Of a DNA stretch of 64,000 nt, positions 1 through 64,000 are shown in pieces. A model generated the notes under the pieces. It did not search any database and was not told the origin of the DNA. It saw nothing but the letters and a program-made list of their open reading frames with translations. The position numbers were made by a program, and so were the translations under genes. The first letter of the stretch is position 1. Every line of letters starts with the position of its first letter. The DNA is from Methanococcoides vulcani (GTDB lineage Archaea; Halobacteriota; Methanosarcinia; Methanosarcinales; Methanosarcinaceae). Location: contig NZ_FOHQ01000002.1 in the NCBI RefSeq assembly GCF_900111645.1, positions 124,001-188,000 on the forward strand, written 5' to 3'.

Positions 1-47
1 TTCCCATCAGCAATGGATGTACCGCCAAATTTCATTACATATCTCAT
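1..47 (-). CDS. lysC: Aspartate kinase, N-terminal 15 codons (runs off the left edge)
   Basis: The reverse strand reads MRYVMKFGGTSIADG from an ATG at 47. The KFGGTS motif is the ATP-binding signature at the very N-terminus of aspartokinases, which phosphorylate aspartate in the first step of the Lys/Thr/Met pathway. An internal ATG at 35 is an alternative start. A TATA-like stretch on the same strand at about 106-116 would suit transcription beginning near 80. Only the N-terminus is present, so the subtype (homoserine-dehydrogenase fusion or not, ACT domains) cannot be judged. Confidence 0.8.
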   Translation of the reverse strand, partial: MRYVMKFGGTSIADG

Positions 48-104
48 AGTCTGATCACGTTCTGTATTAGGCTTGATTTGGAATGTGGCTATAAACACGG
101 CAGT

Positions 105-116
105 GTAATATAAAGA
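105..116 (-). promoter_or_regulatory. Putative archaeal TATA box for the aspartate kinase gene
   Basis: On the minus strand this reads CTTTATATTA, close to the methanogen box A consensus, roughly 60 bases upstream of the aspartokinase ATG. Placement by eye only. Confidence 0.4.
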
Positions 117-176
117 TTATGAACGGTGGAACCAATGTATCTATTTTCCTTTGTGAAATTTAAAAGAAAGAGTTGA

Positions 177-1382
177 TCAGCTAAACTCTCTCTTGAAGAA
201 GAATGCGGTAAGTGCAAGCAGGGCCGCAACTACAATATAGGTGAATGCCGTGGATTTTGTTATGTCTCCAGCTGAATCGGAAACATCGCCGGTGACATTT
301 TCTCCATCCTGGATGATATCCTCGATCTGGTCTGGTACAGATACACCATCCTCAGGAACACTATCCACTATCGAACTCGTTCCATCAACTGTGAACGATG
401 TCTCTTTTGAAGATACACTTCCATCTGTTGAAACGGTTTCGATGATCACATCATGCGCTCCCGTGTCCAGCTCTTCGGTAATTTTTTCATAGGTTCCCGC
501 ATCCACATCATTGCGGATGTCTATGCTCTCATCATCAAGGTAGATCGTTACTTTGGATGCATCATTTTCAAGCTCATAGGATATGATGCCCCTCTCGCCC
601 TCTTTGATCTGATTTCCTGACAGTCCCTGGATGCTGATCTCAACAGTACTCTCAACGTTCACATCTTCCCTTTGTGAGATCTCCTTCAGGAATAGTATAT
701 GTGATTCACTGCTTTCAAAGAAGTCGTAAACAGTTGTAATGAAGATCGTACGGACTTCTCCGTTTACGTTCTTGTAGTAGCTGAAAATATCTCCGGGCTC
801 CATTTCCTTTACTTCTTTCACCACATGTCCGTTCTTTTTCAGTGTCACTGTGATGGTCTCTTCATCCACATCAAGGTCGGATGCTGACAGGGTATAGCCT
901 TCTTCCAGATCCATTTCCTCGCCTATGTTCACTGAATCTGATCGGTCATATATCAGGAAATCCTTTGTGTCTCTGGTCGGGTCCAGATACTGCTCTATCC
1001 TTATCTTTGTAGCTGTGTCTTTCCCACTGGTTACAAGCTCTTTAGGAGTAACGCGGAAGATCAGGTATTCCTCATCCTCATCATCGTCGTCCTCTGCTTC
1101 GATGGTCAGTATGTATTCGAAAGAACTGTTCTCTTTTCCTGTTCCAGCACCATCCTCAACCAGTATCCCATTGTGAAGGATCTCTACCCAGACATCCCCG
1201 TTGTCCTCATTGATGTCAACGATGTGGAGTGTATATCCCTGGGCTAACGAGAGTTTTGTATCCCTTTCCACCACACTGTCCGAGTAATGTATTATCGGTT
1301 CGTTCGGATCAAGGGATGCTGCCGGGGTTGCTGCAAACAGCATGACAAATATTGCTAGAAGTACAAAATATATATATTTCAT
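177..1382 (-). CDS. Secreted, membrane-anchored S-layer-related protein
   Basis: The 401-residue product starts with a signal peptide (residues 1-23, hydrophobic, ending ATPAAS) and ends with a transmembrane helix (about 378-396) followed by KREFS, so it should be exported and held by a C-terminal anchor. Residues about 28-260 contain two copies of an unit with EGYTL or QGYTLHIVDI followed by strands and a conserved lysine/glycine turn, as in the S-layer duplication domain of Methanosarcinales envelope proteins. Residues about 262-335 resemble an Ig-like domain. A GGTGAGGT ribosome site precedes the ATG. It is transcribed divergently from apgM. It is shorter than the main S-layer protein of these organisms, so it is probably an accessory envelope protein. 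Confidence 0.7.
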   Translation of the reverse strand: MKYIYFVLLAIFVMLFAATPAASLDPNEPIIHYSDSVVERDTKLSLAQGYTLHIVDINEDNGDVWVEILHNGILVEDGAGTGKENSSFEYILTIEAEDDDDEDEEYLIFRVTPKELVTSGKDTATKIRIEQYLDPTRDTKDFLIYDRSDSVNIGEEMDLEEGYTLSASDLDVDEETITVTLKKNGHVVKEVKEMEPGDIFSYYKNVNGEVRTIFITTVYDFFESSESHILFLKEISQREDVNVESTVEISIQGLSGNQIKEGERGIISYELENDASKVTIYLDDESIDIRNDVDAGTYEKITEELDTGAHDVIIETVSTDGSVSSKETSFTVDGTSSIVDSVPEDGVSVPDQIEDIIQDGENVTGDVSDSAGDITKSTAFTYIVVAALLALTAFFFKREFS

Positions 1383-1500
1383 TAAACCTCACCATTCACG
1401 AAGCACATTTAAACATTGTTGAAATGAGCATATTGTCTTTATAGTTTTGTCGATACCTTCATTTGAAGGTTCCGTGTTTATTACAAAAAGAGGTGTATCA

Positions 1501-2706
1501 TTGAAATATATTATTCTCATCGGCGACGGAATGGCAGATTTTTCCCTGGATGAGCTGGGCGGTAAGACGGTTCTTCAGAAGGCTAATACTCCGAACATGG
1601 ACTATATGACCAGGAACGGGCTGGCCGGACTTGCTATCAATGTTCCCGAAGGCCTGCCTCCGGGAAGTGATGTTGCTAACATGTCAGTTATGGGTTATGA
1701 CCCGGATGTCTATTATTCAGGTCGCGCTCCGCTTGAGGCTGCCAGTATGGGTATTCCGCTGGAGAAGAACGATGTTGCGTTCAGGTGCAACCTTATCACA
1801 ATAGATGATGGCAATATTGCAGACCATAGTGCAGGCCACATAACAAGCGAAGAAGCTCGGGAGCTTATGGAAACCATTGATCGTGAGCTTGGGACCGATG
1901 AGCTGAGATTCTATCCGGGTATCAGTTACAGGCATTTGCTTGTTGCGTCCAATGATCTTGGTGCTAAAGCAGACTGTACTCCACCTCATGACGTGATAGG
2001 CGGGGAGATGATGGACCATATGCCAAAGGGTGAAGGCAGTGATGTCCTCTGCAGGCTGATAGAAGAGTCGATGCCAATACTTGAGAACCATTCTGTCAAT
2101 GAAAAGAGAATAAAAGAAGGCAAGAGTCCTGCAAACGCCATCTGGTTCTGGGGACAGGGATATGCACCCTCCTTCCGCACATTTGATGAGCTCTACGGAC
2201 TCACAGGGTCTGTTATCTCTGCTGTGGACCTGATAAAGGGTCTTGGTATATATGCCGGTCTTGACATTATCGATGTTCCGGGTGCAACCGGATACCTTGA
2301 CACCAATTATGTGGGTAAGGCGGAATATGCAATGGCATCCCTGAATGAGAGGGACATTGTTGTGGTCCATGTTGAAGCTCCTGACGAAGCAGGTCATATG
2401 GGTGACCTGAAAGCCAAGCTGCAGGCTATCGAGGATTTCGATGAGAAAGTCGTGGGCACCGTTCTGCGTGCTGCAAAAGAGGATGATGAGGATTGCATGA
2501 TAGTCGTGCTTCCGGACCATCCGACACCTATCGTGCTCAGGACGCATACATCTGATCCGGTCCCGTTCCTCATTTATTCAACTCTGGAGAACGAGGTTGA
2601 CAGTGTGGAAGCATTCGACGAGGATTCCATGAAAGAAGGTTCCCTTGGTGTTGTCCGGGGATGCGATATCGTCCAGATGCTGATCGATAAGGCAAAGCAG
2701 GCATAA
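1501..2706 (+). CDS. apgM: 2,3-bisphosphoglycerate-independent phosphoglycerate mutase (archaeal ApgM type)
   Basis: Interconverts 3- and 2-phosphoglycerate in glycolysis/gluconeogenesis. It belongs to the alkaline-phosphatase superfamily: a metal-binding LIGDGMAD sits at residues 6-13, the catalytic serine lies in [14 protein letters not shown] near residue 62, and later metal ligands appear in [13 protein letters not shown] and DHPTP. I chose the TTG at 1501 because an AAGAGGTG ribosome site ends a few bases upstream and the product then begins [10 protein letters not shown] as in the family. The reading frame is open upstream to another TTG at 1447, but that would add 18 unconserved residues. 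The length of 401 aa is normal for the family. Confidence 0.92.
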
Positions 2707-2796
2707 TTCTCCTGCTTTCCTCTGTTTTTGATATCGTTACTTTTTTAACTTTATTTGTCATACATTCTATTGCTTAAATTTTAAGGAGTGGAATAT

Positions 2797-3258
2797 ATGA
2801 AATTTGGTTTAACTCGTAGGGGTCCCTCTGGATTATCCCGCTGGGATCCATTTGAAGAAATAAGGCAGACACAGGAACATCTCAACCAGTTATTCAGGGA
2901 GGTTTCCCCGTTCGGAGGCTGGCCAGAGGGAAAGTCAATTGCTCCCCTGATGGATATCAGGGAAGAGGGCGACAATGTCATAGTTACTACTGACCTGCCA
3001 GGTGTTGACAAGAAAGATATCGATGTAAGTGTGAAAGACAACATCATTGAGATCAGCGCAGAATGCAGAAAGGAAAGTGAGTCTGAGGACGAAGGATACA
3101 CTCAAAGGGAACGTACCTATAGCCGCTTCTCAAGATCTGCTGTTCTTCCATCGAACGTTACTGATGATGGTGCAAAGGCAAAACTTGAGAATGGTGTGCT
3201 GACGATCACACTTCCAAAGACAAAGATCGAAGAAAAGCCGAAGATAATGATCGAGTGA
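2797..3258 (+). CDS. Small heat shock protein, Hsp20 / alpha-crystallin family
   Basis: The 153-residue product is an ATP-independent chaperone that holds unfolding proteins. The alpha-crystallin core spans about 45-150 (DIREEGDNVIVTTDLPGVDK ... ENGVLTITLPK), followed by a short tail with an IMIE end. The N-terminus contains the WDPFEEI segment common to archaeal and bacterial Hsp20. The start ATG at 2797 is preceded by AAGGAG with about 8 bases spacing; an in-frame GTG at 2788 is less likely. It stands alone between apgM and cofE. Confidence 0.9.
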   Translation: MKFGLTRRGPSGLSRWDPFEEIRQTQEHLNQLFREVSPFGGWPEGKSIAPLMDIREEGDNVIVTTDLPGVDKKDIDVSVKDNIIEISAECRKESESEDEGYTQRERTYSRFSRSAVLPSNVTDDGAKAKLENGVLTITLPKTKIEEKPKIMIE

Positions 3259-3426
3259 TCGATCATTCTTCTTTTTAAATCCCGATCATTGGTTTGTTTG
3301 CGGCATCAGTCAGAGTGTTTCGTCATATTTTGCTCGGTCGGGGTAACTCTCATCATCGCCGCGAGTTTGTCTATATAGATAGTATTATTTATTTTTGATG
3401 CCATTTCTCCTGTCAGAGGTGTCATA

Positions 3427-4194
3427 TTGAGGATGGAACTGTTTACCGTAGATGGTTTGCCGCTTATCAAAAAAGGAGATGACCTGGCGGCTATGATATG
3501 CGAGCGCACGGAACTTGAGGACCACGATGCTGTGGTGATCGCTTCCACTATTGTGGCAAAGGCCGAAGGGGCAATGGTACTGAAAAGTGATGTGGTGCCA
3601 TCCGAACGTGCCATAAACATTGCAAAGAGGATAGGTAAAGATCCTGCACTTGTACAGGTGGTCCTCGATAGGAGTGTGGAAGAACTCGTAAAATATCCTT
3701 TGTTGCTTGTGGAGAACCTCAACGGGCATGTGAGCATCAATGCCGGCATTGATGATTCCAATGTGGAGGATAATTACTTTCTGGAACTTCCACATGATCC
3801 GGATGGTTCAGCAAAGGCCATAGGTGAGAGAATAGCCGATCGGTGTGGCAAGGATGTCAGTGTGATCATCACGGATACGAACGGAAGGGCTTTCAAGATC
3901 GGACAGACCGGCGTTGCAGTGGGTGTCTACCGGATGCACCCTATCCTGGACTGGCGAGGGGAGAATGACCTCTTCGGAAATGAGCTTGAGATCACCGAGG
4001 AAGCGGTTGCAGATGAGATCGCATCGGCTGCGAACCTGTTGATGGGCGAAGCTGCAGGGGGGAATCCTGTGGTGATAGTACGTGGTTTTGACCTTCATAC
4101 AAGGGACGATGTCAGTGTGAAGGAAATGTACCGTCCTGATAATGAGGATATAATCAGAAAAGGGTTGAGGTGCCTTCGTCAGTCCTCTGACTGA
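3427..4194 (+). CDS. cofE: Coenzyme F420-0:L-glutamate ligase
   Basis: GTP-dependent ligase that adds gamma-linked glutamates to the deazaflavin F420-0, giving the hydride carrier needed for methanogenesis. The 255-aa product shows the family features: [12 protein letters not shown] near the N-terminus, [33 protein letters not shown] and the final arginine-rich R-K-G-L-R segment. I kept the TTG at 3427: GAGGTG lies 5-6 bases upstream and the product then begins MRMELF, as I recall for family members; ATG 3433 is an alternative. Its 3' end overlaps the convergent dCMP deaminase by 16 bases. Confidence 0.9.
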
Positions 4195-4634
4195 AGGTTC
4201 ACCATTTCAACACCGGCAGCAGCGAAGAACTCCGGGGTGTCGATGTCGGGGTATTGTGTGCTGAAGACAACTCGCTTGATGTTGGAATTTATTATCATTT
4301 TTGCGCACAGTATGCAGGGCTGGTGTGTGCAGTAGACAGTTGCTCCTCCGATGCCGACCCCATGAAGTGCTGCCTGTATGATAGCATTTTGCTCTGCGTG
4401 CACTGCACGGCATTTCTCATGCCTGGTCCCGGATGCAATATTGTTCTGCTGCCTCATACAACCAATCTCAAGGCAATGTTCCATGTTGCTGGGAGCACCG
4501 TTGTAACCGGTTGAAAGTATCCTTTTATCACGGACAATGACAGCTCCTACCTTGTTCCTCAGGCAGGTGGAACGCTTTGCGACCACCTCAGCGATCTCCA
4601 GGAAATATTCATCAATTGATGGTCTTTCAGTCAT
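4179..4634 (-). CDS. dCMP deaminase (cytidine/deoxycytidylate deaminase family)
   Basis: A 151-aa zinc enzyme that converts dCMP to dUMP, the precursor for dTMP. It has the catalytic zinc site: HAE near residue 80 and PCILCAK near 106-112, preceded by [21 protein letters not shown] second cysteine/histidine set ([19 protein letters not shown]) matches the extra structural zinc site of dCMP deaminases such as phage T4 Cd and ComEB. The last 16 bases overlap the convergent cofE stop, so both 3' ends share coding sequence. Confidence 0.88.
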
Positions 4635-4654
4635 ATATGAAAAGAAAACAGCAA

Positions 4655-4668
4655 GTAGTATATATAAG
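4655..4668 (+). promoter_or_regulatory. TATA box upstream of secF
   Basis: GTATATATAAGTT lies about 75 bases before the chosen secF ATG and between the divergent dCMP deaminase and secF. It is a good match to the archaeal box A. No operator-like repeat was noticed beside it. Confidence 0.55.
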
Positions 4669-4740
4669 TTGTAGTGTATGAATTGGACATAAACCAGATA
4701 TTGATAGTTGACATCTTTTCTGATAACGGAGTATCAAAAA

Positions 4741-5643
4741 ATGGGATCCATTCTAACAGAATATCTTGATTCATTCATAAGGGGGCGTGATGACAAGCAG
4801 CTTATCACCATTCCCCTTGTAGTTCTGGCACTCTCACTTTTAGTGTCACTGGTCGTATTTTCAAGTACAGGTGCACCTGTAAAGCTCGGACTTGAGTTTG
4901 AGGGTGGTACTATGATAGCGTTCGAGACGCAGGAAACAGCAGGTGTTCTTGAGCAGGCATATTCCGATTATTCATTGGATGATGCCCGTAAGGCAGGAGA
5001 TCGTGCGATCCTGCAGTTTGGTCCCATGGACAATGAAGATCAGAAAGAACTCGAAAAGGATATAATTTCAAAGTATTCGAACGTTGAGATCAAGCAGATC
5101 GGTGCATTATACGGAAAAGAGCTTCAATCACAGGCATTGAAAGCAATGGTACTTTCATTCATCGGAATGGCTATAGTCGTGTTCCTGATCTTCAGGACCG
5201 CTGTCCCATCCATTGCAGTAGTGCTTTCTGCAGTCTCTGATATTGCTATTGCTATCGGTTTCATGAACATAGTAGGAATTGAACTTTCCCTGGGCACCGT
5301 GGCAGCTTTGTTGATGCTCATTGGTTATTCAGTTGACAGTGACATACTGCTGACAACACGTGTGCTGAAGAGAAGAGGTACTGTCAATGAGAACATCGGG
5401 CGTGCAATGCATACGGGTCTTACCATGACCACCACAACACTTGCAGCTCTTGTGGTGATGTACATTGTATCCACATTCTCCTACCTTGTGACATCGTCCG
5501 CTTCCCAGGTCAACCTGCTTTCCGATATCTCCATTGTGCTGATATTCGGTCTGGTGGCCGATATCATGAACACCTGGCTGCTTAACACAGGTATACTGAG
5601 ATGGCATGTGAACCGCAGCAATCCAAGGGGGCGAAGGGCATGA
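4741..5643 (+). CDS. secF: Protein-export membrane protein SecF
   Basis: The 300-aa RND-type subunit works with SecD to assist translocation through SecYE. One N-terminal transmembrane helix (about residues 24-42) is followed by the SecDF signature GLEFEGGTMIAFE, an extracytoplasmic domain, and five further helices including the conserved IGYSVDSDILLTTRVLKRR segment. Start ATG 4741 follows CGGAGT at a proper distance; the upstream in-frame TTG at 4708 has no such site. The stop overlaps the secD ATG as ATGA, so the pair is translationally coupled. Confidence 0.93.
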   Translation: MGSILTEYLDSFIRGRDDKQLITIPLVVLALSLLVSLVVFSSTGAPVKLGLEFEGGTMIAFETQETAGVLEQAYSDYSLDDARKAGDRAILQFGPMDNEDQKELEKDIISKYSNVEIKQIGALYGKELQSQALKAMVLSFIGMAIVVFLIFRTAVPSIAVVLSAVSDIAIAIGFMNIVGIELSLGTVAALLMLIGYSVDSDILLTTRVLKRRGTVNENIGRAMHTGLTMTTTTLAALVVMYIVSTFSYLVTSSASQVNLLSDISIVLIFGLVADIMNTWLLNTGILRWHVNRSNPRGRRA

Positions 5644-7334
5644 GGGAAGAAGAAGTGAACAAAGGCCTCAAAAGCGATCTTCGTGTATGGTTACTGATAG
5701 CAGCAGTTTTGTTCTCAGTCGTCATGATTCATCCGTGGTACTCCTCTGAAGAGGGTGCTACCACCGATCTTAATTATGGACTTGACCTTGAAGGTGGTTC
5801 ATGGCTCCAGATAAGACTGCAGGGTGCTGTGGCCCAGTTAGATGCTGATATTTCACAGACGGTGCCTGCCATTATTGAATCTGTCATCGGATCATCCATT
5901 GATGTGAAAAGTGTTACAGGGCATACGGGAAGCGGTTATTCTTCCGTTGGTACTACTGTTGTCTTTACAACTGATGCATATGTTTCAGATCTCCAGATGG
6001 ACCTTGCAGGCATCGGTGAATCCGATATTAGTTATTCAGGGAACACCTCCGAGATCATTCTTTATACTAACAAGCAGACGCTTATCACTCAGTATCTTTC
6101 CGATTCACTTGATGCTGAGGTAATTCCTCTCTCTCTTGGTGATTCTGTTGAGTACGAGATACGTAAAGAGATCTCACAGGAGGACCTTCAGGTCCTGATG
6201 AGTGCAGTAGACGGGTCCATTCTAACAGAAGCCGATGGTACTCCGATATACCGTGAAGGTGTCAGGACCGAGACCCGTGATCTGACCCGTGATATTCTCA
6301 GTGACAAGCTGAACTCACTTGGTCTTAAGGACATACCTGTGCGTACCGTGGGTGAGGATTACATCCTTATTGACTTTGCAGGAACTGATCTTACAACGGC
6401 AAAGGAGATCGTTGAAAGACCTGGTAAGTTCGAGATACGGGTGCAGACGCAGGGCAATGAGACCGCTCATGTGCTATATGGTGATGGGATCGAGAAGGTC
6501 GGTGTTGTGACCTTCCATGACGGCCAGTGGCATACACCTTTCACTCTTAACGAAGAAGGTGCTCTTGCCTTGCAGAAGATCGCAATCGAGACCGGTGCAA
6601 CCAACGATCCGAATTCACACTGGCTCTACATGTATCTTGATGACAATGAGATATATGGAGCCCCGTTAAGTTATTCAGCAGCTACAAGGCTCACAGAGGT
6701 TCCGATCTACTCATGGGAAGCTTCAAGCGGTCCTGATGACGACAGCAAGTCAGAGGCGGAGCAACTCCAGATACACCTGCGTGCAGGTGCGTTACCTGTG
6801 AACGTGGTTCTCATGGGGTCCGGACAGGTGGACGCAGCTTTGGGTGCACAGTTCAAGAAACAGACTTTATTTGCCGGACTTTTTGCACTTCTTGCAGTGG
6901 CTTTGGTCGTGTTCAGACGATACGGAAAGAAAGAGATCCTGCTTCCAATGGTGGGAACATCCATATGTGAACTTATCATGATCCTTGGAGTTGCAGCGAC
7001 GATCAACTGGCAGCTTGACCTGCCGGCGATCGCAGGTATAATTGCTGCAATAGGTACCGGTATCGACCACCTTGTGATCATTACTGATGAGGTATTGTAC
7101 GAAGGAAAACTACCTTCCAAAAAAGTATATCTTGAGAGGATCGCAAAAGCATTTGGTATAATCTTCGCAGCAGCTGCTACAACTACCATTGCAATGTCAC
7201 CATTGGTCGTGATGGGATTCGGTGCACTCAAGGGCTTTGCCATTACCACCATCATCGGTGTGCTCATCGGTGTGCTTATCGCAAGGCCGGTATATGGTAA
7301 GGTCATAAAGGTAGTGCTTGATGAAGCGCAGTGA
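5640..7334 (+). CDS. secD: Preprotein translocase subunit SecD
   Basis: A 564-aa partner of SecF. One N-terminal helix (about 16-33) precedes the D1 motif GLDLEGGSWLQIRL, a large extracytoplasmic P1 region (about 60-385), then five transmembrane helices with the D5-type signature AAIGTGIDHLVIITDEVL. The ATG overlaps the secF stop, with a purine-rich AAGGGGGCGAAGGG stretch just upstream as ribosome site. The longer upstream reading frame from 5601 lies inside secF and is not needed. Gene order secF-secD is the usual archaeal arrangement. Confidence 0.93.
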   Translation: MREEEVNKGLKSDLRVWLLIAAVLFSVVMIHPWYSSEEGATTDLNYGLDLEGGSWLQIRLQGAVAQLDADISQTVPAIIESVIGSSIDVKSVTGHTGSGYSSVGTTVVFTTDAYVSDLQMDLAGIGESDISYSGNTSEIILYTNKQTLITQYLSDSLDAEVIPLSLGDSVEYEIRKEISQEDLQVLMSAVDGSILTEADGTPIYREGVRTETRDLTRDILSDKLNSLGLKDIPVRTVGEDYILIDFAGTDLTTAKEIVERPGKFEIRVQTQGNETAHVLYGDGIEKVGVVTFHDGQWHTPFTLNEEGALALQKIAIETGATNDPNSHWLYMYLDDNEIYGAPLSYSAATRLTEVPIYSWEASSGPDDDSKSEAEQLQIHLRAGALPVNVVLMGSGQVDAALGAQFKKQTLFAGLFALLAVALVVFRRYGKKEILLPMVGTSICELIMILGVAATINWQLDLPAIAGIIAAIGTGIDHLVIITDEVLYEGKLPSKKVYLERIAKAFGIIFAAAATTTIAMSPLVVMGFGALKGFAITTIIGVLIGVLIARPVYGKVIKVVLDEAQ

Positions 7335-7355
7335 TCTGTTCCTTAAGAGGTGTTA

Positions 7356-8384
7356 ATGATGAAGGATATGTGGACTGTGAAATACCGGCCAGAGATGCTT
7401 AAGGATATCCTGGGCAATGATAATTCCCTCAATGCCCTTGACAAGCTTGTCCATTCAGGCAACCTGCCCCATCTTGTGTTCCACGGTCCGGTGAACTCCG
7501 GCAAATCCTCAACTGCCTTTGCCCTGGCACGTGAACTGTACGGGGAGGACTATGAGGGCAATTTCACATACTTCAATGCATCAGATTTCTTTGATCAGGG
7601 GAAGCGCTATCTTGTTCGTGATAAGCGTTTTACCCACATTATAGGGACGGATGACCCGAAGAAGATCTACTCAAGTGTCATCTCTATCTTCAAGACCGTG
7701 ATAAATGAGTTTGCCGGAATGGGTTCAATTGATGCGGATTTCAAGATCATCTTCATCGATAATGTTGAGTCACTGGATACCAGTGCACAGCATGCCCTGC
7801 GTCGTATAATGGAGAAGTATACCCGCACCTGCAGGTTCATCCTGTCCACTACCCAGCCTTCCAAGCTGATCTCACCCCTGCGTTCAAGGGGACTGGAGCT
7901 TTTCTTCACTTATGTTCCGGATGATCTGCTAAGGCCATATATTGTCTCAATTGCAGAGCAAGAGGGCATTTCTATTTCTGAAGATGGCCTTGATGCTCTT
8001 ATGTACTATGCCGGAGGCAATGTTTCAAGGGCTCTACTGACACTTCAATTTGCTAATATGAACAATCCGGATGCAAAGATCACAGGTGACCTGCTCTACG
8101 AGGAATCTCTCTGCGAAGTGTCTGACAACGTGACCGAACTTCATGCTGCAGCCATTGGGCACGAGTTCTTGAAAGCGAGGAAGCTGATCGACACTCTTCT
8201 CATTGAGGAAGGTTTCACCGGCGATGAGGTCCTGCAGCAGTTACATTCGGTAGTTGTGAGATCGGACCGTACCGAAGATGAGATCGCAAAAGCGGTCTAC
8301 AGGATAGCTGATGCAGATGCAATGATCATCGACAGTGCGAATGCAAGGATCCATCTGGAATCACTTGTTACGGAACTCTACTGA
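7356..8384 (+). CDS. Replication factor C small-subunit paralogue (AAA+ clamp loader)
   Basis: A 342-aa AAA+ protein opening WTVKYRPEMLKDILGN, the RFC box, and ending in a helical collar domain. Clamp loaders open the PCNA ring on DNA. The Walker A is GPVNSGKSS instead of GPPGTGKTT, the Walker B region is IIFIDNVE instead of DEAD, and the SRC motif reads SRG (sensor region RFILSTTQPSKLISPLRSRG). It is therefore a diverged paralogue; Methanosarcina acetivorans is known to have two different small subunits, and this may be the second. Starts at 7356 or 7359 both follow AAGAGGTG. It lies 22 bases after secD and before elp3. Confidence 0.8.
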   Translation: MMKDMWTVKYRPEMLKDILGNDNSLNALDKLVHSGNLPHLVFHGPVNSGKSSTAFALARELYGEDYEGNFTYFNASDFFDQGKRYLVRDKRFTHIIGTDDPKKIYSSVISIFKTVINEFAGMGSIDADFKIIFIDNVESLDTSAQHALRRIMEKYTRTCRFILSTTQPSKLISPLRSRGLELFFTYVPDDLLRPYIVSIAEQEGISISEDGLDALMYYAGGNVSRALLTLQFANMNNPDAKITGDLLYEESLCEVSDNVTELHAAAIGHEFLKARKLIDTLLIEEGFTGDEVLQQLHSVVVRSDRTEDEIAKAVYRIADADAMIIDSANARIHLESLVTELY

Positions 8385-8396
8385 TATCGGGTATTT

Positions 8397-10046
8397 ATGA
8401 TGACGTCTGAAGCTGATGAGAATTTCAGGGCTGCATGCCGAAAGTTGCTGGATATGGTACTTGAGGGTAAGGTATCTGGCAACCTCCAGCTCAATGAGGC
8501 AAAAAAAGCTGTCAGCAAGGAGTTCAGGCTTTCCACACTTCCAAAGAACCCGGATATAATTATGGTGGGGACTGAAGAGGAGCAAAAAAAGGTGCGTGAT
8601 TCCCTTCGCCGCAAACCGGTCCGTACGATATCAGGTGTTGCGGTGATCGCTGCAATGACCTCACCCTGTGCCTGTCCTCATGGTGTATGTGTGCCGTGTC
8701 CGGGAGGTCCGAATTCTACATTTAATTCTCCTCAGAGCTACATGGGAAGGGAACCGGCTACAATGCGGGCCATGCAGTATGAGTATGATCCCTATCGGAT
8801 AGTCTCAGGTCGCCTGTCCCAGCTAAAGCAGATCGGGCATGAGGTGGATAAAGCAGAGCTTATCGTCATGGGTGGTACTTTTTCTGCCCGGGCCATCGAT
8901 TATCAGGAATGGTTCACAAAGCGCTGCCTTGAGGCAATGAACGATTTTTCCGGAACCGAGTGGCGCGATGATGTGCAGCTTATCGGTACATCCCGCCCTT
9001 ATGTGACGGTGGAGGATGTGCAGAAGGCCAATGAGACTGCAGCCATAAGGAACACGGGTATCACTTTTGAGACGCGTCCGGACTGGACGGATGTCGGACA
9101 CGTGGACCGTATGCTGGCACTGGGTGCCACAAAGGTCGAGATCGGTGTCCAGAGCGTATATGATTTCGTGCTTGAGAGGATGAGGCGGGGGCATACGGTG
9201 CAGGAGACCGTGGAGTCCAACCGGATCCTCAGGGACAGTGCGCTTAAAGTTGGTTTCCATATGATGCCACATCTTCCCGGGATGGATTCTGCAAGGGACC
9301 TTCGGGGTTTTAAGAAGCTTTTTACGGACAGCAGGTTCATGCCTGACTACCTGAAGATATACCCCACTCTTGTCACAGAGGGCACACAGCTTCACGAGAT
9401 GTGGCTAAAGGGTGAGTATGAGGCACTGGATGACGAGGCTGCTACGGAGCTGCTTGCAGATATCAAGGCCATACTTCCCAAATGGGTGAGGATGCAGCGC
9501 ATACAGAGGGACATTCCTTCCCCGCAGATCCTTGCAGGGGTTAGAAAGAGCAATATCCGCCAGCTTGCAAAGGAGAGGCTGGAATCAAGGGGTGGCAGGT
9601 GCAGGTGTATCCGTTGCAGGGAGGTCGGTCACAATGTCCTCAGGGGCAATGAACCGGATCCGGATAGTATTGAACTCACAGTAGAGACCTACGACTCCTG
9701 TGGCGGGAAGGAATATTTCCTCTCATTTGAAGATATGACGAACGATATCCTGATAGGTTTCCTGAGGTTGCGTTTCCCGAACTCTCCGCACAGGGCGGAG
9801 TTACAGGATGCTGCCCTTGTGAGGGAGTTGCATGTCTATGGTTCCATGGTGCCGGTGGGCAGGGATGCAAGCAGGACCGACTGGCAGCATCGCGGGTATG
9901 GCGCGGAACTTCTGGGGAATGCGGAGAAAATGGCTTCAGAGGCAGGTTATTCAAAGATATCCATCATCAGCGGGATAGGTGTGAGGGAGTACTACCGCAA
10001 ATTCGGATACTCTCGCGATGGTGTCTATATGTCAAAAAAACTTTGA
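8397..10046 (+). CDS. elp3: Elp3: tRNA U34 carboxymethyltransferase (radical SAM + acetyltransferase)
   Basis: A 549-aa archaeal Elp3 that installs carboxymethyl groups on wobble uridines using SAM and acetyl-CoA. The iron-sulfur cysteines lie in SPCACPHGVCVPCPGGPNS (about residues 87-105). The radical SAM barrel follows, then a cysteine cluster with RCRCIRCREVG that matches the zinc site, and a C-terminal GNAT domain (about 455-549) with acetyl-CoA loop QHRGYGAELLGNAE and YYRKFGYS. The start at the double ATG (8397/8400) is 13 bases after the RFC-like gene, so the two probably share a transcript. Confidence 0.92.
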   Translation: MMTSEADENFRAACRKLLDMVLEGKVSGNLQLNEAKKAVSKEFRLSTLPKNPDIIMVGTEEEQKKVRDSLRRKPVRTISGVAVIAAMTSPCACPHGVCVPCPGGPNSTFNSPQSYMGREPATMRAMQYEYDPYRIVSGRLSQLKQIGHEVDKAELIVMGGTFSARAIDYQEWFTKRCLEAMNDFSGTEWRDDVQLIGTSRPYVTVEDVQKANETAAIRNTGITFETRPDWTDVGHVDRMLALGATKVEIGVQSVYDFVLERMRRGHTVQETVESNRILRDSALKVGFHMMPHLPGMDSARDLRGFKKLFTDSRFMPDYLKIYPTLVTEGTQLHEMWLKGEYEALDDEAATELLADIKAILPKWVRMQRIQRDIPSPQILAGVRKSNIRQLAKERLESRGGRCRCIRCREVGHNVLRGNEPDPDSIELTVETYDSCGGKEYFLSFEDMTNDILIGFLRLRFPNSPHRAELQDAALVRELHVYGSMVPVGRDASRTDWQHRGYGAELLGNAEKMASEAGYSKISIISGIGVREYYRKFGYSRDGVYMSKKL

Positions 10047-10107
10047 TATTTATCTGGCAGATCCTAAGGCAAGTTGTAAGTTGTTGTATTACTGTATCTC
10101 TTCAATA

Positions 10108-10118
10108 CATTTATAGTG
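10108..10118 (+). promoter_or_regulatory. Possible TATA box upstream of the winged-helix gene
   Basis: CATTTATAGTG about 80-90 bases before the ATG at 10198. A second candidate, CCTATAAATC, sits at 10133-10142, giving a shorter leader. I cannot decide between them. Confidence 0.35.
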
Positions 10119-10197
10119 TAGTTGGATGTATTCCCTATAAATCTACTATTATGATGTTCGATCGAGAATTTTGTAAAAAATACTCGGGGAGACCAGA

Positions 10198-10545
10198 ATG
10201 ACAATTGATGATTCCAATGAAGAGATCGTTAATCTTTTGAAGGAGATCAGCGGGAAACTGGATCGTATCCTGATGCAGGGTACATCTACGAAAGAGTCGG
10301 ATGAAGGTATCTTTGATGTACTGGATGTGATGACACTGCTCACACTACCCGATCATCTGCGTGCTACAGCAACAGCGCTTTTCGAGTTGGGGTCGGCAAC
10401 CGCTGAAGATCTTGCAGAGAAGACCCATAAGGAACGTGCTGTGGAGAGCAATTACCTGAACCAGCTTGTGAGGATGGGGCATGTTGTAAAGGGGCGTTCA
10501 GGCAGAAAAGTTTACTTTAGTATAGGGGAAGGTCTTGGCAAGTAA
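10198..10545 (+). CDS. Small winged-helix transcriptional regulator
   Basis: A 115-aa protein. Residues 5-27 form a predicted amphipathic helix (EEIVNLLKEISGKLDRIL), likely for dimerisation. Residues about 45-112 form a helix-turn-helix with wing: TATALFELGSATAEDLAEK, a recognition helix with SNYLNQLVRMG, and a beta hairpin VVKGRSGRKVYFSI. The layout is like ArsR/MarR-type archaeal regulators. GGGGAG lies just upstream of the ATG. The target is unknown; the next gene downstream is the ParA-like ATPase, which has its own TATA box. Confidence 0.7.
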   Translation: MTIDDSNEEIVNLLKEISGKLDRILMQGTSTKESDEGIFDVLDVMTLLTLPDHLRATATALFELGSATAEDLAEKTHKERAVESNYLNQLVRMGHVVKGRSGRKVYFSIGEGLGK

Positions 10546-10678
10546 TAGGCCTTATCTTTACTTGAATCGTATATAAGCTATATATGGTGTATATTTCTGT
10601 ACATCGTTGATCAACAAATGTCTCAAATCAGAATAGATAAAGTATACTTGATTTCAACGCAAATATTCTGTGAAATAC

Positions 10679-10688
10679 TCTTATATAG
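10679..10688 (+). promoter_or_regulatory. TATA box upstream of the ParA-like gene
   Basis: CTTATATAGG about 55 bases before the ATG at 10740. The 194-base gap between the regulator and this gene also holds TATATAAGCTATATATGG at about 10568-10585, a second AT-rich box that could be a further promoter or a binding site. Confidence 0.5.
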
Positions 10689-10739
10689 GAGTTTGTCATC
10701 TATCTCCTAAGGACTAATATCTACTCTATGGGGATATAA

Positions 10740-11498
10740 ATGGGAATAAGTATCGCGGTGCACTCATCAAAAGGCGGGTCTGGTAAGACCTCCTTTTCTA
10801 TCAATCTTGCATTTGCATATACATCTGCCGGGAAGAGCGTATGCCTTCTCGATGCTGATTTTAAGGCTCCGAGTCTTTTTAATTACATGTTCCCTGATTC
10901 TGATCGCTGGCTGAACGATGTCCTTGATGGCAAATGCGACATCATGGATGCGATCGTTGAGGTTGCTGATGACACAGTAGCCCCTGGCAAGTTATATGTG
11001 GGATATTGCAACCCTGATATCGATGCAGTTCGTGAAATGTCGGGTAAGGATCGCAAATGGCAATCAAAAGCTCTACAAAATATAATGGGTGTAAAGAAGA
11101 AATTGTTCTCCTCCGGCATAGATGTGCTTATCATCGATACCGGTCCTGGTGTGGATTTCACATCGGTTAATGCAATAGCTGCAGCTGATTATGTTATAAT
11201 GGTGACCAAACCTGCCAGATCTCACCAGAAATATATGGAGCAGATCATTGATGGTATTTATATTCCGCTTGGTAAGGATTACGGTGTCATTATGAATAAG
11301 TGCCATGATAATAAGCCGATCGCAATACCCGGTTTGGTCGATCCGGATATTCCTGTTGTAGCATCAATACCCTGCCTTTGTGATATTGCTACCAGGAGTG
11401 ATTCAGAAGTGCTGACAGTCGCTGATCCGGAACATCCTTTCTCAAAAGCTGTTTTCACAGTGGTCAGGACTATCGAAGATTGTCTTTCCAATAAGTGA
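10740..11498 (+). CDS. ParA/MinD-family P-loop ATPase
   Basis: A 252-aa SIMIBI-class ATPase with the deviant Walker A SSKGGSGKTS at residues 9-18 (signature lysine K11), a switch I CLLDADFKAPS and Walker B DVLIIDTGPG. Such proteins position cell poles, plasmids or chromosomes, or act as MinD-like spatial regulators. No parB-like gene or obvious centromere repeats lie nearby, so a chromosomal role is more likely than a plasmid one. It converges with the downstream membrane gene, with a single base between the two stops. Confidence 0.8.
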   Translation: MGISIAVHSSKGGSGKTSFSINLAFAYTSAGKSVCLLDADFKAPSLFNYMFPDSDRWLNDVLDGKCDIMDAIVEVADDTVAPGKLYVGYCNPDIDAVREMSGKDRKWQSKALQNIMGVKKKLFSSGIDVLIIDTGPGVDFTSVNAIAAADYVIMVTKPARSHQKYMEQIIDGIYIPLGKDYGVIMNKCHDNKPIAIPGLVDPDIPVVASIPCLCDIATRSDSEVLTVADPEHPFSKAVFTVVRTIEDCLSNK

Positions 11499-11499
11499 G

Positions 11500-12303
11500 T
11501 TACTGATCATCATCTTTTTCAAGCATGTCCTTTACATCACTCACATAGTCGAGGACATTTTCCTTCTTTGCCTCTTTCACTTTATCATGGAATGTGTCCG
11601 ATTCCATGAGCGTGTTCTGAAGTGTCACTATCAATAAAAATATGATCGAAGCTGCTGCAAACGCAAGTGTGATCCTTTCAATGGGGTAAATAGTGATGAC
11701 CGATGCAAACATCTGAGGCGGTAGGTCAAAAAGAATTGCTGCACTTATGCTACCTGCAAGATGGTCTGCCAGGATTGCTATCAGTGCTGCAAGAAGCAGG
11801 AATGTAAATTTGAACAGGTTTCCTTCCCTGTCCTTCAATTTGTAGTTAAATACGAGGAAGGCGCCAAGTGTGACCACATGGAACCATGGGTAGTAGTATA
11901 TTGTCCTTCCTGTAGGCGTGATATACCAGAGCAGTATAAGAATTCCAAAGACTGCCATTGCAGCTTTTTCTTTCCTTGTGATACAAAGACCTGCTACTAC
12001 AGAGGACATTGCTACAAAGAAAGGGGTAAGCAGATGGAATGTGTCCGGGCTACCTCCTCCTCTTACTAAGGTGTGCCCCATAACACCGGTAAAGGATACG
12101 ATCGTACCCCAGAACGGACCAAGGAGCATCCCATTCAATGCACCGAAAGATACTACCGAACTTATCCTTGCTCCCTCTATGCCGATGAGGTTCTCGAAAT
12201 CCGGAAACCAGCTTGCAAAGTATGTTATTATAATGGCTGAAAGAACATACAATGCTGTAAGGTTCCTTTTTTTGATAAGCTGGTTGTATATATCAATGAT
12301 CAC
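11500..12303 (-). CDS. Multi-spanning membrane protein, putative ECF-type S component
   Basis: A 267-aa protein with about six to seven hydrophobic helices and a charged cytoplasmic C-terminus (about 225-267). The stretch SFGALNGMLLGPFWGTIV followed by an H-containing loop, and the later ASVITIYPIERITLAFAAAS, recall substrate-binding (S) subunits of energy-coupling-factor vitamin transporters, in which the first helix pair contacts the T component. No EcfA or EcfT gene is adjacent, so the substrate and even the family remain uncertain. Confidence 0.5.
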   Translation of the reverse strand: MIIDIYNQLIKKRNLTALYVLSAIIITYFASWFPDFENLIGIEGARISSVVSFGALNGMLLGPFWGTIVSFTGVMGHTLVRGGGSPDTFHLLTPFFVAMSSVVAGLCITRKEKAAMAVFGILILLWYITPTGRTIYYYPWFHVVTLGAFLVFNYKLKDREGNLFKFTFLLLAALIAILADHLAGSISAAILFDLPPQMFASVITIYPIERITLAFAAASIIFLLIVTLQNTLMESDTFHDKVKEAKKENVLDYVSDVKDMLEKDDDQ

Positions 12304-12390
12304 AATGCTATATTGTTTCCATTATTATATAATACTTTGATGAAACATCTGCCTTTTTTTACAGGTGACTCCATTATTCTCATCAGAAAT

Positions 12391-12400
12391 GATATATATA
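12391..12400 (+). promoter_or_regulatory. Strong TATA box of fae-hps
   Basis: GATATATATA lies 29 bases upstream of the ATG at 12429. With the usual 25-30 base offset, transcription would begin at or within a few bases of the start codon, implying a leaderless or near-leaderless mRNA. Confidence 0.6.
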
Positions 12401-12428
12401 GTCATGGCAATTTAGCGGATTGATAACT

Positions 12429-13619
12429 ATGATGTTTATTGGAGAAGCATTAATCGGCGAGGAACCAGAACTCGCACACGTCGATCTTATGATCGGGGAC
12501 AAGGAGGGACCTGTTGGACAGGCATTCGCAACAGGCATGACCCAGCTTTCAGCAGGGCACACTCCTCTTCTTTCCGTCATCCGCCCGAACTTACCCACAA
12601 AGCCATCTACACTGATCGTTCCAAAAGTGACAGTGAAGAACATGGACCAGGCCGCACAGATATTCGGTCCTGCCCAGGCAGCTGTTGCTAAGGCGGTCGC
12701 TGATGCTGTGGAAGAAGGAATTGTCCCGACAGAACAGGTAGAGGACCTTGTGATCATCGCAAGCGTATTCATCCACCCACAGGCTGTTGACTACAACCGT
12801 ATCTTCAGGTACAACTATGGTGCTACAAAACTTGCTCTTAAGCGCGCACTGGACAATTTCCCGGATATCGACACTGTGCTCGAGGAGAAGGACAAGTCCG
12901 CACACGCTATCATGGGATTCAAGGTCTCAAGGCTCTGGGATGCCCCATACCTGCAGGTTGCACTTGACAACCCCAACATCGGTGCTATCACCAATGTGGT
13001 CAAGCAGCTTCCAAAGAGCGACCACCTGATCCTGGAAGCAGGTACACCTCTTATCAAGCGCTATGGTGTGGATGTTATCAGCAAGCTGCGTGAGATCAAA
13101 CCTGATGCGTTCATCGTTGCCGATCTTAAGACACTTGATACAGGTAACCTTGAGGCACGTATGGTGGCAGATGCAACCGCAGATGCTATTGTCGTTTCCG
13201 CACTTGCGCCTATTGCAACGCTCAACAAGGCGATCGCAGAGGCACACAAGACCGGTATCTATGCTGTCATGGACACACTGAACCAGCCAGATCCTGTAGC
13301 TGTACTTGAACAGCTGGATGAGCTTCCTGATGTGGTCGAGCTTCACCGTGCTATCGATATCGAGGAAACCGCTCACGCATGGGGCAGCATTGATGGTATC
13401 AAGGCAGTTGGCGAGAAGCGCAACAAGAAGATCCTTGTGGCAGTTGCAGGCGGTGTACGTGTTGAAACTATCCCTGATGCACTTGGTGCAGGAGCTGATA
13501 TCCTCGTTGTCGGAAGGGCTATCACCAACTCCAAGGATGTCAAGCAGGCAGCTGACCAGTTCATCGAAGGCCTGAACAAGCCAGAGATCGACCAGTTCAG
13601 AGTAATGACCGATTTCTAA
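12429..13619 (+). CDS. fae-hps: Bifunctional formaldehyde-activating enzyme / 3-hexulose-6-phosphate synthase
   Basis: A 396-aa fusion. Residues 1-160 are Fae, which condenses formaldehyde with tetrahydromethanopterin ([20 protein letters not shown], with the catalytic histidine in AHVDL). Residues about 165-396 are an OMP-decarboxylase-like Hps barrel ([41 protein letters not shown]) that joins formaldehyde and ribulose 5-phosphate. In methanogens the fusion is thought to run towards pentose formation. ATG 12429 or 12432 could start; the TTG at 12420 is unlikely given the promoter position. A hairpin terminator follows. Confidence 0.95.
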
Positions 13620-13620
13620 G

Positions 13621-13647
13621 CGTGCGATTTTCGCACGTTCCCTTTTT
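13621..13647 (+). terminator. Hairpin terminator after fae-hps
   Basis: CGTGCGA-TTT-TCGCACG forms a perfect 7-bp stem with a 3-base loop immediately after the fae-hps stop, followed by a run of T. The tpiA ribosome site GGAGGGG comes directly after, so some read-through into tpiA may occur. Confidence 0.75.
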
Positions 13648-13662
13648 TATGGAGGGGTATGT

Positions 13663-14328
13663 ATGAAACCATTGATCGTATTGAATCTGAAGACCTATCT
13701 TGAAGGTACCGGGGAAGGTGCTGTCAGGATCGCTGAGGCCTGCAGGGCCGTAGGCGAGGAAAGTGGGATCGAGATCGCAGTGGCACCACAGCTGTGCGAT
13801 GTCTACAGGGTTGCATCCCAGGTGGATGTGCCGGTGTACTCACAGCATCTTGATGGTGTCGGTGCCGGAAGTTTCACAGGTCATGTGTTTGCCAGATGCG
13901 TCAAGGATGCCGGTGCAGTGGGTACACTTATCAATCACTCCGAGCGCCGCGTAAACCTTGCGGACATCGAGTCATCCGTTACTGCTGCAAAAGGAGAGGG
14001 TCTTCGCACGATAGTGTGTACCAATAACATCGCTACAACAGCAGCAGCAGCTGCACTAGGGCCTGATTTTGTTGCAGTGGAGCCACCGGAACTTATCGGT
14101 TCGGGCATTCCTGTTTCAAAGGCAGATCCTGAGGTCGTAAGGGGTTCAGTCACTGCCGTTGAGCGCATCGATGCTGATGTGAAGGTGCTCTGCGGTGCAG
14201 GTATCTCAAAAGGAGAGGACCTTAAGGCTGCAATGGAACTCGGTTCTGTTGGAGTGCTCCTTGCATCCGGTATTGTCAAGGCCAAAGATCCAAAGGCAGC
14301 GCTTGAGGATCTGGTAAGCCTGATCTGA
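13663..14328 (+). CDS. tpiA: Triosephosphate isomerase (archaeal)
   Basis: A 221-aa TIM barrel, the short archaeal form that is typically tetrameric; it interconverts dihydroxyacetone phosphate and glyceraldehyde 3-phosphate. Active-site elements are NLKTY (Asn/Lys, residues 8-12), the catalytic histidine in LINHSERR near 92, the catalytic glutamate in VEPPELIGSG near 142, and the phosphate loop LCGAGIS plus LLASGIV. A strong GGAGGGG ribosome site precedes the ATG. Its place beside fae-hps ties triose and pentose metabolism together. Confidence 0.95.
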   Translation: MKPLIVLNLKTYLEGTGEGAVRIAEACRAVGEESGIEIAVAPQLCDVYRVASQVDVPVYSQHLDGVGAGSFTGHVFARCVKDAGAVGTLINHSERRVNLADIESSVTAAKGEGLRTIVCTNNIATTAAAAALGPDFVAVEPPELIGSGIPVSKADPEVVRGSVTAVERIDADVKVLCGAGISKGEDLKAAMELGSVGVLLASGIVKAKDPKAALEDLVSLI

Positions 14329-14363
14329 TCCTTTAATAGAAGTTATACTAAAAAGAAGTAAGT

Positions 14364-14387
14364 GATGCCTTCTGGCATCCTTTTTTT
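14364..14387 (+). terminator. Hairpin terminator after tpiA
   Basis: GATGCC-TTCT-GGCATC is a perfect 6-bp stem with a 4-base loop followed by C and seven T. It lies between the convergent tpiA and the small membrane gene. Confidence 0.75.
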
Positions 14388-14401
14388 AAATTTATTGTTC
14401 C

Positions 14402-14764
14402 TTAAAGGAAATACCATGCGATAAGCAACAACATGGATGAGAATCCTACTTTTATTCCCATGGTAAGTTCCAGGTGAAGGTTGCGTGCAACCATGTTGGA
14501 TATTCCGATGGGCGGTGGTGATAGCAGGAGTGCTGCCAGGAACAATGAGATGCCTGATATGTAATTGTTTTCCACAATAATGAGGTAGAGTCCCGAAATT
14601 CCCAGATATATCCCGAAAATGGAGATTATCAAAAGTCCCATTTTGTAGAATCGAAGGTATTTTTCGACACCTCCGGGAAGCATATTGGCAGTTTGCAAAT
14701 TTTCAGTCTTTTTCAAAAGATCACCACGATCAGTGTTTAAACGGAATATTAAATTTGTTTTCAT
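14402..14764 (-). CDS. Small membrane protein of unknown function
   Basis: A 120-aa protein with a charged 38-residue N-terminal part (RLNTDRGDLLKKTENL) and three hydrophobic segments at about 42-62, 68-86 and 103-120. I do not recognise a family. It lies 10 bases downstream of tyrA on the same strand, so it may be the last gene of the aromatic operon, but nothing in it suggests an aromatic-pathway role. It has TAA as stop and reads normally. Confidence 0.5.
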   Translation of the reverse strand: MKTNLIFRLNTDRGDLLKKTENLQTANMLPGGVEKYLRFYKMGLLIISIFGIYLGISGLYLIIVENNYISGISLFLAALLLSPPPIGISNMVARNLHLELTMGIKVGFSSMLLLIAWYFL

Positions 14765-14774
14765 TGCATAAATA

Positions 14775-16100
14775 TCAGATGGAATTCTGACCCCTTATTC
14801 CGCAACCAAGCCCAACAAAGAGTTTCTCGATGTCTTCCTGCACCTCTGCAGCAGGCAGGTCTCCGAGTATGGTAATGCGGTATGTGACACTAAGCCTATC
14901 ATCGGATATGCCTGAGTATGTGTCAATAATGCTGACGGAGACAATCCTTTCATCGCAGTCGATGACCTTCTCAATGGTCTGTGGGTCCGCTCCGACAGGT
15001 ATCAGGACCGAGATGTCCCTGATAGGATGTGCGAGGTTATCGATCTTCCATTTATTCAGTTCTACATCGTTAAGCAATCTGATGTTCTCGGTTCTCAGAG
15101 ATACGGTCCTGTCTCCCTTTGACAGCGTTACTGTCCGGGGTGTGACCTTTTCGATGATGCCCACATGTGTCACGCCGGAGTAGTTATGCAGAAGTCCCCT
15201 TTCTCTCCCGACGGATGCTATCATTTCCTCGAATTCGGCTATCTTTGCATTGATCAGCTTATCAGATCTGTGTAGTGCGGATGCCGTATCCTTGAAATGG
15301 GCTGCTGCTTCTGTCATCTTTTTACAGAAAGCTTCGGTGTCCTCTTCCCGGACGATGTCCGAGAGTACATTGCATTCGTTGATGAATGCCTCATGGACCT
15401 TGAGCACCTGGTCGTTCTTCATCTGGATATGGGCGTACAGGTATGGGTTCTGTCCCAGTATCCTTCCCACGAAGTCGACCATTATCTCATATACCGGGCT
15501 CATGAAACGGCGTGACTTGCTCACGTCGAAATCAAGGCTTTTGAACGTGGTCCCAATGGTGATGTATGCAAAATGTGTCAGACCCTGGACAACGGAGACG
15601 AACTGATCGTGCTCCTGCGGGTCGATGATCTCAATATGTGCACCGCTTTCTTCGAAGAGTTCATGCATGATCGGGAACCATTTGTCACAGCGTCCTTCTG
15701 TTGGGCTCATTATGACGATCTGTCCCTGTAATGTCGGGATCGAGGGGCCGAACATGGGGTGTGTTCCCAGGATCTCCACGCCTTCAGGTGCGTATTTTCT
15801 CATTGCGTTGACGGGTTCTGCCTTGATGGATGTCAGGTCCATTATCAGGCTTCCCTGCTTCATTTTCGGAGCGGTTTCCTTGATTACCCTTGCAGTGATG
15901 TCTATGGGTACGGTAATGATCACTACATCAGCTTCCCGGATCTCCCTGTCAAGGTCGGTGGCGAATTCCACTCCCATCTGGTCTGCGATCTCGGTCTTGC
16001 CGCTGCTTCCCCATACGATCACCTCATAACCGTGCCTGAGGAAGAATCTGGTGAACCACTGCCCCATTCCTCCGGTACCGCCGATTATGAGCATCTTCAT
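14775..16100 (-). CDS. tyrA: Prephenate dehydrogenase with a C-terminal FDX-ACB-like domain
   Basis: A 441-aa protein that would oxidatively decarboxylate prephenate to 4-hydroxyphenylpyruvate for tyrosine synthesis. The Rossmann loop is GGTGGMGQWF at residues 7-16, and GTHPMFGPS (about 111-119) and the H-containing VQGLTHFAYI belong to the TyrA active site. The family core ends near residue 290. Residues about 300-350 form a small beta-rich linker, and residues about 357-437 (HPIRDISVLIP, IDTYSG, LSVTYRITI, LGCGIRG) resemble the ferredoxin-fold anticodon-binding domain of phenylalanyl-tRNA synthetase. The ATG lies 2 bases after the aroE stop, as the end of the shikimate operon. Confidence 0.85.
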   Translation of the reverse strand: MKMLIIGGTGGMGQWFTRFFLRHGYEVIVWGSSGKTEIADQMGVEFATDLDREIREADVVIITVPIDITARVIKETAPKMKQGSLIMDLTSIKAEPVNAMRKYAPEGVEILGTHPMFGPSIPTLQGQIVIMSPTEGRCDKWFPIMHELFEESGAHIEIIDPQEHDQFVSVVQGLTHFAYITIGTTFKSLDFDVSKSRRFMSPVYEIMVDFVGRILGQNPYLYAHIQMKNDQVLKVHEAFINECNVLSDIVREEDTEAFCKKMTEAAAHFKDTASALHRSDKLINAKIAEFEEMIASVGRERGLLHNYSGVTHVGIIEKVTPRTVTLSKGDRTVSLRTENIRLLNDVELNKWKIDNLAHPIRDISVLIPVGADPQTIEKVIDCDERIVSVSIIDTYSGISDDRLSVTYRITILGDLPAAEVQEDIEKLFVGLGCGIRGQNSI

Positions 16101-16102
16101 AA

Positions 16103-16909
16103 TTACAGGGCCTCCATTACAGCCTTTTTCATTACATCCACAGGAGGTTCCACGCCGGTCCAGATGCGGAATGCTTCTGCACCCTGGTAGACCAGCATCA
16201 TGATCCCTGTGACCGGTTTTGCTCCGGCAGCTTCGGCTTCCTGAAGCAATCTTGTCTTCAATGGATTGTAAACGACGTCAAAAACGGTGAGGTCGGAATG
16301 CATCTGGTCGGCGGTGACGATCGTATCGCCTATGCAGGGGTCCATTCCCACTGTTGTAGTGTTGATAAGTATGTCCGTGTCCTTCAGGCATCTGTCCAGT
16401 ACATCCAGCCCGAAGCCGTTGACATTGCCGACCTCTGCTGCAAGGGTCATGGCCCTTTCAGGGGTCCTGTTTGCAATGTTCACCTTTGCACCGGCTTCTG
16501 TGAACGTGAAGGCGATTGCTCTGGCGGCGCCTCCGGCTCCGAGTATCAGTACGTTCCTGTCCTGAATATCGACCCCGGCATCTTCCAGTGTCTTCTGTGC
16601 GCCGATACCATCCGTGTTGTAACCTTTGATACCATCCCTGAAGTCGATGGTATTGACGGCTCCTATCCTTGCAGCCAGGGGGTCGGTCTCAATAAGTCCG
16701 ATGGCAGTCTCTTTCAGCGGGACAGTGATGTTCAGTCCTCCAAATCCCATGGCCTTTGCGCCTTTTAACGCATCGCCAAGGTCCTCCTGCTTTACCCTGA
16801 ACGCGTGGAATGTGCAGTCCATTCCAAGTGCTTCGAAGGCTGCATTGTGCATGATGGGTGAGAGTGAATGGGCGATCGGGTCTCCCATAACTCCGAATAC
16901 CTGTTTCAT
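16103..16909 (-). CDS. aroE: Shikimate dehydrogenase
   Basis: A 268-aa NADP enzyme that reduces 3-dehydroshikimate. It shows GDPIAHSLSPIMHNAAF (shikimate-binding serines), NITVPLKETA (catalytic lysine), YNTDGIGA (aspartate), the NADP loop LGAGGAARAI and ANRTPERA, and INTTTVGMDP. I start it at the ATG at 16909, overlapping the aroD stop as ATGA. A longer open frame to 17008 only adds residues antisense to nothing and inside aroD, and lacks family similarity. Confidence 0.93.
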   Translation of the reverse strand: MKQVFGVMGDPIAHSLSPIMHNAAFEALGMDCTFHAFRVKQEDLGDALKGAKAMGFGGLNITVPLKETAIGLIETDPLAARIGAVNTIDFRDGIKGYNTDGIGAQKTLEDAGVDIQDRNVLILGAGGAARAIAFTFTEAGAKVNIANRTPERAMTLAAEVGNVNGFGLDVLDRCLKDTDILINTTTVGMDPCIGDTIVTADQMHSDLTVFDVVYNPLKTRLLQEAEAAGAKPVTGIMMLVYQGAEAFRIWTGVEPPVDVMKKAVMEAL

Positions 16910-17607
16910 TGAAGCATCTCCAGTGCTTTTTTCAGTTCGTGTACCTTCAACTGTCCGGGGGCCACGGCGCTTGATATGCTGGCGTAGGTCAGTTTTGAAC
17001 CGTAGCATGGCCCGATGATCCGGCTGTGCTTTCCAAGCTGGCCCATTGCGATGGTGCAGACGTTATCCTCATTTAATGTGACCTCAAGCAGGTCAAGAAC
17101 ATCCTGCATGCTATTTGGCATCACTGCAAGCTTTGCAATATCGGCTCCTGCCTGTCTTGAACGTTCAAGGATATCCCTGATGATAGCTTTGTCAGGCGTG
17201 CTCTCAAAATCATGGGATGATATGATGACAGCTTTGCCCGCTTCCTTTGCCTTTTTTACAAGCCTGTCACGAAGCTGCGGGTCTGCACTGAGCTCTACAT
17301 CGATTGCGTCTGTGAGGGGCAGGATCTCTTCAAGTAAAGTTATCCTGTCATCTTCTGAGCCTTCCCAGTTACCTCCTTCAGTTTGTAACCTGTTGGTTGC
17401 AATACACGGAAGTCCTGTGTCAGATCGAAGCTTTTTGAGGATATCTGTTACTTCTCCAGGGGTCTTTATCCCGAGCAGGTCAAGCCTGATCTCAAGGATG
17501 TCTGCTCCCAGGTATGCAGCGGCCTTTGCCTGTATCAGAGGGTCCTCGTTGATAGCTGCAACAAGGGCTGCCCTCTTATCCAGATCGAAATTACCTATGC
17601 TGACCAT
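16906..17607 (-). CDS. aroD: 3-dehydroquinate dehydratase, type I
   Basis: A 233-aa class I enzyme using a Schiff base. Motifs are EIRLDLLG, the catalytic histidine in ISSHDFESTP (about 101-110), the Schiff-base lysine in IAKLAVMPNS (about 136-145) and MGQLGKHSRIIG near the end. It starts 3 bases after the dehydroquinate synthase stop and its own stop overlaps the aroE start, so aroB'-aroD-aroE are tightly coupled. Confidence 0.93.
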   Translation of the reverse strand: MVSIGNFDLDKRAALVAAINEDPLIQAKAAAYLGADILEIRLDLLGIKTPGEVTDILKKLRSDTGLPCIATNRLQTEGGNWEGSEDDRITLLEEILPLTDAIDVELSADPQLRDRLVKKAKEAGKAVIISSHDFESTPDKAIIRDILERSRQAGADIAKLAVMPNSMQDVLDLLEVTLNEDNVCTIAMGQLGKHSRIIGPCYGSKLTYASISSAVAPGQLKVHELKKALEMLQ

Positions 17608-17610
17608 GTC

Positions 17611-18753
17611 TCATTTCTCGATGATGGTCTCTTCCACCTTCATGCCGAAGTGGCGTGCGCCTCCCTCGTAGTTGACCAGTATCTCATCTCCGGGCTTAAG
17701 CTCGGCAATTGAGATAGGCTCCCCTTTGGTATCTACGAGCTTGATGGTCTCGGCATTCTGGAGTATGTTCTTAATGATGTTGCCATCTACCTCTGCTTCA
17801 ACAAGCATGAGTGGGCGCCTTTCTATCTTGACCCTGCCGACGATACCTGCACGCTGGTTGCCCTGTGCATCAACTATGGTTACATCATCACCGGATTTCA
17901 GTTCGGAGAGGTATCTGGTCTTGTCGCCGACCTTCACGTAGGCATGGACTGCTCCTGCATTGACCCTGAACGGCCTGGACGCCACGTACGGGCTTTCCTC
18001 GGATTCGGAGTGAACAAGGAACATGCCGCTTGCCTGGGAACCAACGAGCATTCCTTCGCCGCGTGTCATCATGTTGCATGTATCGACACAGACGCGGTCA
18101 CCCATTCCCACAGGTTCGACCTTTGTGACCTTTGCAGCGATGAGTTCCAGTGCTTCCACACCTGAGCTTTCGCCTACTGTAACAGTGGACTTGATGGCGT
18201 TAGGGTCTTCAGTGTCAAGGAGGACACCGTCAGAGCCGTGCTCCATGGTCTCAAGGGCGAGCTTTGCTTCATCAGCATCACGGACACCTGCAATGATCTT
18301 CACATTGCTGTCCTGAAGACCTGCAATGAGGTTCTCAAGAGGAATGACCTTCCAGTCAGTACCGACGATGATCAGGAAATCACATTCCTTTCCGATATGT
18401 GCTGCAAATTCCTCGTAGGCCTTGTTCTGTATGACCACATATGCACCTACGGTGAGGCCTTTTTCCTTTAATCGGATGGCCGTGCTCATGTCAAGGGATC
18501 CGATGGGGTCGGGGGACAGAGGCCTCGTACCGTCGCCTTCTCCTCCTTTTCCGACGACCACAACGTCAGCGCCTGACCTGTCATCATTGGCAAAGGCAGC
18601 GACCTTGATATCGCCAAGTTCTCTCACTTTTTCCACTTCGCCAGCGTTTACCAGAACATAGTTAGCACCGGATTCCAGCCCGGTGGTTATCCTGTCCTTG
18701 TGATCTTCCCAGTCGCCTTTGTCAGCTTTGATCCAAATTGTCTTGCCTTTCAT
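17611..18753 (-). CDS. aroB': 3-dehydroquinate synthase II (archaeal)
   Basis: A 380-aa archaeal enzyme (related to MJ1249) that converts 2-amino-3,7-dideoxy-D-threo-hept-6-ulosonate to 3-dehydroquinate by NAD-dependent oxidative deamination, replacing bacterial AroB. It starts MKGKTIWIKADKGDWEDHK and contains GDRVCVDTCNMMTRGEGMLV and SGMFLVHSESEESPYVASRP, hallmarks of the family. The ATG at 18753 is chosen; the frame is open to 18807 but that part overlaps the preceding gene. It follows aroA' by 22 bases. Confidence 0.93.
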   Translation of the reverse strand: MKGKTIWIKADKGDWEDHKDRITTGLESGANYVLVNAGEVEKVRELGDIKVAAFANDDRSGADVVVVGKGGEGDGTRPLSPDPIGSLDMSTAIRLKEKGLTVGAYVVIQNKAYEEFAAHIGKECDFLIIVGTDWKVIPLENLIAGLQDSNVKIIAGVRDADEAKLALETMEHGSDGVLLDTEDPNAIKSTVTVGESSGVEALELIAAKVTKVEPVGMGDRVCVDTCNMMTRGEGMLVGSQASGMFLVHSESEESPYVASRPFRVNAGAVHAYVKVGDKTRYLSELKSGDDVTIVDAQGNQRAGIVGRVKIERRPLMLVEAEVDGNIIKNILQNAETIKLVDTKGEPISIAELKPGDEILVNYEGGARHFGMKVEETIIEK

Positions 18754-18775
18754 ATGTATACGCCATTTGCCTTCA

Positions 18776-19573
18776 TCATTTAAGTGTTTGTAGTGCTTCC
18801 TCGACACTGCGGCCTTTGTGGACGATCTGTGTGATGGCCTGTGTCATCTTTATAGGGTCAGGATGCTGGAACACGTTCCTGCCAATGGCAACTCCCCTTG
18901 CTCCGGATTCCATGGCGCCGCTGATCATTTCAAGGAACTGCTCGTCGGTGTCGGTCTTTGGTCCGCCGGCAATTACTAAAGGTACGGGACATCCCTTTAC
19001 AACGTCCCTGAAGCTGTCGACATCTCCGGTGTAGACGGTCTTGATGATGTCTGCCCCAAGTTCTGCACCGACCCTGGCCGCGTGTGCGACCATTTCCGGA
19101 TCGTGCGGGTCTGTGATCTTCCTGCCTCTTGGGTACATCATGGAAAGGAGGGGAATTCCCCATTCGTCACACTGTTCTGCGACATATCCGAGCTTCTTAA
19201 GCTGGTCGGATTCGGTATCAGAACCTATGTTCACGTGGATGGATACGGCATCGGCACCCATTTTCATGGCTTCCTCGACCTTGCAGACAAGGACCTTGTC
19301 GTTGGGGTCAGGTCCGAGGGATGTGGAGGCGCTCATGTGGACGATTAGTCCGACGTCATGACCGTATCCGCGGTGGCCGTGGTAGATCATTCCTTTCTGC
19401 ATGAGAACTGCATCTGCACCGCCTTCAGCGACCTTGTTGATGGAGTCTGCAATGTCTATCACTCCCCTGATGGGTCCGTCAGAGATCCCGTGGTCCATTG
19501 GAATGATGAGCATGTTCCTGCTTTCCCTGTGCATGATCCTTTCAATTCGAATCCTTTTACCTATTTCAGCCAT
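18776..19573 (-). CDS. aroA': 2-amino-3,7-dideoxy-D-threo-hept-6-ulosonate synthase
   Basis: A 265-aa class I aldolase (MJ0400-like) that condenses L-aspartate semialdehyde with a deoxy-ketohexose phosphate, the first step of the archaeal shikimate route. Markers are [12 protein letters not shown] near the N-terminus (catalytic aspartate), MYPRGR, the Schiff-base lysine in IIKTVYTGD and VIAGGPKTD near the phosphate site. It opens a five-gene aromatic operon. A TTTAAATAG box lies about 65 bases upstream. Confidence 0.93.
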
Positions 19574-19636
19574 TTTATCACTCTCATTATTGCGGTTTTG
19601 TCAAATCGTGTTAGTATGTGACATAGTAGCACAAAC

Positions 19637-19650
19637 AACTATTTAAAGCT
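19637..19650 (-). promoter_or_regulatory. TATA-like box of the aromatic operon
   Basis: On the minus strand this reads GCTTTAAATAGTTG, about 65 bases before the aroA' ATG. The resulting leader of some 35-40 bases contains no attenuator-like hairpin that I can see. Confidence 0.45.
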
Positions 19651-19685
19651 TGTTATTTTCTCCCTTTCTTAAAATCTGGAATAGT

Positions 19686-19696
19686 CTTATATATAG
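19686..19696 (+). promoter_or_regulatory. TATA box of guaAA
   Basis: CTTATATATAG about 50 bases upstream of the guaAA ATG, back to back with the aromatic operon promoter. Confidence 0.55.
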
Positions 19697-19743
19697 ATTC
19701 ATCATTACTGGCAATATCGACTCAACCCGGTGTGATTTTCATC

Positions 19744-20313
19744 ATGAGAGAGTTAAAGATCCTTGTTATCAATAATTATGGCCAGTTCTGTCACCTTATT
19801 CACAGAACCGTACGCGATCTCGACATGGAGACGAAGATCGTAGCGAACACGACCTCTGTGGAAGACCTCCTTGAGCAGGAGCCGGACGGCATCATCTTAA
19901 GCGGTGGTCCGTCAATGGACCGCATCGGCCTCTGTCAGGAATATGTCGAGAGCATAGACAGGCCTATTCTGGGCATCTGCCTGGGACATCAGCTTATAGC
20001 CAGAACCTTCGGTGGACAGACCGGTTCAGGCGACTACGGCGGCTATGCAGAGATCGATGTGGAGATACTGGACGAGGATGACATCCTGAAAGGGCTTGGT
20101 CCAAGGACATCCGTATGGGCTTCACATGCCGATGAGGTCACTGTCCTTCCGGAAGGATTCCTGCACCTTGCACGCTCGGACGTGTGTGAGATCGAGGCAA
20201 TGCGCCATCCAGAAAGGCCGATCTACGGGGTGCAGTGGCATCCTGAAGTTGCTCACACCGATAAGGGTGAAGAGCTTTTCATGAACTTCTTTGAAGTTTG
20301 TGAGAACTACTGA
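19744..20313 (+). CDS. guaAA: GMP synthase subunit A (glutamine amidotransferase)
   Basis: A 189-aa class I glutaminase that supplies ammonia to the separate archaeal ATP-pyrophosphatase subunit (GuaAB, not in the window) for XMP to GMP. The triad is visible: the nucleophile cysteine in GICLGHQ (about residue 76) and the His/Glu pair in VQWHPEV near 165. ILSGGPSMD forms the oxyanion side. ATG 19744 is preferred over the upstream in-frame GTG at 19732; GGTGTGAT lies upstream. Confidence 0.92.
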
Positions 20314-20321
20314 AGCCTTAA

Positions 20322-20371
20322 CTCCTGCCTTATCGCAAAGCAGGAGCTAAAACCTTCTTATCCTCTTTTTT
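20322..20371 (+). terminator. Hairpin terminator after guaAA
   Basis: CTCCTGC and GCAGGAG form a 7-bp stem with an 11-base loop, followed after some spacing by a run of six T. It lies between two convergent genes and overlaps the stop of the endonuclease-IV-like gene. Confidence 0.55.
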
Positions 20372-21206
20372 ACATTTCAGCTTTCCTGAACGTATCCTGC
20401 AGCAGCAGGGCATCCCCTTCGAGATTGGGACTTTCACATATCACAAGCCCCTTCACATCGAATTCCCGAAACGCTGCCATCAGGTCAGTATAATTGTAAT
20501 CCGACTCCCGGAGCACCAGGTGGTTCTTCTCCCCCTTATTCCCATACTCGATGCCGGAAACGTGACAGTGCATGTCCTCAAGCCCTTCCCGCCCGAGATA
20601 TTCCTCCACCTTCACGAGCACATCCCGGAACTCCTCGATAGTGTTATACTCTCCGCTGCTTCGTGCGTGCAGATGCGAGAAATCGATACAGGGCATGACC
20701 CCCTCGATGGCTGAAGCTATCATCAGGGTCTCCTCCAGATCGCCGAACTGGGTCGGTTTGCCGGTGGTCTCCGGGCGAAGCACAGCGTTGATGCCCTCGT
20801 CCTCAAGCCTTGATGCAAGCCTGCCAAGCAGCCCGCTGACCCTTTCAAGCACTTCCTCACTGCTCTGCTTGAGGTAGTAAGCAGGATGGAACACAATGGA
20901 CGATGCACCGCAAAGTGCACCGATGCGTGCCGACTGGTAGATGCGCTCGATGCTGGCCTCGATCTTCTCATCCTCTGCGGAGTTTAGATTGATGTAATAC
21001 GGTGCGTGCACGCTGAGTGTCACACCCTCTGCTTCCGCTGTTGCCCTGACCCTTTCAGCCATGCCTTCCTTCATGCGCACTCCGCGCACGAATTCCAGTT
21101 CCATGCACCCCAGGCCAAGCTCACGGATACGCTGTATCCCTTCGACGCTGCCCCTCTTCTTTGCACTGACGGGGGTCCCTGCTGTTCCGAAGAGCAGCTC
21201 TTTCAT
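20370..21206 (-). CDS. nfo: Endonuclease IV-like (AP endonuclease family 2) TIM-barrel protein
   Basis: A 278-aa protein with the metal-site order of endonuclease IV: SVHAPYYINL (about 66-75), SIVFHPAYY (about 103-111), a glutamate in LRPETTGKPTQFGDLEE (about 142-158), CIDFSHLHAR (about 174-183), MHCHVSGIEYG (about 219-229) and CESPN near the end. Family members cut DNA at abasic sites. The gene starts overlapping the stop of the upstream 110-codon gene (ATGA). A degraded second copy lies at 48.3-48.9 kb. The exact substrate of this archaeal branch is not established from the sequence. Confidence 0.82.
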   Translation of the reverse strand: MKELLFGTAGTPVSAKKRGSVEGIQRIRELGLGCMELEFVRGVRMKEGMAERVRATAEAEGVTLSVHAPYYINLNSAEDEKIEASIERIYQSARIGALCGASSIVFHPAYYLKQSSEEVLERVSGLLGRLASRLEDEGINAVLRPETTGKPTQFGDLEETLMIASAIEGVMPCIDFSHLHARSSGEYNTIEEFRDVLVKVEEYLGREGLEDMHCHVSGIEYGNKGEKNHLVLRESDYNYTDLMAAFREFDVKGLVICESPNLEGDALLLQDTFRKAEM

Positions 21207-21535
21207 AATATCCCCAAGTGGATCCTGAGCTCTTTTACTCGCTCTTCCGATACCTTCTCGCCTAACAGCTCAAAGAACGAATCGATATCCTCTGGATCAA
21301 GGGACCTGATATCCTCCTTGCCCTCCATTGCAAGTCTTGCAAGGTATTCCAGTTCCTCAGCGTCAAGCCTCTCAAGCCTCTCCCTGAAGTCATCCGAATC
21401 CTCTGCGATCTTGTGGGATATCGGCCTTAGTATGAACGGATATGGGTGTCCCATTTCTGACATATGCGTTCCGCCGTTCTCCGGTGCAAGCTTGTTGAAG
21501 ATCTCCTTATCCTTGTCTGAAAATTCTCGTCCCAT
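21203..21535 (-). CDS. Conserved small acidic protein, function unknown
   Basis: A 110-aa, charged, largely helical protein (SDKDKEIFNKL, EDSDDFRERLERLDAEELEY, DPEDIDSFFELLGE). I do not recognise a domain. It is translationally coupled to the endonuclease-IV-like gene by a four-base overlap, so a linked role in DNA repair is possible but unproven. It is missing from the degraded duplicate at 48.8 kb, where the start-codon region remains but the ATG is lost. Confidence 0.6.
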   Translation of the reverse strand: MGREFSDKDKEIFNKLAPENGGTHMSEMGHPYPFILRPISHKIAEDSDDFRERLERLDAEELEYLARLAMEGKEDIRSLDPEDIDSFFELLGEKVSEERVKELRIHLGIL

Positions 21536-21895
21536 GGGATTTGATTATGTGGGGGGTGGTATAAAATTATGTCTTTTTTTTGGGGATGTGTATTTGTGTA
21601 TGTATGAATATAGTTTGTATGCTTTTATAAAAAAATCTTAAATTAATTGTTGTGTATACGAACTTATTTATTCTGAGGTTTGCTTCCGCTTGGTTTGGTA
21701 TATATGCATACTTCTAATTATAGAGTATATTTCTTTCATAATTGATAGCATGAGGCTACTTCTTTTTGTAGTTAAATCAATAAATTCATTCTGTTATCAT
21801 ACGCCTTTATATAATATGATTTATCAATATTTACTTTGGGAGGTTGTGGGTGATGTGCATATGTGTAATTATTAAATTGAGTATGAGGTGTGCCA
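21536..21895. other. AT-rich intergenic stretch before the polysaccharide region
   Basis: About 360 bases, strongly AT-rich with several TTTATAAAA-like and ATATATGCAT-like tracts, upstream of the tandem glycosyltransferase. Its first 70 bases (GGGATTTG ... GATGTGTATTTGTGTATG) are also present beside the degraded nfo copy at about 48843-48912. No gene is visible; short open frames here are low in coding character. Confidence 0.6.
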
Positions 21896-23437
21896 ATGAC
21901 TGTGGTGGCAGCCATTCCTGCGTATAATGCCGAGGTTTATATCAAGAATATCATTAAAAGAACGAAGCTCTATGTAGATCATGTCGTTCTTGTTGATGAT
22001 GGGAGCAGCGATGCGACAGCCTGTATTGCTAAGAATATGGGTGCACAGGTGATCAGGCACGGGGATCATCTGGGCAAGGCTGCTGCATTGGCAACAGCTT
22101 TTGAAGAAGTGAAAAAACTAAACCCATCTGTACTTGTGACCATCTATGCGAACGGTTTTCACAATCCTGATGACATCCCTGCAATATTGAATCCTGTGCT
22201 TTCTGAGGATGCAGATGTTGTGAACGGTGTTTATGTTACTTCATCGGGCACTGGCCTTGATACTACGTTCGAGGATGTGGAGGCTACAAGCAAGGGCCAG
22301 TTTTTCATGGCCAGTGGGTTCCGTGCGTATTCTTCAAAGACACTCGATGTTTTCAAGTTCACAAAGGGCGACGATGCTATTGAGGTGGAGTTGATAAATG
22401 ATGCTATCAAGTCCGGTTTTAAGGTGCGTGAGGTGCCTATCAAGATAATCGATCCGGTCAAGAGAGAGTTGTTGGCAAGCAAACGCATAGGTGTGGTAGT
22501 GCCTGCGTACAATGAAGAGAAGCTTATAAAAGCTACCGTTGAGGGCATTCCCCAGTACGTTGACCGAATCTATGTGATAAATGATGCGAGCACTGATAAT
22601 ACTGCAAAGGACATTGAGACACTGAATGATCCGAGGGTGTTCGTGATAACGCACGAGACCAATAAAGGTGTGGGTGCTGCAATTGTCAATGGCTACAAGC
22701 AGTCACTGAAAGAAGAGATGGATGTCGTTGCGGTCATGGCAGGGGATAACCAGATGAACCCTGCCCAGCTGCCAAAGCTGCTGATGCCCATTATCGAGGG
22801 CAGGGCAGATTATACCAAAGGCAACCGCCTGTTCAGTACGGAGTTCCGTGAAGACATGAGCAGATTGCGCCTGTTAGGTAACTCGATGCTCACGTTCATC
22901 ACGAAGATTGGAAGCGGGTACTGGAATATCATGGATCCCCAGAACGGCTATACTGCCATCTCAAAGGAAGCACTGGCAGAGATAGGTCTGGATGAGATCT
23001 ACACGTACTACGGTTACTGCAACCACATGCTTGTGAGGTTGAACGCCTTTGGTTTCAGAACCCTTGACGTGGTCATGCCTGCCAGATACGGACAGGAGAA
23101 GTCAACGATCAAGTACGGTCCGTACATGAGCAAGGTGTCGATCATGCTGTTCAAGAAGTTCCTCTGGAGGCTGAAGATGAAGTACATGATACTCAGCTTC
23201 CATCCGCTCGTCTTGTTCTACATCCTCTCCATGGCCTTCCTTCCTGCAGGTGTGCTGTTTGGTATGGCAATACTCATAGCCACGCTAATGCAGTGGCCAG
23301 TATCTGCGAACCTGGCAATACTGGACGCTTTGATTCTTATATCAGGTGCCCAGTTCCTGCTGTTCGCCATGCTTTTCGATATGCAGGAGTCAGATAAGGA
23401 CATACGAGGCGAGAACAGGTTGTATCACGAAGACTGA
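21896..23437 (+). CDS. Tandem-domain family 2 glycosyltransferase with C-terminal membrane helices
   Basis: A 513-aa protein. Residues 1-190 form a GT-A domain (AAIPAYN, VLVDDGSSDAT) in which the catalytic DxD-like segment is replaced by IYANGFHNPDDIP. Residues about 196-420 form a second, complete GT2 domain (VVVPAYNEEKLI, VINDASTDNT, VMAGDNQMNP, MDPQNGYTAI). Two hydrophobic helices at about 443-465 and 470-500 anchor the C-terminus. The enzyme probably moves a sugar to a lipid or growing glycan at the membrane. GAGGTG precedes the ATG at 21896. The first domain is closely related to the GT2 protein at 49221-50282. Confidence 0.85.
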   Translation: MTVVAAIPAYNAEVYIKNIIKRTKLYVDHVVLVDDGSSDATACIAKNMGAQVIRHGDHLGKAAALATAFEEVKKLNPSVLVTIYANGFHNPDDIPAILNPVLSEDADVVNGVYVTSSGTGLDTTFEDVEATSKGQFFMASGFRAYSSKTLDVFKFTKGDDAIEVELINDAIKSGFKVREVPIKIIDPVKRELLASKRIGVVVPAYNEEKLIKATVEGIPQYVDRIYVINDASTDNTAKDIETLNDPRVFVITHETNKGVGAAIVNGYKQSLKEEMDVVAVMAGDNQMNPAQLPKLLMPIIEGRADYTKGNRLFSTEFREDMSRLRLLGNSMLTFITKIGSGYWNIMDPQNGYTAISKEALAEIGLDEIYTYYGYCNHMLVRLNAFGFRTLDVVMPARYGQEKSTIKYGPYMSKVSIMLFKKFLWRLKMKYMILSFHPLVLFYILSMAFLPAGVLFGMAILIATLMQWPVSANLAILDALILISGAQFLLFAMLFDMQESDKDIRGENRLYHED

Positions 23438-23485
23438 CAAAAGAAAAATTCATATAAAATCCAAAAAGGCCGAAAACCGATCCGT

Positions 23486-23992
23486 TCATTTCCTGTGCTC
23501 GTACACAAGGAACAGAATCGCTAACAGGCCAATAACTTCAGAAACCAGGGCAAAAGATAAGTCAGGACTATAAACATGTTTCACGATATTCATGAAATAA
23601 TCCAGAAAGCTCCCACAAGAGCATCCCTGAGCAAACTCCCACCCAAAGATCGGCCAGAAGAATGTCTGCGGAGTCATCCACATCCGGTCTTCCAGCAGAT
23701 GCAGGAAACTGGCTCCGGCCACAAGCATGATCCGGGAATCCCCTCGCTGCCTGAAATAAACATATCCGGCAACCAGAATTACAATAACAAAAACAAGAGT
23801 GTGTGCAAAAAGCCTTCCACTTGCAAAAACATCTTCAAACAAAACCCTGCCTATGGCCTTATCGATCAGGTCCGGCAGCAGGGCTCCCAGTGCAATGAAT
23901 CGGTAATCAAGATGACGTTTGAGGGACGGAAAAGCAAGGCTTGCAAGGAAGAATACGGTAAGCGTGACTCCTATATGGCCAAGGATGAACAT
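23486..23992 (-). CDS. Membrane-bound metal-dependent hydrolase-like protein (YdjM / DUF457 type)
   Basis: A 168-aa membrane protein with about four to five helices and the polar motifs of this family: LGHIG at the N-terminus, ALLPDLIDK (about 36-44), LFAHTL (about 60-65) and HLLEDRMW (about 97-104). Family members are thought to be metal-dependent phospholipid or phosphate-ester hydrolases. I start at ATG 23992 because a TTTAAATGTATA box on the same strand (about 24008-24022) places the transcript start near this ATG; the frame is open to an earlier start at 24031. Confidence 0.65.
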   Translation of the reverse strand: MFILGHIGVTLTVFFLASLAFPSLKRHLDYRFIALGALLPDLIDKAIGRVLFEDVFASGRLFAHTLVFVIVILVAGYVYFRQRGDSRIMLVAGASFLHLLEDRMWMTPQTFFWPIFGWEFAQGCSCGSFLDYFMNIVKHVYSPDLSFALVSEVIGLLAILFLVYEHRK

Positions 23993-24063
23993 TATGAGTC
24001 TAGTAGGGGTTATACATTTAAAAAACTTCACATTCGTAAGAGCTCGCTGTGTGGTGATCCCTG

Positions 24064-24834
24064 ATGCTGAGTATTGATGATCATGATTTTACGATCCATA
24101 AGTTTCACCGCCTCTGTGATGCAATAGCCACAACGTATCCAACGATCACAATGGCAGAATACATGAATAAGGAGCATTCTGTCAGGTTCGTGCTGATGCG
24201 CCATGATGTTGACAGGATGCCAGGACATGCACTGGAAACTGCGCGGATCGAGCATGAACTGGGCATCAAGGCAACATACTATTTCAGATCGATCAAAAGC
24301 GTGTTCAAGCCTGAGATAATGAAGCAGATCCTGGATATGGGTCATGAGATCGGTTACCACTACGAGACATTAAGCGAGGCAAATGGCGACCCGGAAAAGG
24401 GAATCGAATTGTTCCAATCTCATCTCGAGAATTTCAATGATGTCTGTAAAGTGAAAACAATATGCATGCATGGAAAACCCCTCTCAAAATACGATAACAG
24501 GGATTTGTGGAAGACTTACGATTTTAAAGATTATGATATCGTTGGTGAAGCCTATCTCTCTGTGGGATATGAATTAAATTATTTTTCAGATACAGGCAGA
24601 AGCTGGAATAAAAAGAACAGTTTGAGAGATTTCATTCCCAACAAGACCGAAGGTTTCACCGCCGACACAACGGATGACCTGATCGACCTGATCGAGGGTG
24701 GCGAACTGGATAATTTCTATATTCTTACGCATCCGGAACGCTGGTCATTGAATCTAATTGACTGGGGATTGTATTGTGGTATGGATATGGCTGTCAATGT
24801 GGTGAAGAAGGTTATAGCTGCGGTGAGAACATGA
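24064..24834 (+). CDS. Polysaccharide deacetylase-like (NodB-fold) protein
   Basis: A 256-aa cytoplasmic protein. The NodB-type metal and catalytic residues are suggested by VLMRHDVDR (about 43-51), HEIGYHYE (about 93-100), CMHGKP (about 136-141) and ILTHPERW (about 221-228). It probably removes an acyl group from a nucleotide sugar or glycan. It overlaps the next gene by ATGA, forming a two-gene unit with the DUF354 protein. Confidence 0.75.
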   Translation: MLSIDDHDFTIHKFHRLCDAIATTYPTITMAEYMNKEHSVRFVLMRHDVDRMPGHALETARIEHELGIKATYYFRSIKSVFKPEIMKQILDMGHEIGYHYETLSEANGDPEKGIELFQSHLENFNDVCKVKTICMHGKPLSKYDNRDLWKTYDFKDYDIVGEAYLSVGYELNYFSDTGRSWNKKNSLRDFIPNKTEGFTADTTDDLIDLIEGGELDNFYILTHPERWSLNLIDWGLYCGMDMAVNVVKKVIAAVRT

Positions 24835-25883
24835 GGGTCTTATTCAATATGGCACATCCCGGACAGATTCACTTATTCAAAAATGCGATATGGGCTCTGG
24901 AAAAACGAGGACACGATTGTAAAATCACCACGGTTGACAAGGATGTTTCTTTGAATTTACTTGGAGCATATGGATTTGAATATGATGTTGTTGGAAGTGC
25001 AAAACCTTCCTTATTTTCAAAAGCCACAGAGTTGCTGAAAATAGAATATAATCTGTACAGGATCGCAAAATCATTTAAACCCGATATTCTGGTTGGTGGC
25101 GTTGGTAATGCCTATGTTGCTCATGTAGGTAAGATCATCCGAAAACCTTCCGTCGTTTTTGATGATACTGAACATGCAAAAATTGAACACATATTAACTG
25201 ATCCTTTTGCATCTGTTATCTGCACTCCGTCTTGCTATCAGGTCGATCTTGGAAAAAAACAGGTACGATACGATGGGTATCATGAACTGGCGTATCTTCA
25301 TCCAGATTACTTCACTCCCAATCCAGAAGTTCTATCTGAACTCGGGTTAAATGAAGATGACACTTTTATAATTCTACGCTTTGTTAAGTGGGACGCAGAT
25401 CATGATATTGGACAGCATGGTATCCAGAACAAGATCGAATTCGTGAATGAACTCGAGAAACACGGGCGTGTGTTGATCACGTCTGAAGGTGAGATGGACA
25501 ATGCACTAAAAAAACACCGTATTAACGTTTCTCCGGAAAAACTGCATGATCTGTTATATTATGCAAGTCTGTATGTGGGGGATGGAGGAACCACTGCTGT
25601 TGAAAGTGCAATACTGGGGACCCCTTCTATTTATGTTTCATCTCTTGTTGGAACAATGGGTAATTTTACTGAGCTTGAAGAAAAATATGGATTGCTTTTC
25701 AATTATAACGATTCTAACAAAGCCCTGAATAAAGCAGTTGAACTAATCCAGGATCCAAGCATCAAAGAGGAATGGAATAAGAAGCGTGAACAACTCTTGC
25801 GCGACAAAATTGATGTAACTGCATTTATGGTCCGGTATATAGAGAATTTTAGTAACCTAACTTCTACACCTTTAAGCGCATAA
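24831..25883 (+). CDS. DUF354 family protein (GT-B fold, putative glycosyltransferase/epimerase-like)
   Basis: A 350-aa protein starting MRVLFNMAHPGQIHLFKN, the archetypal N-terminus of DUF354, with a second Rossmann half containing GDGGTTAVESAILGTPSIYVS like the C-terminal nucleotide-sugar pocket of GT-B enzymes. These proteins occur in archaeal and bacterial surface-glycan clusters. The start overlaps the deacetylase stop; a longer open frame from 24774 is inside that gene. Confidence 0.8.
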   Translation: MRVLFNMAHPGQIHLFKNAIWALEKRGHDCKITTVDKDVSLNLLGAYGFEYDVVGSAKPSLFSKATELLKIEYNLYRIAKSFKPDILVGGVGNAYVAHVGKIIRKPSVVFDDTEHAKIEHILTDPFASVICTPSCYQVDLGKKQVRYDGYHELAYLHPDYFTPNPEVLSELGLNEDDTFIILRFVKWDADHDIGQHGIQNKIEFVNELEKHGRVLITSEGEMDNALKKHRINVSPEKLHDLLYYASLYVGDGGTTAVESAILGTPSIYVSSLVGTMGNFTELEEKYGLLFNYNDSNKALNKAVELIQDPSIKEEWNKKREQLLRDKIDVTAFMVRYIENFSNLTSTPLSA

Positions 25884-25905
25884 CCCCAATTGTGTTGGCA
25901 CAAGT

Positions 25906-27798
25906 TCAGGAATTATGGTATAAATCCACAGCAGTATTTGAGTAGATCTTGTTGTTCCTTTGCAGGTAAGTGTACAGTTGAATTTGATTTTCAGATGTTG
26001 GGAAATAATCCCCTTCTTCAAATGCCAGCTTTGTATCTAAAAATTGCTTTTCTCTGATCAGTATGTAACCTTCGTAATCCGGGATACCATCGTAGGCGTT
26101 TATCATATAACTCCTATAATAAGGAAGCTCCAGCGCATCTGATCCATTAAATTCTCGTTGTGTAAAATATCTCGATGTCTCATAATCTGAATGTAGGTTA
26201 GATCCAAACGGAACATGACCGGAAACATGGTCATATCCTGTCAATTCTTCATCAATGAAATACTTGCGATTTGTAGTCGATCCAAAATAATTAGAATCTT
26301 CTGCATTTGATATTATGGAATAAAATGAAAATATGCTAAATAAAACCAATACTATCATAAAAGCAGAACGTATTTTGAGATTTTTAGACATTAAATAATA
26401 TAAAAAAGCAAAAATTCCCGCGCTCATCACGAACGACATAAAGGGAGCAAGAATTAGCATAAATCTATCAAACCTGAACAAAACCATAGATTGCCATAAC
26501 AATTGAATCGGGTTCGGTGTGTATAGGACGAGTGTGAATAAAGCAAATAAACTAAACACACGGGCATATTTCTTATTTTCTTTCCATAGTATATACCCGA
26601 TTCCGATCAAAGCAAAAAATAAAAAAATTGAGGTATCAATGTGGTTTACTAAGAATGACCATTCGTTACCAGATTGAACAGTAGCTTTCACCACCGGGGT
26701 TTCGAAATGTTCTGGCCTGATATGCGATTCCATCAAACCTCGAGTAAATGAATATGCATAAAAAAACCAGTACCCAATAAATGTGACATTGACCAATAAC
26801 AAAAAATTGTTGCTTAAATACTGTTTATTACCTGCAATTCGTTCGCAGACAAATAGAAGAAGTATCAATATAACCATTTGAATTATTGAGACCTGATGTA
26901 CAAGTATGACGAATATACATAAAAGTATTGCAAGGAACCTGTAAACAGCTTTATTTTTATCACTGTGACCTTTATATGTTAGATATATCATTATGAGAAA
27001 TCCGACATAGGCTACAGTTCTGGTTACCACATATGCGCCATAGAGTATTACCACAGAAGTCACTGAGTATATTAAACATGTAAGGAGCGACATTTGTGAA
27101 TTACGTGTGGTTAAATTAAATAATTTGTAAATAAAAACAATTAGAATCACATAAAGGGGAATTGCTATCAAGAAAAGAGTGTTTTTGAGATCTAAACCCA
27201 ATAAATAAGAACTTTCAGCGATCAGTATATGGTATAATGGGAAGTTCGCATATTCTAAAAAGTAATCTATTGGGAGTGTGTACCCGGATAGATATGTTAT
27301 CTTAGCGAAAAATAAGTGCGGTAAAATATCAGTCCAACCGAAATATAGTGGATACTTTAATGTCATCCCGCCGATAACACTGGCCATAAGGAGTATTATT
27401 TCAGACAATATTATCAATGTATTTGCATCTCTTGAGAAGATCTGCGTAAATATCAGGGAATATAATATCAAAATTAGCACAAAATAATACCATGGTCTAA
27501 ATGGAATTAACAATAATATCAATATGGATACATTGAACAATATGCCAAAAAGCGCACTCAATGTCCTTTGATTAATTATTAATGTATTTGAAGAAGAAGT
27601 TAATTCGATCTCTCTTTTATGATATATCAGTACTAAAAATAATGATGCTAAAATGGCTGGGAGTCCTGTTGCCAGGCCCCTTATTGCATAATCAGGCCTA
27701 TCTATGGCAAAAGCTAACAAAAATCCACTTACTACCGTCAGAAGTATCAATACAGGTAATGCAAGCGCAAAAGAGTGTATCTTATTATCTTTAGTCAT
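25906..27798 (-). CDS. Large polytopic membrane protein, GT-C / polymerase-like
   Basis: A 630-aa protein with roughly thirteen to fifteen hydrophobic helices (about 10-500) and a soluble C-terminal part. An acidic loop after the first helices, YFGWTDILPHLFFAKI, has the D...H pattern often seen in the first extracellular loop of GT-C glycosyltransferases. It resembles the 595-aa protein at 56611-58398 in length and layout (GEGDVLFHIGVMKDIV loop). Probable role: lipid-linked sugar transfer or repeat-unit polymerisation outside the membrane. It is more AT-rich than the housekeeping genes. Confidence 0.6.
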   Translation of the reverse strand: MTKDNKIHSFALALPVLILLTVVSGFLLAFAIDRPDYAIRGLATGLPAILASLFLVLIYHKREIELTSSSNTLIINQRTLSALFGILFNVSILILLLIPFRPWYYFVLILILYSLIFTQIFSRDANTLIILSEIILLMASVIGGMTLKYPLYFGWTDILPHLFFAKITYLSGYTLPIDYFLEYANFPLYHILIAESSYLLGLDLKNTLFLIAIPLYVILIVFIYKLFNLTTRNSQMSLLTCLIYSVTSVVILYGAYVVTRTVAYVGFLIMIYLTYKGHSDKNKAVYRFLAILLCIFVILVHQVSIIQMVILILLLFVCERIAGNKQYLSNNFLLLVNVTFIGYWFFYAYSFTRGLMESHIRPEHFETPVVKATVQSGNEWSFLVNHIDTSIFLFFALIGIGYILWKENKKYARVFSLFALFTLVLYTPNPIQLLWQSMVLFRFDRFMLILAPFMSFVMSAGIFAFLYYLMSKNLKIRSAFMIVLVLFSIFSFYSIISNAEDSNYFGSTTNRKYFIDEELTGYDHVSGHVPFGSNLHSDYETSRYFTQREFNGSDALELPYYRSYMINAYDGIPDYEGYILIREKQFLDTKLAFEEGDYFPTSENQIQLYTYLQRNNKIYSNTAVDLYHNS

Positions 27799-27840
27799 AA
27801 ATTAAAACTCATATGATTTCATATGTATCTTCTATACTAA

Positions 27841-28992
27841 TCACATGTTTGTGCCACGAATATCATCGATTAGTCCCGATTGATCAATGATAGCATCCCA
27901 TGTAAAATTTTTGGAGAGGTCTCTGTTGTTTGTGCACATTTTGTCATATAGTTCTTCATCGTTTAGGAGCATATCGATCTTTTCAGCCAGGTCTTTTGGA
28001 TTACCAGACTCGTATAATAGACAGTTTTGATTCTCGATCAACCAGGACTCCCGTCCCTCGACGTCTGACACTATGATCGGTTTCCCGGCTGCAATATATT
28101 CTTTTGCTTTTCTTGAAGAGAAATAATCTGGATAAAGAGAATGCTTGTCATCTTTGTCATACGGTAGTATGCAAACATCAAATTTGTGTATTAATGCATA
28201 AACATCTTCCCGCTGAAGTCTCCCGGTAAAAATTATGTTTTCAGTGTCACAATATTTGTCCATGATGTGGTCGGCTTTATACCCCATCCCAATAATCACT
28301 CCTACACAATTATTTGCATATTTCACACATTCGCACACATCTTCTATTTTCATAAATTGTTCCCAGTTACCAATAAATCCGATTATCCTTTTATTGCCGG
28401 GTAATTTTATTGAACATGTATGATCAGTTTCATTTATTTTATCTATGTCAATACCATTGGGCATGTATATGCATTTATCCTTGTATTCTTCTATCTGGGC
28501 AATAACTCCTCCACTTACTACAATGATCCTGTCTGCCAAATATAGTGACAGTCTTTCAATATGGTCAACAAAGAAGGCTCTTAAATGTCGATCTTGCTGA
28601 ATTAATTCATTTTTATACTTCCCATGATAATCCGTATATATTTTTATGTTAAGTATCTTTAGAAATGGATACAGCAAGATGGTATCATATCCTCTGATAA
28701 TTACATAATCAACTCTTTTTGAAACGATGTGCCATAGTGAAAGAAGAGTCATCTGAAGCTTAAATATCATGCCTTTCAAAAGTCGAAATTTTCCTGATAT
28801 TGGTATTATGGGTTTAACTTGGATTAAATTTCCCAATCCAATCTGTTCGTCCTCATTTTTTTGCATAATTATATATGTGTCTGGAAACTCCTCTTTCAGT
28901 TTCCGGAATATGTATAGGGCCCTTGAAGATTGAACAATGCTGAATGAAAATTTCGCACTCATCAATATAATTATGCCTTTTTTTTGTTCCAT
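27841..28992 (-). CDS. Family 4 glycosyltransferase
   Basis: A 383-aa GT-B enzyme. The C-terminal donor domain begins near IIGFIGNWEQF and carries CILPYDKDDKHSLYPDYFSSRKAKEYIAAG, a K-x-x-E/D-x-x-x pattern in place of the usual EGFP-x-x-x-x-E, then KPIIVSDVEG. The N-terminal domain opens with GIIILMSAKFSFSIVQSSRAL. It lies 42 bases upstream of the polytopic protein on the same strand, so the two likely form one operon of glycan assembly. Confidence 0.78.
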   Translation of the reverse strand: MEQKKGIIILMSAKFSFSIVQSSRALYIFRKLKEEFPDTYIIMQKNEDEQIGLGNLIQVKPIIPISGKFRLLKGMIFKLQMTLLSLWHIVSKRVDYVIIRGYDTILLYPFLKILNIKIYTDYHGKYKNELIQQDRHLRAFFVDHIERLSLYLADRIIVVSGGVIAQIEEYKDKCIYMPNGIDIDKINETDHTCSIKLPGNKRIIGFIGNWEQFMKIEDVCECVKYANNCVGVIIGMGYKADHIMDKYCDTENIIFTGRLQREDVYALIHKFDVCILPYDKDDKHSLYPDYFSSRKAKEYIAAGKPIIVSDVEGRESWLIENQNCLLYESGNPKDLAEKIDMLLNDEELYDKMCTNNRDLSKNFTWDAIIDQSGLIDDIRGTNM

Positions 28993-29221
28993 GGGATCAG
29001 CTTTCTTATATTATTATTGGACTGTACGTATTTATATTTTTTTTATCACATGTGTATAATATTAGTAAACTCTGATAGATCCAATAAATTTAGAGGTAAA
29101 ATTCTGGAGGAGCGGAACACAGCAATTCCTTACCATATTAAGAAAATAATCAAGCACGGTCTCAGAATAGAAGTCCACAGTCACTCATCCAAAAACAGGG
29201 CAGAAAAACTCCATGGTGCTA

Positions 29222-29771
29222 TTCACACGCTATTCTTTCCAATGGTGAGAAAATTGATAATCCGAAGTATCTTAAAAACTCAATGAAACGAATGAAGGTG
29301 TTGCAGAAAAGATTATCCCGAAAACAAAAGGGTTCTGCAAATAGGCAAAAAGCAAAATTAGCAGTAGCAAAACTTCATGAAAAAATCAGTAATCAACGTA
29401 ATGATTTCCAACACAAATTATCTTTTAAATTAATAAGCGAGAATCAAGCTGTGGCGTTGGAAACATTGAATGTTGAAGGAATGATGAAAAACCATTGTCT
29501 TGCACAACATATCGGTGATGCTTCATGGAGTTCAATCGTGGAGAAATTGGAGTATAAAGCAGAATGGTATGGAAAGACTATTTTGCGTATCGGACAGTTT
29601 GAGCCATCTACCAAAATATGTAATATTTGTGGATATTACAACAAGAACATTACACTTGCAGATCGAAAATGGGATTGTCCAGATTGTAATACAAATCATG
29701 ATAGGGACATCAATGCCGCTATCAATATCATGAAATTTGCACTTGATAAACAAAACTTAATAGGAATTTAA
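29222..29771 (+). pseudogene. tnpB: 5'-truncated TnpB of an IS1341-type element
   Basis: From about 29222 the frame reads SHAILSNGEKIDNPKYLKNS and continues to the stop at 29771, matching residues from about 196 onward of the intact TnpB at 36674-37792. The RuvC-like glutamate (VALETLNV), the zinc ribbon CNICGY ... CPDC and the last aspartate (HDRDINAA) are kept, but the N-terminal half including the first catalytic aspartate (GIDVG) is lost. The sequence just upstream does not match TnpB, so the break point is near 29222. It cannot be an active nuclease. Confidence 0.85.
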
Positions 29772-29773
29772 GC

Positions 29774-29866
29774 ACCTTCGGAACGAGGGGAAGGGCTTGT
29801 GGACTTGTGAACGATGGTTCAAAGGATGAAGCAAGAAGCTCCATGCGTAAGCGTGGAGTAGTTCAC
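29774..29866 (+). ncRNA. Right end of the truncated IS1341 element: putative omega RNA scaffold
   Basis: About 93 bases after the tnpB fragment are nearly identical to those after the intact copy, up to GTTCAC at 29861-29866, where similarity stops. Near the end is the stem CTCCATGC-gtaa-GCGTGGAG (29839-29858). In TnpB systems the right-end RNA is the guide-RNA scaffold, with the guide starting just past the element end. Here the protein is truncated, so only the RNA could still act. Confidence 0.65.
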
Positions 29867-30271
29867 CGAAAATATCTGGCTGTGGACTCAGAAAGCCATG
29901 TAGTAGTAATCAAGATGCCTCTGAGTGGTGGAAGGTGCACTCAAGTACGGAAAAATCCCATGTATGACTTCGAGATTATAAAAATGAACGTTGTTTGCCC
30001 TGTAGATCCATACGTATAAAAAAGATTATATTCAGGTAAACTTTAATATATATATGTTGACACCTGACGCTGAATCATAAAAACCGTAATCTCTGGCTCC
30101 CTAAATTTCGCTAAGTATGACTCAATAGCCTGCACCTATTCAACTATGACTGTAGTGGAGTTTTATCTCACCTGACCTCCTGTCCAGCATCAAGCTGTGA
30201 GATATTCTTACAAAAAAACAGTATTGTTTTGACCATTATCAAATATAGATACGCAAAAGCGAGATATTATA
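29867..30271. other. Non-coding stretch between the tnpB remnant and the flippase gene
   Basis: About 400 bases. The short open frame 29807-30019 begins inside the IS right end and has no recognisable product. An AATATATATATG tract at about 30043-30054 could be a promoter for the flippase gene, which lies over 200 bases downstream. I see no RNA gene. Confidence 0.4.
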
Positions 30272-31726
30272 ATGTCAAGTTTCATCAACAACGTATTAAA
30301 ATTGGTATCTGGGAGTTTGCTGGCGCAGATGTTTGGGATTATGCTATATCCAGTCATTGCCAGGATATACTCTCCGGCTGATTTTGGGGTCTTTCAACTT
30401 TTTCTATCGATCTCAACGATTGTTACAATATTCACTTGTTTTTCTTATGAGCTTTCTATTATGCTCCCAAAAAATGATGAAGATTCTGCCAATATTGTTG
30501 CACTTTGCATAATTCTTCTAACATTTGTATCTATTATTGTCGGTTCTATATTTGTCCTTATCCCGGAGCAGATAGGCAGTCTCCTGAATGCCCCACAACT
30601 TTCTGATTATCTTATATTTGTGCCTCTTGTTGTATTCTTAAATGCCCTTTTTTTTGTGTTGAATTTTTGGACATCCCGGAGAGTCAGGTATGGAGTCATT
30701 GCAACAGCAAGGGTCGTTAATTCATTATCATCCCGGGTTACGCAAATTGGGATTGGGGTAGTCAGAGCATCACCGATCGGATTGATCTCTGGTTATTGTT
30801 TCGGTTATTTGCTGGCAGATCTCCTTATGTTAATAAAAATAAGATCCGATCTACATCTTTTCAATAATATTTCTCTTAAAAACATACGGAGGTTGGCTAT
30901 CAGGTATAAACGATTTCCAATATTTTCGATGTGGTCTCAACTTACAAATGTGATCTCCCTTCAATTAACTCCGTTCATGCTCGTATATTTCTTTAGTTCT
31001 ACCGTAGTTGGATACTATTCAATGGCAAGTCAATTGTTAGTTCTACCTCTGACACTGGTAGGAGGTGCCACCAGTCAGGTATTTTTCCAGAAGGCCAGTG
31101 AAGTGAAAAACATTTCCGGGAATTTAAAGAACATACTAACTGATGTTCATAGGAGATTGATCTCGATTGGCGTATTTCCGATGATGATATTCATGATCAT
31201 CGGTGAAGAGCTGTTCAGCTTTTTTTTGGGATCAAACTGGTATACTGCCGGAACCTATGCCAAGATATTGGCACCGTGGATCTTTTTGCGATTTATATAC
31301 GCCCCGATATCATCTGCTTTCAATATACTTGAAAAACAAAATATAGCATTAGGTTTTAATTTTGTCTTTGTTATTTCGATTTTTCTTGTGCTCTATATTG
31401 GGGGTACCTATGGGGACCCAATGATAGCACTTACTTTACTTTCGGCTACTGCGGTGCTGTTGTGGGGAGCTGCCGATCTCTATATATTAAGAATGTCTGA
31501 TGTTCGATGTATCGATGAAATTAAAAATCTAATAGAATACCTGGCAATAGCATTTGCAATTTCTCTTCCTTTAATTGTGGTGAAGTACCTCTCTTTGTCG
31601 ATATATGTCATCTTCATTGTTGCATTTGCAGTTACGTTTGCTTATTATCTGGTAGTTATGTATAAAGATCCTATACTGAGGGATCACTTATATGGTACAT
31701 TAAAGACTATTAAGAACAAGTTATGA
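30272..31726 (+). CDS. Wzx-type polysaccharide flippase (MATE/MOP superfamily)
   Basis: A 484-aa protein with about fourteen hydrophobic helices and the typical N-terminus LLAQMFGIMLYPVIARIYSPADFGVFQLFLSI, where RIYSPADFG corresponds to the conserved R-x-x-x-P-x-x-F/Y-G motif of O-unit flippases. It should move lipid-linked oligosaccharides to the outer face of the membrane. It is followed 96 bases later by a secreted beta-helix gene on the same strand. Confidence 0.85.
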   Translation: MSSFINNVLKLVSGSLLAQMFGIMLYPVIARIYSPADFGVFQLFLSISTIVTIFTCFSYELSIMLPKNDEDSANIVALCIILLTFVSIIVGSIFVLIPEQIGSLLNAPQLSDYLIFVPLVVFLNALFFVLNFWTSRRVRYGVIATARVVNSLSSRVTQIGIGVVRASPIGLISGYCFGYLLADLLMLIKIRSDLHLFNNISLKNIRRLAIRYKRFPIFSMWSQLTNVISLQLTPFMLVYFFSSTVVGYYSMASQLLVLPLTLVGGATSQVFFQKASEVKNISGNLKNILTDVHRRLISIGVFPMMIFMIIGEELFSFFLGSNWYTAGTYAKILAPWIFLRFIYAPISSAFNILEKQNIALGFNFVFVISIFLVLYIGGTYGDPMIALTLLSATAVLLWGAADLYILRMSDVRCIDEIKNLIEYLAIAFAISLPLIVVKYLSLSIYVIFIVAFAVTFAYYLVVMYKDPILRDHLYGTLKTIKNKL

Positions 31727-31822
31727 ATTTGCTATGAAAATCAATAGTTCAATCAAAGAAGCAAAGTATGGATCTACAAAGTCTTGAGTCATATTTCAAT
31801 GTTATTGTAGCAAGATGGTATA

Positions 31823-34057
31823 ATGAGAAAAACAACTATAACATTATTGTGTAGTCTACTAATATTTGTTCTGTTACTGGGCATCACAACCACTTTACGT
31901 AGTTCACCGGCTGCAGCAACAGTATATGTTGCTACAGATGGCAGCGGTGACTACAATTGTGATGGTACAGATGACCAGGTTCAAATTAACCAGGCAATGG
32001 ACTTCGTAGCAAGCCATTCTGAATATACGACTGTTCATCTAAAAAGTGGTACTTACATTATAGGCGATACGATCTTCATTCATAGTGATACCATACTTGA
32101 AGGTGAGTCTGGTACTGTTGTCAAATTAGAAGATGAATGTGGATGGCCTAGCCAAAAAGGTTTAATCGAACCATCTGGTGAGGGTGCCCATAGTTTTAAA
32201 ATCCATGATTTTGAAGTGGATGGGAACCTTGACAGGCAAACATATGTAGTAACCCAGATGGGTGAGCCAAGCATACATGGTCGGGGATACCTTGATATGT
32301 TCTTTGCGTCCAGTGGTGAGAATGGAGACCAGAGTGCTCCATACGATTTTGAGATATATAATATGTACTTCCATGATGGTGCAAATGATGGTATCAAAAT
32401 CAAAGGGGATAAAACATCTGCTGGTATGAAAATTCACGATAATACATTTTCTCGGACAGGTCATGATGATATATTCATTACGTTATCAAAGGATGTACAT
32501 ATCTATGATAATGATTTCACATGGATTTATGGCGATTGTGGAGTGCGAATAGAGAACACAGATGATGTTGTCATCACAAACAATACTCTGTATACAAAAA
32601 CGTCTGATCCTCGTGGAATCTCCGGAATTTATTTATCCCTTACTCATAATGTGCACACATGTCACAATTATACCGTTGCGTACAATACAATAAGAGATGT
32701 TCAGGAAATGGGCATTGTAGTTTGTAATCGTGTGGCAGGAACACCTGGCCTTGACAAAGCCAAAGATCTGTATATTCATCACAATTTGATCTATAATGCA
32801 ATCGGTAATCGTGGATACGGTGGTGGAATCCAGGTAAATGGCTGGAATAATACTGTGATCGAAAACAATGTGATCGATGGCTGTAATGGCGATGGGATCG
32901 TTACCAGAAACAGGTTTGAAATGGGTGACACGACTGGCTACAAGATATACATCAGAAACAATGTCATCACTAACACAGGTTATTATAGCGGTTTCTCATC
33001 AAGTGGGCATGGTATCAATAATTACCTTGACTCAAGGCATGATCTTATCCTGGAAAACAACAATGTATGGAACAACGAAAAAGGTAATTACCGCAATGTC
33101 GACTCACATGCGTCCGATCTCAACGTCGATCCATTGTTCGTTGATCGGGCAAATCATGATTACCATCTAAAACCGAATTCACCGATCATTGATGCAGGTA
33201 TGGGTGTGTATGTAAGTGCTGGTTCTACACCAGCACCCATTCTGAACACGAACGGTGGCAGGACAGCGGATGAAGGAAGCAGCTTAAGCTTTGTGGTCAG
33301 TAGATGGATAAGCGATATCAGTAGATGGGTAATCGACTCCATAAAAAGTCCGTTCATCGATTCGGACACTGTTCTTGTAACAGTACAGGAAATTCCATCG
33401 GACACTGGCTGCGGAAATTTAGACATAGTACGCGGCACAGCTACAATCGATGGTGATCTAAGTGATTGGCAAAACACAGCAGGGATCACAATTTACGGAG
33501 CTTCCGACAGAAATCCAGAAGAAGACAATACAGCAACAGTAAAGGCAATGTATGATGACACGTACCTTTACTTTGGATATGATGTGACAGACACCACCCT
33601 CCGGGCAAATATGGTACGTGATGACACTAGTCTATATTTAGATGACAGCGTTGAGATATATCTTGACACTTTAGACAACAATGGGGCCGTAATGCAGGCA
33701 GATGACTACCACTTTATCATAAACCTGAATGGTGCAGTAGTGGATGATGTGGGCACCGGTAGTGAGAAGGATTACAATTACACCAGCAATATTCTCAAAA
33801 GCGTGAGGTTGCAGGGCAGCAAGAACGATGCCAGTGACACGGATACAGGCTACATGATCGAGGTTGCAATACCATGGAGTGACATCGGTGGACAACCCTC
33901 TAACGACATTGTTGGTTTGTTCCTTGCCATAAATGACTTGGATAATGCAGGTGATATATATTTCTTTAATTGGTGCAATCTAACAGGTTCCTACGCTGTA
34001 CCTGAAGACTGGGGGGATGCGATCATTACAGGTATAAACAACACAGCGCCTGTCTGA
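31823..34057 (+). CDS. Secreted disaggregatase-like parallel beta-helix protein with a CBM9-like domain
   Basis: A 744-aa protein: signal peptide 1-32 (ending SSPAAA), a right-handed parallel beta-helix at about 33-455 with repeated N-N/D-x-I/V-x-N turns (VITNNTLYT, VIENNVIDG, YIRNNVIT), a short degenerate linker, and at about 530-743 a carbohydrate-binding-like domain (TATIDGDLSDWQ, YLYFGYDVTDTTL, DDSVEIYLDT). The helix part is about two-thirds identical by eye to the protein at 45223. It is likely a polysaccharide lyase or glycan-binding envelope protein. The frame stops with TGA at NTAPV, exactly where the paralogue continues into an Ig-like domain. Confidence 0.78.
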   Translation: MRKTTITLLCSLLIFVLLLGITTTLRSSPAAATVYVATDGSGDYNCDGTDDQVQINQAMDFVASHSEYTTVHLKSGTYIIGDTIFIHSDTILEGESGTVVKLEDECGWPSQKGLIEPSGEGAHSFKIHDFEVDGNLDRQTYVVTQMGEPSIHGRGYLDMFFASSGENGDQSAPYDFEIYNMYFHDGANDGIKIKGDKTSAGMKIHDNTFSRTGHDDIFITLSKDVHIYDNDFTWIYGDCGVRIENTDDVVITNNTLYTKTSDPRGISGIYLSLTHNVHTCHNYTVAYNTIRDVQEMGIVVCNRVAGTPGLDKAKDLYIHHNLIYNAIGNRGYGGGIQVNGWNNTVIENNVIDGCNGDGIVTRNRFEMGDTTGYKIYIRNNVITNTGYYSGFSSSGHGINNYLDSRHDLILENNNVWNNEKGNYRNVDSHASDLNVDPLFVDRANHDYHLKPNSPIIDAGMGVYVSAGSTPAPILNTNGGRTADEGSSLSFVVSRWISDISRWVIDSIKSPFIDSDTVLVTVQEIPSDTGCGNLDIVRGTATIDGDLSDWQNTAGITIYGASDRNPEEDNTATVKAMYDDTYLYFGYDVTDTTLRANMVRDDTSLYLDDSVEIYLDTLDNNGAVMQADDYHFIINLNGAVVDDVGTGSEKDYNYTSNILKSVRLQGSKNDASDTDTGYMIEVAIPWSDIGGQPSNDIVGLFLAINDLDNAGDIYFFNWCNLTGSYAVPEDWGDAIITGINNTAPV

Positions 34058-34320
34058 CTCCCATCGATAGCAGGACCGTGAATGAAGGAAGCACTCTAAG
34101 CTTTACTGTCAGTGCCCGGATGCTGACGATGATACCCTCGCCTACTCTGCCACGGATCTCCCTTCCGGTGCAAGCATTGACAGTTCCACAGGTGCTTTCA
34201 TCTGGACACCATCGAGGGCCAGGGAGGTACCTATGGTGGTGATGTTCGAAGTTACCGATGGTGAACTTACTGATTCAGAAGCCATCATCATCAACGTGAA
34301 TTCGGTCAATACAGCACCTT
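34058..34320 (+). pseudogene. Eroded Ig-like C-terminal extension of the beta-helix gene
   Basis: Directly after the TGA, the DNA still encodes, in shifted frames, RTVNEGSTLSFTVSA and then, from about 34121, DADDDTLAYSATDLPSGA ... FEVTDGELTDSEAIIINV, the same He_PIG/cadherin-like domain found in the 45223 paralogue. At least two frame changes separate it from the upstream gene. It ends abruptly at 34320 (SVNTAP) against the transposase remnant, so the original gene was longer. Confidence 0.75.
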
Positions 34321-34864
34321 TATCAAAGACAACAAGAGAACCTTTTCTTAGTCTCTTGTTTACCTGATGATACATTTTCTTGAAATATGTCTGATCGTTC
34401 AGGTTACCTTTCTTTACAGTGATCCCTAGGAAGGTTGATAGGATCAGTGAGTTCGCGGATCCCTATGGTTATTTGCTTCTTATCTGGTCTATGATCACGA
34501 CTATAGCCATATTTCCCAAGTGGAGCTTTATCTCCATGAAGAACAATGCTTGTCCAGTCCATATTGATATTGGTATGTTCGAAATCATACCTTTTGAATA
34601 AGCTATCTGGATGTATGAAATAATCTCTTCTTTATTTGCACCAATCGTTTCCAGAACTCGATAAAGAGTTCTTTCGCTGAATGTATCAAGATCAAAAAGG
34701 TCAAGCACTTCATCACGGTTTATCCATTCATGTGCTTTTTTGATGCTAAAATTATCTGTGAGCTTATAGCTCACAAGAGCTTTCAATAGACTGTTGATAT
34801 TAATCCCGTTCTTTTTGTGTTTGCCGAAAAAAGGGGAAATCAAGGACATCATAGATTTTTTCAA
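34321..34864 (-). pseudogene. IS1634-like transposase remnant
   Basis: On the minus strand the segment from 34864 reads NSLLKALVSYKLTDNFSI, NRDEVLDLFDLDTFSERTLYRVLE and then, in another frame, GYSRDHRPDKKQITIGI and VNKRLRKGSLVVFDKGA, the conserved order of IS1634-family (IS4-like DDE) transposases. It has at least one internal gap with frameshift near 34550 and stops at KG (34321), so more than half of the transposase is gone. No terminal inverted repeats or target duplication were recognised. It sits between two pieces of beta-helix/CBM9 coding DNA. Confidence 0.7.
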
Positions 34865-34899
34865 CGGCTAGATGGTTCCGATCGGAAAGATATATTGTT

Positions 34900-35218
34900 G
34901 TTAGGAACGATTTCGTATGTTCTTAGTTTTGTTTGCATTTTCGTCGATTCAAATAGAACTAAGAACACTTGTAATAATTTTGACTGTCAAACTTGGGATG
35001 CATACATTTACTTCGCTTTCGATGTGACTGATAAAGACCTCTAGGCAGAGGGTCTGGCTGAGATGGATGGTCTGCACCTTGATGATATTATCGAGATATT
35101 TTTGAATAATGATCAACTGTATGCCCGAACAAGTGTAAACAATAACAATTTAGCAAAAATGTCATGGGACTCTGCTGTAAAACAATCGTACACAAAAAAT
35201 GAGATATATTCTAGATAA
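34900..35218 (+). pseudogene. CBM9-like domain fragment with an in-frame TAG
   Basis: The frame NRTKNTCNNFDCQTWDAYIY ... FAFDVTDKDL, TAG at 35042-35044, then AEGLAEMDGLHLDDIIEIFL aligns without gaps to the CBM9-like domain of the 31823 protein (YLYFGYDVTDTTLRANMVRD ... LYLDDSVEIYL). It ends at TAA 35216. No start or N-terminal part is present, so it is debris of another beta-helix gene. Confidence 0.65.
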
Positions 35219-35336
35219 ATTCCTTATCTTGAAAGTTCTCATATAACAATAATGTCCAATGTACCAGTCTGAGCTTTTGTCAATGTTCCAAAAAATAGTG
35301 TATGATCTTTAAACTTTTAACGTCAATGCCAGTTTC

Positions 35337-36464
35337 TTATAGTACTCCTCTATCGGGATCAATGGGCGAAGGGATAAATTCGTGATCCTCATGTCCCTCC
35401 AAATCCAATTCATCATCCTCATTGACAAAATTGTACAGATATGCATGTTTGTGCTTTCTTTTAATCTTAATTAGTTTTTTCAGTATTTCCTCCATTTTCT
35501 GATCGATCGGCCAGAATACTGATGCAGCAACATTATGTATTTTTGCCAGATCCATTGAGAACGCAATTAATGATAGAACGATCTCCTCTTCGAACTGTGG
35601 TATGTATGCATCTTTCAACTGCATGGTCTTAATGTCTTTTTCAGAACATGCAATATCAAATACAAAATATCCAACCAGTTTATCATTTCGGGTATCGATA
35701 CACTTGATCACATATCGCTTCTCGGCGACAGCTTTTGAGAAGTATAGCCATTTAAGTGTCTCTGCATCTCTGCACAGTGTTGTTGCATTTTCTTTTCTGC
35801 TGTTTTTCCACAATTCTGTGAACGAATCATCACAATCTGTGCATAGAGAACATTTGTAATGATTCGGTTGTAACTTAAATGTTCTTTTATCCTTGAACCA
35901 TTGAACAAAAGGTGAGATCAACTTTATGGGCACCAATGAAATTTTTATTAAAGGTAGCAGCCTGTGAGATTTAATGTTCGTTCGTATATATAAATCATAC
36001 ATTTTTCCATAATCTCGAATATACCAGTATTCTAGATTCTTAAACGGGACATCGAGATCAGAAAACCCGAATTTGGAGAATATTTTTGCCACAGTCTAAT
36101 TTGCCGTGGTGTTGAGCAGGAGTTTAATATTTTTCTGTCTGGCAAATGCCAGTATCGGCTGAAGGCTGTTAACTCCTCGCACTGAAGGTCGCACATATAG
36201 TGATGTACCGGCTGCAGCGATATCATCTCTTCCTTTTATCTGATATTTTACAGGGATATTCCCCAGAAAACCAACAATTTCCGATTTCTCGTCTTCAATG
36301 ACCCAGCCATACGGGATGGATCGATCCATCCAGGGATTGTTAATCCACCACATCTCGAAATGAAGCTGCCAGATCTCAGGTGGGATCTGTAACCCCTCTC
36401 TCAAGAAATCGGCCAGTTCTGAAAAATCCTTTTCCTCCAGAGTGCGTATCTTTGTTGATTGCAT
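35337..36464 (-). CDS. GNAT-fold acyltransferase-like protein interrupted by an in-frame TAG (possible pyrrolysine codon)
   Basis: The frame from ATG 36464 reads MQSTKIRTLEEKDFSELADF to LLLNTTAN, then TAG at 36096-36098, then continues without any other break as TVAKIFSKFGFSDL to TAA at 35337: 375 codons in all. Residues 1-170 resemble an N-acetyltransferase core (GWVIEDEKSEIVGFLGNIP, AAAGTSLYVRPSVRG as the CoA loop region, and the NTTAN-x-TVAKIFSKFGF helix). The TAG lies inside this last conserved helix, where many relatives have glutamate. Either UAG is decoded as pyrrolysine or the gene is a nonsense mutant. The C-terminal half (about 175-375) is not recognised. Confidence 0.6.
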
Positions 36465-36583
36465 GGTATCCCGAGTTATTATTAATGTGATGAGTATTTA
36501 TAAATTGTCTGATTCAGGTGCAAAGTAAAAGCTTTAAGTTCTTCAAACTTCAAAAATGCCAGTTTAACTCATAAGGCGTGAAG

Positions 36584-36605
36584 TCCCCTTTCGTAAGATA
36601 GGGGA
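36584..36605 (+). repeat. Left-end hairpin of the IS1341 element
   Basis: TCCCCT and AGGGGA form a 6-bp stem around TTCGTAAGAT-type loop sequence, about 70 bases before the tnpB ATG. IS200/IS605 transposases recognise such imperfect hairpins near each end. Confidence 0.5.
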
Positions 36606-36673
36606 TGAAAGCCGTACTATTTAATTCATTTTTTACGAAACATATATGTATTGTTAAAACATCGGGTGAATTG

Positions 36674-37792
36674 ATGCTGAAAGCTTACAAATACCGTTTA
36701 TACCCCACGGAACCTCAAAAAGAGATTCTTCTAAAACATATCGGTGCATGTAGGTTTACCTATAATTGGGCATTGGAACAGAAAATCAAAGCATACGAAA
36801 CTGATAAAAAGCATTTATCAAGGTTCGAATTGCAAAGTCGTCTTGTTCATGAGCTGAAACCAGGGAACACATGGCTCAAGGAAGTTAATTCACAAGCATT
36901 GTTGAATACACTCATCAACCTTGAATCTGCTTTCACTCGGTTTTTCAGAGAAAAGAAAGTTTTTCCAAAATTCAAATCAAAGAAGAACCCAATGCAATCG
37001 TTCCATATTCCACAACATTATGTCGTGGATTTTGAGAACAATGCAATCAAGCTCCCTAAGATAAAACAACCAATCATGGCAAAATTACATAGGAAGTTTG
37101 ATGGAAAAATGAAAACCGCAACAGTATCATTTACAAAGACTGGAAAGTTTTACATCAGTATTCTTGTCGAAGATGGAAAAGAGCTTCCAAAAGCACAAGC
37201 TTTCGACGATGAAACAACATTGGGTATAGATGTAGGCATAACTCATTTTGCTACTCTCTCCAATGGCAAGAAGATTGAAAACCCAAAACATCTTAAAAAC
37301 AGCATCAAGAGATTAGGTGTCTTGCAAAAAAGATTGAGCAAAAAGCAAAAAGGTTCTGCCAATCGGGATAAAGCAAGGCAAAAAGTAGCAAAAATTCACG
37401 AAAAGATACGAAACCAAAGAAACGATTTTCTACACAAAACCTCTTCTAAACTCATAAGTGAGAACCAAGCAATAGCCGTGGAAAGTCTGAATGTATCTAG
37501 TATGCTGAAGAATCATCGTCTTGCACAAGCAATTGGTGATGTTTCATGGTATGAATTTTCTCAACTACTTGAATATAAAGCACAATGGTATGAAAAGACA
37601 TTGCTAAAGATTGGTCAGTTCGAACCATCTTCGAAAATATGCAATGTTTGTGGATACCATAACGGTGAAATGACACTTGCAGATAGAAAATGGGAATGTC
37701 CAGATTGTAGCACAAAACATGATAGAGACATCAATGCCGCAATCAACATCAAGAAGTTTGCACTTCAAAATCAAAATTTACTAATCATTTGA
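36674..37792 (+). CDS. tnpB: TnpB RNA-guided nuclease of an IS1341-type element
   Basis: A 372-aa intact TnpB. The N-terminal part (LKAYKYRLYPTEPQKEILLK) and helix-turn-helix region are followed by a split RuvC domain: D in LGIDVGITHFATLSNGKK (about residue 190), E in AIAVESLNVSSM (about 277) and D in CSTKHDRDINAAINIKKF (about 353). The zinc ribbon CNVCGY ... CPDC lies just before the last aspartate. TnpB enzymes cut DNA guided by RNA from the element's right end. I chose ATG 36674, after GGTGAA, over the longer frame from 36605. Confidence 0.9.
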   Translation: MLKAYKYRLYPTEPQKEILLKHIGACRFTYNWALEQKIKAYETDKKHLSRFELQSRLVHELKPGNTWLKEVNSQALLNTLINLESAFTRFFREKKVFPKFKSKKNPMQSFHIPQHYVVDFENNAIKLPKIKQPIMAKLHRKFDGKMKTATVSFTKTGKFYISILVEDGKELPKAQAFDDETTLGIDVGITHFATLSNGKKIENPKHLKNSIKRLGVLQKRLSKKQKGSANRDKARQKVAKIHEKIRNQRNDFLHKTSSKLISENQAIAVESLNVSSMLKNHRLAQAIGDVSWYEFSQLLEYKAQWYEKTLLKIGQFEPSSKICNVCGYHNGEMTLADRKWECPDCSTKHDRDINAAINIKKFALQNQNLLII

Positions 37793-37886
37793 CACCCTCG
37801 GAACGAGGGGAAGAGCCTGTGGACTTGTGAACGATGGTTCAAAGAATGAAGCAGGAAGCTCCGCCCGTAAGGGTGGAGTGGTTCAC
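37793..37886 (+). ncRNA. Putative omega RNA scaffold at the IS1341 right end
   Basis: The 94 bases after tnpB match the truncated copy up to GTTCAC. The terminal stem is CTCCGCCC-gtaa-GGGTGGAG (37859-37878). Compared with the other copy (CTCCATGC/GCGTGGAG), one G-C pair has become C-G by two matching changes, and wobble pairs are exchanged, so the stem is conserved as RNA structure. The guide would begin at 37887 (TCTGTGATTATTTTATAACG), inside the neighbouring gene. Confidence 0.7.
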
Positions 37887-39580
37887 TCTGTGATTATTTT
37901 ATAACGATGTTTATTCTCCACCTTGAATGTTATGGAACCGTCCGGTTGCTGCTCCCATTTGACACCCTCTCCTGCGGTATCATCATAAACGTCGGTGTTC
38001 CTGCTGGTGCTGATATTGACATTAGCAAGTGCATAAGCACCGTTTGAAGATGCTCTGAATGTGGTTATGTTCCCGTTAGACTCGATCTCATTGAAAGTTG
38101 CCTGGTTTGTATTGCTGTTAATGGCCCACCATCTACCAAATGGTACTATCTTAATATCCCTGGCGTTGTAATTGTCCACCCATGTTAAAAAATTGGGATA
38201 GCTGATCGACCAGGGTATAGCTGGATCCTCGTCAGTTCGATGGGTAAATGCAGGGAAGATCATCCCAACACAAGATGCCCTTTTCCACCATTCCCAGGAT
38301 ATATCTTTAAGGTTTCCCACATTGTGTTCAGCATGAATGCCTGCATCACCATTCCTCCAGATCATACCGAATTTATCATATGCGTATGTCGCATGCGCCA
38401 GTTCATCACCATTGCGCAATGAACACCATGTTGTTGGACTGGATCCAATCTTCTGGCTGATGATCTTGTATTCATTTTCCATGAGTTCATGTGATCGTTC
38501 CAGTGGCATACTGTTCAAAGATTCACTGTAATGTATGCCAACCTCCCACGATTCGTTGTGTACCAGGTCACGGAGGTACTCAATATATGCTTCATCATCC
38601 AGATATTTAACATCGAACCAGATCGTTCCTTTGTTGTCGTTCTTTTCCAGATACGAAATCCCCTTATTGACCGTCTCGTAATTATGTGGTCCGTCAATTC
38701 CATATGGGGTAATCTTCTTGTCTCCTATCGCAGTGATGAAACTTCTTTGTGCAGTTTGTGTTATTTCAAATATTTTCGTGTTGATAAAAGTGCCTCTTCC
38801 GACAACATAATTTGCAAACTTGATCCATCCGCAGGCAAAATCAGGATATGGCAGATTTCTTCGATTTATGGCATAAAATGGAGTGGTTATAGAACTGTCC
38901 CCACTGCAATAGATGGTGTTTGTTTTATTCACTCCATCAAAAGTAATATTCAATGTCAATCTCTCTGTAACATCCGGGATGAGCAGTTCTTTGAACATCG
39001 GTGTCACTGATTGCGGGTTCTGATAGTAGCTCGTTATCACCCATGTATTGTTGTCCGGTATCCGGCAAGTTATCTTTGCTCCGGGGCTATTTATCTGAAC
39101 ATAGTTGTCAGGATCATCCCTTTCGATACCGATCGTTATCTGGTAATTGCAACGGTGCATGGGTACGAGTCCACACACATAGCAACATTCTGTTTTAAGC
39201 CTCTGCATCCTGTATGTTATATCTTCCAGGCGGTGTTTTCGCTTATCGCCAGTAATATGATCCAGAATCGGTGGAACAATATTATAGAGTCCTCTGAATC
39301 CTTTACGAGTTGCAGATTCAACATCTTTTGACACGTCATTGAACCTAAGCTGGTTCCTATAGGTGCCATTTATTATAGTGCACGTCAGATCGATTATGCC
39401 TGATCGCATGCGGCTATGTATGTCTATATTACCAGATCGGCTATTCTGGTACGGATTTGCGCTGAACATGTTAGCAGGGACATTTTTGTTCTCTGGATAG
39501 TCCTGCCTGAACAGTTCAATGGTACCTTGATCGATATTACTGCTTACTGTTGGGGGACTGGTTTTGTCGGTCAGGTCCAT
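37883..39580 (-). CDS. Uncharacterised protein with a NodB-like region, C-terminus set by the IS right end
   Basis: A 565-aa protein without a clear signal peptide. Residues about 300-500 (TIWFDVKYLDD, WEVGIHYSES, SPTTWCSLRNGDELAH, WRNGDAGIHAEH, GMIFPAFTHRTDEDP) have the strand-histidine pattern of polysaccharide deacetylase-type barrels, and the C-terminal 60 residues look beta-rich (carbohydrate-binding-like). A cysteine-containing part lies at about 120-145 (CCYVCGLVPMHRC). The stop TGA at 37883-37885 is made by the GTTCAC end of the IS element, so the original C-terminus may have been longer. A NodB deacetylase gene follows upstream on the same strand. Function is not known. Confidence 0.55.
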   Translation of the reverse strand: MDLTDKTSPPTVSSNIDQGTIELFRQDYPENKNVPANMFSANPYQNSRSGNIDIHSRMRSGIIDLTCTIINGTYRNQLRFNDVSKDVESATRKGFRGLYNIVPPILDHITGDKRKHRLEDITYRMQRLKTECCYVCGLVPMHRCNYQITIGIERDDPDNYVQINSPGAKITCRIPDNNTWVITSYYQNPQSVTPMFKELLIPDVTERLTLNITFDGVNKTNTIYCSGDSSITTPFYAINRRNLPYPDFACGWIKFANYVVGRGTFINTKIFEITQTAQRSFITAIGDKKITPYGIDGPHNYETVNKGISYLEKNDNKGTIWFDVKYLDDEAYIEYLRDLVHNESWEVGIHYSESLNSMPLERSHELMENEYKIISQKIGSSPTTWCSLRNGDELAHATYAYDKFGMIWRNGDAGIHAEHNVGNLKDISWEWWKRASCVGMIFPAFTHRTDEDPAIPWSISYPNFLTWVDNYNARDIKIVPFGRWWAINSNTNQATFNEIESNGNITTFRASSNGAYALANVNISTSRNTDVYDDTAGEGVKWEQQPDGSITFKVENKHRYKIITE

Positions 39581-39701
39581 GTTTCGTTACATTCCAGGTT
39601 GATGTTTATTTTCAATATGATAATCCATGAATGTCCCCCCTCCCTCTGAGATATTTTGATGTTCTTTGCGGCAGGACAGTTCGGCTCGATACAGTGTTAT
39701 T

Positions 39702-40562
39702 TTATCGTATGGATGTTTTTTTGAGATACCACCATAGTCCACTTGCTTTGACTAATAGTTCGTTGATGTCTGCACCATCCCGAATACTGAAGCGTTTCAG
39801 TTTGAATATATCCGTATCCTGGGAATTGAATCCCACATCAACGGTGATCCCACACGTATAACCCTCTTTTTTAGCGATTGAGATCTCCCGGTCCGAGTAG
39901 TCACCATTTGGATAGGACAATGCATATATTTTGAGTCCATATTTCTCCTCAAGGTCCTTCTTTGACTGCGAGATCTCCTTGTATGCTTCCTCCGTGGTAC
40001 AGTTCGGCAGGACCGGGTGGAATACAGTATGGGACTGGAAGTCTGCCATGACCTTCATATCTTCGATCTCATTTTTTGATAATGCCTGTCTGTCATCGAA
40101 CTCTTTTGTTTCCTCGAACCCAAATCCTCTCAAGATCTCCAATCGATCTTTATTGGGAATATTTTTCAGTTCCTCACGACTATAATCATTTCCTATATTG
40201 TGGGACCACCAGAAATGGCGTTTTGTGTCTACTATGCCGCTGCACAGGAAAATCGTGACGGGTATCTCATATCTTTCCAGCAGGGGTTTGAGGTCATAGT
40301 TGCTCTTATGTCCATCATCCAGTGTTATGATCAATGATCTTGGTGGCAGTTCATCAACTGTTCCTGCTTCTTTTGCTCTGACATAATCCTGCAGGGGGAT
40401 AATATTGTATTTAGATCTTAGCGCTCTTAGATGCATGTCTGCTCTGTCAGGACTTATATCATGAAAATTCACTATTGTTACTTTTTTTCTCTGGATGACT
40501 TCTCTGATGAAGAATGGTATCCCTGTTAGCCGCAACAAAAGGAATGGTATTTTTCTAAGCAT
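39702..40562 (-). CDS. Polysaccharide deacetylase (NodB homology)
   Basis: A 286-aa protein with the NodB motifs: TIVNFHDI, the metal-binding LIITLDDGHKSN (motif 1), QSHTVFHPVL (motif 2, S-H-x-x-x-H), ALSYPNGDYSD (motif 3) and a C-terminal LKRFSIRD. It removes N- or O-acetyl groups from a glycan, probably at the membrane: the N-terminus MLRKIPFLLLRLTGIPFFI is hydrophobic. I prefer ATG 40562 to the in-frame TTG at 40586. Confidence 0.85.
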   Translation of the reverse strand: MLRKIPFLLLRLTGIPFFIREVIQRKKVTIVNFHDISPDRADMHLRALRSKYNIIPLQDYVRAKEAGTVDELPPRSLIITLDDGHKSNYDLKPLLERYEIPVTIFLCSGIVDTKRHFWWSHNIGNDYSREELKNIPNKDRLEILRGFGFEETKEFDDRQALSKNEIEDMKVMADFQSHTVFHPVLPNCTTEEAYKEISQSKKDLEEKYGLKIYALSYPNGDYSDREISIAKKEGYTCGITVDVGFNSQDTDIFKLKRFSIRDGADINELLVKASGLWWYLKKTSIR

Positions 40563-40789
40563 TCTGTTTCGCCCCACATGATACAATTAGGTGCTCTAAA
40601 CTCCGAGATTCGACTTTCCTGATCGTTCATATATAAATCCTGTAATATAAATATAATTTCTGTAGTATAAATCTTTTTTGTTGACGTCTAGTGCCATCTT
40701 ATATGGCACCTGCGGAAAGTGAGTTATTTACGCATTTGAATCAAAAATAAGGCAAATTCGCAGAATGTGGAGTTTTGGGACCACCAGTT

Positions 40790-41105
40790 GAATAAATATT
40801 TAGAGTTTTTCTGGATGTGGCATCCAAAATAAATTAAGCAAAACAAGCTTATATTTTCTTGACATCCAACTCTTGATCCAATACTAACAAAATATCATCG
40901 GCTAGTTTCATTGACTACGCCGATCCACATAACAATCCGTAATTATCTGATATAATAATTTCTTCACTCCCACCATTATAAGTTGCAACCCCACAGGCTT
41001 CTCACAACCCATTGCTTCGATCTGAACCAAACTAGTCCCTCAATACTCGGCAATGCAAACACATCACAAGCATTCATCCAGATGAGCATGTGATCGTGTA
41101 GATTG
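40790..41105 (-). pseudogene. Decayed family 4 glycosyltransferase C-terminus
   Basis: On the minus strand, three frames in succession give HMLIWMNACDVFALPSIEG, then VQIEAMGCEKPVG, then YNGGSEEIIISDNYGLLCGS followed by an in-frame TAG (40915-40917) and SMKLADDILLVLDQELDVKK. Together these are the donor-binding end of a GT4 enzyme with at least two frameshifts. It lies upstream of the intact GT4 at 41177-42283. The remaining part of the 590-base gap (40587-40789 and 41106-41176) shows nothing recognisable. Confidence 0.7.
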
Positions 41106-41176
41106 GCACCTATAAACTCTAATAAACTCGTAAATGTGCCTCATTTTATTCCAATTTCAAATTTGTTCCTAAATGC

Positions 41177-42283
41177 TTATTTCGAGATTGCATTAATGAT
41201 GGCACTCCACACGTTTGTTACACTTTTTTCATTCAGGTGGCGAACACTTTTTGCTGCATTATTTGAATATTCCAATAAAGTTTCAGGATCTCGCAAAAAT
41301 TCAAGAATTGCTTCAGCAAATGAACTGTGATCTTGGTAATCATCAATAATAAATCCGTTATATCCATGTTTTATAATATCTGAAACATTTCCACAATTAG
41401 AGGCGATGACCGGTAAGCCACAGCTAAGAGCTTCAACAACTGAATAAGGAAAACCCTCCCTTTCGGATGTTAATATCGACATTTTTCCCTTGTTGTACCA
41501 ATTCCATACATTAGATTGATACCCCGCAAAAAATATGTTTTCCATTATACCAAGTTCTCTAGTAAGTTCTTCTAGCTCTGTTTTACACTCGCCATCCCCT
41601 ACTATTGCAACCCTTACCTCCTCATGCGTACGTCTTACGATGTCAATTGACTTTATTAGTGTCTCAACATGTTTTACGCCAGCCAATCTTCCAACGAACA
41701 CAATGTCATATTCTTTAATAGAATTCACATACTTAAATTTATTATCTACTGCATGGGGAAGTACAGATATTTTATCATTTTTGATGCCTTTGCCCTCCAG
41801 ATATTTTTTGGTATAGGTTCCGGTGACCGTTATAATATCGCATTTATTTAATATGGGCAATAGCATCTTTGCTGAAAAATTCAAAGGTGGTAGTGGTCTG
41901 CAGTATGAGTATTTACCTATCGGACTCCTTCCCGGGGCATATAGTTCTACAGGTCCTGCAAGTAACGATATTCCCACTTTCTTCCTTGTTAATTTGCCTG
42001 CTACAAATGCTAAAATACCATGTGGGAACATAAGATAACCATGGATCAACTCCGGTTTTTCCCGAATGGATAGAATGAACATTAGCACAAATTTATACAA
42101 TAAAGCAACTATGGGGATCTTTAAAGTCCAATGCGGGGGGCAATGGTACTGAACTTTGTCAATATCCGGACCTTTTACATCTCGCACAACTATCAACTTA
42201 TCTACTTCATCCAATAATGTTATTGGATAAATATGGTGCATCATGTTTCTATCGGCCAATTTCAATGTAATTAATAATTTCAT
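41177..42283 (-). CDS. Family 4 glycosyltransferase
   Basis: A 368-aa GT-B enzyme. The acceptor domain holds GYLMFPHGILAFVAGKLTRKKVGISL; the donor domain starts near YDIVFVGRLAGVKHVETLI and has the nucleotide-sugar signature SEREGFPYSVVEALSCGLPVIAS and HGYNGFIID. Start ATG 42283 lies 10 bases past the upstream capA-like stop. An in-frame TTG at 42316 would overlap that gene. With the CapA- and PaaK-like genes it forms a three-gene operon. Confidence 0.85.
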   Translation of the reverse strand: MKLLITLKLADRNMMHHIYPITLLDEVDKLIVVRDVKGPDIDKVQYHCPPHWTLKIPIVALLYKFVLMFILSIREKPELIHGYLMFPHGILAFVAGKLTRKKVGISLLAGPVELYAPGRSPIGKYSYCRPLPPLNFSAKMLLPILNKCDIITVTGTYTKKYLEGKGIKNDKISVLPHAVDNKFKYVNSIKEYDIVFVGRLAGVKHVETLIKSIDIVRRTHEEVRVAIVGDGECKTELEELTRELGIMENIFFAGYQSNVWNWYNKGKMSILTSEREGFPYSVVEALSCGLPVIASNCGNVSDIIKHGYNGFIIDDYQDHSSFAEAILEFLRDPETLLEYSNNAAKSVRHLNEKSVTNVWSAIINAISK

Positions 42284-42293
42284 AAAACCAACA

Positions 42294-43355
42294 TCATTTT
42301 TTGATAAAATTTCCAAGTATCTGGTACAGGTACATGGGTCTATATCGATAGAAATTTGTAATTAAGTGCTTAACAAGGGCCAAACGATATTGCCTTCTAC
42401 AATTCCTTACTTCCTTTTGATACGTATCGTCACCAACACGTTCTAAGAACTCATTATTAATTTTCGACAAGAGCACATCTTTATCTTTCCCATACAGAGG
42501 AGTGGGTTGGTAATGCTCATTGATATATATGGGAATGATCTCGAGATCTGCAATACCATTCTTAGAGAATTTACATGAAAATATCATGGATTCCCTCATT
42601 TTCCTTTGCCACATATCAAAAACAAAATTACCCATGCTATAGACTATAACTCCTTTATTATAACTCTCGACACCCTGTAACACATGTGGATGATGTCCCA
42701 GAATAAGATCTGCACCTGCATCAATTATGTCATGAGCAAGAGAAAATTCGTCAGGTGATGGTTTTCTAACAAATTCATTACCCCAATGAAGTGAAACGAT
42801 CAAAATGTCCACATCATCTTTGACTTTTTTGATATCACTGACAATATCATGAGGGTCTTCAACAGAGCAATAAGCGGTTTCATCACGCACGAGACAATAA
42901 GCCAGGAAACCAAAAGAAATTCCATTTCGATCTAAAATGACCAGATCCCTGGATCTCATTTTATTTTCAGATACACCTACTGTCTTGATGTTACTATCAG
43001 ATAGTAATTCCTGAGTTCTTATCAGTGATCTCTCGCCATGTTCCAGACAGTGGTTATTCGCTACAGACATCACGTCAAAGCCCGCAGACACGAGACCATC
43101 TACCGAGCTTTCTGAGCCCCTTAATTGTACCGATCTGATGTTAGCGGGATCTATTTCAATATCTGACAGGACAGACTCTAAATTCCCAAATGTAATGTCT
43201 GCTTTTTTTAATATATCAGAAACATTCTCAAATATAAACTCGGATCGTTTTTTTTTGATGAGACTTCCCACACCGTGACCAATGCAGATGGAATGGTCTC
43301 CCAGCATAACATCTCCAACGGCCATAAGTGTTACAGTATCATTATCTGACATCAT
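42294..43355 (-). CDS. CapA-family (poly-gamma-glutamate synthesis protein-like) metallophosphatase-fold protein
   Basis: A 353-aa protein with the CapA order of motifs: LMAVGDVMLG (first aspartate), TFGNLESVLSD (N/E), MSVANNHCLEHGERSL (N-N-H), VSLHWGNEF (H), LILGHHPHVLQG (H-x-H) and YSMGNFVFD. CapA-like proteins occur in capsule clusters, and some are linked to poly-gamma-glutamate. It has no signal peptide here, suggesting a cytoplasmic step. The ATG overlaps the stop of the PaaK-like gene. Confidence 0.85.
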   Translation of the reverse strand: MMSDNDTVTLMAVGDVMLGDHSICIGHGVGSLIKKKRSEFIFENVSDILKKADITFGNLESVLSDIEIDPANIRSVQLRGSESSVDGLVSAGFDVMSVANNHCLEHGERSLIRTQELLSDSNIKTVGVSENKMRSRDLVILDRNGISFGFLAYCLVRDETAYCSVEDPHDIVSDIKKVKDDVDILIVSLHWGNEFVRKPSPDEFSLAHDIIDAGADLILGHHPHVLQGVESYNKGVIVYSMGNFVFDMWQRKMRESMIFSCKFSKNGIADLEIIPIYINEHYQPTPLYGKDKDVLLSKINNEFLERVGDDTYQKEVRNCRRQYRLALVKHLITNFYRYRPMYLYQILGNFIKK

Positions 43356-44683
43356 ACCAGCTCAGAGATGATAAACTTGTACTTTCCAGCTTTTGTCCTT
43401 TCGATCTCATCAACGAACCTGAATTCAACGTCCCATTCGCTGGACTTACTTTTAATGATCTCTCTGATCATGTCCAGTTGTTTTTCATCAAAATTATCTT
43501 CTGGTACGATCTTGATGACAAGCTTATCGACTTTTTTCTGTACTACTTGGTATTCCCTTACACCTTTTCCATAATCCCAGAAAATATATATTAGGAAATA
43601 TCCATGAACATACCTTCCGTCAGGAGTCACCAGAATATCAGCAGTCCGCCCCATGACTTCTTTCAACAACTTGGATTTTCTTCCACAACCACATTCTTCA
43701 TTAAGGAGATGTCCTATGTCTCCCGTTTCATACCTGATGAAAGGCATCGAATAATTATGAAGACTAGTTGCCAGTATCCTTCCAACACCTTCTTCCAGTT
43801 GCTTGCTATCATCATCCACAATTTCCATAATACTTCTTTCAGTATCGATGTGCAGTCCATTGTGTTCTGCACATTCGTAAGCACCCACGCCTCCATCGTT
43901 CAGACCATAGGCATCATAGACCTCACATCCGAGCAGATCTTCAATATTTTTCCGCATATGGGGCATCAGTTTCTCTGCAGTCGTGAAAACTGCCTGAAGG
44001 GGGGGAATGTCAATATTGTTCTCATCAATGAAATTAGCAAAAAAATTGACCGATGAAGCATAACCCCTTATAGATCTAGGTTTGAATGAATTGATGATCT
44101 TTGCATATTGATGCATATCTTTGGGGCCCATATCAAACGAAGACAGTCTTCGAATATTCCTTGAGATCTCATGAGCTTTGTTGATTATGATGGATCTGGA
44201 CCCGACATCCAAAGAGGTACCTGCCAGAAATACCATCCGATCTCCAAGTTCGTAACCACCATACCCCCATCCACGATAGAGCATTGCACCTGATAAAAAA
44301 CGATCATATTTCGACTGCCTGTATTGAAAGGGAGTTCCTGTGGATCCACCTGTTGAATAGATGTAGTATTTCATTGTGTCCAGACCGACTGGTTTGAAAT
44401 CCTCCCAGTTATCTTTGATAGTGTCTTTGGTAAGGGTCGGGATCTTTTCAAGGTCTTCGATCGTCTTAATGTCAGATGGTGTCAGTCTCAGTTCATTGAA
44501 TAGTTTGTGATAGTATGGAACATTGTCGCAGGCAAAACTAATCATGTGACGCAGTTGTTTTTCCTGATCTTTTTTTAGCTCGGAGTAGGGGTTCCACTGC
44601 GAGTGAACCACACGTTTATAGGTAGAATAAAAGCTAGACTCTCCTAAAAGATGAGCAAATATGAATAACGGTTTATGATACAT
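43352..44683 (-). CDS. Phenylacetate-CoA ligase-like (PaaK/CapK) adenylating enzyme
   Basis: A 443-aa ANL-superfamily enzyme. The adenylation loop is YSTGGSTGTPFQYRQS, the acyl/adenine motif YDAYGLNDGG and SMPFIRYETGD the hinge aspartate, with a CGCGRKSKLL cluster next to it and an RTKAGKYKFI end carrying the catalytic lysine. CapK homologues of this kind occur in exopolysaccharide loci, presumably to activate an acid for a glycan side group. I start at ATG 44683; a TAAAAATATAAATTG box at about 44696-44710 would make the mRNA leaderless. A second member is at 52881-54311. Confidence 0.82.
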   Translation of the reverse strand: MYHKPLFIFAHLLGESSFYSTYKRVVHSQWNPYSELKKDQEKQLRHMISFACDNVPYYHKLFNELRLTPSDIKTIEDLEKIPTLTKDTIKDNWEDFKPVGLDTMKYYIYSTGGSTGTPFQYRQSKYDRFLSGAMLYRGWGYGGYELGDRMVFLAGTSLDVGSRSIIINKAHEISRNIRRLSSFDMGPKDMHQYAKIINSFKPRSIRGYASSVNFFANFIDENNIDIPPLQAVFTTAEKLMPHMRKNIEDLLGCEVYDAYGLNDGGVGAYECAEHNGLHIDTERSIMEIVDDDSKQLEEGVGRILATSLHNYSMPFIRYETGDIGHLLNEECGCGRKSKLLKEVMGRTADILVTPDGRYVHGYFLIYIFWDYGKGVREYQVVQKKVDKLVIKIVPEDNFDEKQLDMIREIIKSKSSEWDVEFRFVDEIERTKAGKYKFIISELV

Positions 44684-45222
44684 ATTATTAAGTAACAATT
44701 TATATTTTTAGAAGTTAAGGTTTTCCCCTTAATACAGCTTTGTGTATAAATGGTTATATAATGCATGAGTGTATGTGATGAACTCCATTGTTCTTCGGTT
44801 AAGGAGTTTTTTGACTTATTGCTAATGGTTTTGGACAATATCAACTACCTGCACTTGTCGAATTTAAATACGAAGTGATCTCATTCTGCTGGTTCTATCA
44901 CTGGTATATTTTTGATCGAGTTCTGTAACTATGTGCTATTTATCACGATTCTTCATATTATTTGATGACATGGATGTCTTTTGACCATAACTGGCACACG
45001 TCGGGACTCTGTGTTCACAAATACAAGAAATGTAGACACAGTACTCATATTAGTGTACATTAAAACCGTTATTTAGTGGATGTTATGTCGAGGAAAGCAC
45101 AACTTTGCTTTACAACTCCAAAATATTAATTAACAACATTTATATGTAATAATAACCGTGAACTCCCCAGAACATATATCTAATTACAATATAAAAATCC
45201 ATTATAATATTCAGTGGTCATC
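44684..45222. other. Long AT-rich intergenic region before the dockerin beta-helix gene
   Basis: About 540 bases between divergent genes. A TTTATATG box lies near 45139-45147, about 80 bases before the 45223 ATG, and a TATA-like box at 44696-44710 serves the minus-strand gene. No open frame with recognisable product was seen in the middle, and no clear inverted repeats; it may be a remnant of a lost gene or a long leader. Confidence 0.4.
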
Positions 45223-48200
45223 ATGAAGAAACTAAAGTTATTGTTAATACTGTCATTCGTTTCGTTAATTATCATCCCAACTGCGTTGGGTAGTACTGCC
45301 CCGATCGTATATGTTGCCACAGATGGAAGTGGTGACTATAACTGTGATGGGACAGCAGACGAAGTTCAGATCAATCAGGCAACTGCGTTTGTGAATGCTC
45401 ATCCTGAATATGATACTGTGTACATCAAAGCTGGTAATTACGAAATAGCCGATACTGTCAGATTCTATTCAAATATGGACCTGCAGGGTGCAGGTGTAGA
45501 TAAGACCATCATAACATTGGTGGATGAATGTGGGTTTCCGCAATACCAATCATTGTTTGAGCCTGCTACGCGTGCAGCACACAATTTTAAGATCCATGAT
45601 TTTCAAATCGATGGGAACTACTTTTCACAAACGTATGTAAGGACTGTGTATGGTGAGCCTGCTATTCACGGGCGGAGTTTTATGGATGGGATCGGATTTC
45701 GGCATAATGGCCCTAATGGCGATCTTAGTGACCCGTATGATTTCGAGATCTATAACATGGAAATGCATCATATCGCAAATGATGGACTTAAGATCAACGG
45801 CGATGGAAAACCAGCTAATATGAACATCCATGACAATGAATTCTATTGGACAGGTCATGATGACATCTATATACATGGAGCTGATGGTGTATTCATTCAT
45901 GATAATCTCGTTTCAGTTTTGAATGGTGATTGTGGTTTCAGAATAGAAAACACCGATAATGTTGTGATCACTAACAATGTGATGCAGACCGACCCATCTG
46001 CATTACATGGTTTGTCTGCGATCTATCTATCCCTTACTGGAGCTTCATACACATGCCAGAATTATGATATTTCATATAATGAAATAAAAACCCATCAAGA
46101 ATTTGGTGTGGTTGTTTGTAACCGTGTGACCGGAACTCCTGCACTCGATAAAGCAAGTGATCTGTATATTCATCATAACCTGATCTACGACTCGACAGGT
46201 TACGGCTCATACAGTGGTGGGATCCAGATCAATGGTTGGGACAACACAGTAATTGAAAATAATGTGATCGATAGTAGTGAGGGAGATGGGATCATCACCC
46301 GTAACAGATTTGGAATGGGTACCACAACCGGCTACAAAATATACATCAGAAACAATATCATCACCGGCACAAATTATAACAGTGGTTTCTCATCAAGTGG
46401 GTATGGGATCAATAATTATCTTGCCTCAAGACATGATCTTATCCTGGATAACAACAATATATGGAACAACGAAAAAGGTAATTACCGCAATGTCGGCTCG
46501 TCTTCATCTGATTTCAATGTTGATCCATTGTTCGTTGATCGTGCAAATCATGATTACCATCTAAGGTCGGATTCACCGCTAATTAATGCAGGTATAGGTC
46601 CGTATGCAGATGGTGACTTTACACCATCTACGCCATCTACACCACCTACACCAAGTAACGCAGCACCTGTGCTGAGTTCAATTGGTGGTAAGACCGCTAC
46701 TGAAGGAAGTGCCCTAAGCTTTGTAATTACTGCTTCAGATGCTGATGGTGACAGCCTTATGTACTCTGCATCAGGTTTGCCAACCGGTGCAACATTTAAT
46801 GGTGCATCCAGAACATTCAGCTGGACTCCGGATGTAGGTCAGGCAGGCACTTATGGTGTAACTTTTGAAGTTACCGATGGAGAATTTACCGATTCTGAGA
46901 TCATATCCATTATTGTAAGCCCAGAAGGCTCTTCTGGAAACATGGTCGATACTGTGTACATCAATCGTTTACGTGAATCCACTCCTGAAACTGTGATCAC
47001 AGCAGACGGCTATGTGGATGTCGGAAATATTGATGGTGTAGGCAGCTACAGGGATGTCATGTGGTTTGACCTAAGCGATTACGAGCAAACAGACACTGTG
47101 ACCAGTGCAACTCTCTCATTGTCCTGGTATTATCCACAAAATGCTCCACGCAACCAAGACACAGTTGTTGAGGTCTACAGGGCAGCAGATTGGGAGCATT
47201 CAGAGGTAAGCTGGAATGAGAAATCTTCCGGTAGGCCATGGGATAATGCTGGTGGAGACTGGTTCGACAGGAATGGTGCAGCTCAGGGAAGCGTACCTTA
47301 CGCATCAATAACCTTTAGTGGCAGTGATGTTCCTGACAACGGCAACTATGAGTTCGATGTCACAGAACTGGTACAGGATTATGTCAGTGGTGAACATGCA
47401 AACACCGGTTTCTTCATCAAGGCACGTAATGAGCATGACAACTACATTGCTTTCGATGGTACCGGTTCCGTCAATGAGGTCAAGAAACCAAAACTGAAAG
47501 TAACCCATTCAACCACTAGCAATCTTGCTCCTGTGATGGACCCTATTGGCGACAAGACGATCGATGAAGGATCAACTCTGAACTTCATCGTAACTGCCTC
47601 TGATGCAGATGGTGACAGTCTCACATACTCAGCCACAGGTCTCCCGGTCGGCGCAACCTTTGATACCACTTCAGGTGAGTTCACCTGGACGCCATCAGAT
47701 GTTCCGGCAGGAACTTATGGTGTACGGTTCGAAGTTACTGATGGGGAACTTGCTGATTCAAAGGCTATCTTCATTAACGTGAATGCGATCAGCAATGATC
47801 CTTTGAATAATCTTCCGGTAATAACCGCATTCTCACCTGCTAATGATGCAGTCTTTGAGGAAGGAGATGTCATCAATATTGGAGTAACCGCCTCTGATGT
47901 AGATGGACAGGAATTAACTTATCTCCTGAAGATCGATGGAGTTATTGTCAGCACAACTTCCAGTTATGTATGGACCACTGATAAATCCCATGACGGAACT
48001 CATACCATCGAAGCAGTTGTAAGTGATGGAACCGATCAGGTGACATCCCAACACGTGCTCACTGTGATCAAGATCCTCCCACGCTGGGATGTAAATAAGG
48101 ATGGTGTGGTGAACATTCTGGACGTCACCATAGTAGCTCAGAACCTCGGTACTGACAAACCACATCCAAGCTGGGATGTAAATCAGGATGGCGAAGTAAA

Positions 48201-48252
48201 CATCCAGGATCTCACCATTGTAGCACATTACTTCGGTGAAACGATAGAGTGA
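45223..48252 (+). CDS. Secreted disaggregatase-like beta-helix protein with Ig-like, DNRLRE and dockerin domains
   Basis: A 1009-aa modular protein: signal peptide 1-25; parallel beta-helix at about 28-445; a TPSTPSTPPTPS linker near 467; an Ig/cadherin-like domain at about 482-567; a disaggregatase-related DNRLRE domain at about 570-762 (TVYINRLRESTPE, VMWFDLSDY, DWEHSEVSWNEK, FDVTELVQDYVSG); two more Ig-like domains at about 768-950; and a type I dockerin at 953-1007 (DVNKDGVVNILDVTIVAQNL and DVNQDGEVNIQDLTIVAHYF). Related proteins in Methanosarcina are linked to breaking the methanochondroitin matrix. The dockerin predicts binding to a cohesin. ATG 45223 precedes MKKLKLLLIL. Confidence 0.85.
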   Translation: MKKLKLLLILSFVSLIIIPTALGSTAPIVYVATDGSGDYNCDGTADEVQINQATAFVNAHPEYDTVYIKAGNYEIADTVRFYSNMDLQGAGVDKTIITLVDECGFPQYQSLFEPATRAAHNFKIHDFQIDGNYFSQTYVRTVYGEPAIHGRSFMDGIGFRHNGPNGDLSDPYDFEIYNMEMHHIANDGLKINGDGKPANMNIHDNEFYWTGHDDIYIHGADGVFIHDNLVSVLNGDCGFRIENTDNVVITNNVMQTDPSALHGLSAIYLSLTGASYTCQNYDISYNEIKTHQEFGVVVCNRVTGTPALDKASDLYIHHNLIYDSTGYGSYSGGIQINGWDNTVIENNVIDSSEGDGIITRNRFGMGTTTGYKIYIRNNIITGTNYNSGFSSSGYGINNYLASRHDLILDNNNIWNNEKGNYRNVGSSSSDFNVDPLFVDRANHDYHLRSDSPLINAGIGPYADGDFTPSTPSTPPTPSNAAPVLSSIGGKTATEGSALSFVITASDADGDSLMYSASGLPTGATFNGASRTFSWTPDVGQAGTYGVTFEVTDGEFTDSEIISIIVSPEGSSGNMVDTVYINRLRESTPETVITADGYVDVGNIDGVGSYRDVMWFDLSDYEQTDTVTSATLSLSWYYPQNAPRNQDTVVEVYRAADWEHSEVSWNEKSSGRPWDNAGGDWFDRNGAAQGSVPYASITFSGSDVPDNGNYEFDVTELVQDYVSGEHANTGFFIKARNEHDNYIAFDGTGSVNEVKKPKLKVTHSTTSNLAPVMDPIGDKTIDEGSTLNFIVTASDADGDSLTYSATGLPVGATFDTTSGEFTWTPSDVPAGTYGVRFEVTDGELADSKAIFINVNAISNDPLNNLPVITAFSPANDAVFEEGDVINIGVTASDVDGQELTYLLKIDGVIVSTTSSYVWTTDKSHDGTHTIEAVVSDGTDQVTSQHVLTVIKILPRWDVNKDGVVNILDVTIVAQNLGTDKPHPSWDVNQDGEVNIQDLTIVAHYFGETIE

Positions 48253-48277
48253 GATGCAGATTCTGCATCTCTTTTTT
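48251..48277 (+). terminator. Hairpin terminator after the dockerin protein gene
   Basis: GAGATGCAG-ATT-CTGCATCTC is a perfect 9-bp stem with a 3-base loop beginning at the TGA stop, followed by six T and further T-rich sequence. Confidence 0.8.
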
Positions 48278-48333
48278 CTTCTTTTTCTTTATGTCAGGCT
48301 TTTTTTACTTTTTTCCTCTCTCAATTCATTGCT

Positions 48334-48912
48334 CCCGAAACGCTGCCATCATATCAGCACAATTATAATCTGACTCCCGGAGCACCAGGTGGTTCTTCTC
48401 CCCCTTATCCCCATACGCAATGCCGGAAACGTGCCAGTGCATATCCTCAAGCCCTTCCCGGCCGGGATATTCCTCCACCTTCCCGTGCACGCCCCTGAAC
48501 TCTTCCAGTGTGTTATACTCCCCGCTGCTTCGTGCGTGCAGATGCGAGAAATCGATACAGGGCATGACCCCCTCGATGGCTAACGCCATCATCAGGGTCT
48601 CCTCCCGGCTGCCGAATTGCGTCGGTTTGCCGGTGGTCTTTCGGGCGAAGCACAGCGTCGATGCCCTCGTCCTCAAGTCGTGATGCAAGCCTGCCAAGCA
48701 GCCCGCTGACCCTTTCAAGCACTTCCTCACTGCCCTGCTTGTGGTGGCAGGCAGGATGGAATAATGGATGATGCACCGCAGAGTGCACCGATGCGGACCG
48801 ACTGGCAGATGCGCTCGATACTGGCCTCGATCTTCTCGTCCCAGGGATTTGTGTATGTGGGGGTGGTATGAATTTGTGAGGGTTTTTGGTGAGGATGTGT
48901 ATTTGTGTATCT
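48334..48912 (-). pseudogene. Degraded second copy of the endonuclease-IV-like gene
   Basis: The stretch matches 20465-20973 at high identity (about 85-90% by eye), with a +1 change in the GGTGGTCTTTCGGGCG segment, a 2-base loss near GGATGGAATAATGG and missing C-terminal 30 codons. After CGATCTTCTCGTCCC it jumps to sequence matching 21527-21604, so the N-terminal part of nfo and all of the 110-codon gene have been deleted between short TTCTC-TCC repeats. The reading frame is broken and has no start. It is a direct repeat of the intact copy. Confidence 0.9.
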
Positions 48913-49220
48913 TGGATTATATGTGTTTCTGGAAGTGTATATGATATTTCGTTCATCTGGAATGGTTGAACACATGCGACCGGTGTCTATTATTTTATTT
49001 TTCGAATAATTATGATGCAAAAATAGTACGAATATGTGTATATGCGAAATACGATATAGATTTGTCAAATGATTGAAAACGCATCCAATGTCCTTTACTT
49101 ATTGCAACTTTCTAAGAGAGTATTATCTAAAACAAGTATATTTATATAATATGTTTCTGTTCTCTGCACTTCTTATAGGGTATCTAATGGTGTGCAGTTA
49201 GTACAATTAGGGTGGATAAT
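48913..49220. other. AT-rich gap between the nfo remnant and the GT2 gene
   Basis: About 310 bases, rich in A and T, with TATATTTATATAATATG at about 49136-49152 as a plausible promoter, 70-80 bases before the ATG at 49221. No gene is visible. Confidence 0.45.
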
Positions 49221-50282
49221 ATGAGCGACGAAAGTGGATCCGTTCAGGGTACATAGGATTACAGCTGTTACAGCAGGACCGGCATAACCGCTGTACTGCC
49301 TGCGTTCAACGAAGGTGTCTCCATCGGGAGTGTGGTGCTCCTTACAAGACACTACGTTGACGAGGTAATAGTGGTCGATGACGGCAGCAGTGACAATACT
49401 GCGAAGATCGCTGAAATGGCCGGTGCAAGGGTCATCGTGCATTCCCGGAACATGGGGAAAGGTGCAGCACTGCGAACAGGCTTTGACGCTGCAAAGAACT
49501 CCCGCGTGATCGTGACCCTGGACACTGACGGCCAGCACGACCCCCAGCAGATCCCCTGCCTTGTAGCTCCTATCCTTTCAGGCCAGGCTGACATGGTGAA
49601 CGGCAGCAGATACCTGCACGGCAAGGAGACCGACACCCCCTCATACAGGAGGGTCGGCCAGACAGTGCTCGATCATGCTACCAAGCTTAACAGCGGAATA
49701 CACATCACCGACACCCAGAGCGGTTTCAGGGCCTTCTCAGGCCACACATACGATGCCTTCCGCTTCAAAGCCGACAACCTCGCCATCGAAAGCGAGATGC
49801 TCGCAGATGCCTCCAAAGCAGGTCTGCGAATAAAAGAAGTGGATATAGATGTCCGCTACGACGTGGACTGCTCCACCGAACACCCCGTAAAACATGGCAT
49901 AGGAGTTCTTGTAAAGATTCTCAGGGACATGGAGTTCAACAAACCCCTGTACTATTTCACAGTTCCCGGCATGGTAATTGGCCTGACCGGCCTGTATTTC
50001 GGAATGAGATCCCTGCAGACCTTCTATCTTGGTGGGAGCCTCAATTTCGGCCCAACGATGCTAATGGTAATGCTGACCATCGTAGGCACTTTCATGGCAT
50101 TCACAGGACTTATCCTGCACTCGATCGCAAGGACCATTCACATGCTTGTTCCAAAGCCTTCGTTCGCTCATCCCAATCCTGAACATGTGAGTGTGGACGA
50201 GGATGCTGAAGAGGAAGAGGTTGAGGCTGTGGCAGTGAAGAAGGCTGGTGAGGTGAAGGTTGCTGCGGATGTGCAGCGGTGA
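49221..50282 (+). CDS. GT2 glycosyltransferase (dolichol-phosphate-mannose-synthase-like) with an in-frame TAG at codon 12
   Basis: ATG 49221 has a good ribosome site (AGGGTGGAT) and reads MSDESGSVQGT, TAG (49254-49256), DYSCYSRTGITAVLPAFNEG and onward to 50282, 353 codons. The GT-A domain is complete past the TAG: ITAVLPAFNE, VIVVDDGSSDNTA, TLDTDGQHDPQQIP (DxD), MVNGSRY, DTQSGFRAFS. Two helices at about 245-265 and 275-300 and an acidic tail follow. No ATG, GTG or TTG lies between the TAG and GTG 49332, which is already inside the fold, so a working protein would need UAG read as pyrrolysine. Otherwise it is a nonsense mutant. Confidence 0.75.
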
Positions 50283-50354
50283 GTGGTTTTTGATAAAAAT
50301 TATCAAAAAAGCTTTGTGAATTGAAATACCGACTTGATACGGAAATATGATTTT

Positions 50355-50364
50355 TGTGTATATA
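50355..50364 (+). promoter_or_regulatory. TATA-like box upstream of the 50410 glycosyltransferase
   Basis: TGTGTATATAG about 50 bases before the ATG at 50410. It would start the six- or seven-gene unit running to 58398. Confidence 0.45.
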
Positions 50365-50409
50365 GTCCAATAATTAATTACTGTAATAGTTTAAATTCAG
50401 GTAGGTCAG

Positions 50410-51663
50410 ATGAGGATCCTTATAATATCTCAGCATTTTCCGCCAGAGCGTTCAGGGAATGCTTCTCGCATATTCGATATGTCAAATCATCTTCAAAAAT
50501 CAGGTGAAGATGTTACTGTGCTTTCTCCTCATCCTAACTTTCCTCATGGTTCATTTAATAGGAAATGGTCCTTTTCTGAATCAAAGAAGGTCAATGAAAT
50601 AAATTTAGTAAATCTTTTGGCATGGCAGCCAAATGCCAAGGATCCTGGTTTCGTTAGCAGGATGGCATACTATCTATCGTTCCCAATGCATACGATTTTA
50701 TGGATTCTTCTCCATCATCGTAAATTTGATGTAATTATCACTTCTGCACCTCCGATATTCACAGGATTTGGGGGATTATTTTCCAAGGTCCTTTTCAGGA
50801 AAAAATGGGTTATGGACGTAAGGGATCTATGGATAAATGCATCTATATCACTGGGCTTCCTGAAAGAAGGCAGTTTTTTTGAAAAGATCAGCCGGATGTA
50901 TGAACAGGGCTGTTATTCAAGAGCAGATCTTATCAGTGGTACTACCCAGGAACTCGGTGAAGACATTTTACGAACTTACAGGAATATTGATGAGAACAAG
51001 GTGAAAGTAACTCCCAATGGAGTTGATATTGAGCTTTTCTATCCTGTTGATGTTCCAAAGAAGAACCAGATGATCTATGCAGGGAATATCGGTCATGCAC
51101 AGGATCTGGAAAACGTGATACTTTCTTTGAAGAAGATCAATGAAAAGTTCGATCTGAAGCTTATAATTGCTGGTGATGGAGACATCAAAGAGGATCTTAT
51201 GAAGGTAACATCTGAGAACGGACTTGATGATCTGGTCGAATTCCCTGGCATGGTCCCAAGGGAATCCGTCCCTAAAATGTTCTCTGAATCACTGATCGGT
51301 CTTGCACCACTGAAGAAGTTGAAGACACTTGAATATGCAGTGCCTACAAAGGCATATGAGTGCATGGCATGTGGAATTCCCTTTGTGGGTTGTGGAGAAG
51401 GCGAGATCAGAAAACTTGCAGAAACCTCTGGTGGAGGAGTCATTGCAGAGAACTCTGCAGATGACATTGCTGCTACTATATTGGATTTATTGGAAGATCC
51501 CCAGAAGATGGATGAGATGGGGAAAAAAGGGCGTGCTTTTGTTGAAAAGAACTACAGTCGTAAGCAAATTGCTGCCGGATTAAAAGAGAACCTCCACAAC
51601 ATCGGTACTGAAAAAATGAACATCGATTACAGTGATGGTATAGGATATGCAGGATCTGAATAA
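50410..51663 (+). CDS. Family 4 glycosyltransferase (WbuB/FucNAc-transferase-like)
   Basis: A 417-aa GT-B enzyme starting MRILIISQHFPPERSGNASR, where the glycine-rich first loop contacts the acceptor. VMDVRDLWINASISLG is typical of WbuB-like members that act on undecaprenyl- or dolichyl-linked amino sugars. The donor half begins MIYAGNIGHAQDLENVI; the motif is KAYECMACGIPFVGCGEGEI. AGGT precedes the ATG. Its 3' end overlaps the next gene by 17 bases. Confidence 0.87.
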   Translation: MRILIISQHFPPERSGNASRIFDMSNHLQKSGEDVTVLSPHPNFPHGSFNRKWSFSESKKVNEINLVNLLAWQPNAKDPGFVSRMAYYLSFPMHTILWILLHHRKFDVIITSAPPIFTGFGGLFSKVLFRKKWVMDVRDLWINASISLGFLKEGSFFEKISRMYEQGCYSRADLISGTTQELGEDILRTYRNIDENKVKVTPNGVDIELFYPVDVPKKNQMIYAGNIGHAQDLENVILSLKKINEKFDLKLIIAGDGDIKEDLMKVTSENGLDDLVEFPGMVPRESVPKMFSESLIGLAPLKKLKTLEYAVPTKAYECMACGIPFVGCGEGEIRKLAETSGGGVIAENSADDIAATILDLLEDPQKMDEMGKKGRAFVEKNYSRKQIAAGLKENLHNIGTEKMNIDYSDGIGYAGSE

Positions 51664-52879
51664 TCGCATCTACAGAACAATATCCCATATAATTGAGAAT
51701 GGGATCTATCCAAATCTGAAGATAGAGGACGATGTAGCCTATACTATAGACCCGGTTTATGGAATTGCAAGGAACAGGGTCAATGCCGAATGTGTCAAGA
51801 CACTGATAAGGATCAATGGAATGGATGGAAAAGACCATACCGAGATCATAGAGAAACTCCTGAACCAGCTTGTTAAAAAGCAGAGTCCTGATGGTTGCTG
51901 GAACGAGATCCATGTCAAATACGATGAGCCTTCAGCACTTATTACATCCATTGTTGGTGAAGCACTTCTTGATGGATATGTCGCCCTCCGGAGAAAAGAC
52001 CTCGAAAGAACGATCCAGCTTGCAAAGGATTTCGTACTTGCAAACTATACCTCTCCGGGATATTTCAAAAAATCTTCCGTATATGTTGCGGACCACCTTA
52101 ATGTGGATGCCACCTGCGGAGCATTTATTGCAAAATATGGCAAGGTGTTCTCCGATGAAGAGTGCATTGAGATCGCAAAGAAAACCGCTGAGCATATCTG
52201 CAAATACCAGTTCCCTGATGGAGCTTATCCTTATACCAATGAAAACCACGGGAACTATCAATACGGTCTTGAGATCCCCTGCATCCATTACCAGGGCGTG
52301 ACGATCTACTACCTTTTGAAGATCATCGATGCGCTTGAAAGCAACTGGCTTGACCAGGAGCTTAAGAAAGGGATCGAATGGCTGGCATCCGTACAATACA
52401 ATGATGGACGATTCGATTGGTCCAAAAGCGGATTGATGTTTGCCTATTACCTAAGCGGTGCCTACGCATTTGCAATCCCCTGCTTCCTATATGGAAACAA
52501 ATGGGACAGCAGATACATACAAAATTCAGAGAAGGCAATGGACGTCCTGGAGAACAATATCAGGGACATTGCAAACAGATGGGAAAGTGCATCAATGAAA
52601 AGCCTTCCATCCTCATTGATCACCTCGATCAGAACTGCCAATCTAGGAGATTACCCTATCAAACACAGAGCCTTCAGGTTTGGTTACGGGATGTATAGGC
52701 AGTATGCAAGACGCAGATTCGCAGATACAGTGGACCCGAAATTATTCAACTTATTATCATCGGTAATGGGGATCGAAACATCAACTATAGAACCGGATAA
52801 CAACTTCCCGGATATTTTCATGACATCTGAGATACTGGATTGTTTAAGTTATTCATTAGATCATATGGTGGTTGATTGA
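51647..52879 (+). CDS. Alpha/alpha-toroid protein of a glycan cluster, function unknown
   Basis: A 410-aa soluble protein of repeated paired helices with Q-x-x-D-G-x-W/Y motifs (KKQSPDGCWNEIH, KYQFPDGAYPYTNE, SVQYNDGRFDWSK), as in terpenoid-cyclase/prenyltransferase-like, polysaccharide-lyase-like and glucuronyl-epimerase-like (alpha/alpha) barrels. Position 96-110 (VKYDEPSALITSIVG) may form part of the cavity. It overlaps the upstream GT4 gene and is followed directly by the CapK-like gene, so a step on the glycan, such as epimerisation or lysis, is a reasonable guess. I cannot name the reaction. Confidence 0.6.
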   Translation: MQDLNNRIYRTISHIIENGIYPNLKIEDDVAYTIDPVYGIARNRVNAECVKTLIRINGMDGKDHTEIIEKLLNQLVKKQSPDGCWNEIHVKYDEPSALITSIVGEALLDGYVALRRKDLERTIQLAKDFVLANYTSPGYFKKSSVYVADHLNVDATCGAFIAKYGKVFSDEECIEIAKKTAEHICKYQFPDGAYPYTNENHGNYQYGLEIPCIHYQGVTIYYLLKIIDALESNWLDQELKKGIEWLASVQYNDGRFDWSKSGLMFAYYLSGAYAFAIPCFLYGNKWDSRYIQNSEKAMDVLENNIRDIANRWESASMKSLPSSLITSIRTANLGDYPIKHRAFRFGYGMYRQYARRRFADTVDPKLFNLLSSVMGIETSTIEPDNNFPDIFMTSEILDCLSYSLDHMVVD

Positions 52880-52880
52880 T

Positions 52881-54311
52881 ATGATCCCAGAATTAGCAAA
52901 ATTTCCTAAATTAGAGAAAATACTGGCTTCAGCATATGACAATTGCCCATACTATCTTCATAACCTTGCAGTGTCTGCATATGGCTATTATTATAGGAAA
53001 CAAAACTTAAATGAGCGTGTTTTTAGCCACCTAAATGAATTGGAAAAAACCCAATACTACAACAGATCAGACTTAGAAGAATACCAAAATAAAAAATTAA
53101 GGTCATTGGTAAAACACGCTTATGAAAATGTCCCATATTATCATAGAATATTCAAGGCTAACAATCTGACTCCTGATGATATAAGGACTAAAGATGATCT
53201 GGTGAAATTACCATATCTAACAAAAGATGATATTCGTCATAATTTCCAAGATCTCATCGCAAAGAATTATGACATCAAGGAATTGCAACTGGTGCATACA
53301 AGCGGAACAACTGGCTCTCCATTAAAATTCTACTGGGATAAAAATCTAATGGAAATGGAGAATGCATTTATTCGAAGACACTGGGGATGGGCAGGTTTTG
53401 GTATCAATGATCAGCGTGTCACTCTAAGGGGGAACGTGATCGTTCCATTGTCCAAAAAGAAGAAACCTTTCTGGAGATATAATCTCCCTGAAAAGCAGGT
53501 GTTTTTTTCATCATTTCATATGAATAATGAAACACTTCCAGATTACGTGGAAAAAATTAGAAAAATATCTCCAAAAGCAATACAGGGATACCCTTCAACA
53601 ATTTACACTTTGGCTAGATACATGCTTGATAATGATGTTGTAATTCCAGTAGATGCTGTTTTCACATCATCTGAGCCCATATACTCTGTTCAAAGGGAGA
53701 CGATTGAAAAACAGTTCCAGTGCAAAATATATGATCTATACGGTCTGTCTGAGCGTACACTAGCTTCAGGACAGTGTTCGCATGGAAATTACCACATCTA
53801 TTCTGAGTACGGTATTGTTGAATTAACAAAAGATGATAAAATCATAGACAACTATGATGAAATTGGTGAAATTGTTTCAACGGGTTTGAATAACTATGGA
53901 ATGCCCCTAATTAGATACAAAACAGGAGATGTTACTAGATTAAAGGAAGGGGAATGTGAGTGTGGAAGAAGTCTACCTCTTATGGAAGCCGTAGAAACAA
54001 AATTAGAGGACATGATTATGACTCCCGAGGGAAACGTCTTATCATCATCTGTCATGACGCACCCATTTAAGCCACTGGTAAACATTGAAAGATCCCAGAT
54101 CATCCAAGAATCTATAGATAGGATCATAATTAAAATTGTAAAAAGACCTGAATATTCTGAAAAAGATAGTGAATTATTGCTAAATGAGTTTCGTTCAAGG
54201 GTTGGTCCTAATATGGGTATCAATCTGGAGTTCGTTGATGAAATCTCTCGGACAAAGGCTGGAAAATATAGATGGATAATTTCGAAAGTTACCAACGATC
54301 TTGAAAAATGA
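52881..54311 (+). CDS. Phenylacetate-CoA ligase-like (PaaK/CapK) adenylating enzyme
   Basis: A 476-aa ANL-superfamily member. It has VHTSGTTGSPLKFYWD (ATP loop), IYDLYGLSER, YGMPLIRYKTGD, CECGRSLPLME and the terminal RTKAGKYRWI with the conserved lysine. Compared with the member at 43352 it is moderately diverged but has the same layout. GGTGGTTGAT precedes ATG 52881, one base after the upstream TGA. Likely role: activation of a carboxylic acid for attachment to a sugar. Confidence 0.83.
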   Translation: MIPELAKFPKLEKILASAYDNCPYYLHNLAVSAYGYYYRKQNLNERVFSHLNELEKTQYYNRSDLEEYQNKKLRSLVKHAYENVPYYHRIFKANNLTPDDIRTKDDLVKLPYLTKDDIRHNFQDLIAKNYDIKELQLVHTSGTTGSPLKFYWDKNLMEMENAFIRRHWGWAGFGINDQRVTLRGNVIVPLSKKKKPFWRYNLPEKQVFFSSFHMNNETLPDYVEKIRKISPKAIQGYPSTIYTLARYMLDNDVVIPVDAVFTSSEPIYSVQRETIEKQFQCKIYDLYGLSERTLASGQCSHGNYHIYSEYGIVELTKDDKIIDNYDEIGEIVSTGLNNYGMPLIRYKTGDVTRLKEGECECGRSLPLMEAVETKLEDMIMTPEGNVLSSSVMTHPFKPLVNIERSQIIQESIDRIIIKIVKRPEYSEKDSELLLNEFRSRVGPNMGINLEFVDEISRTKAGKYRWIISKVTNDLEK

Positions 54312-54323
54312 TATGGCATTAAT

Positions 54324-55427
54324 ATGACTAATAAAAATACTGTCTTGATTTTGGGACCTACGCCTCCTCCGATGGGGGGAATTGCAACTTATGTAGGGGA
54401 TCTGCTAAAATCGGGTATTAACGATGAGTACAATGTTTTATATCTCGATACAACAAGAGATTATTCTATAAAAAAATCTTTAATAAAAAATCTATTGTTA
54501 TTTTTAAAAAACAAATTTAAATTAATATATTTACTATCTTTTAAGCGCCCAAAAATAGTACATATTCATACTTCCTCCTATATGGCATTCTGGGAAAAAT
54601 CTATATTTTTGATTGTTTCAAAACTTTTTTTCACTAAAGTTATAATGCACATACATGGTGGAGGCTTCAGTGAATTTTATCAAAATACTCGAATTCCCCT
54701 TACTAAATCATTGATTAGATTCTTTTTAAATATATCTGATAGAATAATTGTATTATCTAATGGTTGGAATGATTTTTTCGCAGAGATTGTAAATAAGAAT
54801 AAAATTATAGTCATTCCGAATGGCGTTTATTCCGATTTGTACCTTCCTGACAATGTACTAAAATCGAAAAATGGATTTATTCATATATTATTTGCTGGAT
54901 ACCTAGCAAAGGAAAAGGGGATATATGATATCTTGGATTCCATTCCACACGTTTTGCAAAAACATAATAATGCTCGATTTGTTTTCGCTGGTATAGAAGA
55001 AAAGCTGGGTGAATTTGACAAGATCAAAAAATATGCAAGTGAACTAAATATTGATAACAATACTTTCTTCTTAGGAATGCTTTCTAAGCAGGAAATGGTT
55101 GATACATACAAAAAATCAAATATATTCATATTGCCTTCATATATTGAAGGGTTACCAATTTCAATATTGGAAGCAATGGCTGCAGGGTTACCGATAATTT
55201 CTACACCTGTTGGTGGGATTCCAGAGGTGATTGTGGATGGAGAAAATGGTTTTCTTATCACTCCGGGCGATTCTCTTGAATTAGCAAATAAAATCATTGA
55301 ACTAATCGGAAGTCTGAAATTAAGAATGATGATGGGTGAATTTAATCAAGAAAAAATTCGAAATAACTATGATTGGAAAATCATTGCGAATCAAATTTCT
55401 GATGAGTACAATAAGCTATTGGAATGA
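54324..55427 (+). CDS. Family 4 glycosyltransferase
   Basis: A 367-aa GT-B enzyme. N-terminal VLILGPTPPPMGGIATYVGD has the glycine-rich loop; VIMHIHGGGFSEFY is an acceptor-side signature; the donor domain begins HILFAGYLAKEKGIYDIL and has PSYIEGLPISILEAMAAGLP (the E-x7-E motif) and DGENGFLI. Base composition is clearly more AT-rich than the genes before it (K/N/I-rich protein), suggesting a different origin. Confidence 0.88.
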   Translation: MTNKNTVLILGPTPPPMGGIATYVGDLLKSGINDEYNVLYLDTTRDYSIKKSLIKNLLLFLKNKFKLIYLLSFKRPKIVHIHTSSYMAFWEKSIFLIVSKLFFTKVIMHIHGGGFSEFYQNTRIPLTKSLIRFFLNISDRIIVLSNGWNDFFAEIVNKNKIIVIPNGVYSDLYLPDNVLKSKNGFIHILFAGYLAKEKGIYDILDSIPHVLQKHNNARFVFAGIEEKLGEFDKIKKYASELNIDNNTFFLGMLSKQEMVDTYKKSNIFILPSYIEGLPISILEAMAAGLPIISTPVGGIPEVIVDGENGFLITPGDSLELANKIIELIGSLKLRMMMGEFNQEKIRNNYDWKIIANQISDEYNKLLE

Positions 55428-55462
55428 ATCAAAAACTTATATAAAAAATTATGGTTGGTACT

Positions 55463-56614
55463 ATGAAAGTATGTTATATCGGTGAATTCCCATTGCCAAA
55501 TCATTCTCCAGGAGCGGGACCTGAAAATGTATTGTATAATCTTGTAAAAGGTATTTGCAAATCTAATAATAATATAGATGTAAGTATAGTTACTATCCGT
55601 AATGATGTGACAAATCCTTTCACACATGAATATTTTTCAAACGTTCCTGTGCATTATATACCAAGTTTTAAGTTGTTACCTAGAAGTTTTGGAGATCCAA
55701 TTAAAATTAGGAAATTTATAGAAGAGAATGACTTCGATTTAATACATGCACATTATCCTATAGCATTAGCAAAAATTATGGATATGGACATTCCTAAAAT
55801 ATTGACTTTACATGGAATATTCCATATTGAAAAAAAATTTGTTAAAAATCCATTAACACGTTTACTTTACCATGATTACAATACATATATGTTGAAAAAA
55901 ATCTTGTCAAAACTGGATGGTTTCGTGGCCATCAGTCCTTATGTGATAGATATACTTAAAGAAATGAATACATATGACAAAATGAATGGGATCTTCCAAA
56001 TAAATAATCCAATAGATGAGTTATTTTTCTCAATTTCTTCAACTAAAAAGGATAAATCGAATTTTATTATTTATCCTGCCAGAATTACAGAACGAAAAAA
56101 CCAATTAGCAGCGATAGAAGTAATAAAGCTAGTAAAAGAAAAGGTGCCCGATGTAAAACTTATTTTAACGGGTGGTTCTGATAAAACATATTTAGAAAAA
56201 GTAAATGAGTCAATTATAAAAAACAATTTAACTCAAAATGTGGAGTATTTGGGAAAGGTGTCAAGAGATAAAATTCTTGAATTATACCAAAAAGCATCAA
56301 TTGTTTATCTCCTCTCAAATCAAGAAACACAACCAATGTCAATAATAGAGTCGATGGCAACAGGAACTCCTGTAATAGTATCTAAAATAAACAGTAATAA
56401 ATATCTGGTTGAAAATGGAGTAAATGGTTATCTCATGGATCAAAACGACCCAGAAAAGATAGCCGAATGCACAGTTGAATTGCTTGCAAATAAAGAAAAA
56501 AGAGTGAAAATGGGTGAATGTGCTAGACACATAGCACAAAATAAATACAATTCAGATATAATTGTCGAGCAAACACTGGAAATGTACAAGAAAATATTAG
56601 GGGTAAAACAGTGA
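55463..56614 (+). CDS. Family 4 glycosyltransferase
   Basis: A 383-aa GT-B enzyme. It begins MKVCYIGEFPLPNHSPGAGP with a glycine-rich loop; LTLHGIFHIEKKF is an acceptor-side motif; the donor half starts NFIIYPARITERKNQLAAIE and has LSNQETQPMSIIESMATGTP and NGVNGYLMD. ATG 55463 is favoured over ATG 55451 because homologous N-termini begin at MKV. The gene ends overlapping the next start as GTGA. Like its neighbours it is AT-rich. Confidence 0.86.
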   Translation: MKVCYIGEFPLPNHSPGAGPENVLYNLVKGICKSNNNIDVSIVTIRNDVTNPFTHEYFSNVPVHYIPSFKLLPRSFGDPIKIRKFIEENDFDLIHAHYPIALAKIMDMDIPKILTLHGIFHIEKKFVKNPLTRLLYHDYNTYMLKKILSKLDGFVAISPYVIDILKEMNTYDKMNGIFQINNPIDELFFSISSTKKDKSNFIIYPARITERKNQLAAIEVIKLVKEKVPDVKLILTGGSDKTYLEKVNESIIKNNLTQNVEYLGKVSRDKILELYQKASIVYLLSNQETQPMSIIESMATGTPVIVSKINSNKYLVENGVNGYLMDQNDPEKIAECTVELLANKEKRVKMGECARHIAQNKYNSDIIVEQTLEMYKKILGVKQ

Positions 56615-58398
56615 ATATGAATCGTTTATCCAGCATTTTTTTGAGTCTTGGATTCCTTACGTTGTGTGGCATATTATATGTGATCTATAGCACACCGAAT
56701 GCTGCAGGATATGAACTAACTATTTATGATGCTTTTCCTGGATATTTTTTCTTTTTATTTATAGTTGCATATTTTTTTGGATATTCAGTTATATTTGGAT
56801 CATTAAAGGGAAAAAATGAAACAATTATGTACTTTGTTTTTGCTTTTCTCCTTATCTTAATGGCAAATACTATTCTTTTATCATTAAGCAATTTACATGG
56901 ATACTGGCTTTATGGAAGAGGTGAAGGAGATGTTTTGTTTCATATCGGAGTTATGAAGGACATAGTTCAAACTGGACACGTACATAATGAGGTTTTTTAC
57001 CCAATATTACATTTACTAGGGACTACAATATTTTATGTCACAAACATTTCTTTTGAAAATATAACAACTCTAATCAGCATAATGTTTACTTTGTGCTTTT
57101 CATTATATGTTTACTTTTTAGCATCATCAATAACTGAGAAAGTTTGGAAAAAGATTATAATTGTAGGATATTCAACTTTATTGATTTTTTCAGTATTCAA
57201 TTTAAGGGTGCATCCTTCTGTTTTGTCAGCCATCATGTTGCCTTTGATATTAGGCTCTTATCAATATAAATCGTGGGCGAATAAAAAACCTGTAGAATTT
57301 TCAATAATAATCCTAATACTAGCATTTTTAATAACATTCATGCATCCAATTACAACAATTCTTTTACTAATATTGATCGTAGGGTATTTCTTCATAAATA
57401 AAATTCATAAAAAATCTGCTTTCTCTGATGCAAAAGAATTAAATCTTGCTCTATTAATTTCAATAGCATTTTTTGCTTGGTACCTATCTTATTCCTCTAT
57501 ATTACGCTATTTCAAAATAATCTATACTTCATTGTTATCCGAATCTGATACTTCAATAAGTAATTACTATATGGATATATATTCAACATCTCAACTATCT
57601 GCATACAATACCATTAAATATTTATTTTGGAATTATGGATATTTAGTAATACTATTTGGGATTGCAACATTATTCATCGTTTCAAATCTGTACAAGCATC
57701 ACAAAAAAGTAGATTTACCTTTAGTTAATATTTCATATTCATATTTCCAATTTATTGGATTTTTGATTTCAATTAGCTTTATGGTTGGCTATTTTATAGA
57801 ATTCGAAGTTATAAGGGTATCGAGACTTGCAGTTATATTATCCGTAATTACTTGTGGACTATTTTCAATAGAGTTTATAAAAATTAATAAAAAATATATA
57901 ATTTTTCCATTTATAATACTAATTCTTTTAAGTTCTTTTTTTGTTTTCAATGTATATTCATCACCACATCAATCATCTCCGAATTATCATATGACTGAAA
58001 TGGAATATTCAGGGTTAGAATGGATAATAGTGAATCGAAATAATGATTTGCAATTTGTAAGTAACACGAACATTTGGAAAAATGGATTCTATATTTTAGG
58101 TTATGGAGAAAGTTTAAAAGATCCGATAAATAAGAATCGAAACAAATTACCTACAAATTATGGTTATGAAAAGTACGAATCATTTAATGATGCGGTTATA
58201 AATGAATTAGAGCTCAATGAATCCTTTTATACAACTTATGATACATATATGGAAATTAATTATAAAGTATTGCCTACAGAAGTTTGGGACATTGCTAGCA
58301 AGTACAACAAAAGTTATATCGAAATGGATAAATCTGTAAGCGTAATATATTCAAATGGTGAGCATGAAAATTGGCTTGTTAATATTTATTCTTTTTAA
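56611..58398 (+). CDS. Large polytopic membrane protein, GT-C / polymerase-like
   Basis: A 595-aa protein with about twelve hydrophobic helices and a soluble C-terminal domain from about residue 450. The loop YGRGEGDVLFHIGVMKDIVQ contains the D-x-x-x-H pattern found after the first helices, as in the 25906-27798 protein. It is translationally coupled to the GT4 gene (start GTG 56611, or ATG 56617). A role in polymerising or transferring lipid-linked sugar units is inferred from layout and neighbours only. Confidence 0.6.
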   Translation: MNMNRLSSIFLSLGFLTLCGILYVIYSTPNAAGYELTIYDAFPGYFFFLFIVAYFFGYSVIFGSLKGKNETIMYFVFAFLLILMANTILLSLSNLHGYWLYGRGEGDVLFHIGVMKDIVQTGHVHNEVFYPILHLLGTTIFYVTNISFENITTLISIMFTLCFSLYVYFLASSITEKVWKKIIIVGYSTLLIFSVFNLRVHPSVLSAIMLPLILGSYQYKSWANKKPVEFSIIILILAFLITFMHPITTILLLILIVGYFFINKIHKKSAFSDAKELNLALLISIAFFAWYLSYSSILRYFKIIYTSLLSESDTSISNYYMDIYSTSQLSAYNTIKYLFWNYGYLVILFGIATLFIVSNLYKHHKKVDLPLVNISYSYFQFIGFLISISFMVGYFIEFEVIRVSRLAVILSVITCGLFSIEFIKINKKYIIFPFIILILLSSFFVFNVYSSPHQSSPNYHMTEMEYSGLEWIIVNRNNDLQFVSNTNIWKNGFYILGYGESLKDPINKNRNKLPTNYGYEKYESFNDAVINELELNESFYTTYDTYMEINYKVLPTEVWDIASKYNKSYIEMDKSVSVIYSNGEHENWLVNIYSF

Positions 58399-58444
58399 GT
58401 ATATGTGGGACGAATTTTGATTAAACATCAAAGGGTATATACAC

Positions 58445-59767
58445 TCACTCCTCATTTATTACTTTATACTGTTTGTAATTCCAGTTAGTGAACATTACGC
58501 ACATACCAATGCAATATGATAATGCAGTTGCCCCTATTGCTCCATGAAGTCCAAAATTAGGTATCAAATACAAATTGAGAAATATATTAGCAATAGCTAT
58601 TGTGACACTTCCACTCATCGTTAATTTAACGCCCTCAATACCTATAGAATTAAATGTCCATATGTATATATCGTACACTACAAATAATACTGATGTAATT
58701 GCAAAAATCAAAACCAAGGATAAATTGATTGGATAATTGTCTCCGTACAAATTTAGTATAATGTATTGTGCAATTGCTGAGAATGGTAAACCAAAAAGAA
58801 TAATAAATGGTATTATCTTTTTAATCTTTTTCAATATTGATCTTTTATCATTATATTTGGATATAGTTGGAAATAAAACTGTAATTAGAATTCCAGAAAA
58901 TAAACCTAGGACATTTATCGATGAAAAGATGTAAGCATTATATAGGCCAATATCTTCTACTAGCATATATCTATTTATTAATATTTTATCAATGTTTGTA
59001 TATAGCACAAATGAAACACAACTAAAAATATCAAAAGCACTGTACTTAATTATTTTTTTAGCCCAGAATTTATTAAAATTTAATCTAACGTACTTATAAA
59101 TTAGAACTAATATGAGCAGACTTGTAACAACATAAGAAAGATATGTAGAAATTAGCATCGATTTAAATGAAAAATAATTACCAAAAATAAGAAGCATAAA
59201 TACACCTAATAAAAGAAATCCATATGCAAATCTCAATAAAGAAAAAATCTTCATTTTATGCAAACTGCGTAGGGTATTAATTGTTAGTGTATGGAATACA
59301 AACACAAATGCAAAAACAATAGACAAATATAAGAAATCAACACTAATTGAAAAAATCTGGGACAATTCCGATGAAAATTCTAGATATATAAGTGTAGAAG
59401 CAATCGTAAAGATCAATACTAAAATGTATGACGTTGATATGATGCTTTTCTGTCTAAAAAAGTCACCTTTTTCTGAATTATATTTCACCATCGCAGTACT
59501 AATCCCAAAAAGCATTGGGATATATAGCAACATTGCAACCGAGTTAACAAGGACATATTTTCCATATTCAGTGGGTCCCAAAATTCTTCCTGCTAATACA
59601 TTAAATATAAATGAAAATCCTGTGGCAAGAATTGTCCCCGTAGCAACATAAAGCATATTTTCTAAGAAATGAATGACTTCATTACTCATTTTTTCATGAT
59701 ATATTCTTTCATAAAGAACGGAAAATGAATTCTTAGTCATGTTTGAAATAAATGTTCTAATGGACAA
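58445..59767 (-). CDS. Wzx-type polysaccharide flippase
   Basis: A 440-aa MOP-superfamily membrane protein with about twelve helices; NVLAGRILGPTEYGKYVLVNSVA is the N-terminal flippase motif. A soluble N-terminal stretch of about 34 residues precedes the first helix. Start TTG 59767 follows GGTTGTGGTGAG; the next ATG is nine codons in. It converges with the GT-C-like gene (46 bases between the stops). It is the second flippase of the region, so two glycan types may be exported. Confidence 0.83.
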   Translation of the reverse strand: MSIRTFISNMTKNSFSVLYERIYHEKMSNEVIHFLENMLYVATGTILATGFSFIFNVLAGRILGPTEYGKYVLVNSVAMLLYIPMLFGISTAMVKYNSEKGDFFRQKSIISTSYILVLIFTIASTLIYLEFSSELSQIFSISVDFLYLSIVFAFVFVFHTLTINTLRSLHKMKIFSLLRFAYGFLLLGVFMLLIFGNYFSFKSMLISTYLSYVVTSLLILVLIYKYVRLNFNKFWAKKIIKYSAFDIFSCVSFVLYTNIDKILINRYMLVEDIGLYNAYIFSSINVLGLFSGILITVLFPTISKYNDKRSILKKIKKIIPFIILFGLPFSAIAQYIILNLYGDNYPINLSLVLIFAITSVLFVVYDIYIWTFNSIGIEGVKLTMSGSVTIAIANIFLNLYLIPNFGLHGAIGATALSYCIGMCVMFTNWNYKQYKVINEE

Positions 59768-59862
59768 CTCACCACAACCATTCTAAGCAAGTTTATTTTT
59801 GTTTTAGATTAAGTGGAAACAATATGCTTTTCAGATTTGATCAGCATAGCCTAGGTAAATAT

Positions 59863-61125
59863 TTACCTTTGATTAATTTTGCCAATGAGATTTATATTAA
59901 AATCAAAATGGCTCCAGTATGAAGTATTGATAACATTCCGTGTATCCAAGACATTTAGGTTTGACATACTTTCATAGAAGTTCTTCGGTTCCATTTCTCT
60001 AAATACACTGTGATCTGTCAATATAACAATACAATCACTTCCTTCCACAGCCTCGTTAAGTCCCAAAATCGGATAATCAAAATCCTTCACATAAGGGTCA
60101 TAGATTTTGACATTATACCCTTCCTTCTCTGCAAGCTTGATGAACTTCCTTGCAGGGGTTGCTCGGGTATCTCCGATGTCTCCTTTATAGGCCACCCCGA
60201 AAACGGTTATTGTAGGATTGTCAATACCATTGATCATCTCTTTGACCATTCCCAGTACATGGACTGGCATGGAGTCATTGATCTGACGAGAGAGCATGAT
60301 GAGCCCGCTGCTCTTTGCATCTTCTGTCAGGAACCAGGGGTCTATGGCAATGCAGTGTCCTCCAACACCGGGCCCTGGTTTGTGGATGTTCACCCTGGGA
60401 TGCTTGTTCGCAATATCAATCGCCTCCCAGACGTTTATGCCGCAGTCCTCTGAGATCTTGGCAAGCTCATTGGCGAGGGCGATGTTCACATCACGATAGG
60501 TGTTCTCCATAAGCTTGATCATTTCAGCGGTGTTGTTGTTGGTGAGGTAGAGATTTCCTTTTACGAAAGATAAGTAGAGTTCTTTTGTGATCTCTGTTGA
60601 TGGTTTATCGATGCCACCGATCACCCGGTCGTTGTGTACCATTTCGTAGAGTGTATTTCCGGGTATTGCTCTCTCGGGGCAGTGGCTGATGTGAAAATCT
60701 TCTGGTGCTTTCAGGCCGGATCTTTGAAGTGTCTGTCTGACACGGTTCTCACAGGTCTTTGGTGGGATCGTGGATTCTATGATAACCAGATTTCCTTTGT
60801 TGAGGTGAGGATGGATCATATCGCAGGCCGAGATCACATATTTCAGATCGGCCATTTTCAGGTCTGCATCGAATGGAGTGGGTACTGCTACAAGGAATGT
60901 GTTTGCTTCTTCGACCTCGGTTGTAGCTCTGAATGTATTATTTGCAATGGAATTGTCCAGAAGTTCCTGGAATCCTTCTTCTTCGAAGGGCATTTTTCCA
61001 TTTTTGAGGCTCTCTACAACTTTTGGATTGACATCAACACCGACCACTTCATGGCCGTTGTTGGCAAACAAAAGGGCGGTTGGCAGTCCAATATATCCCA
61101 TTCCAAGTACGCAGATCTTTGACAT
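59863..61125 (-). CDS. wecC: UDP-N-acetyl-D-mannosaminuronate dehydrogenase
   Basis: A 420-aa NAD-dependent enzyme oxidising UDP-ManNAc to the uronate. It has the Rossmann loop VLGMGYIGLPTALLFANNGH, the dimer helix region, the catalytic cysteine in GPGVGGHCIAIDPWFL and the C-terminal UDP-sugar domain beginning ITVFGVAYKGDIGDTR. ATG 61125 follows AGAAGGGA; the frame extends to 61188 but overlaps wecB. With wecB upstream it makes UDP-ManNAcA from UDP-GlcNAc for surface glycans. Confidence 0.93.
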   Translation of the reverse strand: MSKICVLGMGYIGLPTALLFANNGHEVVGVDVNPKVVESLKNGKMPFEEEGFQELLDNSIANNTFRATTEVEEANTFLVAVPTPFDADLKMADLKYVISACDMIHPHLNKGNLVIIESTIPPKTCENRVRQTLQRSGLKAPEDFHISHCPERAIPGNTLYEMVHNDRVIGGIDKPSTEITKELYLSFVKGNLYLTNNNTAEMIKLMENTYRDVNIALANELAKISEDCGINVWEAIDIANKHPRVNIHKPGPGVGGHCIAIDPWFLTEDAKSSGLIMLSRQINDSMPVHVLGMVKEMINGIDNPTITVFGVAYKGDIGDTRATPARKFIKLAEKEGYNVKIYDPYVKDFDYPILGLNEAVEGSDCIVILTDHSVFREMEPKNFYESMSNLNVLDTRNVINTSYWSHFDFNINLIGKINQR

Positions 61126-61147
61126 TGAATCCCTTCTGATAATTTTG

Positions 61148-62215
61148 TTATAGTAATTTTTTAATGGTAAGTTCGCCGGCAGTTCCATTTCCGTATGGGT
61201 TTGTCCAGTCGCTGTTCTTCTTTATCATGGTCTCTACGGCATCCATGATGTTTGCTCCGATACCTGCGACCACATTTGATCCCACTTCCACGGTTTCAGG
61301 TCTCTCGGTATTGTCCCTGAGTGTCACACATGGCACTCCGTGGATGCAGGCTTCCTCCTGCAATCCTCCGCTGTCGGTGATTATGAGCTTTGCACCGTTC
61401 TCAAGTTGAAGGAAATCCAGATATCCTACGGGTTCTACGATCTGTGTGCCTTCTGGCGCTGTCAGATCGAAGTTTTCCATCATCTTGACAGTTCTGGGGT
61501 GTGCAGGGAAGATCATTGGTAATTCATATTTTGAGTGGATCTGTTCGAATGCGTTGAGTATGCTTTGCAGGCGTTCCTTGTTGTCCACGTTCTCTGCACG
61601 GTGGATAGTTGTCAGGAAGTATCCTTTTTGTTCCACTCCGAACTTCTCAAGCACGTTCGTTTTTCGTTTAGCTATCTCAAGGTTCTGGAAAACGGCATCT
61701 ACAACGGTGTTGCCTGTGATGTGTATCTTCTCGTCAGGAATGCCTTCGTTCAGCAGGTATTGTCTCGAGTTCTCTGTGGGTGCAAAAAGATAGTCTGAGA
61801 TGTGGTCTGCCATGATCCGGTTGATCTCTTCCGGCATATCTCTGTTAAAACTGCGTAGTCCTGCTTCCACATGTCCTACTTTTATGTGGAGTTTTGATGC
61901 TGCCAGTGCTCCTGCCAGTACGGTGTTGGTATCTCCCTGAACCAGTACGACATCCGGTGTGTCTTTCAGGAGGATCTGCTCAATACCTGCAAGCATTTTT
62001 CCTGTTTGTTCGCCATGCATTCCGGAGCCGACATCAAGATTGTAGGTTGGTTGTGGGAGTTCAAGATCTTCGAAAAATACCCTGTCCATTTCATGGCTGT
62101 AGTGCTGGCCGGTATGTAGTATGTAATAGTCAAGTCCCTGTTTTTCACATTCCCTTATTATGGGGCTCATTTTGATGATCTCAGGTCTTGTACCCAGGAC
62201 AATAGCAACTTTCAA
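61148..62215 (-). CDS. wecB: UDP-N-acetylglucosamine 2-epimerase (non-hydrolysing)
   Basis: A 355-aa GT-B-fold enzyme giving UDP-ManNAc. Signatures are VLGTRPEIIKMSPII, TGQHYSHEM, VQGDTNTVLAGALAA, HVEAGLRSFNRDMPEE, FLTTIHRAENVDN and ITDSGGLQEEACIHGVPCVT. Length and start are normal for the family. It is separated from wecC by 22 bases. Confidence 0.94.
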   Translation of the reverse strand: MKVAIVLGTRPEIIKMSPIIRECEKQGLDYYILHTGQHYSHEMDRVFFEDLELPQPTYNLDVGSGMHGEQTGKMLAGIEQILLKDTPDVVLVQGDTNTVLAGALAASKLHIKVGHVEAGLRSFNRDMPEEINRIMADHISDYLFAPTENSRQYLLNEGIPDEKIHITGNTVVDAVFQNLEIAKRKTNVLEKFGVEQKGYFLTTIHRAENVDNKERLQSILNAFEQIHSKYELPMIFPAHPRTVKMMENFDLTAPEGTQIVEPVGYLDFLQLENGAKLIITDSGGLQEEACIHGVPCVTLRDNTERPETVEVGSNVVAGIGANIMDAVETMIKKNSDWTNPYGNGTAGELTIKKLL

Positions 62216-62247
62216 TTTTATTCCTCGCTTCTGCTATAATAGTAGTT

Positions 62248-63234
62248 TTATGAACAGTTCAGTAATGAGTTCACAGTATCCTTCACAAAATCTTCTGATC
62301 CTGTGTTGAGGTCCCATCCGAGATCATTCAGCTTATCGATCGAAAGCATCATTTTTGGGACATCTCCTTTCCATCCCCTACTACCGCCAGTATAACTGAA
62401 TTTCACATCTTTAAGTCCCATTTCTTCAACGATGATTTCTCCTATCCTCGTTGGATTTGTAGTGTCCTCTGATCCAATGTTGAAGATGTTCACTTCATCG
62501 TTACTTTTTTCGATAGCAAAAGTGATCGCATCCACACATTCTTTTACTGATAGGTATGATTTGGATTGTTTTCCATCTCCAAGTATCTCAAGATGGTTTG
62601 GGTCATTTTTGAGTTTTTCAATAAAATCTACAATTATGCCATGAGTGCCTCTATTGCCAATTATATTGGCAAAACGGAATAGCCATGATTGCATGCTAAA
62701 AGTATGTGAGTAAGATGTGATCAGAGCTTCACAGGCCAGTTTGGATGCACCATAGAGAGATATTGGGGCAAGCGGACCATAGTTTTCAGGTGTTGGGATG
62801 ATCGTTGCTTCTCCATAGACTGTTGATGTGGATGTAAATGCGATCCTTTTAACTTCATTGATGCGCATAGCTTCCAGTACATTGTAGGTTGCGGTGATAT
62901 TCTGGTCAAAGTGTACCTTTGTATCTGAAGCACCCAGTCTGACATCAGGATTAGCGGCCACGTGGAAAACAAGGTCTTTTTCTTTGCAGGCGTTCTGTAT
63001 TTCATCTGTGTTTAGCAGGTCACCTTTGATAAATGTAAAATTCGGATTATCTATATGTTGTTCCAAAAACTCCATTTTCCCTGAGCTAAGGTTGTCAAAC
63101 ACAGTAACAGAGTTTCCATCTTTTATCAATCGGTCTACGATATGGCTGCCAATGAAACCCGCTCCACCTGTGACTAATATCTTTTGTGCATCTTTTTCTT
63201 CATTACCAATGTCGGGTTTTGCTATGGGGATCAT
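62248..63234 (-). CDS. NAD-dependent sugar-nucleotide epimerase with an aminotransferase-like N-terminus
   Basis: A 328-aa SDR-type GalE/WbpP-like enzyme. The NAD loop is ILVTGGAGFIGSHIVDRLI, with VFHVAANPDVR, STSTVYGEA and the catalytic YGASKLACE (Y-x-x-x-K). The first 15 residues, MIPIAKPDIGNEEKD, are not epimerase-like but match the N-terminus of DegT/DnrJ sugar aminotransferases, and the normal start methionine before KILVTGG is absent. The gene looks chimeric. It likely acts on UDP-sugars for the nearby glycan genes, 32 bases before wecB. Confidence 0.85.
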   Translation of the reverse strand: MIPIAKPDIGNEEKDAQKILVTGGAGFIGSHIVDRLIKDGNSVTVFDNLSSGKMEFLEQHIDNPNFTFIKGDLLNTDEIQNACKEKDLVFHVAANPDVRLGASDTKVHFDQNITATYNVLEAMRINEVKRIAFTSTSTVYGEATIIPTPENYGPLAPISLYGASKLACEALITSYSHTFSMQSWLFRFANIIGNRGTHGIIVDFIEKLKNDPNHLEILGDGKQSKSYLSVKECVDAITFAIEKSNDEVNIFNIGSEDTTNPTRIGEIIVEEMGLKDVKFSYTGGSRGWKGDVPKMMLSIDKLNDLGWDLNTGSEDFVKDTVNSLLNCS

Positions 63235-63354
63235 TGTAAATATCTCGCTTTTTGATCAAATTAATAATTTCAACAAAAATAGTCTCTACTAGCCAAAAAA
63301 CAGAGTTAAAAATAATACTAAGACGTTTTTTAGTAACGATAAACCTTTAGTAGG

Positions 63355-63501
63355 TCAGACTTCCAGTACTACACTTTCCGGCTCATCACCCATAGCCTTG
63401 GAACAACATCCAAGTGTGCAGTACAACTCCCTGTCTGCCACAATCTTATCTACTATGAACTTATTCCCGCATACGGGGCAGCTTTTTTCAACATACCTCA
63501 A
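63355..63501 (-). CDS. Tiny zinc-ribbon-like protein (48 aa)
   Basis: The minus strand encodes, from TTG 63501, MRYVEKSCPVCGNKFIVDKI ... ELYCTLGCCSKAMGDEPESV to TGA at 63355. Two cysteine pairs, CPVC near 8-11 and CTLGCC near 28-33, suit a zinc ribbon. AAGGGTG lies about 8 bases upstream of the TTG. Such proteins are common small methanogen genes, but the role is unknown. Confidence 0.65.
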   Translation of the reverse strand: MRYVEKSCPVCGNKFIVDKIVADRELYCTLGCCSKAMGDEPESVVLEV

Positions 63502-63720
63502 TTTTTACACCCTTTGATATTTTTGCCCACCGAATAAATGATATGTAAAGTTAACTTGTTTTGTACCGAGGTATCCAATGGGAGTAAAAATATTTAAGCT
63601 AATTGGTTTGGTTTTTGAGTGTGTATATACAGTATGCTGTGTCGGTTTTCAGTGTTAACTTCGTAGTAAATGTTGTTTTCCTTTATCAAAGCCATCTTTT
63701 AAGCTCATATCAATGAAGCA

Positions 63721-63922
63721 TCATTCACGTTTTTCCTTCGATCCCTTCAAATGCCCGTGTACATCGATCTCCCCGTGTACGATCTTTGTGGAAGAAATAG
63801 GGATGTCATCGTCGGCCATGACGTGTTCTATTCTGATGATCTTTATCTCGGGCTTGCCGGAGGCCTTTCCTTAGTTCGTTGATCTTCAGGGCTACGGGGT
63901 AGGTTTCGGCATCAAGATCATA
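63721..63922 (-). pseudogene. coaD: C-terminal fragment of pantetheine-phosphate adenylyltransferase, frameshifted
   Basis: The minus strand reads YDLDAETYPVALKINELRK and, after a one-base shift near 63863, KPEIKIIRIEHVMADDDIPI and SSTKIVHGEIDVHGHLKG to TGA at 63721. The ISSTKI-R/V-x-GEID order is the C-terminus of archaeal PPAT, an enzyme of coenzyme A synthesis. The N-terminal two-thirds with the HxGH-like motif is not found in the AT-rich sequence beyond 63922. A working copy must lie elsewhere if this is not a read error. Confidence 0.65.
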
Positions 63923-64000
63923 TGATTTTTAATGCTTTTAAGCATATGGCCCCAAGATTTAAAATTATATCTTTACAATCAACTAGAAATGGTTTGATGT

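Follow-up and report, generated by a model that had tools for sequence, protein, structure and literature searches.

Frame and start of the glycosyltransferase gene

How can a glycosyltransferase gene of Methanococcoides vulcani with a TAG triplet at its twelfth codon yield a complete enzyme? The gene lies at positions 49221 to 50282 on the plus strand of the window, by which we mean the whole stretch of 64,000 nucleotides that was analysed. With UAG read as pyrrolysine it encodes 353 residues, and the translation matches the GT2 profile Glycos_transf_2 (PF00535; E 2.9e-26, 92.8 bits versus a gathering cut-off of 23.3), position 2 of the profile falling at residue 24. The frame contains a single TAG (49254–49256) and closes with TGA at 50280–50282; translated from the ATG at 49221, it begins MSDESGSVQGT-O-DYSCYSRTGITAVLPAFNEG. 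The original prediction described a start at ATG 49221 behind a good ribosome site, a TAG at codon 12 and a frame running on into an intact GT-A fold, and these coordinates hold, with no other stop in the frame.

Signals for expression can be read upstream of this ATG. They consist of a TATA-like promoter element (TTTATATAA, 49141–49149, plus strand), whose TATATAATATGTT is kept across an alignment of G000, G002, Methanococcoides seepicolus and G016, and a ribosome-site-like TTAGGGTGGA (49207–49216, plus strand), with AGGGTGG before the ATG. In the ribosome-site alignment, GTGGATA is kept in four species and GGGTGG in three of these four.

Past the TAG, the first canonical start is the GTG of codon 38 (49332–49334, plus strand), where the ORF begins under table 11. 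The claim that no ATG, GTG or TTG intervenes, and that this GTG already lies past the first conserved strand, proved accurate. Codons 13–37 (49257–49331) hold beta strand 1 (residues 22–28 of an AlphaFold2 model, in which residues 1–17 have pLDDT below 50) together with N30 and E31, both invariant columns in an alignment of 31 homologues. GTG 49332 is itself inside helix 1 (residues 35–42) and is no workable start, as initiation there would remove strand 1, both invariant residues and part of the helix.

Few other cases came up when 660 gene-like ORFs from 800 kb were searched for an ATG that has a ribosome-site-like motif and whose frame meets a TAG ahead of any further canonical start. They were genes already known to be read through and stretches that were short or coded poorly. 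The closest was a phosphoribosyltransferase-like gene in L063 (minus strand, upstream of 1889), which has no ATG, GTG or TTG before its first motif and may start at an ATA behind GGAGG.

Conservation of the TAG and selection on the frame

Orthologues of the glycosyltransferase gene occur in 3 of 11 Methanococcoides genomes, this one included. In each, the twelfth codon is TAG and not a sense codon, and the frame is otherwise free of stops, which goes beyond a chance occurrence. The two from other species (G002 and M. seepicolus LLY) are 83% and 90% identical to the query, the latter value being that of M. seepicolus. The presence of the TAG in three genomes rules out a sequencing error as its source. 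Its conservation is suggestive, not strong, evidence of selection for pyrrolysine itself, because there are only three orthologues and three of the ten codons flanking the TAG are likewise identical in all of them.

The prediction that the gene is still selected is borne out: disabling changes are absent, the frame stays intact over 340 codons in the three species with dN much lower than dS, and purifying selection acts both before and after GTG 49332. For codons 13–37, dN is 0.02–0.04 and dS 0.18–0.62. Codons 13–21 alone differ by 2–4 synonymous and 0–1 nonsynonymous changes per pair, and because these differences are mainly synonymous, though the counts are small, they indicate that the stretch, which lies upstream of both GTG 49332 and the ATA of codon 22, is translated. 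The comparison before the TAG, where there are 11 codons in all, gave a looser pattern: codons 2–11 change faster (dN 0.09–0.43), as expected of a flexible tail.

Relatives on Methanosarcina plasmids start with MSSES or MSGES and contain no stop; past the TAG position they align through a (N/D)Y....RT stretch and then strand 1. Their tail, which begins MS.ES, is unbroken, and the comparison supports ATG 49221 as the inherited start. Plasmids of Methanosarcina carry GT2 relatives, two of which were read, both without TAG. We rejected the idea that the gene came from a virus or a mobile element, as viral contigs gave distant GT2 relatives only. Another genus of the same family holds a remoter GT2 relative (L013, genome G022) with an in-frame TAG elsewhere, after strand 2, about 46 codons after 1501 in the context VAT*AGAEV.

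Pyrrolysine machinery in the genome

The pyl genes, which were to be looked for elsewhere in the genome, are all present and lie on the same contig as the window. They comprise a tRNA-Pyl gene (pylT) with anticodon CTA and the genes for PylS, PylB, PylC and PylD, each scoring well above its curated cut-off. PylC was matched by the NCBIfam model, and the PylC-like N-terminal model PF21360 had no match. PylS was found in all 11 Methanococcoides genomes searched. There are two mtmB genes with one TAG inside each and two mtbB genes, also each with an in-frame TAG.

UAG as a probable sense codon across the genome

TAG usage was sampled on 800 kb (the window and further stretches) of the 2.3-Mb, 15-contig genome. 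Of the 660 gene-like ORFs, 359 stop at TGA, 292 at TAA and nine at TAG; in the first 400 kb of the sampled DNA, TAG makes up 18% of stop triplets in all frames. The nine are the two mtbB genes, SepCysS, an FrhB/FdhB-like protein, a histidine kinase, two apparently spurious frames, short and of low score (window 34142 and L063), a 74-residue TPR-like frame, which is perhaps a true TAG end, and pylB.

Several of these ORFs continue past their TAG, with Pfam or NCBIfam domains that extend over it. SepCysS (Sep-tRNA:Cys-tRNA synthase; L091, 6088–7239, minus strand, G000:C5) has the triplet at codon 102, and the product read through it matches the entire family profile with 593 bits against a 365-bit cut-off. 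The C-terminal domain of the FrhB/FdhB-like protein (L087, 8110–9276, plus strand) and the HATPase domain of the histidine kinase (L099, 7521–10193, plus strand) each span an in-frame TAG. An integrase-like gene (L072, 14417–15454, plus strand) also carries one, as does a second gene in the window (35340–36464, minus strand), where the TAG at 36096–36098 is the 123rd of 375 codons; at this position seven relatives within the genus carry K or E, with no stop.

In pylB (L055, 8794–9906, minus strand) the TAG stands at the natural C terminus, the family profile stopping two residues earlier. Beyond it, 42 further codons lead to the next stop and overlap pylC; pyrrolysine may in this way feed back on the pathway that makes it. 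Given this gene end, UAG termination may sometimes still occur. Overall, the stop usage suggests that UAG in Methanococcoides is in effect a sense codon, nearly unused as a terminator.

The original prediction had noted that Methanosarcinales, a lineage it rightly supposed here, decode UAG without an obligatory context signal, and the findings at the glycosyltransferase locus agree with this. No covarying RNA structure was found 3' of the TAG, the predicted fold lacking compensatory changes among three sequences, and an Rfam search of the TAG-containing stretch gave no credible match. Reviews state that pyrrolysine insertion requires no cis element and competes with release factor (PMC8211752, PMC9499178). 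The glycosyltransferase UAG would be explained by its tolerance as a sense codon throughout the genome and not by a local signal.

Read-through and its alternatives

No other explanation of the locus comes near the reading of the UAG at codon 12 as pyrrolysine, which we regard as very probable. The ribosome would initiate at ATG 49221; at the UAG, tRNA-Pyl (anticodon CUA), charged by PylRS, would insert pyrrolysine; and translation would carry on to the TGA at 50280 to give a GT2 enzyme of 353 residues whose C-terminal part forms membrane helices. A special signal would be unneeded, UAG having nearly ceased to act as a terminator in this genome. The candidate put forward by the original prediction thus gains support from the pyl genes, the conserved TAG and the purifying selection, all of which are shown here along with the frame and the scarcity of TAG stops; pyrrolysine incorporation, the efficiency of read-through and the substrate of the enzyme are inferred.

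The UAG and the 11 codons before it could also form a regulatory leader at which ribosomes partly stop and partly read through, so that glycosyltransferase output tracks the supply of charged tRNA-Pyl. Retention of the TAG while several adjacent codons change would fit such a leader, and so would a locus in G016 (L016, G016:C14, about 495115–496035, minus strand), where the glycosyltransferase promoter and first 8 codons are retained in front of a different GT2 body. The upstream kilobase there is 92–94% identical to that of G002 up to codon 8; the short frame then closes with TGA, and the next codon is the ATG of a GT2 gene with 52% identity to the query. At the least, then, translation of a short leader is tolerated, and a role of its own for the leader is a minor possibility. 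The G016 arrangement is, however, readily accounted for as a recombination scar and looks like a gene-body swap. In addition, UAG termination is apparently rare genome-wide, no conserved RNA structure follows the TAG, and the leader DNA is absent before other genes in the 11 genomes. We consider a regulatory leader improbable, and there is equally little likelihood that the UAG ties production of a surface-glycan glycosyltransferase to charged tRNA-Pyl, and with it glycosylation to methylamine metabolism. The idea of a reusable regulatory unit was rejected: only 4 of the 11 genomes have this promoter and leader, each in a single copy that lies 5' of a GT2 gene.

Less probable again than a regulatory leader is that the UAG truly terminates a short upstream frame, the enzyme itself starting non-canonically. 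The most plausible site would be the ATA of codon 22 (49284–49286, plus strand), the sole codon immediately ahead of beta strand 1 at which non-canonical initiation is conceivable. It is ATA in all three species, and the phosphoribosyltransferase mentioned above may offer a parallel elsewhere in the genome. To our knowledge, ATA is not an established archaeal start, and only a weak ribosome site, not a good one, precedes it here. Codons 13–21 would then be untranslated, whereas they vary mainly synonymously and can be aligned to the tail translated in the Methanosarcina relatives.

Finally, the stop-like codon within the frame might mark a decaying pseudogene, or a truncated product might be made from GTG 49332, but both are hardly credible given 340 intact codons with dN well below dS in three species and a truncated protein that would be deprived of strand 1, N30 and E31.

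Family and likely role of the protein

By sequence, the nearest solved structure to the read-through product is dolichol-phosphate mannose synthase (5mlz), and by fold it is ArnC (9bhc). The best NCBIfam match is AglJ (TIGR04182), whose 153.2 bits are so far under the curated equivalog cut-off of 325 that the AglJ label is not warranted. The protein resembles these polyprenyl-phosphate GT2 enzymes in its GT-A domain, its DDGSSD and DTDGQH motifs and its C-terminal membrane helices, and differs from them in a 20-residue N-terminal tail that includes the UAG. Neighbouring genes encode GT4 glycosyltransferases, AMP-ligase-like proteins (Pfam matches below cut-off) and a disaggregatase-related surface protein. 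The gene is therefore likely to encode a polyprenyl-phosphate-type GT2 acting on surface glycans, within a surface-glycan gene cluster.

Pyrrolysine at residue 12 would sit in the disordered N-terminal tail; a catalytic role is unlikely there, and the residue is most likely tolerated. The case for a function of residue 12 itself is weak, as the tail is poorly constrained.

Relation to known pyrrolysine decoding and significance

Decoding of UAG as pyrrolysine is an already known kind of event, of which the glycosyltransferase would be a new case. The machinery (pylTSBCD), the codon and the freedom from a required context are those of the Methanosarcinaceae methyltransferase genes mtmB, mtbB and mttB, and machinery and methyltransferase genes are present in this genome. 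In contrast to the methyltransferases, the glycosyltransferase has its UAG in a disordered tail and not in the active site. It is closer to the non-methyltransferase UAG genes of Methanosarcinaceae (transposases, a TetR-type regulator and CobN; PMC3639795, PMC1242214), which likewise are ordinary genes in which UAG is tolerated. Candidates with a UAG that species do not share have been noted (PMC3639795), whereas that of the glycosyltransferase is retained in three.

A word search of the main text of PMC3639795 and PMC1242214 found no glycosyltransferase. In the literature that we searched, neither this gene nor an archaeal code of the all-TAG type was described. A 2025 report is said to describe an archaeal code in which all TAG codons are read as pyrrolysine. 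TAG terminators that are all but missing and numerous genes running across a TAG, as in the 800 kb sampled here, fit what such a code predicts. The Methanococcoides case differs in that the TAG of pylB still stands at the natural C terminus.

With the glycosyltransferase, the non-methyltransferase pyrrolysine genes gain a well-supported member, its UAG being common to three species. Annotation under table 11 would cut or mis-start such genes, including the glycosyltransferase, SepCysS and the FrhB-like protein. Genes of this type also make it testable how these archaea retain or drop UAG as a stop.
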